34,955 nucleotides of DNA from Candidatus Woesearchaeota archaeon (GCA_023264635.1 JAHFLT010000015.1:1-34955), one strand, 5' to 3'. Counted from the stretch's first letter, positions 1 to 34,955 are shown. Program-made: numbers and translations. Notes: generated by a model not told the origin, from the letters alone.

Positions 1-2
1 AA

Positions 3-821
3 AAGAAAATTGTCAATGACTTCGTATCGTTAATGGAAAAGTACCACATTGTGGGCGTTGTGAATATGCAGAATCTCCCATCAGCGCAATTGCAGAAGAT
101 GCGCCAGCAGCTCCGTGGCAAGATGGAACTCCTCATGACAAAGCGCCGGTTGCTTAAGATAGTCATAGCCCAAATCAAGGACAAGAAACCAGGCATCGAG
201 AACCTTCTTGACTATATGGGCGGCATGCCTGCTATATTGTTCACTAAAGACAATCCTTTCTCCCTCGCAAAAACGCTGCAGCAGAACAAATCAAAAGCCC
301 CGGCAAAGGCTGGGCAAACCGCTCCAAACGATATTGTAATTGAACCAGGAAAAACACCTTTTTCACCGGGACCAGTCATAAGTGAGCTCTCACAGGCAGG
401 ATTAAAGACCGGCGTCGAAGAAGGAAAGGTAGTCATCAAGGAACGCAAGACCATCGTCAAAGCAGGAGAAGTGATAAAAGATAACGTCGCTAATATCATC
501 TCCAAGCTTGGCATCATGCCCATGGAGATTGGACTTGACCTTGTTGCGGTGTATGAAAAAGGTCTGATTTACCAAAAGAATGTCCTCTCCATAAATATAC
601 ATGACTTATTGGACAAGATCACCACAGCATCTGGATGGGCATTCAACCTAGCGATAGAATGTTCATATCCAACAGAAGAGACTATTGGAGAACTGCTCAG
701 GAGAGCTCACCATGATGCACTTGCATTAGCGTTTGACTGTGGTATTTTTGAGAAAGGAGTTATTGAACTTCTCTTGGGGAGCGCTAATGCCCAGGTTGCA
801 GGATTGCAGGTGAATATATAA
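3..821 (+). CDS. rpl10: Large ribosomal subunit protein uL10 (P0), 5' end truncated by the window edge
   Basis: Frame is open upstream of the listed ATG ([34 protein letters not shown]). L10 core ([26 protein letters not shown]) and immediately upstream of L12. Confidence 0.93.
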
Positions 822-831
822 TCAGGAGGTT

Positions 832-1134
832 ATGACTATGGAATACGTCTATGCAGCACTATTGTTGCACAAGGCAGGAAAAGAAATAAAGGAAGACGCT
901 GTCAAGAAAGTGCTAGAGGTTGTAGGAGTGAAAGTGGACGAAGCGCGTGTCAAGGCGCTCGTTGCTGCTCTTGAAGGAGTCAACATAGAAGAAGCTATCA
1001 AGAAGCAGGCAGTCACAGCTCCAGTAGCGGTAGCAGCTGCATCAGAAGCACCTAAGAAAGAAGAGAAAAAGAAAGAAGACGAGAAGAAGTCAGAAGAGCA
1101 GGCAACAGCCGGCCTCAGCGCATTATTCGGCTGA
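832..1134 (+). CDS. rpl12: Archaeal ribosomal protein L12/P1
   Basis: [17 protein letters not shown] start, acidic/lysine-rich hinge, C-terminal GLSALFG. Confidence 0.95.
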
Positions 1135-1186
1135 TTTTTTTTTAGTGAAGACACAAGCTTCCAATAAGTAGCTTGGAGAACGTGAC

Positions 1187-2062
1187 ATGGAGAATGAGCT
1201 TACTAAACAGCTGAATGAGCGAAAAGCGGTTATCGACCAACTGCGGGAAAAGCTCAATCTTTTAAGCGACCAAAAAGAGGAATGGTTCTCCAAAAAAGAG
1301 GAACTTAACGAAAAGATAGCCGCATTAATAGGCGAGATAAAGAAAAGTAAGACCGCACGCGACGAATGTTCTAAAGTAGTTAAGGATTTCAAACTGAAGC
1401 GGGATGAATTGAATACTGAGTTAAAATTGAAATCAGATGCGCTGAAGCAATTTAAGAAAGAGCATGGAGAAATCCCTCCGGGAAAAGATCCTGGATTTCT
1501 GAAATGTGACATAGAACGTCTTGAGCAAACTATTGAAACGAGCGTGATGTCCTTTGATAAGGAAAAGCAATTGATGAAGCGCATTAATGAGCTCAGAAAA
1601 CAATACAAGGAAAGTGAACAAACAATGGGCATATTCAATACTATGAATGGGCTCATCAAAGAAGTTAATGAATTGCGCGCACAGGCGAATGGAGCTCATC
1701 GCACTGTACAGGACAAAGCAAAGGAAAGCCAGGATAAGCATGAAGCTATCCTTATGGTGTCCAAACAGGTGGACGAGCTTAGGAAGGAAGAGCAGGATGC
1801 ATTTGCGAAATTCCTTGATTTTAAGATCAAGTTTGCTGGCGTGAATGAAAAGCTAAAGGTTGAACTTCTCGAGTTCAATAAGATTTCTGGACAGATGGGA
1901 GAAAAGAAAGCTGAAGCAAAGGAACAGAAACACCGCAAGCTGAAGCAGGAACTGGATATAAAAGAGGAAGTAGTGGAAGAGAAAATAAAGAAACGAAAAC
2001 GCCTCACAACAGAAGACTTGCTTGTCTACCAGCAGCAGATGGAACAGGATGAGCAAAAGTAG
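1187..2062 (+). CDS. Coiled-coil protein (COG1340-like archaeal coiled-coil family)
   Basis: 291 aa with pervasive heptad-rich K/E composition. Confidence 0.65.
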   Translation: MENELTKQLNERKAVIDQLREKLNLLSDQKEEWFSKKEELNEKIAALIGEIKKSKTARDECSKVVKDFKLKRDELNTELKLKSDALKQFKKEHGEIPPGKDPGFLKCDIERLEQTIETSVMSFDKEKQLMKRINELRKQYKESEQTMGIFNTMNGLIKEVNELRAQANGAHRTVQDKAKESQDKHEAILMVSKQVDELRKEEQDAFAKFLDFKIKFAGVNEKLKVELLEFNKISGQMGEKKAEAKEQKHRKLKQELDIKEEVVEEKIKKRKRLTTEDLLVYQQQMEQDEQK

Positions 2063-2112
2063 GTTTTTATAGTTCTGTTTCTTGTCGAATGTCGAATTCC
2101 CCGTAAGCACAG

Positions 2113-2155
2113 GAAGACTTCGTCTTCAGCGGTTAGCTTCACTACGTTCGCTAAC
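2113..2155. repeat. Two adjacent hairpins in intergenic DNA
   Basis: GAAGAC-TTC-GTCTTC (2113-2127) and GTTAGC-N12-GCTAAC (2132-2155), bracketed by AGGAAG...CTTCCT. Confidence 0.6.
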
Positions 2156-2274
2156 TGACTTCCTCCTTTAGACTATGACAGTTATTTTTCCGACGCTCAG
2201 AAAAAAGTTGGTAGGTTATGATTTCATAAGCGTTAATCTATATATTTTTATACTTCCTTCTCATTACCTAAGCT

Positions 2275-4020
2275 ATGCAAAAAGAGGTGTATCATTATCC
2301 TACGTTGCATTTTCTTTCAGATGTATGGATATTTATCAATCCCTATACAGTCACGTTTATCGCCTGGTCTCTTGTCCGGTCATTTGCCAGTGTATTGGAG
2401 CTTGCCATCCCAATACTACTCGGAAAGATTATTGACATATTGACAAAATCACAAGACAACACTTTCCTGATTAAGCTGGTTATAGGGGTGGCTGTCATTG
2501 AACTACTTGGACCTACAATCCGTTTGAAGAGTAAATATCATCTGGGGATATTAGGCACAAGGATAGCTAAAGATATCCGTCTTAAGGGGCTTGCCAAGGT
2601 CCTGGAACTTGATTTGGCGTGGCACGAGGAGACTATGTCTGGTGCGGTCATGCAGAAAGTATCTACTGGTGCGGACTCTATAAAAGGACTGATAAAATTT
2701 CTTCGGGAGGATGGTTACACAATCCTGATAAAAATTACAGGAGCACTTGTTGTATTTGGTTATCTGCATATTAAATATCTCCTTCTTCTCGTTGCAGCTA
2801 TTGTATCCTATCTGTGGGTGGAATATCATTGGGATATTATTATCAATCAGCAAAAGAATCGTGAAAGTGCTACTCGTGAACAGTTATTCGGAAGGACGTA
2901 TGAGTTTGCGCATAATATACGTACTGTGAAGGCGTTGGGGATAGAGTCTGCAGTGAAAAGAAAAGCCGCTGATGCAGAAGAGAAACTGTTCGGTATCTCT
3001 AATGAAGTCAGTCTGGTAATGAATCGTAAATGGCGCATCATGCAGACAGTTGTAGCTTTTTTCAAGAGTTTGTTTATCATAGTTGTCTGCATAGATGTCC
3101 TCCGTGGATACCTCTCAGCCGGTATGGTACTGGTTTATATTACTTATTTTCACCAGGTCCATGGTGCACTTAATAATATTTCAGACTCGGTGGATGGTCT
3201 TATTGAGAACAAAAATGGCCTTTATCGTTTCATGACAGTATTAGATAGCCATTCAGAAGTTGATGCTGGTAAGAATCTTCGTTCGCTTTCATCTATTGAA
3301 TCAACCCAGTTCAGTAACGTCTCATTCAGATACAAAGAGAAAAAAGTTCTCTCTGGATTGAATTTCTGCATAAATAAAGGCGAGCGTATAGGTATTGTTG
3401 GCCAGTCTGGCGTCGGAAAATCAACTCTCTTCAAGCTTCTGCTCAAGCTCTATCTCCCAACGCAAGGTGACATATTAATCAACAGTCTCCCTATACAAAA
3501 AATAAAGAGGGACTCTATTACAAAATATCTCACTATTGTTCCGCAGGATACAGAAGTATTTAATTTGTCATTTAAGGATAATATCACTCTTACTGACACG
3601 AAAGTGAATAATTATCGATACAAGCGTGCCTTGGATATATCAGCATGCAGTGATATCATTAAACGGCTGTCCACGGGAGACGAGACACTTATCGGAGAAA
3701 AGGGAGTTCGTTTATCGGGTGGAGAGAGACAGCGACTTGGCATCGCGCGTGCATTGTATAAAGATGCTGATGTTATCTTGCTGGATGAAGCAACAAGCCA
3801 TCTCGACTCGAAGACAGAGCAACAGATAATATCTGCGATGGCCCTTCATCTGGGTAAAAAGACACTGATAGTCATTGCCCATCGTCTTTCAACACTGCGC
3901 ACAATGGACAGGATACTCGTCTTTTCAAGAGGAAGGATAGCCGAAGAAGGGACATATAGTGACCTCCTCGCATCACATGGACTTTTTCACCGACTACACA
4001 AACTACAGGCTACTTCGTGA
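2275..4020 (+). CDS. ABC transporter, fused permease/ATP-binding protein
   Basis: Walker A GQSGVGKST, signature LSGGERQRLGIARAL, Walker B DVILLDEATSHLD, N-terminal TM region; TATA-like ctatatattttta upstream. Confidence 0.93.
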   Translation: MQKEVYHYPTLHFLSDVWIFINPYTVTFIAWSLVRSFASVLELAIPILLGKIIDILTKSQDNTFLIKLVIGVAVIELLGPTIRLKSKYHLGILGTRIAKDIRLKGLAKVLELDLAWHEETMSGAVMQKVSTGADSIKGLIKFLREDGYTILIKITGALVVFGYLHIKYLLLLVAAIVSYLWVEYHWDIIINQQKNRESATREQLFGRTYEFAHNIRTVKALGIESAVKRKAADAEEKLFGISNEVSLVMNRKWRIMQTVVAFFKSLFIIVVCIDVLRGYLSAGMVLVYITYFHQVHGALNNISDSVDGLIENKNGLYRFMTVLDSHSEVDAGKNLRSLSSIESTQFSNVSFRYKEKKVLSGLNFCINKGERIGIVGQSGVGKSTLFKLLLKLYLPTQGDILINSLPIQKIKRDSITKYLTIVPQDTEVFNLSFKDNITLTDTKVNNYRYKRALDISACSDIIKRLSTGDETLIGEKGVRLSGGERQRLGIARALYKDADVILLDEATSHLDSKTEQQIISAMALHLGKKTLIVIAHRLSTLRTMDRILVFSRGRIAEEGTYSDLLASHGLFHRLHKLQATS

Positions 4021-4867
4021 CGACATAAAACAGCTCATTCCCGAATTCCTCGATAGTAATTTCCCAGCCATTGTCTTCACATATCTTCTCAAACCACAAT
4101 CTCCGCGTCTTCTTCATACGCTTCCCGGATAAAGTTTTGGTAGAGAAGCTGACGATAAGATGAGATGCATTGACAAGAGGCAGTATCCTCCGTGAAACAT
4201 TCCTCTCCAGATATTCAAGGGTATCCAATAATTTCCAGAGAAGACATACATCCGCTTTCAGAGTGCTCAACTTCTCTTTTTCGTTGATAACATCCAGTTG
4301 TATAACCTCTCCTTTTATTCCAGCAAGAACAAAATACTCCCTAATCATCCTGCAATCATCGATAGTGATTTCAGTTGCAATATACTTGGGGGTGCTTTCC
4401 ATCCACGGATAACTGAAGGGATTCAAGCCACACGACACGTCAAGTAATGTTGCTGGCATTCCTGTATGTGCGAAGAGGTGCTTGTAGAGTGAGGGATAAA
4501 ACGGAAGCCGTTCCTTGGTCGATGTGTGGGTGGAAAGTATTTTCTTATGTGCTTCTGTATCCACGTGATAGTCACGGTAAGTCTTTTTCAATTCATCAAA
4601 AGCCTTAGCGCGAGCCGCAAGCTGCTGCTGGAATGTTCCGTATACAGCATGTAAATCAGCACGCACTGCTTTAAGCAGAAACTCATACTCCTTTGAGCGT
4701 GAAAACTGTGCAAATGAACGCGTCTCCTCTATTTTCTTAGCTATCTCTTTTCTTTTCTCGATAAAAAATAGAACTCTCTCACCAATCCACCGCTCTTCAA
4801 CAGCACTTATCTCTTTCTTCGCCTTTATAGCAGTAACCAATTCTGGCAATAGACCCGTAAGATTCAT
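4010..4867 (-). CDS. Predicted 16S rRNA methyltransferase, FmrO/Arm/Rmt (aminoglycoside-resistance) family
   Basis: HTSTKERLPFYPSLYKHLF, SAM motif LLDVSCGLNPFSYPWM, ADVCLLWKLLDTLE, VSFSTKTLSGK, C-terminal FGNELFYVV match the recalled family pattern. Start overlaps the rtcA stop by 4 nt. Confidence 0.75.
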   Translation of the reverse strand: MNLTGLLPELVTAIKAKKEISAVEERWIGERVLFFIEKRKEIAKKIEETRSFAQFSRSKEYEFLLKAVRADLHAVYGTFQQQLAARAKAFDELKKTYRDYHVDTEAHKKILSTHTSTKERLPFYPSLYKHLFAHTGMPATLLDVSCGLNPFSYPWMESTPKYIATEITIDDCRMIREYFVLAGIKGEVIQLDVINEKEKLSTLKADVCLLWKLLDTLEYLERNVSRRILPLVNASHLIVSFSTKTLSGKRMKKTRRLWFEKICEDNGWEITIEEFGNELFYVVTK

Positions 4868-5961
4868 AGGCGTTCCTCTCGCGTATGCATGACAGAAATG
4901 CAGTTCCTCTCTACGCTGAAAACCGGTCCCAGAAAATGTTCAATAATGTACATGTTAGTTTTGGTGTGCATGCTTAATGTACTGGTGCACAGTTTTCCAC
5001 CAGCTAAAGCGAGGTACAGCAGAAGATTATCAGCAAGATACACATCCACTGCTGCGCTGCTTTCTATCTCCATAAGCAACTTTTTTGCTGCTTCCTCTCC
5101 CACGACCTCTGCTTTTTTTCCTTTCTCTCCCAGTGCATCAGCTCCAAGTCTTATGGGGTTCCTGATATCCTCTTCTTCTTTTCCGAACATTGCATGGAGT
5201 GTAATGCCAGAGCCCGTAGATAACGTGTCCTGATATTGTGTCTCAATAATCACTGGACAGTTAAGCTTTTTCACCATAAACTGCGCAGCATGCGCCTGTC
5301 TTTCTGCAACTTTCGCACCTTGCAGATCAATCGATGCGTGTGAGATTCCCTTTATGCACAATAAACTTTCTCGTTTACTGAGTGCATACGGTTTGCATCT
5401 CTTACGCACGTTCATAAGGAAATCATCAAAACTATGTTCGTTTCGCTTAATCATTGGCTTGATTTTTACCTCCACCAGCCCAGCTCCTTTTGGGTAATAT
5501 CCACGTCTTACTAGTTTCACATCAATTTTTGCAAATCGTAATAATTGTGGAAATAAAACGTGCTGCATATAATCTATAGGCATTGCCCATGCAACATCTG
5601 TTCCTCCAACAAGAGTCAATGAAACACGCTTGCCAGCAAAGAGCAATGGCGGCATGAGTGATTGTAGAAGCAGTGAGATAGATCCTGCAGTTCCGATGTC
5701 TATGGTAATTTTGTGATGGCTAACTGGTTTTGGATGAAAGACAATTTCTGTAGAACCTAGTTTTGCTCCTTCACATTCCGAGCCGCATAGCTCACCAAGA
5801 GTCATGATTGCTGTAAGATGTTGCGCTTTTAATCCTACATCTTTTCGTCCTTTTCTGATATCTGTACATATAAATGGAATGCCTGTTACTGTTGATAGCG
5901 CTAATGCTGTTCGGACAATCTGTCCTCCCCCTTCAAGATAGGAACCGTCAATGGCGAGCAT
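4864..5961 (-). CDS. rtcA: RNA 3'-terminal phosphate cyclase
   Basis: MLAIDGSYLEGGGQIVRTALALSTVTGIPF, RKGRKDVGLKAQHL, GTAGSISLLLQ, RGYYPKGAG. Confidence 0.95.
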   Translation of the reverse strand: MLAIDGSYLEGGGQIVRTALALSTVTGIPFICTDIRKGRKDVGLKAQHLTAIMTLGELCGSECEGAKLGSTEIVFHPKPVSHHKITIDIGTAGSISLLLQSLMPPLLFAGKRVSLTLVGGTDVAWAMPIDYMQHVLFPQLLRFAKIDVKLVRRGYYPKGAGLVEVKIKPMIKRNEHSFDDFLMNVRKRCKPYALSKRESLLCIKGISHASIDLQGAKVAERQAHAAQFMVKKLNCPVIIETQYQDTLSTGSGITLHAMFGKEEEDIRNPIRLGADALGEKGKKAEVVGEEAAKKLLMEIESSAAVDVYLADNLLLYLALAGGKLCTSTLSMHTKTNMYIIEHFLGPVFSVERNCISVMHTREERL

Positions 5962-6143
5962 AATCCTGGGAGGGTTTACATCTTTTTAAACAATAGCATC
6001 TTCTGTAAAACTTTTGTCATATCATTTTTCATAAATTACTTTACATAACTCAACACCTCTTTTGTTTTTTCCGCGCGCTTTCTTCCTATATCTCCACATT
6101 CCTGCAACCCATATGAGTTAGAAGAGAAAATTTCTTGCAATGA

Positions 6144-6629
6144 TCAGAAATGAGTCAATAATAATTTTGCCAGTTTTCTTCCAATTCCCGGAAAACAGCA
6201 GAGAATTTTTTCTTGAACCTGCTTGGTCTTATCACCCCTCATTATTTTCATTTCCGGCAGGAAATAAACAGGTTTCTCTTTCATCTGAAGTACTATCTGT
6301 GCAGTATCTTGTAGTGATTCCGAAAAAATAATAGGAATAGTAAGTCCGATAGTAATCTTTTACCATACTGTCTAAAAGAATTTCGAATGGGAAAACATAT
6401 GCGGTTCCAAGAACCCTTCAATAACAAGGACGGCATTTTTATATTTTTCTTTCATTTTCAGCAACTGTATAAATAATCTCTTTTCAAATACAGTCTGACA
6501 AAAATCAGAACTCGTCTTCCTTTCAATAGCTGTGTCTCCGATAATATAGTCAGCAGCGACTAATTGCTTTCTTATTGTATTGCAATGGAGCAGAGCTAAT
6601 AATCTCTTGTGGTTCACAATAATCAACAA
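6144..6629 (-). pseudogene. Decayed ERCC4-type (XPF/Hef/Mus81) nuclease with internal stops
   Basis: ADYIIGDTAIERKTSSDF catalytic motif, then in-frame stops (SKFF*TVW*), then in the same frame KITIGLTIPIIFSESLQDTAQIV...FPGIGRKLAKLLLTHF* (ERCC4 C-terminal part plus HhH). Confidence 0.72.
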
Positions 6630-6731
6630 GAATCATGCATCTTCCCGCTAGAACTCCCCTTAAATACTTCACTCCTAAATGTCCAGTGTCCAGTCAGTAG
6701 ATTTTTAAATGATTTCGCATTCCATCTCGCT

Positions 6732-7832
6732 ATGACGATAACCCCCCTCCAACGTTTTGAACTAAAGAAAACAATCCGCGAACTGAGAGGCTATCGTGGG
6801 AGGCACACTGAATTTGTATCAGTTTATGTTCCTACTGATTATGACATGAACAAGGTCATATCCCATCTTGCACAGGAACAGGGTACTGCAGAAAACATCA
6901 AATCCACCTCTACGAGAAAAAATGTCATAGACGCCTTAGAAAGAATGATCCAGCATCTTCGTCTCTTCAAGCGCACTCCAGAGAATGGACTTGCAGTTTT
7001 CTCAGGCAATGTCGCAGAGCGGGAAGGACAATCTGATGTCAAAGTATGGAGCATTGAGCCGCCAATCCCGTTAAAGATTCGAATGTACCGATGCGATAAG
7101 GACTTCAAAATAGAGCCATTAGAGGATATGCTTGACATAAAGGAGTTCTATGGTTTAGTAGTATTTGACAGGAGAGATGCAATGCTCGCTTTTCTCAAAG
7201 GAAAAACAATCATTCCTCTGGTAAAAACACACTCAGAAGTTCCAGGTAAGACAAAAGCAGGCGGACAAAGTGCTCACCGATTTGCGCAGATAAGAGAAGG
7301 CGCGAAAGTTGAGCATTTTAAGAAAATTGCAGAATATATGAAGGATGAATACCTCAACAAAGAAGGTCTAAAAGGCATCATCATTGGAGGCCCGAACATT
7401 ACGGTAAATGACTTTCTTGGAAGAGATTACCTAACGGGTGATGTAAAGAAAAAAATCATAGGGGTCAAGGATCTGTCTTATACTGGAGAATTTGGTTTAC
7501 AGGAATTGTTGGATAAAAGTCAGGACGTGCTTGCCAACGAAGAGGTAGCTGAGGAGAAGAAAATTGTTGGGAGATTTATGGAACTTCTTGCAACTAGGCC
7601 TCGCCTTGTATCTTATGGTGAAGAAGAGGTCAGGAAATTCCTTGAGATGGGAGTTGTTGACACTCTCTTGCTATCTGAAAGCCTTTCAGAGCAAAAAATA
7701 GAAGAATTCGAGCGGCTGGCACAACGAACAAACGTCAATGTCAAGCTCATCTCTACGGAAACACGCGACGGCGCGCAGCTTCGTGATTTAAGCATGATTG
7801 TCGCTATTCTGCGCTACGAGTTGGAACGGTAG
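6732..7832 (+). CDS. prf1: Peptide chain release factor aRF1
   Basis: NIKS (AENIKSTSTRKNV) and GGQ (KAGGQSAHRF) motifs. Start set at the internal ATG MTITPLQRFELKK. Confidence 0.95.
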   Translation: MTITPLQRFELKKTIRELRGYRGRHTEFVSVYVPTDYDMNKVISHLAQEQGTAENIKSTSTRKNVIDALERMIQHLRLFKRTPENGLAVFSGNVAEREGQSDVKVWSIEPPIPLKIRMYRCDKDFKIEPLEDMLDIKEFYGLVVFDRRDAMLAFLKGKTIIPLVKTHSEVPGKTKAGGQSAHRFAQIREGAKVEHFKKIAEYMKDEYLNKEGLKGIIIGGPNITVNDFLGRDYLTGDVKKKIIGVKDLSYTGEFGLQELLDKSQDVLANEEVAEEKKIVGRFMELLATRPRLVSYGEEEVRKFLEMGVVDTLLLSESLSEQKIEEFERLAQRTNVNVKLISTETRDGAQLRDLSMIVAILRYELER

Positions 7833-7867
7833 CAAGGCATAAAAACCAGCTTCTCTTCTTAGAGGCA

Positions 7868-8548
7868 ATGGACATAATAAAGAGCGCCTTTGTCGAGCTC
7901 TACCCCAAGAAGGAGTTTTCTTATACAACAAAGATCATTTTCTCAAATCACTTTAGCATGTATAATGCGTCTATTGTAAAAAGACAATCTTCGATTGAAG
8001 TGCGAGCATCTGGCTTATGGAAAGATGTTGCCCAAGACATATTGTTTGGGCTTGTGCAGACTTTACTTGTAAAGTTCTTCGGGCCACCGGAAAATGAAAC
8101 ATATAACATGAAGCTGTATGACCAATTCCTAAAGAATGTCCATCTCAGTATACCAAAAAAGGACACGGATAAGGAGCTGGAGGAATCATTCAACCGTGTA
8201 GGAGAACAATTCCTTTCTGATACGGTTGAATTGTCAAACCTGAAGTGGGGTACTTATTCCACGCGAAAGTTGGGCAGCTACGATTTTCAAACAGATACCA
8301 TTGTTATCTCCAAGGCACTGCAAGGAAAAGACCAGCGCATGCTTGATTATGTCATGTTCCATGAGATGTTACATAAGAAATTGAAATTCTCCACAACAAA
8401 AAGTAAAAAACATTTCCATACCTCTGAGTTCCATGGCTGGGAGAAGCGTTTTCCCCAGCATGAAGAAATAGAGAACGAGCTAAAAAAACTGGGAAGAAAA
8501 GCCAGCAAAAAGAACCTGCTCTCGTGGATTGGCGAAAGGTTTAAATAG
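7868..8548 (+). CDS. SprT-like/DUF45-like zinc metallopeptidase-fold protein
   Basis: HExxH in MLDYVMFHEMLHKKL followed by a His-containing HTSEFHGWEKRFP. Confidence 0.65.
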   Translation: MDIIKSAFVELYPKKEFSYTTKIIFSNHFSMYNASIVKRQSSIEVRASGLWKDVAQDILFGLVQTLLVKFFGPPENETYNMKLYDQFLKNVHLSIPKKDTDKELEESFNRVGEQFLSDTVELSNLKWGTYSTRKLGSYDFQTDTIVISKALQGKDQRMLDYVMFHEMLHKKLKFSTTKSKKHFHTSEFHGWEKRFPQHEEIENELKKLGRKASKKNLLSWIGERFK

Positions 8549-8569
8549 CATATTCCCAGAAAATGAAGG

Positions 8570-8812
8570 ATGGAAGACGACAAACTGTTCCCTCTTGCTG
8601 CAATGGAAAAACTCATGAAGAAAATAGCTGCAGCGAATGGAATGGAGTATACCCGCGTTTCTGAAGACGCAAAAAAGAAGTTGAAAGATGCGCTTGAAGC
8701 AAGAGCAGCTGTAATCGCTGCACAGGCTGTGAAACTGGCGACACATGCAAAACGCGATACTGTAAAGAAAAGAGATATCGTGTTGGCAGCGAAAATGACG
8801 AGCCAAACGTAA
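8570..8812 (+). CDS. Archaeal histone
   Basis: Histone fold: AAMEKLMKKI...RVSEDAKKKLKDALE...AVKLATHAKRDTVKKRDIVLA. Confidence 0.88.
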   Translation: MEDDKLFPLAAMEKLMKKIAAANGMEYTRVSEDAKKKLKDALEARAAVIAAQAVKLATHAKRDTVKKRDIVLAAKMTSQT

Positions 8813-8846
8813 TATTTAAAAATAGGGTACGGTTTTAGGCAGAAGG

Positions 8847-9254
8847 GTGATAGGGTTGAGTGAGATAAAAAATGTGAGTGTTGGGAGTTTAAAAGAAGGC
8901 AACTTAGTTATCCTCGATAATACCGCATGTAAAGTAGTTGATGTCAAAGTATCAAAACCCGGCAAGCATGGTCACGCAAAAGTAAACCTTACTGCGGTGG
9001 GTTTGCTTGATGGAAAGAAACGAAACGTTGTTATGCCGGGTCATGACAACATTGAAGTGCCGATTATTGACAAGCGCAGCGCACAAGTGCTCTCTATTGT
9101 CAATGAGGTGGCAAATGTTATGGACGCTGAAACGTTTGAAACATTCGATCTCAAGATCCCGGAAGAACTAATGGGGCAATGTGGTGAAGGTTGCCACGTG
9201 CTTTACTGGATCATCATGGGCGAACGTGTCATGAAACAGATAAAAACAGAATAA
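8847..9254 (+). CDS. eif5A: Translation initiation factor aIF5A
   Basis: KVSKPGKHGHAKVNL hypusination loop. GTG (8847) or TTG (8856) start. Confidence 0.95.
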   Translation: MIGLSEIKNVSVGSLKEGNLVILDNTACKVVDVKVSKPGKHGHAKVNLTAVGLLDGKKRNVVMPGHDNIEVPIIDKRSAQVLSIVNEVANVMDAETFETFDLKIPEELMGQCGEGCHVLYWIIMGERVMKQIKTE

Positions 9255-9264
9255 GAGTGCAAAA

Positions 9265-9426
9265 ATGGTTAAATTTCCTGAAGCAACAGCTCGACTGTTC
9301 AAGAATGTATTTGTCTGCAGAAAGTGTGCATCTAAAGTACATGCACCTAATATGGCTGTCATTCAAGGGAAAGTCAAATGCCGTCGCTGTAAGAAAAAGG
9401 TTCTGCGGCCGATAAAGAGAAAATGA
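9265..9426 (+). CDS. rpl40e: Ribosomal protein eL40
   Basis: MVKFPEATARLFKNVFVCRKCASKVHAPNMAVIQGKVKCRRCKKKVLRPIKRK; two CxxC pairs. Below the ORF-track cutoff. Confidence 0.93.
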   Translation: MVKFPEATARLFKNVFVCRKCASKVHAPNMAVIQGKVKCRRCKKKVLRPIKRK

Positions 9427-10949
9427 AAAGAGTGATTAGCGGTATATTATACATATTATACATCCCGCTGCTGTTAATTGGACTGCTCAACTTTCCTGCT
9501 AAAATAGGATTCTTGCTGTTACTATGGCCCTTTCTTGGTCCTTCTCTCCTTCACGCGCTCACAAGAATTTATGGTGGGACTGGATCATTCTGGACTACTC
9601 TCGATATCTGGTTTGAAAGTCATGCATGGTGGGCTGCGTTAGTTTTTCTCATTCCACTCGAAGCATTACGTCCAACTAGTATAATGATACTCCTCTTCCT
9701 TACTGGAAGAACAATGCTCAAAGAATTGCACGCTGGTCACCGCATGAACCGCGGCGTTGCACTTTCAGCAAGTATACTTTATGGAGTATTTGTTTATATC
9801 TTTTATACGGCTGAGGTGCAGACAAGCATTTTCTATACCATTATTATTGCCATGGTGTACCTAAATAGAAAAAAGCTTACTCGTGAAGCCTTTGTCCTAC
9901 TGTACAGAACGCAGATAGGACTAAAAGCAATGGACAGTATTGCTCGCAGGTATCCGCGGATACTTAAGATACTGGGGCTCTTTAGCATTTTCTTCGGCTT
10001 CTTGGGGATGCTCTTCATCTCAGGATATGTTTTGTACAATGTTTTTCAACTTCTTTTTATACCAGGCTCAATGCCTGCACTAACACCTCTTGTGCCTGGT
10101 GTCCAGATACCGGGAAGCCAGCTTTCATTACCTTTGATTTATGGGATTCTTTCACTTTTCATGGTCGTGGTCATGCATGAGTTCTCACATGGTGTGCTTT
10201 CGTGTGTCTACAAAGTACCAGTAAAAAGCTCAGGATTAGTATTATTAGGTCCGCTCATGGGTGCTTTTGTCGAACCTGATGAAACGCATCTAAGCAAGCA
10301 ATCTGCAAAAGTGCAATTATCTGTGTTTGGCATAGGTCCATTCTCTAATATTGTTGCTGCATTGCTTGTTGCATTTGTTATTATTCCTTATATATTATCA
10401 CCAGTAACAAATGTATTCTTTGAAACAACTAATATAACAATCACATCTGTACGTGATGGAGGTCCGGCAGAAAAAGCTGGAATAACACCGTCTCTCCTGC
10501 TTGCTGTTGAAGGAAAAAAAATCAAGGACACGGGAGAGTTCATTACTATCCTTAAAGGTGCCACTCCTGAAAAAGAGATATCTATCCAGACAGATCTTGG
10601 AACATTTAATGTTATTCCTGAAATAAGGGAAAAAAATCCCATCATCGGAGTGAATCTACAGGAAGGTGTTGGGATTAAAGCTGCATATGCCATGCTCGGC
10701 CCATTGCCATGGGCACTCCGCTGGATTTATACTTTCATGATTTGGTTCACAATAATTAGTATTGGCGTTGGTATTGCTAATATGCTTCCCGTTGGCCCTG
10801 TGGATGGAGGTAGGATGCTGCGTGTTGGGCTGGGAGCCATATTCACAAAGAACGAGAGCGACTGGATATGGAAATGGATTGGGATGTCTTTGTTCTTGGC
10901 AATCCTCTTTATTTTGTTCTTCCCGCTGTTTAAATGGATATTACCATAA
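9423..10949 (+). CDS. Site-2 protease family (M50) membrane metalloprotease with PDZ-like domain
   Basis: MVVVMHEFSHGVLS (HExxH), PDZ-like DGGPAEKAG, NMLPVGPVDGGRML motif, multiple TM segments. Confidence 0.9.
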   Translation: MKRVISGILYILYIPLLLIGLLNFPAKIGFLLLLWPFLGPSLLHALTRIYGGTGSFWTTLDIWFESHAWWAALVFLIPLEALRPTSIMILLFLTGRTMLKELHAGHRMNRGVALSASILYGVFVYIFYTAEVQTSIFYTIIIAMVYLNRKKLTREAFVLLYRTQIGLKAMDSIARRYPRILKILGLFSIFFGFLGMLFISGYVLYNVFQLLFIPGSMPALTPLVPGVQIPGSQLSLPLIYGILSLFMVVVMHEFSHGVLSCVYKVPVKSSGLVLLGPLMGAFVEPDETHLSKQSAKVQLSVFGIGPFSNIVAALLVAFVIIPYILSPVTNVFFETTNITITSVRDGGPAEKAGITPSLLLAVEGKKIKDTGEFITILKGATPEKEISIQTDLGTFNVIPEIREKNPIIGVNLQEGVGIKAAYAMLGPLPWALRWIYTFMIWFTIISIGVGIANMLPVGPVDGGRMLRVGLGAIFTKNESDWIWKWIGMSLFLAILFILFFPLFKWILP

Positions 10950-11097
10950 CGCTGAGTATAGATTAAGTCTTTTAGAATAGTTCTCATGGATTGGTAATAC
11001 AAATAATGTGGGGTGTTCTTTCCTCAAGTTCCTTCTTCACCCACTTTTCTAACAAAAAACACATTGTTACGAGAGGATAGGAGAAGTTGTTACGGTT

Positions 11098-12045
11098 TCA
11101 CTGTCCCACAAGAGTAATATGCGCCAATAGTGCTTCCAGCTGGATGTGGTCATCACTGCCCTCGACAAGACGAAATTCTATCTCACCGCATTTCTCTATC
11201 AATGACACTTTTTTCCTGCCATCCATCTGGATGTCCCAGATCATCTTCTGTATCTGCTTAATCACATCAATACCCGATAAGCCGTTAGAGAGCATAACGT
11301 CAAGTAGCTTGTCGCGTGCTTCCAAGAATCTGTTCTGCAATGCTAGCTGAATGATTTCTTTTATCTCAACAGGTCTTGCTTGTGCTGCCATGGCATAGAC
11401 AGATTGTTCTGTAATGACCGAGCCACTTGAAGCACAACTCTGCATGACATTCACAATCTGTCGGCAATCGCCTTCACTTAGCTCAACCAAGGCATGTACA
11501 GCCTTCTCATCAAGTTGCAAGCCCTCTTCCTCAGCGACATGCGCAATAAGGTGCTGAATATCCTGCTGAGTCAATGGTTTAAAGCGAAATACTGCGCACC
11601 TGCTCATAATGGGCTCAATTATTTTAGAGGAATAATTGCAACTAAGGATGAAACGGCAAGTCTTCGTATATCTCTCCATGGTACGACGCAACGCCTGCTG
11701 TGCTTCTTTTGTCAAAGCATCACACTCATCAAGGAAAATGATCTTAAAAGGATCGTTACCGAGTGCTTTAGTGCGCGCAAAATCCTTAACCTTAACACGC
11801 ACAACATCTATGCCGCGTTCATCTGATGCGTTAAGCTCTAAAAAATTGCTTTTCCACCCTTCGCCATACAATGCATAGGCGATAACAAGTGCAAGTGTGC
11901 TCTTTCCTACCCCTGCTGGTCCTGCAAACAAGAGGTGCGGCATGTTCTTCTTTTCGACAAATGCCGTAACACGAGAGACAATCTCTTGTTGACCAATCAG
12001 CTCTTTAAACGTCTGAGGCCTGTATTTTTCTGTCCAGATGGTCAT
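11098..12045 (-). CDS. rfcS: Replication factor C small subunit
   Basis: MTIWTEKYRPQTFKELIGQ, FAGPAGVGKSTLA, FLDECDALTKEAQQALRRTME. Internal ATG preferred. No intein. Confidence 0.95.
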   Translation of the reverse strand: MTIWTEKYRPQTFKELIGQQEIVSRVTAFVEKKNMPHLLFAGPAGVGKSTLALVIAYALYGEGWKSNFLELNASDERGIDVVRVKVKDFARTKALGNDPFKIIFLDECDALTKEAQQALRRTMERYTKTCRFILSCNYSSKIIEPIMSRCAVFRFKPLTQQDIQHLIAHVAEEEGLQLDEKAVHALVELSEGDCRQIVNVMQSCASSGSVITEQSVYAMAAQARPVEIKEIIQLALQNRFLEARDKLLDVMLSNGLSGIDVIKQIQKMIWDIQMDGRKKVSLIEKCGEIEFRLVEGSDDHIQLEALLAHITLVGQ

Positions 12046-12109
12046 AGCTAACGTAAACAAGGGAGGATTTATATAAATTTTGAAAAAGAATAAGAGAAGA
12101 GATAATGTC

Positions 12110-12373
12110 TTATACAATATCTTCTTCAGCAATGACCACGAAGTCTCCTACTGCAATCACTGCGCTGAATGAAATAAGCAGTTCTCCCTCGCTATTCTTC
12201 TCTAACTCCAACTTCTCTGAATAGGGTGTCGGGTTGGTTAGGACGACGTGAATGAGCTCTCCGGATTTCGCTTCGAAGATGACATCTCCGACTTCACCAT
12301 AGCGCTTGCCGGCTTTGCTGACGACAGTTTTACCAATGAGATCTTTTGAATTTTTCTTTTCTTCTTCTGGCAC
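12110..12373 (-). CDS. PRC-barrel domain protein
   Basis: DLIGKTVVSKAGKRYGEVGDVIFEAKSGELIHVVL. Confidence 0.85.
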   Translation of the reverse strand: MPEEEKKNSKDLIGKTVVSKAGKRYGEVGDVIFEAKSGELIHVVLTNPTPYSEKLELEKNSEGELLISFSAVIAVGDFVVIAEEDIV

Positions 12374-12555
12374 AGTTATCCCCTCACAAACCTTATGAAT
12401 AAAAAGTGTGTTGTAAAATATTTAAAGCTTTGCTTTGTTAAAACTGTAAGAAGAACATACCATTGTCCTAAGAAACGATGATTGAATCATCATAATTCTT
12501 ATATATCCTAAGAGGTTTATATTATTCACTCGTTCAAATCGAGAAGAGGTGGACT

Positions 12556-12735
12556 GTGCTGATCGTTCGCTCCAAAATCAAGGATGTTGCGAAAGAATTC
12601 AGTGTAGCTGGTGATTTCCCTGAGGCGCTCAACAATGTTGTTGAGTTGCTCATCAAGGAAGCATGTGTCCGTGCTCGAGAGAACCAGAGACGCACAATCA
12701 TGCCAAAAGATTTATCTTTACTATTCTACAAATAG
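12556..12735 (+). CDS. Short DUF1931-like histone-fold protein
   Basis: GTG start; VLIVRSKIKDVAKEFSVAGDFPEALNNVVELLIKEACVRARENQRRTIMPKDLSLLFYK. 59 aa, missed by the ORF track. Confidence 0.75.
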   Translation: MLIVRSKIKDVAKEFSVAGDFPEALNNVVELLIKEACVRARENQRRTIMPKDLSLLFYK

Positions 12736-12784
12736 GTTACATTCTACAAATAGATTTTTAACCCACCACTTTTTCTGGCATCGT

Positions 12785-14161
12785 ATGTGCGGCATAGTAG
12801 GTTATTGTGGAAGAGCGATACCTGTTGAGAGAGTAATAAGCAGGCTTTCAATGATAGCTCATCGTGGGAAAGACTATTACGGTCTTACTGATGGTAAAAA
12901 GACTGTTTATGGTCTCCAAAGCATAGGACAATCAGGACAATTCTTCCTCGGGCATGCTTTGCACGCAGTAATTGGTTTTGTTTCTCAACCCATTAACAAT
13001 TGCTTTGTCGCGAATTGTGAGATATATAATTGGGTGGAGGTAGCTGTGAAATACAATGTTACGGCAAATAATGACGCTGAATTACTCTATAAACTTCTTA
13101 CACAGAAAGGTATTGAATGCTTAGACGAACTTGATGGTGATTATGCATTCGCCTGGAAAAACGGAAACAGAATTATGTTAGCTCGAGACATTATAGGCGT
13201 AAAACCATTATGGTGGTATCAAGAGGGAGATTCTCTATGGTTTGCTTCTGAGAATAAGGCATTGGATAAGAAAGGAACACTGCTTGACCCACGAAAAATA
13301 CTGATAGCTGATGATAAAGGTGTTTCCTTTAGCGACAGAACTTTTCCTGCTTCTGTAGAAAAAGAATATACTATGAAACAGGCAGCTGATAATGTTGCTA
13401 TCCTGCTTAAGGAAGCTGTACGAAAAAGAGTTGCAAATATAGATAAAATTGCTATCCTCTTCTCGGGGGGTATTGATTCCACGACATTAGCGACCATTGC
13501 CAAAAGCCTGCACAAAGATGTTAGACTATATGTTGCGGGGACTGAAAACAGCGAAGACTTACGGTGGGCAAAAAAAATAGCACAAGAATTAGGATTACCG
13601 TTAAAAGTATCAATATGCACGCAGATCGAACAAGAAGCTAAAGAGGTAATACCTATCATAGAAACAGGTGATGTCATGAAAGTCAGTGTGGCACTACCTT
13701 TCCACTTCGCTTGCAGGCTGGCGCACGAAGATGGGTGTAAAGTCATCCTTTCTGGTTTAGGCAGTGAGGAACTTTTCGCAGGGTATCAGCGCCACAAAGT
13801 CACAAAGAATGTTAATGAAGAATGTCTTAAAGGTTTACTTGCAATGTATGAGCGTGACCTTTATCGTGATGATACAATAACAATGGTACATCAACTTGAG
13901 CTTCGTCTGCCTTTTTTGGATAAAGCATTGATTGCATTTACGTTATCAGTTCCCGGTTCGTTGAAAATCACGCCAGAATTAGATAAAGCTGTACTGCGTC
14001 AAGCTGCATTGCTGCTTGGGGTGCCTGAAGAGGTAGCATACCGCAAAAAAAGAGCTGCACAATATGGCAGTGGAATTGACAAAGCGCTGACAAAACTAGC
14101 AAAAGCAAAGTCAATGACAAAAAAAGAATATTTGTATGCGCTGGGTGAGACTAATGTTTGA
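12785..14161 (+). CDS. asnB: Asparagine synthase (glutamine-hydrolysing)
   Basis: MCGIVGYCGR (Cys nucleophile), LFSGGIDSTTLA PP-loop, LSGLGSEELFAGY. The ORF-track start at 12611 is too early. Confidence 0.92.
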   Translation: MCGIVGYCGRAIPVERVISRLSMIAHRGKDYYGLTDGKKTVYGLQSIGQSGQFFLGHALHAVIGFVSQPINNCFVANCEIYNWVEVAVKYNVTANNDAELLYKLLTQKGIECLDELDGDYAFAWKNGNRIMLARDIIGVKPLWWYQEGDSLWFASENKALDKKGTLLDPRKILIADDKGVSFSDRTFPASVEKEYTMKQAADNVAILLKEAVRKRVANIDKIAILFSGGIDSTTLATIAKSLHKDVRLYVAGTENSEDLRWAKKIAQELGLPLKVSICTQIEQEAKEVIPIIETGDVMKVSVALPFHFACRLAHEDGCKVILSGLGSEELFAGYQRHKVTKNVNEECLKGLLAMYERDLYRDDTITMVHQLELRLPFLDKALIAFTLSVPGSLKITPELDKAVLRQAALLLGVPEEVAYRKKRAAQYGSGIDKALTKLAKAKSMTKKEYLYALGETNV

Positions 14162-14543
14162 GAAAGTGAAGGGACTTTTAGCCATGGAGGAACAACTGGC
14201 AAAAATGCAAGAAAAAATGAATAGCTATAACACTTCTCTGTTATCTCACGGAGAACAGGTACTGGCGCTTCATACCAAAGTCGCTGCTCTTCATGAGAAT
14301 GTGACGCATTTGAATGCAACACACAAGGAACTTTCACAAACGCTTTCAAGCGATTTATTGTCAATAAAATCAATCTGTACTGAGTTTGAGCATGAGCTGG
14401 GTGAGTTCAAGCTATTGCGTAGTAATTTCTCCAGAACAGCAGCTGAAAGAGTAAGCACACAAGTAGAGGAAGGATTGAGAGAACAACTTTCCCGCTTAAA
14501 GGTGGATGTCACGCAGTATAATACGCTAAAAATGGAGTTATAG
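14154..14543 (+). CDS. Coiled-coil protein of unknown function
   Basis: MFEKVKGLLAMEEQLAKMQEKMNSYNTS; overlaps the asnB stop. Confidence 0.55.
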   Translation: MFEKVKGLLAMEEQLAKMQEKMNSYNTSLLSHGEQVLALHTKVAALHENVTHLNATHKELSQTLSSDLLSIKSICTEFEHELGEFKLLRSNFSRTAAERVSTQVEEGLREQLSRLKVDVTQYNTLKMEL

Positions 14544-14563
14544 CGGAGGAACCAAATAATCGT

Positions 14564-14846
14564 ATGTCAAATGTTCCTCCGCTTATTAGGAAAGGAAATG
14601 CAATTTATACAAAAATTGATTTCCTTTCCTCTAGAAGGGATGCGTACACTAATGCAAATACTGCATACAGAGCTTGATAAGCTGCAGGTAGTGGCAGCAT
14701 CTATTAAACAGCAGGATTTTGAGATGACCAAATTTGCCCATCAGTTATTACAGATGGACCAACATAAGCTTGAGCTTATGCGGAAGATAGAGACGTTAGA
14801 GAGACTAGTGGCAATGGAGAGAAGAAGAGGGACTAGTAGGAGATAA
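14564..14846 (+). CDS. Small coiled-coil protein, apparently split across two reading frames
   Basis: SD-like ggagg at 14545; frame 1 MSNVPPLIRKGNAIYTKID...; coiled coil continues in the 14571 frame (LHTELDKLQVVAASIKQQDFEMTKFAHQLLQ). Confidence 0.4.
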
Positions 14847-14909
14847 TTAATGAGCAACGTCAAGTGTTGGAAAAAGTTAAAAAGAACTTCTCAATCTCTT
14901 CTTTTCTAC

Positions 14910-14980
14910 ACGGCAGTGATCTAACGGTATGATCCGACCCTCCCAAGGTCGTAGTCCGGGTTCAATTCCCGGCTGCCGTA
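14910..14980 (+). tRNA. tRNA-Gly (anticodon CCC)
   Basis: Acceptor ACGGCAG/CTGCCGT, anticodon arm CGACC-CTCCCAA-GGTCG, T-arm CCGGG-TTCAATT-CCCGG. Confidence 0.95.
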
Positions 14981-14984
14981 TCTT

Positions 14985-16286
14985 ATGAGAATCATGATTG
15001 TAGACAGCGGTGCGCGAGCGCACGCACTCTCTCTCGTATATGAAAAAAGTTCCATCGTGAAACAAGTCATTGTGATTCCTGGGAATGATTTTATTGTATA
15101 CCAACGGCAGAAAGATATTATTGTTGATAAACAATGTTCTTTCTTCCAACCTCAAACAATTCTCGACCTAGTAAATAAATATAAACCTGACTTAATAGAT
15201 GTCGCACAAGATGATGCATTAGCGCTTGGTACAGTTGATCTTCTCCAAAAGCATGGCTTTTCTGTCTTTGGCCCAACAAAAGCAGCAGCTCGCATAGAAT
15301 GGGATAAAGTGTGGTCCAAAGAGTTTATGCAGCGTCATGTAATTCCCACATCACCATTCACTGTATTTGGTGACAAAGAAGACGCAAGAAAATATGTTAC
15401 TTCTCTTTATTTTATAAACAAACAAAACAAAGTTGTCTATGTTAAAGCGTCTGGTCTTTGCGCTGGAAAAGGCGCCTTACGGGCAGAAAATTGGCATGAA
15501 GCAATGTTTGCAATTGAAAAAATGAATGTATTTGGAGATGCTGGAAAGATGCTGGTCATTGAAAATGGTTTGCAAGGGGAAGAGTTTTCATCATATGTTA
15601 TCTCCGATGGTCATGGCTATTCAATGTTACCTTCATCCCAAGATCATAAAGCGCTCTTTAATTTTGATCAAGGTCCTCAAACAGGGGGAATGGGTGCTAT
15701 TTCTCCGGTAATGATAGCTTCTTCCTTTTCCAAAGAGATTGAAGAGATTATGGCAAAAACAATAAGTGATATGGAAAAAGAAGGTGTTCCCTTCAGAGGG
15801 ATTCTTTATTTGGGCGGTATGGTAGTAGAAGGAAAAGTGATGGTTATTGAATTTAATGCTCGCTGGGGAGATCCTGAATGCCACGTCATTCTCCCCTCAC
15901 TGAAAATAGACTATGGTGAGCTTGTGCAGTCCTCTCTTCACGGAAAAGTGAACCAGCTAAATAGGAAGTACGATACCAAAGTTCGAATCTGTGTAGTTGG
16001 AGCAGAACGCAGGTATCCTGAATCACCCGTAAGAGGAAAACAAATTTATGGTCTTGAGCAGGTAATGCAATGTGAAGGAGTAACTCTCTTAGGAGCAGGA
16101 ATAGCAATGCAGGACAATAAATTTTACACTAATGGGGGAAGGTTATTCAGCATTGTTGGTGAAGGAAATACACTTCTCGAAGCACGACAAAAGGCATATG
16201 CAGCTATTGCATGTATTCATATAGAAGGGAATAATCTTCATTATCGTACAGACATTGGCTGGAGAGACATGGAGAAGTACATCTAA
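14985..16286 (+). CDS. purD: Phosphoribosylamine-glycine ligase
   Basis: ATP-grasp: VFGPTKAAARIEWDKVWSKEFM, VKASGLCAGKGA, PQTGGMGAISPV, FNARWGDPECHVILP. Confidence 0.93.
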   Translation: MRIMIVDSGARAHALSLVYEKSSIVKQVIVIPGNDFIVYQRQKDIIVDKQCSFFQPQTILDLVNKYKPDLIDVAQDDALALGTVDLLQKHGFSVFGPTKAAARIEWDKVWSKEFMQRHVIPTSPFTVFGDKEDARKYVTSLYFINKQNKVVYVKASGLCAGKGALRAENWHEAMFAIEKMNVFGDAGKMLVIENGLQGEEFSSYVISDGHGYSMLPSSQDHKALFNFDQGPQTGGMGAISPVMIASSFSKEIEEIMAKTISDMEKEGVPFRGILYLGGMVVEGKVMVIEFNARWGDPECHVILPSLKIDYGELVQSSLHGKVNQLNRKYDTKVRICVVGAERRYPESPVRGKQIYGLEQVMQCEGVTLLGAGIAMQDNKFYTNGGRLFSIVGEGNTLLEARQKAYAAIACIHIEGNNLHYRTDIGWRDMEKYI

Positions 16287-16365
16287 AGGGAAACGTCTAA
16301 AAGGAATCTTGTATTAAAGAAATAGGTCTAAAGCTTTATATTCCTGTAAAAAAAGGTAAAACAAT

Positions 16366-18273
16366 ATGCAATTCCATGGATTTACACTTGACAGGTTCCA
16401 GATAGAAGCTGTTAATGCAATAGACAAAGGACATTCTGTTGTTGTCTCTGCAGCTACTGGGACAGGAAAAACGCTTATTGCAGATTATGTCATTGACAAA
16501 TTTCTGAAAGCTGGCAAGAAGATAATGTATACATCTCCCATTAAAGCACTATCTAATCAGAAATATGCAGATTTCAAGCATGCATACGGAGAGCAGAATG
16601 TTGGCATTCTCACGGGAGATGTTTCAATAAATCCTTTTGCTCCAGTGGTTATATTAACAACTGAAATTTACCGCAACATGCTGCTTGTAAAAGATGCGGT
16701 TGTGTCAGATGTTTCCTATGTTGTTTTTGATGAGATCCATTACTTAGCAGACATAGAACGTGGTGCTGTTTGGGAGGAAAGCATAATCTTCTCTCCGCAT
16801 CATATCCGCTTCTTGTGCTTGTCAGCAACGATCCCGAATGCACGACAATTCGCCAACTGGATAGAGCACATAAAACACCATGCTGTTGATGTTGTGGTTG
16901 AGAAAAAAAGACCAGTTCCATTGAATCACATGTTCTTTGACATGGAAAAAGGTATTTGTGCATTCGCTGATCTTAAGGAGAACATGGAACTTGATCGCTA
17001 TCCCCGTGAAAGAAGAAAACAGAAATGCAAAATAGAAAAGACACTTCTGTCACATATTGAGCTAATTCAACAACTAAAGCGAGAATCTAAGATCCCGTGT
17101 ATCTTCTTCTGCTTCTCACGTTCACTGACAGAGAAAAAAGCAACAAGTCTTAGGGATCAGTATCTGACTAATCAGGAAAGTACGCTGGTAGTACACCACA
17201 TCCGGGAGAAACTCACAAGAACAGATCCAGCCATAAGAGAATTGGCGACCACAAAGAAGCTCAGGCAATCCCTTGCTCGGGGAATCGGTTTCCATCATGC
17301 AGGATTGCTTCCTGTGTTGAAAGAATTGGTGGAAGAACTTTTCGGATTGGGTGTCATAAAAGTATTATTTGCAACAGAAACATTTGCAGTAGGCATCAAC
17401 ATGCCAGCCAAGACCGTATGCTTTGACAGCTTAGAAAAATATGATGGAATCAATTTTCGCTATCTCAGCCCGAGAGAATATTTTCAGTTGGCTGGACGGG
17501 CGGGAAGGAGAGGATTAGATAAAGTAGGCTATGTTATTTCTATAGTGAATCGGGAATTCTGCGATAGTAAGCGTATTGAATACTTAATTATGGATGATAA
17601 GGAGCCCATACGAAGTCAGTTCAGATTGTCGCATAACACTGTATTGAACCTGCTCCATAACCATACACCAGAAGAACGCAAAGTCATTTTGCAGAGCAGT
17701 TTCTATTCGTATCAGCGTGGTGCGCAAAGCACGCAAGCTGTTGTCGCAAGTTTCGAGCACAAACGGAAAAAATTAGAAGAGTTGGGGTATGTTACGGGAA
17801 ATAAACTGACCCCTAAGGGAGAGTTTGCACGTCACATTTACACAGAGGAATTGCTTGTTGGGGAAGCATTTGCCACAGAAATAGCGGATTTGCTGACTGT
17901 GCAGGAGATCATCGTCTTCATTGCACATCTTGTGTATGAGGAGAAGAGAGGACTGGAGTTCAAGGACTTGCCCATCAGGTACAGTCCAACACTCTATCAA
18001 AAAGTGAAGGGAAACAAGATACTTACCAGATACTGTGAACAACACAGGAGGGATTTCCTTGAACCTCTCGCGATGCACTGGTTCGAGGAAAATGATTTCT
18101 GCAGCTTGCTTGATCTCACTACAATGTCTGAAGGGGATGTAGTCAGATTCTTCAGGCAGATAATCGATTTATTACGCCAGATAAATCACGCTACAGATAA
18201 TACCGAGCTGCGTGATAAGATTGAGTTTCTCATAAATCGTGTTGATAGAGATGTTGTGAAGCCGCAGCTATAG
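16366..18273 (+). CDS. Ski2/Mtr4-like superfamily 2 helicase
   Basis: SAATGTGKTLIADYVI, TSPIKALSNQKYADF, VGILTGDVSINP, ILTTEIYRNML, DEIHY, FAVGINMPAKTV, QLAGRAGRRGLD. Confidence 0.9.
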   Translation: MQFHGFTLDRFQIEAVNAIDKGHSVVVSAATGTGKTLIADYVIDKFLKAGKKIMYTSPIKALSNQKYADFKHAYGEQNVGILTGDVSINPFAPVVILTTEIYRNMLLVKDAVVSDVSYVVFDEIHYLADIERGAVWEESIIFSPHHIRFLCLSATIPNARQFANWIEHIKHHAVDVVVEKKRPVPLNHMFFDMEKGICAFADLKENMELDRYPRERRKQKCKIEKTLLSHIELIQQLKRESKIPCIFFCFSRSLTEKKATSLRDQYLTNQESTLVVHHIREKLTRTDPAIRELATTKKLRQSLARGIGFHHAGLLPVLKELVEELFGLGVIKVLFATETFAVGINMPAKTVCFDSLEKYDGINFRYLSPREYFQLAGRAGRRGLDKVGYVISIVNREFCDSKRIEYLIMDDKEPIRSQFRLSHNTVLNLLHNHTPEERKVILQSSFYSYQRGAQSTQAVVASFEHKRKKLEELGYVTGNKLTPKGEFARHIYTEELLVGEAFATEIADLLTVQEIIVFIAHLVYEEKRGLEFKDLPIRYSPTLYQKVKGNKILTRYCEQHRRDFLEPLAMHWFEENDFCSLLDLTTMSEGDVVRFFRQIIDLLRQINHATDNTELRDKIEFLINRVDRDVVKPQL

Positions 18274-18279
18274 CTGCAT

Positions 18280-19365
18280 CTACCGTGTATGTATCTCAAT
18301 GATATCTTGGTCCTTGAGAATATAGTTTGTGTTCTTGAACAGCTGGCCAGGAAACCGCGAAGACCCCCAGATGCGCGCATACTTGAATTTGGTGATGAAA
18401 TCCTTATGTAACTTATTGCAGACATCCCTTATAGTTGTGCCACGCAGCATGATGAGCGGTTCATTGAGATCAGCTTTATTGCCTGCTTCCTTTGTGTAAA
18501 CCCTGATGAATTGCAGTCTGCTGTAAATCAGGTTTTTTAGCTCTAAGAGATTTGTCCTTTTGTCAGCGGATATGCAAACATCAGCATTAATGCTGCGTCT
18601 TGACCTATCAGCTTCCGCAGGGATGACAAGGTCCACTTTGTTCATAGCAGTGACTGCCGGCACGTACCTCTTGTTGCCTTCAAGGACATCAATCAGTTGG
18701 TCTACGGTGATATCCTCTCGGAGCACGATCTGTGCATTCATGATGCCAAACTCCTTGCAGACAGCTCTGATGGTTTCATGAGATATCTTAGTCAGCCTGA
18801 TAGTAGCCCCAATGTCCATCCCCCCTCTAGCTGTCTTTGTTATACGGACATCAGGCTTGTGCTGATTAAGTCGAAGATTGAATTCACTCACTTCTTTAAT
18901 CAATACTGCTGCCTGTTCTGGATGCATGACGTCAACGACTAAAAGCACCATATCTGCATTCATTGCAACGCTTAATACTTGCCTCCCCCTGCCGCGGCCT
19001 ATTGAAGCGCCTTCGATGATTCCCGGCACGTCAAGCAGCTGTATCATTGCGCCTTTCCATTCCAAGATGCCAGGTATGACGTCCAGCGTTGTAAATTCGT
19101 ATGCAGCCACCGCTGACTGCGCAGCTGTTAGACTATTGAGCAGGGTACTCTTACCCACTGAAGGAAACCCTATTAGAATGACAGATGCATCACCAGATTT
19201 TTTTACAGCGTAACCCTCTGTCTTGCCACCTTTGGCACCGAGCTGCTTATCCTTCAATCGGGCAATTTTCGCTTTTATCAGCCCAACATGATGTTGCGTA
19301 GCTTTGTTGTACTTCGTTTTGCTAAGTTCAGCTTCCAGTTCATTTATCTTGTCCTGTGAACCCAT
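18280..19365 (-). CDS. DRG/Rbg-type GTP-binding protein with TGS domain
   Basis: GFPSVGKSTLLNSLT, LLDVPGIIEGASIGRGRGRQVL, NKVDL, C-terminal TGS. Confidence 0.95.
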   Translation of the reverse strand: MGSQDKINELEAELSKTKYNKATQHHVGLIKAKIARLKDKQLGAKGGKTEGYAVKKSGDASVILIGFPSVGKSTLLNSLTAAQSAVAAYEFTTLDVIPGILEWKGAMIQLLDVPGIIEGASIGRGRGRQVLSVAMNADMVLLVVDVMHPEQAAVLIKEVSEFNLRLNQHKPDVRITKTARGGMDIGATIRLTKISHETIRAVCKEFGIMNAQIVLREDITVDQLIDVLEGNKRYVPAVTAMNKVDLVIPAEADRSRRSINADVCISADKRTNLLELKNLIYSRLQFIRVYTKEAGNKADLNEPLIMLRGTTIRDVCNKLHKDFITKFKYARIWGSSRFPGQLFKNTNYILKDQDIIEIHTR

Positions 19366-19418
19366 AAGGCGTTGAGAGGCAAAAATTATTTATAAAGCTA
19401 CGGCATTTTCCTTGGGAA

Positions 19419-19943
19419 ATGGGTCCAATTACATACATTATGCAGGTCATACTCGCAGTCATTGCTCTTCTCATTGGAAGCAGTATCGGTAAAATGGTGG
19501 AGAAAACAGTAAAGCGAGTACTGCATGAACTTGAAGCAAATGCTGTGCTGAGAAAAGTGGTTGGAGCAAAAGTGCTTCTCGAAGAGGCTTGCAGCATTGC
19601 AGCGAAGTGGTTGGTTTATGTCATGGCCGTCATAATAGCACTGAAACAGCTGGGGATAGAAACACTGGCTCTCAATATATTTGTCGGTGCGATTATATTG
19701 TTTAGCACTATTGCTTTACTTTTGGCTCTTAGGGACGCTATCCCTAATGCAGTAGGTGGCCTTTTGATCTTCCATCGTGGCACACTCAGGAAAGGAGACA
19801 TCATTAGATTGAAGGATGTTGAGGGCAGAGTGCATGAGATATCATTACTCCAGACAATCGTTGAAACAAAAGAGGGGGATATGATGTATATCCCTAATTC
19901 TGCATTAGTAAGTGAACTATTCTGGAAAAAAAAAGCTAAGTAG
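19419..19943 (+). CDS. Small MscS-like mechanosensitive channel protein
   Basis: TM helices then GGLLIFHRGTLRKGDIIRLKDVEGRVHEISLLQTIVETKEGDMMYIPNSAL. Confidence 0.85.
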   Translation: MGPITYIMQVILAVIALLIGSSIGKMVEKTVKRVLHELEANAVLRKVVGAKVLLEEACSIAAKWLVYVMAVIIALKQLGIETLALNIFVGAIILFSTIALLLALRDAIPNAVGGLLIFHRGTLRKGDIIRLKDVEGRVHEISLLQTIVETKEGDMMYIPNSALVSELFWKKKAK

Positions 19944-20005
19944 TAGTATGGGTAATAAGTATGGATAAGAAGAATAATAGTGTAATTAAGAATAGGATAT
20001 TAGTT

Positions 20006-20281
20006 TTAGATGTTGACTTTTTCTAGCATGCTGGCAATATTCCACAGTTGTGTACGAACATAAGGCTGGAGGTTTCCATCGTCTGTAATTTCCTCCAGCT
20101 CCTGTAAAGCCTTGTCTATCTTTATAGACCTTTCTGAGGAATTCTCAAGGACAAGGGTGATTGCGCTCAATTTCAGTTTCACATTACGGGGAACAGTATT
20201 GTCGTTTCCCAGTTCTGCAAGCACCTCGATTATCCCGCTGAGATCATTCACGAGTATCACCTTTAAGTTCTCCAACAACAT
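20006..20281 (-). CDS. UPF0147 family protein
   Basis: VPRNVKLKLSAI helical family; conserved position beside prefoldin. Confidence 0.8.
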   Translation of the reverse strand: MLLENLKVILVNDLSGIIEVLAELGNDNTVPRNVKLKLSAITLVLENSSERSIKIDKALQELEEITDDGNLQPYVRTQLWNIASMLEKVNI

Positions 20282-20591
20282 CTTTCTGTAAAGCGCTTGC
20301 TTTCTCGCGCAGCTTTTGTTCCTGTTTCTCTAAGGATTGAAGACGCACTGCAAGCAACTCTTTTTTCTGGAGGAGATCATTAATCAGGTCTTTTTGTTTT
20401 GTCAAAATCATTATGTTACCCACTATTTTGTAAGCAGTTTCTGTCTGCTGTACTTCACTAAGTGCATTTTCCAACTCGAGTAGTTGGCTTGAAAATTGCT
20501 GCTTCTGCAACAGGACATTTTGAATGTTCTGTTCAATCAGCTGCAGCTGCATCAGCTTCTGTTCTGTCTGCTTTGAGATATCTTTGTTCAT
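20244..20591 (-). CDS. pfdB: Prefoldin beta subunit
   Basis: QLQLIEQNIQNVLLQKQQFSSQLLELENALSEV...AYKIVGNIMI. Confidence 0.92.
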   Translation of the reverse strand: MNKDISKQTEQKLMQLQLIEQNIQNVLLQKQQFSSQLLELENALSEVQQTETAYKIVGNIMILTKQKDLINDLLQKKELLAVRLQSLEKQEQKLREKASALQKDVVGELKGDTRE

Positions 20592-20601
20592 ATGTCTTTA
20601 T

Positions 20602-20811
20602 TTATAAGATCCGTATCTTTTCGTAAACATTCAATAATTTTGTCAATGTCGTTAGTGTTGCTCTGAGACTTGTGGAATCTTCTGCTTTTATTGCTATCTT
20701 ACAATCTTTCTGCATGAACACATCAACTTTTACCCGCTCATCCTCCCTGGCCTCGGGGGCATAGCAAGGGTATAATAACCCCGGAAAAAGAAGCGCTGCG
20801 TTATAAGTCAT
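20602..20811 (-). CDS. KEOPS subunit Pcc1-like
   Basis: CKIAIKAEDSTSLRATLTTLTKLLNVYEKI; conserved gene order after rpoP. Confidence 0.75.
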   Translation of the reverse strand: MTYNAALLFPGLLYPCYAPEAREDERVKVDVFMQKDCKIAIKAEDSTSLRATLTTLTKLLNVYEKIRIL

Positions 20812-20945
20812 ATTGCAGAAACAATGGTTGAGTTAGTGCGTTGCTTGAATAGCATCTTACTCCCACAGTAAGGGCAACGAACTTTTTTTTGCAGGTATTC
20901 CATTCCTACTTTCTTATTGCATGCAAGGCATTTGTACGTAGCCAT
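20808..20945 (-). CDS. rpoP: RNA polymerase subunit P (Rpo12)
   Basis: MATYKCLACNKKVGMEYLQKKVRCPYCGSKMLFKQRTNSTIVSAI; CxxC/CxxC zinc ribbon; 4-nt overlaps. Missed by the ORF track. Confidence 0.92.
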   Translation of the reverse strand: MATYKCLACNKKVGMEYLQKKVRCPYCGSKMLFKQRTNSTIVSAI

Positions 20946-21199
20946 TATTCATCACCTGCAACTTTCGCCGCAGTAACCTGCTCATACGGAACATATGCTT
21001 TTCCTGTAAATGTCACACTGCATTTTTTGCATGACCAAATACCTGCTGCCTGTCGCTTGACTTTGATAGCGTGGCAATAAGGACATTTGTGCAGGCTTCG
21101 TGCAGTTTTTTCTGCATTCTCAAAGAGTTCTTTCACCCGTCTTCCATATCGAGGGCCAAAACGTTTTGCGTTTGTTAATCCAGTTATTGGTTTTACCAT
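20945..21199 (-). CDS. rpl37ae: Ribosomal protein eL43 (L37Ae)
   Basis: GRRVKELFENAEKTARSLHKCPYCHAIKVKRQAAGIWSCKKCSVTFTGKAYVP; ggagg SD 24-nt gap downstream of tRNA-Pro. Confidence 0.95.
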   Translation of the reverse strand: MVKPITGLTNAKRFGPRYGRRVKELFENAEKTARSLHKCPYCHAIKVKRQAAGIWSCKKCSVTFTGKAYVPYEQVTAAKVAGDE

Positions 21200-21302
21200 C
21201 TTGCCTCCGAATCAGACTCAAATGGGGCTGCCCGGACTTTCACCTGCGCAGCTCTTTTCCCATTTCACCTTCGCTGCTGTGCAGCTCGGTTCAGCTCCAT
21301 AA

Positions 21303-21356
21303 CCCAAGAAAATCATCGAGTGATTTTCTGGGACCAAGTGGCTGCGCCACTTTTGG
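21303..21356. repeat. REP/BIME-like hairpin pair, unit 1 (inside tRNA intron)
   Basis: CCCAAGAAAATCA-CGAG region-TGATTTTCTGGG, A, CCAAGTGGC-TGC-GCCACTTTTGG. Confidence 0.75.
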
Positions 21357-21457
21357 AACACAGGAAAAACGTGATTGACTCCGTCGCTTTGGGAACCAAA
21401 AACATTATTTTGAATACTCCCATTTGCGAGACAGTATCTCCTCGTCTTTTCCTAGTT

Positions 21458-21512
21458 CCAAAGAAATTCTTTTGGAATTTCTTGGACCAAGACGAGCAAA
21501 TCTCGTCTTTGG
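21458..21512. repeat. REP/BIME-like hairpin pair, unit 2 (inside tRNA intron)
   Basis: CCAAAGAAATTC-TTTTG-GAATTTCTTGG, A, CCAAGACGAG-CAAAT-CTCGTCTTTGG. Confidence 0.8.
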
Positions 21513-21593
21513 TTTTTGGAGGCGAATCGAGGCGCCGTGCACCGACTATGAACCGGACAAAAAGCTGGCGGATTTGAACCGGGGTCGTCTGGT

Positions 21594-21615
21594 TTCTTTA
21601 TGTCTCTTTATACAA
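21594..21615 (-). other. tRNA-Pro intron 1 (22 nt, position 37/38)
   Basis: TTGTATAAAGAGACATAAAGAA between G37 and A38. Relaxed BHB: CTTG/AAAG (3 of 4 pairs), bulges GGT and AAA, internal TGT/ACA. Confidence 0.8.
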
Positions 21616-21680
21616 CCCAAGCCAGAAAGGATAACCAAGCTACCCCACAGCCCCTTTTTCTAAGTAAAATCCAAAAGGTT

Positions 21681-21688
21681 ATTTAAAT
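21681..21688 (-). promoter_or_regulatory. Putative TATA box for tRNA-Pro
   Basis: ATTTAAAT centred about 30 nt upstream of the tRNA 5' end at 21654. Confidence 0.55.
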
Positions 21689-21810
21689 GTTACTGGTAGG
21701 ATTCCCGAGTTCGCTGGTTCGCACGGGAATATTGATGTAACAAATAACGCTAAAGGATAATGCTAAAACCACTGCACAGCAAAGCATTTGTCAACGGAGC
21801 CCAGTCTAGA

Positions 21811-22075
21811 CTCCATCCAAAAAAGCGTCAGCAGTCTAAGGTCGAGCCTTGGCAGTAGCCCATTTTGTGCTGACAAAGGGGAAGCAAAGAAATGCTTGGA
21901 GCATTTCTTGCGCAAGAAATCATTTGACAATGATTTCTTTGCGCTCCCTACGGGAAATGCAAAGAAGCCATAGGCTTCTTGCACAAGGAGAACAGCGGTT
22001 CTCCTTTGTGTCAGCTATCATCTAAAAATGCAAAGGCGAGAAGCTGCTGAGCAGAGCGAGAATTTTTGGATGGAG
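21811..22075. repeat. 265-bp structured element bounded by 13-bp inverted repeat
   Basis: CTCCATCCAAAAA (21811-21823) and TTTTTGGATGGAG (22063-22075); GGAGCCCAG occurs directly repeated at 21796 and 22072. Confidence 0.7.
21884..22009. repeat. Tandem array of four REP/BIME-like hairpins
   Basis: H1 21884-21911, H2 21912-21942, H3 21959-21982, H4 21983-22009; stems with CAAAG/CTTG or mirrored CAAG/CTTTG feet. Confidence 0.85.
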
Positions 22076-22120
22076 CCCAGACCTACATACTTTTATAATG
22101 TCACCATTTTGTCTTAAAGT

Positions 22121-22735
22121 ATGGATCTTGTTACCATTGCGACCAATGTTTTTGAAACATATCGCCTTTTTCAGGAGGGTCATCCGGTTATTGGTTCAAT
22201 GCTGACAGCAGAATTTGTTTTTCCCGTAGCAGACATAGCTTCTCAGGCGATTACAGATAGGAAGATAAATTTGAGGAAAGTGGCATACACAGCAGCCCTT
22301 GCTCCGGTATATGGTTTGTCTTCGTATGTCCTGATGAAATCAGGGGACTTTATTGGAGATTACATCGTAGATAATCCGTTAGCAAAAGCCGCTCTTGGTC
22401 CTAACTTGTGGGGCAATATGTTCAATACATTTTTCTTTGTCAACAACACTATTGGAGAGAAAAATAACTATAGTTTAGCTACCTTGGTTGGACATTATAA
22501 AAATCTGATTTTCGGAGGTCACTCTTTCAAAGAACATTATCTGAAAAACATTCCTCTTAAAGAATATCTCTTTGCCACGGCAGCCACCCTCACTCTTTGG
22601 AATGTATTTCAATATTGGAATTATTCTTCTGTCCCAAAGGAATTGCAGACATCAGCAGCGCTTGGCGCATCATTAGTGTGGATGGTTATTTTCTCTTTGT
22701 TGTCATTGCAGGGTGGAAGGAGGATTTCTTATTAG
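22121..22735 (+). CDS. Mpv17/PMP22-like integral membrane protein
   Basis: PVADIASQAITDRKINLRKVAYTAALAPVYGLSSYVLM and C-terminal LWNVFQYWNYSSVPKELQTSAALGASLVWMVIFSLLS resemble the family's W..xQ..NF..VP...R...W...LS signature. Confidence 0.6.
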   Translation: MDLVTIATNVFETYRLFQEGHPVIGSMLTAEFVFPVADIASQAITDRKINLRKVAYTAALAPVYGLSSYVLMKSGDFIGDYIVDNPLAKAALGPNLWGNMFNTFFFVNNTIGEKNNYSLATLVGHYKNLIFGGHSFKEHYLKNIPLKEYLFATAATLTLWNVFQYWNYSSVPKELQTSAALGASLVWMVIFSLLSLQGGRRISY

Positions 22736-22786
22736 TAACTCGCGTAATTCCGTGCATCAGCATGTTTACTTTTCATGAGAATGGTT

Positions 22787-24211
22787 CTACTTCACAACAT
22801 TCACATCATGCGGATGGCTTTCGCGTAAGCCGGATTGCGTCATCTTGGTGAATCGCGCATTCTGCTGTATCTCCAAGACAGTTCGTGCGCCACAATAACT
22901 CATCCCTGACCATAAACCACCCACTAGTTGTTGGATGACTTCACTCACCTTGCCGCGATATGGCACCATAGCCTCTACTCCTTCTGCGACGTAATCATTA
23001 GGGTTATCATCCTTTTGTCCTTCGCGTTCTTTCCTTCCCAGATGCGCACCGAAAGATGCCATTCCTCTGCATACCTTCTGTTTTATTCCGTTACGGATTA
23101 TGGTGATACCAGGGCTTTCATCTGTTCCTGCCAATACATTTCCCAACATAACAGTAGATGCTCCCGCAGCAATTGCTTTGGTCATGTCCCCTGAATTCCT
23201 AATCCCTCCATCCGCAATAAGAGGGATTCCAGCTCTTTTTGCAACAGGTGCACAGTCCAATATAGCCTGCAACTGCGGTACTCCGGACCCAGTGACGATG
23301 CGTGTGATGCAAATTGATCCACCCCCGACACCGACTTTCACAGCATCAGCTCCGGCTTCAATCAAATCGCTTGTGCCTTCAGCAGTCGCGACATTTCCTG
23401 CAATTATGTCTATGGAAAACTTTTTCTTCAGCTCACGTACTGTATTGATAGCAAGATCAGAGTGTCCATGTGCAATATCTACTACAAGTACATCACATCC
23501 TGCCTTGACAAGCATCTCAGCTCTTTCAATAAAATCTTCTTTGACACCAACAGCAGCTCCAACCAGTAATCGTCCTCTCTTGTCTCTGGAAGCCTTTGGG
23601 TGTTCCAGTCTTTTGACAATGTCCTGTGCAGTAATCAATCCACATAGTTTATTCTCATACACAAGAGGCAATTTCTCTATTCTGTGCTTTGCGAGTATCT
23701 TGCGCGCTTCTTCTGGGGAGATATCACGTCCTGCAGTTACAAGTCTTTCTTTTGGCGTCATGATATCGCGGATGAGCTTGTTATTGTCTTCCTCAAATAC
23801 GATATCACGCCGCGTTATGATACCCACAAGCGCGCCTTCATCGTCCAGCACAAGTAATCCAGATACGTTGTGTTGATGCATTGCCTCTTTCGCATCTGCC
23901 AGACTCATATATGGTCCAATGGTGAATGGTGTGTCAATAACGATATTGTCTGCTCGTTTCACTAGTTGCACCTCTCTGACTTGATCTTTGATGCTAAGAA
24001 AACGATGGATTATCCCAATTCCCCCTTCTCTTGCCATTATTATTGCCATAGCGCTCTCTGTGACAGTGTCCATATTCGCGCTGACAAGAGGGATATTTAG
24101 CGTGATATTCCGAGAGAGTTGCGTTCGTGTTTCTACATCTTTCCTGCTAACGACAGAAGAGCGTTGTGGCACAAGAAGAACATCATCAAATGTTAACGCT
24201 TCCGGAATCAT
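22787..24211 (-). CDS. guaB: IMP dehydrogenase
   Basis: EALTFDDVLLVPQRS, CBS pair, GVGGGSICITRIVTGSGVPQ, IADGGIRNSGDMTKAIAAGA. Internal ATG start preferred. Confidence 0.95.
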   Translation of the reverse strand: MIPEALTFDDVLLVPQRSSVVSRKDVETRTQLSRNITLNIPLVSANMDTVTESAMAIIMAREGGIGIIHRFLSIKDQVREVQLVKRADNIVIDTPFTIGPYMSLADAKEAMHQHNVSGLLVLDDEGALVGIITRRDIVFEEDNNKLIRDIMTPKERLVTAGRDISPEEARKILAKHRIEKLPLVYENKLCGLITAQDIVKRLEHPKASRDKRGRLLVGAAVGVKEDFIERAEMLVKAGCDVLVVDIAHGHSDLAINTVRELKKKFSIDIIAGNVATAEGTSDLIEAGADAVKVGVGGGSICITRIVTGSGVPQLQAILDCAPVAKRAGIPLIADGGIRNSGDMTKAIAAGASTVMLGNVLAGTDESPGITIIRNGIKQKVCRGMASFGAHLGRKEREGQKDDNPNDYVAEGVEAMVPYRGKVSEVIQQLVGGLWSGMSYCGARTVLEIQQNARFTKMTQSGLRESHPHDVNVVK

Positions 24212-24317
24212 TCCGTTTTTTTTTAGGTCAGTTGATGCTATATTAAGATTGTGGTGATGAAGACTATGCAAGACAAGAAACCAAAATATTAAAATATCTC
24301 TTTTTCTTCTCCCTTGG

Positions 24318-24980
24318 ATGCCCTCTGATACATACTTTGCTCTCGGCAAACCAGATGAGAAGAAGGAGATTACTGTAAAGCCAGCTCTTGCAGACATTAT
24401 CTTCGAAGAGAAAGCAGCGTATAATGAAAAAGAGAAAAGATTTTACACGTTTGACGCCAGTCTGCGAGCATTACGAAAACGTGGCTACGAGCGTCATCCC
24501 CGTCCAGCAGAAGCCTTAAGGTTGATTTGCAATGGGTTGGAAGGGAGACTGCAACCAGAGCAGCAAGCGGTTGCTGATGATATGTTTAGTAGTTGGGGTG
24601 AATGGCTGAGCATGGCAATGCTGCGGGAAGGAAATCTGTTGCATTGCTACCTTGACCCGGAGAATCTCCTGTGGGATGAGAAAGCGTGGAAGTATGTTGT
24701 GCAAGGGAGAAAACTGAAACATGCTGGAGAAGAAATCTATTCAGTTGGCTCATTGCGTTGGTGGGTTCCCATTAAAGACGTGAACGAAATGAATCCTGCT
24801 TTGGTAGAGAAGCTCTGGTCTCGTCATTATGCTGTATTACCCAAAGAGATAAAACATAAGGCGTATCTTTTCATTCCACCCGCGAACGTTTTGTGGCCTG
24901 TCGGTCTTGGCAGTTGCATCAACAAGTATAATATCACCACCTACAGTTATGGGGGTTCTCGTGGAGTACGACAACGATGA
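24318..24980 (+). CDS. Uncharacterised protein, copy A of tandem paralogs
   Basis: Shares FDASLRALRKRGYERHPRPAEA and GEWLSMAMLR.GNLLHCYLDPENL with the next ORF. Confidence 0.8.
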   Translation: MPSDTYFALGKPDEKKEITVKPALADIIFEEKAAYNEKEKRFYTFDASLRALRKRGYERHPRPAEALRLICNGLEGRLQPEQQAVADDMFSSWGEWLSMAMLREGNLLHCYLDPENLLWDEKAWKYVVQGRKLKHAGEEIYSVGSLRWWVPIKDVNEMNPALVEKLWSRHYAVLPKEIKHKAYLFIPPANVLWPVGLGSCINKYNITTYSYGGSRGVRQR

Positions 24981-25645
24981 GCATTGACTCCTATCTCGGC
25001 CTCAGTAAACCCGATGAGAAAAAGGAGGTTACAGTAAAGTCAGCTCTCGCAGACATAGTTTTCGAACCGAGGTCAGTATACGAAGGAAAACACAAAAAAC
25101 TCTACACATTCGACGCCAGTCTGCGAGCACTACGAAAACGTGGCTACGAGCGCCATCCGCGTCCGGCAGAAGCGTTTGACCTTATCTGCAGAGGACTGGA
25201 AGGGAGATTATCTCTAGAACAGCAAACAATTGCTGATGATATGATGAATGATTATGGAGAGTGGCTGAGCATGGCAATGCTGCGGAAAGGAAATCTGCTG
25301 CATTGCTATCTTGACCCGGAGAATCTCATATGGAATCAGCATAGATTCGGATATGATGTTCAAGAAGGGAAACTGAAACACGCGGGTGAGGAAGTGTATT
25401 CTATTGGTTCGGTGAATGGATTGGTTTCAGTTGAAGACGTGAACGAAATAAATCATGCTTTGGTAGAGAAGCTCTGGTCTCGTCATTATGTGATATTACC
25501 AAAAGAGGTTAGGCAGAATGCGCGGCTTTGGTTTCTACCAGAAAAATTTTTATGGCCTGTTAGTTGTTTTGGCTACTTCCGCAGCTTGTACTTTATCGGC
25601 ACCAACGACAAATTCTGGGCGTCTCGCGGGGTGCGAAATGCATAG
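24977..25645 (+). CDS. Uncharacterised protein, copy B of tandem paralogs
   Basis: Same motifs as copy A; 4-nt ATGA overlap. Confidence 0.8.
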   Translation: MSIDSYLGLSKPDEKKEVTVKSALADIVFEPRSVYEGKHKKLYTFDASLRALRKRGYERHPRPAEAFDLICRGLEGRLSLEQQTIADDMMNDYGEWLSMAMLRKGNLLHCYLDPENLIWNQHRFGYDVQEGKLKHAGEEVYSIGSVNGLVSVEDVNEINHALVEKLWSRHYVILPKEVRQNARLWFLPEKFLWPVSCFGYFRSLYFIGTNDKFWASRGVRNA

Positions 25646-25649
25646 TATT

Positions 25650-25741
25650 CCAAAGAAATTCGTCACGAATTTCTTGGACCAAAAAATGCAAAAGCATTTT
25701 TTTGGTTCTTGTACAACTGCAAAGATTTCGTTGTAGCACAA
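25650..25741. repeat. REP/BIME-like hairpins, unit 3 plus a third hairpin
   Basis: CCAAAGAAATTC-GTCAC-GAATTTCTTGG, A, CCAAAAAATGC-AAAA-GCATTTTTTTGG, then CTTG.ACAAC...GTTGT..CACAAG. Confidence 0.8.
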
Positions 25742-25817
25742 GTGTCAACACAAAAAATTCTAATTAGTTAATTTTCTACGTATCTTCCGTTACATTTATT
25801 AAATTCCAGTTGTTGGG

Positions 25818-26741
25818 ATGCGTATGCAACCAATAGCAGTTGTCGCTCTCGGCGGCAATGCACTTATGGAGAAAGGGGAAGAGGAGCTCTATCAGCAGGA
25901 AAGGAGAGCGCGCACAGCAATGAAAGCGCTTGTCCAGCTGCATGAAAAGTATAATTTGGTCATTACCCATGGCAATGGACCTCAAGTAGGAAACATTCTC
26001 GTTCGCTCAGAGCTTGCTAATGGGAAAGCGTATCCCCTTCCATTGGATTATTGCGTTGCTCAGTCGCAAGGAGAGATTGGATATCTCCTCTCTAAAGCAG
26101 CAGAGGGTATTTTTGCAGAAGCCAAGAAGAAGGTGCGTGTTGTAGCTATTCTCACCCGGGTACAAGTATCTCCACAAGATAAGGCATTCTCACATCCAAC
26201 AAAACCAATCGGTGATTTTTTTCCTGTTGAAAAGACAAGTGAGTGGAAAGCAAAAGGAATCCCCTTCATCAGCGATGCTGGTCGGGGGTACAGACGTGTT
26301 GTTCCCTCACCAAAGCCCATCACCATCTGTGAGGCTGAAGCTATCACAACACTGGCAAAAACGGGGCACATCGTTATAGCTGTTGGTGGAGGAGGTATTC
26401 CTCTAACAGAAAACAAGGGCATAGAAGCTGTGATAGACAAAGATCTTGCGACTGCTATTCTCGCTACTACAATAAAGGCACCGCTCCTTATAGTTCTTAC
26501 TACTGTTGATGCAGTATATCTCAATTATCTCTCACAGCACAAGCATCACCTCTCTACTCTTTCTGTGAGGGAAGCAAAGAAATATCTCGAAGCAGGAGAA
26601 TTTCCTAGTGGCAGCATGGGTCCTAAGATTGAAGCGTCTATCACTTTTCTTCAAAAAGGAGGCAGAAAAGTTATTATAACTAATGCTGAACATATCAAAG
26701 AAGCTTTAGAAGGCAAAGCAGGTACAATAATAACGAGGTGA
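25818..26741 (+). CDS. arcC: Carbamate kinase
   Basis: VVALGGNALMEKGEE, VITHGNGPQVGN, VAVGGGGIPL, GSMGPKIEASITFLQ. Confidence 0.95.
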   Translation: MRMQPIAVVALGGNALMEKGEEELYQQERRARTAMKALVQLHEKYNLVITHGNGPQVGNILVRSELANGKAYPLPLDYCVAQSQGEIGYLLSKAAEGIFAEAKKKVRVVAILTRVQVSPQDKAFSHPTKPIGDFFPVEKTSEWKAKGIPFISDAGRGYRRVVPSPKPITICEAEAITTLAKTGHIVIAVGGGGIPLTENKGIEAVIDKDLATAILATTIKAPLLIVLTTVDAVYLNYLSQHKHHLSTLSVREAKKYLEAGEFPSGSMGPKIEASITFLQKGGRKVIITNAEHIKEALEGKAGTIITR

Positions 26742-28057
26742 ATCCAATGATATACAAAGCAGTTATTATGGGTGCAGCAGGTCGTGATTTTCATAATTTC
26801 AATGTTTATTTCCGGGATAATCCTACATTTGATGTTATTGCGTTCACAGCAGCCCAGATACCCAACATAGAAGGAAGGACATATCCCAAACAACTTGCAG
26901 GTCTTCAATATCCTAAAGGAATTCCAATACTGGCAGAAGAAGAGCTGCCCAAGCTCATCAAAGAGTATGGAGTTCAGTATGTGTTTCTCAGCTATAGTGA
27001 TTTGCCTCACATAGAGGTTATGCACAAAGCATCCATTGCAATGGCAGCTGGTGCTAATTTTGCATTGCTTGGCCCAAGAGACACGCAGCTCACCTCAAGT
27101 AAACCAGTTGTCTCTGTTTGCGCAGCGCGCACCGGTTCCGGCAAAAGCCAGACTTCTCGCAAAATCGCAAAATGGTACAAAGATAACGGGTACAAAGTGG
27201 TTGTCGTCCGTCATCCTATGCCCTATGGTGATTTGTTGAAGCAAGTCTGCGAAAGGTTTGCAACATATGATGATTTAGCCAAATATCAATGTACCATCGA
27301 AGAAAGGGAAGAATATGAGCCGCACCTGAAGAATGGTGTCATTGTCTATGCAGGTGTTGATTATGAACTCATTCTGCGCCAGGCAGAAAAAGAGGCAGAC
27401 GTCATTATCTGGGATGGTGGGAATAATGATTTCTCATTCTACAAGCCAAATCTGCATATTGTTGTAGTGGACCCGCATAGGCCCGGACATGAGATAACAT
27501 ATCATCCTGGAGAAGTGAATGTGCGCACAGCTGATATAATCATCATCAACAAAGTAGACACAGCGACAAAGGAGAACATCAAAATCGTTGAAGAGAATAT
27601 CGCTCTCCTGAACCCCAAAGCAACAGTCATTCATGCAGCGTCTCCTATAGCAGTTGAGGATTCAGCAGCCATCAAAGGCAAAAGAGTTCTTGCTATTGAG
27701 GATGGTCCGACATTGACGCACGGAGAAATGCATTATGGCGCTGCAGTGATTGCGGCGCAGCAGCATGGAGCAAAAGAGCTTGTTGATCCAAGACGCTATG
27801 CGATTGGTTCAATCAGGGAGACATTCAAGAAATATAATGTTGGTTCTCTCCTGCCTGCGATGGGGTATAGTGACAGGCAAATGGAAGAGCTGCAGGAAAC
27901 CATCAACAAAATACCATGTGACTTGGTTTTGATAGGTACTCCTATAGACTTAGGTCGCCTCCTGAAGATAAACAAACCAAGTCAACGCGTTACCTATTCG
28001 TTAAAAGAACTGGATACCCCGCTTGATAAGTTCCTTGCAAAGGTGGTTAAGCAATGA
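26738..28057 (+). CDS. COG2403-like / cyclic 2,3-diphosphoglycerate synthetase-related GTPase
   Basis: VIMGAAGRDFHNFNVYFRDNP, P-loop AARTGSGKSQTSRK, INKVDTA, GPTLTHGEMHYGA. Confidence 0.8.
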   Translation: MNPMIYKAVIMGAAGRDFHNFNVYFRDNPTFDVIAFTAAQIPNIEGRTYPKQLAGLQYPKGIPILAEEELPKLIKEYGVQYVFLSYSDLPHIEVMHKASIAMAAGANFALLGPRDTQLTSSKPVVSVCAARTGSGKSQTSRKIAKWYKDNGYKVVVVRHPMPYGDLLKQVCERFATYDDLAKYQCTIEEREEYEPHLKNGVIVYAGVDYELILRQAEKEADVIIWDGGNNDFSFYKPNLHIVVVDPHRPGHEITYHPGEVNVRTADIIIINKVDTATKENIKIVEENIALLNPKATVIHAASPIAVEDSAAIKGKRVLAIEDGPTLTHGEMHYGAAVIAAQQHGAKELVDPRRYAIGSIRETFKKYNVGSLLPAMGYSDRQMEELQETINKIPCDLVLIGTPIDLGRLLKINKPSQRVTYSLKELDTPLDKFLAKVVKQ

Positions 28058-28983
28058 AGCACTTGCTCTCCATTCGCGACCTGACCAAAAATGACATCGA
28101 AGACCTTCTCATATTGGCAAAGAAAATCAAAGCAAAGCCGCACTTATATGCGAATATATTGCAAGGCAAATCATTATTAATGCTTTTTGAGAAGCCGAGC
28201 TTGCGCACGCGCCTCTCTTTTGAGGTTGGCATGACGCAGTTAGGTGGTCACGGAATCTACTATGATGTTGGCACATCTCCTCTCGGCAAAGGAAAAGAAA
28301 CAATAGAGGACACAGCCCAGACAGCATCACGCTATGTTGACATCATTATGGCGAGAGTATTTGAACATGCTACTTTGGAAGCCATGTCAAATGTTGCTGC
28401 AGTGCCTGTTATCAATGCTCTCTCTAATTTTTCACATCCTTGTCAGGTTCTTTCTGATTTACAGACGATTATAGAACACAAGAAATCGTTGGGTATAAAG
28501 GTTGCTTATCTTGGAGACAGCAATAATAATGTTACTCATTCATTGCTTTTTGCAGCGTCTATCATGGGCTTCGAAATGGCAGTTGGTTGTCCAGCTCAAG
28601 ATGAATTCAAGCCGAGGAAAGATGTTGTAGACTTTGCAATAATTGCAGCAAAGAAAAGTGGTACAAGAATAATTCTAACCGCTGACCCATTTGAAGCAGT
28701 AAAGAATGCAGATGTTCTCTACACAGACTCTTGGATGAGTTATCACATCTCTCAGGACGAAAAGCCAAAACGCATCACCATATTAAAACCATATCAAGTA
28801 AATAACACATTAATGGCAAAAGCAAAGAAAGATGCAGTCTTCATGCACTGCCTGCCCGCAACACGTGGAGAGGAAGTTACTGCTTCAGTTCTTGATGGTC
28901 CGCAATCTATTGTCTTTGATCAGGCAGAGAATCGATTGCATATGCAGAAGGCGATTATGCTTACGCTGTTAGGAAAAGCCTAG
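28054..28983 (+). CDS. argF: Ornithine carbamoyltransferase
   Basis: FEKPSLRTRLSFEVGMTQLGGH, FSHPCQVLSDLQTI, FMHCLPATRGEEV. Confidence 0.93.
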   Translation: MKHLLSIRDLTKNDIEDLLILAKKIKAKPHLYANILQGKSLLMLFEKPSLRTRLSFEVGMTQLGGHGIYYDVGTSPLGKGKETIEDTAQTASRYVDIIMARVFEHATLEAMSNVAAVPVINALSNFSHPCQVLSDLQTIIEHKKSLGIKVAYLGDSNNNVTHSLLFAASIMGFEMAVGCPAQDEFKPRKDVVDFAIIAAKKSGTRIILTADPFEAVKNADVLYTDSWMSYHISQDEKPKRITILKPYQVNNTLMAKAKKDAVFMHCLPATRGEEVTASVLDGPQSIVFDQAENRLHMQKAIMLTLLGKA

Positions 28984-29024
28984 TCAAAGAAATCTTTATA
29001 TAAGTATAATCCTTTTTATAACAC

Positions 29025-29606
29025 ATGGTTCGAGAATACTTACTCTCTGTAGTAATTATTATATTATTGTGCACTCTCGTAGGAGCAACAACATTTCTCC
29101 CTCAATCTTTTGATGAATTGGACAAAAAAGCAACACATATTCTTATTGGCACCGTAGTAGTGCAAAAGAGTATTCAAGAAAGCAAAGTGATTAGCACTGA
29201 AACGACACTTCATGTCGAAGAGTGGTTAAAGGGAACGTCAAGCATCCAAACAGTTATCGTCAAAGAACCAGGGGGTAGTGTTGGTGATGTTCTTATGGTT
29301 GTTCCCGGAAGTGCACAATTTGTACCTGGAGAACACGTCGTGATTTTTTTTGAAGCCAACAAAAAAACTAATAACAATGCTGCCTTAACAGCAGTATTGT
29401 ATGGTCATACAGTAGGTATGGCTCAAGGAAAATTCAGTATTCAAAAAGATAAATCCGGTACAGAAGTTCTCATTAATGATCTTGGCGGTGCTCACCTTCT
29501 CAAACAGGTGAATCACGAACAGATTACGCTTACTGCGTTGCGTGCGAAATATAAGCCCTCTTTATTTAGGCGTATCATTCAATGGATGATGTGGGTGTTC
29601 CAATAA
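29025..29606 (+). CDS. Secreted/membrane-anchored protein of unknown function
   Basis: N-terminal hydrophobic signal; THILIGTVV...VEEWLKGTSS...KEPGGSVGDVLMVVPGSAQFVPGEHVVIFF. Confidence 0.65.
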   Translation: MVREYLLSVVIIILLCTLVGATTFLPQSFDELDKKATHILIGTVVVQKSIQESKVISTETTLHVEEWLKGTSSIQTVIVKEPGGSVGDVLMVVPGSAQFVPGEHVVIFFEANKKTNNNAALTAVLYGHTVGMAQGKFSIQKDKSGTEVLINDLGGAHLLKQVNHEQITLTALRAKYKPSLFRRIIQWMMWVFQ

Positions 29607-32600
29607 TGAAGAAAATTATTCTTCTTATGATTCTCATTCTCTTGCTAAGTAATGTCGTCTATGGTTATGTACAAGCGACGTTTAACACAACAGAAATAGT
29701 TATCAAATCAGGTTCAGGTCAACAAGAAGTTGTCTCTGTGAGCGTGGTCAAGCCAGTTTCATGGCAGCAAACAGATCTACCAATACTCTGGAAAACACAC
29801 GTAAATGGTTCTATAAAAATTTCTTTTCCGGAGGTAGTATCAGCGTTCGGCCAAAGCTTCGGAACTTGGGAAAATATAAGTTATACGGCACTGCGTTTTT
29901 TATACGCGGGAAATACTACTCATACTATTGGTTACGACAATGAGAATGTCTTTGTGTTTGATGAAGATGGTTCACTGCTTTCTCAAGGCAATTCTATCAT
30001 CGCGACAACACAGTTTTTTATCTCTTTATCTACTGGTCGTTTATTGGATGCAGATATCATCTTTAATGCGAAAGATTTCACTTTTTCTTTGACCGGTGAG
30101 AATGACACAATTGATCTGGAAGCTGTTGCGATTCACGAAATCGGTCATCTTTTTGGTCTCGATCATGCCATAACAGGCACTGAAGTAGATAAAACAGTAA
30201 GACCTACCATGACACCATTTTATCTGGGAAGCGATGCCAGAACACTTGAACAAGATGATCGAGCAGGAATAGGAGCTATTTATCCAAGTTCCTCTTTTTT
30301 TTTGGTTACGGGGAATATAAGTGGTAATATTCGTACATCATTAGGAGAAATCTTTGGCGCTAAAATCGTTGCGTTAAACGCAAGTACCAATCTTCCAGCA
30401 GTAGCTGTGCTTTCTGGTTATCACACAGGAAAAGGGAACGCTGGCCAAGGTGACTTTCTTCTTCTGGGCTTGGAGCCGGGTACATACACATTGAAAGCTA
30501 CTCCGATGGACGGAACAAATGGCATAACCTCCAACAATTTTAATGGTATTTTCTCATATCAGTTCATGACTAATTTTCGTACGCAGTACGCTTATAATGT
30601 TTTTAGTCAATCTCAATCCAAGAATATAACAATTGCTCCAAATACCCAAACCGTTCTTTCTTTCGTGGGAGTGATTGGAAGCGTTAATATACCCTCTTCT
30701 CTCTATCAAGTTATCACAACAGAAGAAACAGCTCTGTACACAATTTATATAAGCAATACCGGGAATGATAAAGATAATTTAAGTATACGTGTAAATGCAC
30801 CGCAAGGTGCGCAAGTTGCTCTTAATCAAACAGTTTTTTTCAATGTTCAGGAAGGAGGTACTCGTGCGGTTCTTCTTACCCTGCAAAGTAGTACTCCCGG
30901 TGAATATAAAACCAGTCTCAATGTAAGTTCATCTGCTAACAGTTCTGCTTATGCTTCTTTTGTCATCACAACAACCGTTATTCCTCCAGTGATTGTAACC
31001 TTGGTTTCTCCAAAGCATAACGCCTTTGTTTCTTTGCCAATCATTGACTTTGTTTGTAATGTAACAGGGTTTAACCTCACACAAATGACATTCTATCATA
31101 ACCAAACAGGATATTTTATGTCAAATGAAACAGTTTTGCTTACAGGAAACACAGCGCAGAAAAACTTTCTTGTAGCTCTTGAAGATGGTGCGTATAGTTG
31201 GAATTGCAAAGGAACAAATGTATATGCCAACACAGCCTTTGCTCCAGTAAATTTCAGTGTCGTTGTGGATACCAAAAAACCGTCAGTTACTTTTTCACTA
31301 AACACAACATCTATAGAAGAAAACCAAGATACTCTCAAAATAATGTGGGCAGTTAATGATACCTATTTGAAAGAAGTTATGCTTAGTGTGTCAAATCCAG
31401 ATGGTTCTCTCCTCCAACAAAGCAGTAATGCTACGGGAGTTTTGCTCATCGGCCCATTAGAAAAAATAGGCGTGTATACACTTGATATCATTGCGCAAGA
31501 TTATGCAGGAAATATAAATCTTCATCATTCACAATTCTCAGTTATTGATGGTACATCTCCCTCAGTAGCTTTATTGTCTCCATCACATAACAGCATAACT
31601 GCTGATAAAACTCTTGTATTTTCCTGTAATGCAACAGATAAAAGTGGCTTGCAAGAGATTGCGTTATTCCATAATGGCACAGACATCTTTACAAAAGTAA
31701 ATATTTCACTAGTATCAGGAAAGACAAATGAAACGACTTTCTCGGTTAAAGCGGAAGAAGGTACACTACTTTGGAATTGCGGTGCAACCGATAGTAATGG
31801 TCATATTGCGTTTGCCGAGAAGAATTTTACCCTCATTGTTGATCGAAGTGCACCATTGGTCCATACCATAGAACTTAATGACACCTACGTGAATAGTGGG
31901 TCAATTTTGATTACGGTAAATACGACAGATACGAGAACTAATGTCAAAGAGAGTACTGTCAATGGAAGACCTCTTGAGAAAGGATTGCTCTTTAGTGGCA
32001 TTATTCTTGTTGGCAATGTATCCGGTGCTTATACTATAACTCTCTTTACTACAGACAACGCAAATAATACTGTTACTAATTATTCTTCCTATGTTGTGGA
32101 CGTCTCTCCACCACAGATTACTACCACTTTTTCGGAGAATACCACCATTACTTCACCAAAAGGTGACGCTTTCTTCTCATGGGAAGTAACTGATGAAAAT
32201 CTGAGCAAGAGCTGGCTTATCGTTAATACAAAGCAAGAGCAATCAGTAAAAATAGATAAAAACATGAAGACACAGAACCTTTCCGTTCTGCTTACAAATC
32301 TACGTGCGGGAAAGCATACTCTTCTCATCATGGCAGAGGATAATGCAAGTAATCATGCATCAGTCAAGCTATCTTTTAGCATATCTCGTCAAGAGAATAC
32401 TACAGAACTGGAAGACTTATTACGTACAGGAAACCATGGAAAGATTAAACAAGTAACTATTTATGATGCACATGGTCAGCCACTTAATGAGTCATTTTCC
32501 TTAAACCAAACAATCCTAAAGGAAATCATTGTAAATGAAAGCTTTTCCGGAGTTAATATCTCGATAGGCATAACTGCATTTGGTGAGCATTTTGATGAAA

Positions 32601-34309
32601 ATCAGGCATCCTCTGTGCAGGTTGAAGCGAACCCAAAGAGTACTGTGGCGACACAAGTTAGTTCTCAAATCAGGGGAGGGAATCTTATTACTTTTGTCCT
32701 CTTCCAAAATATGAGTCAATATATCCCCGAAAATAAGTACTCCTTTGAGAATGGGACAAAAATATATACAACGATAACATTCCTTCGTCCACTGCAAAAT
32801 CTGATTCCCTTTTACATAGCTGACGATACTGGTAAAGAGGTCCACTTGCTTAGTCAATGTGCCGGGAATGCTTCTCCAAGAGAAGAACCTTCTCTTCTCA
32901 CAATGTGTTATACCAATTCCAGTTCATCTGTAATTTTATATGTGCCCCATTTATCTGGTGGTGGTTTGCAAGACCCTTCAGCTGCCCCGGTAATCAAACT
33001 CACATCTCCTAAAGACATTGTGTCTAATTCCTATTTTATAGGTAATGGTACTGTTTTTGATCTAAATTTAGATACACAAAGTTGTTACTTTAATCTTACC
33101 ACGACTACTACTCTTGTGTCAAGCACTACATTCTCACCAGTACTTTTTGACGTGGGAAACTATACTTTTTCTATTAGTAACTCGGGATTTACAGACCTAT
33201 CTAATGGAACGACATATGTTCTTCAGGTAAGTTGTGCTTCTTTAGATTCAAACAGGTCTACAATCACTCATCATTTTGTGGTTAATGATATAACTCCCCC
33301 CATCGTCACCTTCAGTATGACAGACGATACTTCCTCTACGTCGACGGGCACGCTTCTCATAACATACCAAACAGATGAGCGAACAACGTGTGGTTTCAAT
33401 AGCTCAACAAAAAATATAACCTCTTTTATAGAAACTGATACCAATCTCTCAACAACAGATGGGCACCTTCATATCTTTTCTCAAAGCTATGCCGCAAGTG
33501 GAGTGGTAGATGTACCTACTGTTATTTGTATAGATAGAACTGGTAATAGTTTTCGCACAGCAGGTTTTCTTACTCCGGTTTCTGTGAAAGAGCCAATAAA
33601 GAGTATAGCTGGTAGTGGTGCAAGTGGTGCCAGGAGTGGGGGAGGGGGAAAAGGAACTGCAGTAGTTAATAGTCCTGCCAGTCTAACTAAAATTGCTACT
33701 AACCTCACTGAAGGTCGTACAGTGGTGCTAAGTACTATTAGCAAAGAAATAAGTATTACACGTCTTATTGCGACAGCAAAACGATTTATTCCCTTTCTTA
33801 ATATTACCATCAGACAATTAGCAGAAGAAAGTGGTATACCATCATTACCAGTACAACTTTATGGATATGTACGAATAAAGGCTTTTCCTGTAGATGCATT
33901 TCAAGATATCATAGCTGATTTTTATGTTGCAAGAGAATGGATAAAAGAGAACAAAGTAGAAAATATAACTCTCTACCAGTTGGTTGAAGATAGATGGAAA
34001 GCGTTATCCACTAAAAAAACAGGAGAGAGTGAAATTCAGGTAACGTATACAAGTGCTCTACCTGACTTTGGTCTTTTCGCAATAGGAGGGGGAAGCAATA
34101 CAAAAGTTCATGAGTCTTCTAAAACCGTACCATCACTAAAAGAGAGAACAGTTACTGGTACATCTAACGAAACAATACCTAGCCAATCCAAAGAGAGTAT
34201 GCTTCAAACCCAATCCCCTGAATATCTCAATAGTAAGTGGTTATATTTGGCAGGATTCTTGCTCGTCATTCTCTTTGGATTATGGTTATATGATGCAACA
34301 AGAACATAA
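29582..34309 (+). CDS. Giant surface protein: matrixin-like metalloprotease, Ig-like repeats, PGF-pre-PGF-like domain, C-terminal TM
   Basis: AIHEIGHLFGLDHA (HExxHxxGxxH) with downstream Met, repeated NATDKSGL/W(N)C(G/K) Ig-like modules, G/S-rich linker, WIKENKVENITLYQL...FGLFAIGG, C-terminal WLYLAGFLLVILFGLWLY. Confidence 0.85.
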   Translation: MDDVGVPIMKKIILLMILILLLSNVVYGYVQATFNTTEIVIKSGSGQQEVVSVSVVKPVSWQQTDLPILWKTHVNGSIKISFPEVVSAFGQSFGTWENISYTALRFLYAGNTTHTIGYDNENVFVFDEDGSLLSQGNSIIATTQFFISLSTGRLLDADIIFNAKDFTFSLTGENDTIDLEAVAIHEIGHLFGLDHAITGTEVDKTVRPTMTPFYLGSDARTLEQDDRAGIGAIYPSSSFFLVTGNISGNIRTSLGEIFGAKIVALNASTNLPAVAVLSGYHTGKGNAGQGDFLLLGLEPGTYTLKATPMDGTNGITSNNFNGIFSYQFMTNFRTQYAYNVFSQSQSKNITIAPNTQTVLSFVGVIGSVNIPSSLYQVITTEETALYTIYISNTGNDKDNLSIRVNAPQGAQVALNQTVFFNVQEGGTRAVLLTLQSSTPGEYKTSLNVSSSANSSAYASFVITTTVIPPVIVTLVSPKHNAFVSLPIIDFVCNVTGFNLTQMTFYHNQTGYFMSNETVLLTGNTAQKNFLVALEDGAYSWNCKGTNVYANTAFAPVNFSVVVDTKKPSVTFSLNTTSIEENQDTLKIMWAVNDTYLKEVMLSVSNPDGSLLQQSSNATGVLLIGPLEKIGVYTLDIIAQDYAGNINLHHSQFSVIDGTSPSVALLSPSHNSITADKTLVFSCNATDKSGLQEIALFHNGTDIFTKVNISLVSGKTNETTFSVKAEEGTLLWNCGATDSNGHIAFAEKNFTLIVDRSAPLVHTIELNDTYVNSGSILITVNTTDTRTNVKESTVNGRPLEKGLLFSGIILVGNVSGAYTITLFTTDNANNTVTNYSSYVVDVSPPQITTTFSENTTITSPKGDAFFSWEVTDENLSKSWLIVNTKQEQSVKIDKNMKTQNLSVLLTNLRAGKHTLLIMAEDNASNHASVKLSFSISRQENTTELEDLLRTGNHGKIKQVTIYDAHGQPLNESFSLNQTILKEIIVNESFSGVNISIGITAFGEHFDENQASSVQVEANPKSTVATQVSSQIRGGNLITFVLFQNMSQYIPENKYSFENGTKIYTTITFLRPLQNLIPFYIADDTGKEVHLLSQCAGNASPREEPSLLTMCYTNSSSSVILYVPHLSGGGLQDPSAAPVIKLTSPKDIVSNSYFIGNGTVFDLNLDTQSCYFNLTTTTTLVSSTTFSPVLFDVGNYTFSISNSGFTDLSNGTTYVLQVSCASLDSNRSTITHHFVVNDITPPIVTFSMTDDTSSTSTGTLLITYQTDERTTCGFNSSTKNITSFIETDTNLSTTDGHLHIFSQSYAASGVVDVPTVICIDRTGNSFRTAGFLTPVSVKEPIKSIAGSGASGARSGGGGKGTAVVNSPASLTKIATNLTEGRTVVLSTISKEISITRLIATAKRFIPFLNITIRQLAEESGIPSLPVQLYGYVRIKAFPVDAFQDIIADFYVAREWIKENKVENITLYQLVEDRWKALSTKKTGESEIQVTYTSALPDFGLFAIGGGSNTKVHESSKTVPSLKERTVTGTSNETIPSQSKESMLQTQSPEYLNSKWLYLAGFLLVILFGLWLYDATRT

Positions 34310-34389
34310 ACTAGCCGATACTAACCTTTACAAAATTTTAATAACTCTAGTGGTTTAGTAAAAATAGGTAGTAAAAATAGGTGTATAAC

Positions 34390-34653
34390 ATGACTGAAGG
34401 GACGCTAAAATATATCTATAATCGTGGAACACGGGATGCAAGAGGCCAGGTATGGGGCAGAATTGAATTAGATAATGGGGATATTATTGAGTTTAGTCAG
34501 AAGCATGTGGATCCAGAATTACGCAAAATCGAGGGACTTAACAAATTTACTGCAGATAAAATGAAGAAATGGAGAGGGACTACGATGGTCTTTGAGATGG
34601 TAGGAGCAGAAGGAGGAGAAATTGCTAAGGGGACGTTACGTAGAAAGGGATGA
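34390..34653 (+). CDS. Small conserved-looking protein of unknown function
   Basis: MTEGTLKYIYNRGTRDARGQVWGRIELDNGDIIEFSQKHVDPELRKIEG...; beta-rich, charged. Confidence 0.55.
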   Translation: MTEGTLKYIYNRGTRDARGQVWGRIELDNGDIIEFSQKHVDPELRKIEGLNKFTADKMKKWRGTTMVFEMVGAEGGEIAKGTLRRKG

Positions 34654-34793
34654 AGTGGAAATAAAGTGATGGCAAAAAGTGTATGTGCAATCAGCGGGTG
34701 CAGAAGTTGTCTTTAAGCAAGGAAATGATTTCGTAAGTCACAAAATCCACTTGTAGAAGAAAACGCCCATCAAACTCTGCCCTTTAGGGTAGG

Positions 34794-34818
34794 ACAGCGC
34801 TTTCGGCTGTTTTTTTTT
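34794..34818 (+). terminator. Hairpin plus T-tract terminator-like
   Basis: ACAGC-N7-GCTGT followed by a T run. Confidence 0.5.
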
Positions 34819-34839
34819 CTGTTTCTTTTTCCTTCTGAC

Positions 34840-34955
34840 CTAAACCGCATTAATGTTACATTTGTACCTGGCTGATGGTACTGTGTATCCTAATGATTGG
34901 TGTAGTCGTTGTTCGTTGTAGTACTTAAGGAAGGTGTCTAGGTTGTCTTCCCCGT
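34840..34955 (-). mobile_element. C-terminus of an IS481/IS3-type DDE integrase-core transposase, truncated by the window edge
   Basis: Minus-strand translation GEDNLDTFLKYYNEQRLHQSLGYTVPSARYKCNINAV*; YYNEQRLHQSLGY is the rve C-terminal signature. Confidence 0.88.

What the first reader, a model, noticed from the sequence alone, without database searches (positions are those of the whole stretch)
4010..5961. Archaeal FmrO/Arm/Rmt-family 16S rRNA methyltransferase in an operon with RtcA
The 285-aa protein carries hallmarks of the aminoglycoside-resistance m7G1405 family (STKERLPFY, LLDVSCGLNPFSYPWM, GNELFYVV), best known from actinomycete producers and resistant pathogens. Its start overlaps the stop of the RNA 3'-phosphate cyclase gene, suggesting a joint role in rRNA modification/repair, or resistance to decoding-site inhibitors or ribotoxins.
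Basis: partly seen in the sequence, partly recalled or inferred. Interest (0 to 1): 0.78.

Follow-up and report, generated by a model that had tools for sequence, protein, structure and literature searches.

The report
Archaeal ribosomal RNA methyltransferase gene
A Woesearchaeota genome carries a relative of the bacterial enzymes that block aminoglycoside antibiotics by methylating the ribosome's decoding site; about half of this archaeal phylum has it as an old, single-copy gene lying among translation and ribosome-assembly genes, so it is more likely a normal ribosome modification than a drug-resistance gene.

Summary
In detail: a 285-aa FmrO/Arm/Rmt-family methyltransferase (4010-4867, minus) starts in an ATGA overlap with the stop of an RtcA gene (4864-5961). 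Membership is secure: Pfam FmrO 1e-24; the top solved structures by profile are all m7G1405 enzymes; HxSTxER, DxxCGxNP, the Lys and the NExFY motif are shared with ArmA, RmtC-F and Sgm. G1405 is present in this genome's own 16S rRNA. The RtcA link does not hold up: it occurs in 2 genomes of one genus and 0 of 78 other fmrO loci; rtcA is on another contig in the sister genus; the two genes do not co-occur preferentially. Instead fmrO sits behind aRF1 in 11 archaeal families, and in the aIF1A-RIO1-PNO1/Dim2-Top6B ribosome-maturation cluster in two others. It is present, nearly always once, in about 49% of 371 genomes of the phylum. Archaeal sequences form one clade apart from the bacterial enzymes and mostly group by archaeal family, as expected of old vertical inheritance. 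Best explanation: a constitutive methyltransferase of decoding-centre G1405, acting in 30S maturation. The family's presence in Nanoarchaeota was published in 2013; its breadth and operon contexts appear unreported in the papers I could search. Activity is untested.

The parts
4010..4867 (-). FmrO/Arm/Rmt-family SAM-dependent 16S rRNA (G1405-N7-type) methyltransferase, 285 aa
   Evidence: Pfam PF07091 1.1e-24; NCBIfam NF000466 1.1e-43, below the equivalog cut-off; Sgm/RmtF/RmtC/ArmA/RmtB in PDB; conserved motifs
4864..5961 (-). RtcA, RNA 3'-terminal phosphate cyclase, 365 aa; co-directional, upstream of the methyltransferase
   Evidence: TIGR03399 6.6e-99; PF01137 2.3e-70
4864..4867 (-). ATGA stop/start overlap joining rtcA and the methyltransferase gene (probable translational coupling)
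   Evidence: read from sequence; the gap is 20 bases in the sister genome
6732..7832 (+). aRF1 peptide chain release factor, divergent from rtcA-fmrO; aRF1 is the gene that directly precedes fmrO on the same strand in 11 other archaeal families
   Evidence: Pfam eRF1_1/2/3; neighbour survey. The ORF as listed starts at 6609; the ATG at 6732 is the likelier start
2275..4020 (+). ABC transporter (membrane + ATPase domains), convergent, overlapping the 3' end of the methyltransferase ORF by 11 bases; probably unrelated in function
   Evidence: Pfam PF00664, PF00005

Best explanation
The gene encodes an archaeal branch of the FmrO/Arm/Rmt family, a SAM-dependent methyltransferase that most likely places a methyl group on N7 of G1405 (E. 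coli numbering) in helix 44 of the organism's own 16S rRNA. Its N-terminal helical domain would dock on the assembled or nearly assembled 30S subunit. The Rossmann domain would bind SAM through DxxCGxNP, and the HxSTxER, Lys and GNExFY segments would form the target pocket. It acts as a constitutive, housekeeping modification of the decoding centre made late in 30S maturation, not as an inducible or acquired drug-resistance factor. The overlap with rtcA is a genus-specific operon arrangement that gives co-expression and no shared pathway. Shown here: family membership, conservation of the motifs, presence of the target nucleotide, distribution, vertical pattern and operon contexts. Inferred: that G1405-N7 is the atom methylated, the timing in 30S maturation, and the physiological role.
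For: Family: Pfam, NCBIfam and PDB matches. A profile of 45 archaeal sequences hits only m7G1405 enzymes strongly (Sgm 7e-46, RmtC 5e-42, RmtF 1e-35, RmtB 2e-32, ArmA 8e-32); the next methyltransferase is at 2e-4. Profile-profile with five bacterial enzymes gives 2.4e-54 over the whole length including the N-terminal domain. In a low-confidence model search the top 16 structures are all of this family. Motifs: D143, G147, N149, E278, K212, R120, S116 and E119 are invariant or nearly so in 81 archaeal sequences and shared with ArmA/RmtC/D/E/F. Target: the own-genome 16S reads CACCGCCCGTCA with G1405 intact. Housekeeping: single copy; 173 of 371 genomes by Pfam, about 182 of 371 at E below 1e-16 with the archaeal profile. 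Archaeal sequences form one clade (100/99) apart from bacterial ones and mostly group by family. aRF1 is immediately upstream on the same strand in 22 loci of 11 families, 18 of them within 30 bases. PNO1/Dim2 lies upstream on the same strand in 8 loci of 2 families, with RIO1, aIF1A, NMD3-like and Top6B near it in subsets of these. Not virus-borne in the collections searched, apart from armA in two Acinetobacter contigs labelled phage.
Against: No activity data. The NCBIfam equivalog cut-off for Rmt is not reached (149 of 250 bits), and identity to characterised enzymes is only about 24-30%, so a shifted target is possible. Half of the phylum lacks the gene although G1405 is unchanged in the gene-lacking genomes checked, so the mark is dispensable. 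Archaeal proteins have an N-terminal domain about 17 residues longer in the window protein and lack the bacterial GxxGMExxY loop, which could change substrate contacts. The gene also sits in unrelated contexts (signal peptidase I divergent, RNase D-like downstream) in other families.
Confidence: 0.68

Rival explanations
1. Resistance or self-protection: the enzyme methylates G1405 to shield the archaeon from aminoglycoside-like or other decoding-site inhibitors made by neighbours or hosts.
For: Closest characterised relatives are resistance enzymes. The chemistry would be the same, and G1405-N7 methylation blocks 4,6-disubstituted 2-deoxystreptamine aminoglycosides (PMC12933310).
Against: Present in about half of a whole phylum as a single-copy gene, grouped by archaeal family in the tree, with no mobile-element setting seen near it and with translation/ribosome-maturation neighbours.
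Confidence: 0.13
2. One reading: RtcA and the methyltransferase act together in rRNA modification or repair, or in defence against ribotoxins.
For: ATGA overlap in the window and a 20-base gap in the sister genome, implying co-transcription in this genus.
Against: 0 of 78 other fmrO loci have rtcA within the fetched flanks. In same-family G002 they are on different contigs. rtcA is in 10 of 16 fmrO-bearing and 34 of 44 fmrO-lacking relatives, so no positive co-occurrence.
Confidence: 0.05
3. The archaeal branch is a true homologue but modifies a different nucleotide (another guanine of helix 44 or another RNA), having diverged from the m7G1405 enzymes.
For: Only 24-30% identity to characterised enzymes, below the equivalog cut-off, a longer N-terminal domain and a missing GxxGMExxY loop, and a deep split from the bacterial clade.
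Against: SAM and putative target-pocket motifs are retained across 81 sequences; G1405 and its surroundings are unchanged in the own genome.
Confidence: 0.14

Closest known systems
Arm/Rmt/Sgm/FmrO 16S rRNA (guanine-1405-N7) methyltransferases (Pfam PF07091; ArmA, RmtA-H, Sgm)
   Same: Whole-length homology, two-domain layout, HxSTxER, DxxCGxNP, central Lys, C-terminal NExFY
   Different: Chromosomal, phylum-wide and single copy in archaea; N-terminal domain about 17 residues longer in the window protein; no GxxGMExxY loop; below the NCBIfam Rmt cut-off; a clade separate from the bacterial enzymes
Nanoarchaeum equitans and Nst1 (Obsidian Pool nanoarchaeon) rRNA (guanine(1405)-N(7))-methyltransferase, reported 2013 (PMC3655853)
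   Same: Same family name, same archaeal phylum, described there as absent from other archaea then sequenced and shared with bacteria
   Different: That paper notes presence only and treats it as a Nanoarchaeota signature. The survey here extends it to about half of 371 genomes and adds operon contexts. Direct sequence comparison with those two proteins was not made here.
RtcA, RNA 3'-terminal phosphate cyclase (TIGR03399)
   Same: The upstream gene is an ordinary RtcA above the family cut-off
   Different: Its position next to fmrO is specific to this genus

Membership tests
FmrO/Arm/Rmt m7G1405 methyltransferase family (PF07091) | Score above the Pfam FmrO gathering cut-off | tested here: met
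   87.7 bits against 27, E 1.1e-24
FmrO/Arm/Rmt m7G1405 methyltransferase family (PF07091) | SAM-binding DxxCGxNP and preceding HxSTxER motif | tested here: met
   H114, S116, E119, R120, D143, C146-G147, N149-P150; shared with ArmA/RmtC/D/E/F and conserved in 81 archaeal sequences
FmrO/Arm/Rmt m7G1405 methyltransferase family (PF07091) | Central Lys and C-terminal NExFY/NELxY segment | tested here: met
   K212 99%, E278 100%, Y281 88% across archaea; same columns in the bacterial enzymes
FmrO/Arm/Rmt m7G1405 methyltransferase family (PF07091) | N-terminal helical 30S-docking domain | tested here: met
   Profile aligns with RmtB from position 4 and with the bacterial profile from the N-terminus, with an insertion of about 17 residues; helical in the model, but that part has low confidence
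FmrO/Arm/Rmt m7G1405 methyltransferase family (PF07091) | Closest solved structures belong to this family and not to another methyltransferase class | tested here: met
   Top 16 Foldseek hits all m7G1405 enzymes (model mean pLDDT only 57.6); profile search 1e-31 to 1e-45 for the family against 2e-4 for the next
FmrO/Arm/Rmt m7G1405 methyltransferase family (PF07091) | Target nucleotide G1405 present in the host 16S rRNA | tested here: met
   CACCGCCCGTCAAG and AAGTCGTCAC in G000 16S
FmrO/Arm/Rmt m7G1405 methyltransferase family (PF07091) | Catalysis of N7 methylation at G1405 | not testable with these tools
   needs in vitro assay or RNA mass spectrometry
Rmt resistance equivalog (NCBIfam NF000466) | Score above the curated equivalog cut-off | tested here: not met
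   149.4 bits against 250; I therefore do not file it as an Rmt resistance enzyme
Rmt resistance equivalog (NCBIfam NF000466) | Confers aminoglycoside resistance | not testable with these tools
RtcA (TIGR03399) | Score above the equivalog cut-off | tested here: met
   331 bits against 250

The most novel reading that the evidence does not exclude
m7G1405 is a native, maturation-coupled modification of the decoding centre in about half of the Nanoarchaeota, and the bacterial aminoglycoside-resistance enzymes are one offshoot of a family whose older role is ordinary ribosome biogenesis.
Probability: 0.3. Interest if true: 0.7.

Novelty: new member of a known kind. Interest (0 to 1): 0.45.

Why it matters
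If the archaeal enzymes make m7G1405 constitutively, a modification known as an antibiotic-resistance mark is a normal feature of many archaeal ribosomes. That bears on where the clinical Arm/Rmt genes came from, on how the decoding centre tolerates the methyl group, and on the automatic labelling of such archaeal genes as resistance genes in resistome surveys. The aRF1 and RIO1-PNO1/Dim2 contexts give concrete, testable hypotheses about when in 30S assembly the mark is made.

Tried and rejected
RtcA partnership: rejected as a general link. Virus or phage carriage: a viral-contig scan found none, and the phage collection held only two Acinetobacter 'phage' contigs whose match has the armA identity and span. 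Presence of the gene explained by a changed target site: rejected, because G1405 is unchanged in genomes with and without it. A rare 16S variant (C1404U, G1497A, U1498A) at first seemed to track a second fmrO copy in family f89, but four other families carry the variant with no Pfam-detectable fmrO. Papers on Sgm and RmtC structures are not held.

Full report
Observation. The window carries two co-directional minus-strand ORFs at the stated coordinates: a 285-aa protein at 4010-4867 and a 365-aa protein at 4864-5961. They share the bases ATGA, the upstream stop and the downstream start. The upstream one is RtcA (TIGR03399, 331 bits against a cut-off of 250; PF01137 2.3e-70). The downstream one matches Pfam FmrO at 1.1e-24, NCBIfam Rmt at 1.1e-43 but below that model's equivalog cut-off (149 of 250 bits), and Sgm, RmtF, RmtC, ArmA and RmtB among solved structures. 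The gene is single copy in its genome. The genome's relatives are Woesearchaeota: a same-genus genome carries the gene on contig JACQSS010000064.

Family membership. A profile of 45 archaeal homologues finds Sgm (7e-46), RmtC (5e-42), RmtF (1e-35), RmtB (2e-32) and ArmA (8e-32), with the next methyltransferase at 2e-4. Profile against profile, it aligns with five plasmid-borne enzymes from the N-terminus to the end at 2.4e-54. Although the AlphaFold model is weak (mean pLDDT 57.6), its 16 best Foldseek matches are all m7G1405 enzymes. HxSTxER, DxxCGxNP, K212 and the C-terminal NExFY segment are conserved in 81 archaeal sequences and shared with RmtD2, RmtF, RmtE, RmtC and ArmA. Differences are an N-terminal domain about 17 residues longer in the window protein and the absence of the bacterial GxxGMExxY loop.

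Target. The genome's own 16S rRNA has the standard decoding-site sequence with G1405 intact (CACCGCCCGTCA, AAGTCGTCAC). Genomes of the same order without the gene have the same G1405, so the presence of the gene is not explained by a changed target.

Distribution and history. With Pfam FmrO, 173 of 371 genomes of the phylum have the gene. With the archaeal profile 212 match at E 1e-3 or better, and by my count of the listing about 182 of these are strong (E below 1e-16), the remaining 30 being weak and probably other methyltransferases. Apart from family f89 it is single copy by Pfam. A tree of 81 sequences from the phylum and 6 bacterial ones puts 79 of the 81 archaeal sequences in one clade (100/99). 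Within it, sequences mostly group by archaeal family (f61 with 22 rows, f41, f36, f20, f59, f94, f27, f2, f54, f104, f84), although f83, f98 and f86 are split and many deep forks are unresolved. This looks like an old gene passed down with losses, not an acquired resistance gene. Its presence in N. equitans and Nst1, and its sharing with bacteria, were reported in 2013 (PMC3655853); I found no later treatment in the library.

Neighbourhoods. In 79 other fmrO loci with flanks of up to about 6 kb (L043 to L122, without L042, which duplicates L047), rtcA occurs only in L047, the genome of the same genus. In the sister genus G002 the two genes are on different contigs. Across 60 relatives, rtcA is present in 10 of 16 fmrO-bearing genomes and 34 of 44 others (my count). 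So the rtcA link is local. The recurrent partners are different. aRF1 lies upstream on the same strand in 22 loci of 11 families, 18 of them within 30 bases and usually overlapping, mostly followed by a TrmB-type regulator and often by PheS (identified from its sequence, not by a Pfam search). In families f83 and f94 the gene follows PNO1/Dim2-type KH protein (arCOG04150) in 8 loci, with RIO1 kinase, aIF1A, NMD3-like protein and topoisomerase VI B (also identified from its sequence) nearby in subsets of these. RIO1 and PNO1/Dim2 are established late small-subunit maturation factors (general knowledge). In the window itself aRF1 is the next intact gene beyond rtcA, in divergent orientation, which may be a rearranged relic of the aRF1-fmrO order (inference).

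Mechanism. I infer a SAM-dependent enzyme that docks on the 30S subunit by its N-terminal domain and methylates N7 of G1405 during or after late 30S maturation, as a constitutive mark. Shown: family, motifs, target nucleotide, distribution, vertical pattern, neighbours. Not shown: activity, exact atom, timing, phenotype. G1405-N7 methylation would make such ribosomes insensitive to 4,6-disubstituted aminoglycosides as a side effect (PMC12933310), but nothing in the context points to drug selection.

Novelty. It is a member of a known family in a phylum where the family was already noted. What appears new, within the limits of the searchable literature, is the breadth (about half of the phylum), the vertical pattern and the two translation/ribosome-assembly contexts. 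The tree lacks bacterial chromosomal homologues and other archaeal phyla, so the direction of transfer between domains is open.

Noticed in passing
L044:6128-6907 (G082) and L052:1011-1772 (G272); a third genome, G322, has a fragment: Genomes of family f89 carry a second, diverged fmrO gene (THDNLMRRYDNN in place of HxSTxERL) that groups with the bacterial Rmt enzymes and not with the archaeal clade (100/99); possibly a separate acquisition or a shifted target.
   Followed up: partly
16S rRNA in G082, G272, G322 (L149, L153, L155) and G207, G221, G267, G377 (L166-L169): A rare decoding-site variant, C1404U with compensating G1497A plus U1498A, next to the G1405-C1496 pair, in five families; four of them have no Pfam-detectable fmrO and one (f89) has two copies.
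   Followed up: partly
window:5990-6629 (-): A decayed ERCC4-type (XPF/Hef-like) nuclease gene: an 85-aa ERCC4 piece (Pfam 2.4e-13) followed by frame-shifted, stop-interrupted remnants with a helix-hairpin-helix-like stretch, between rtcA and aRF1.
   Followed up: partly
16S rRNA of G209, G374, G080, G304 and G092: C1400, the P-site residue before the decoding helix, reads U in several genomes with and without fmrO.
   Followed up: no
L048, L049, L065, L067, L071, L082 and others of family f61: In this large family fmrO is divergent from an archaeal signal peptidase I gene, often with an RNase D-like exonuclease gene downstream.
   Followed up: no
phage records CAKLQH020000068.1 and CAKLQF020000043.1: Two contigs labelled 'Acinetobacter phage MD-2021a' carry a FmrO gene whose match has the same span and identity as armA; they may be misassigned plasmid or transposon contigs.
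   Followed up: no
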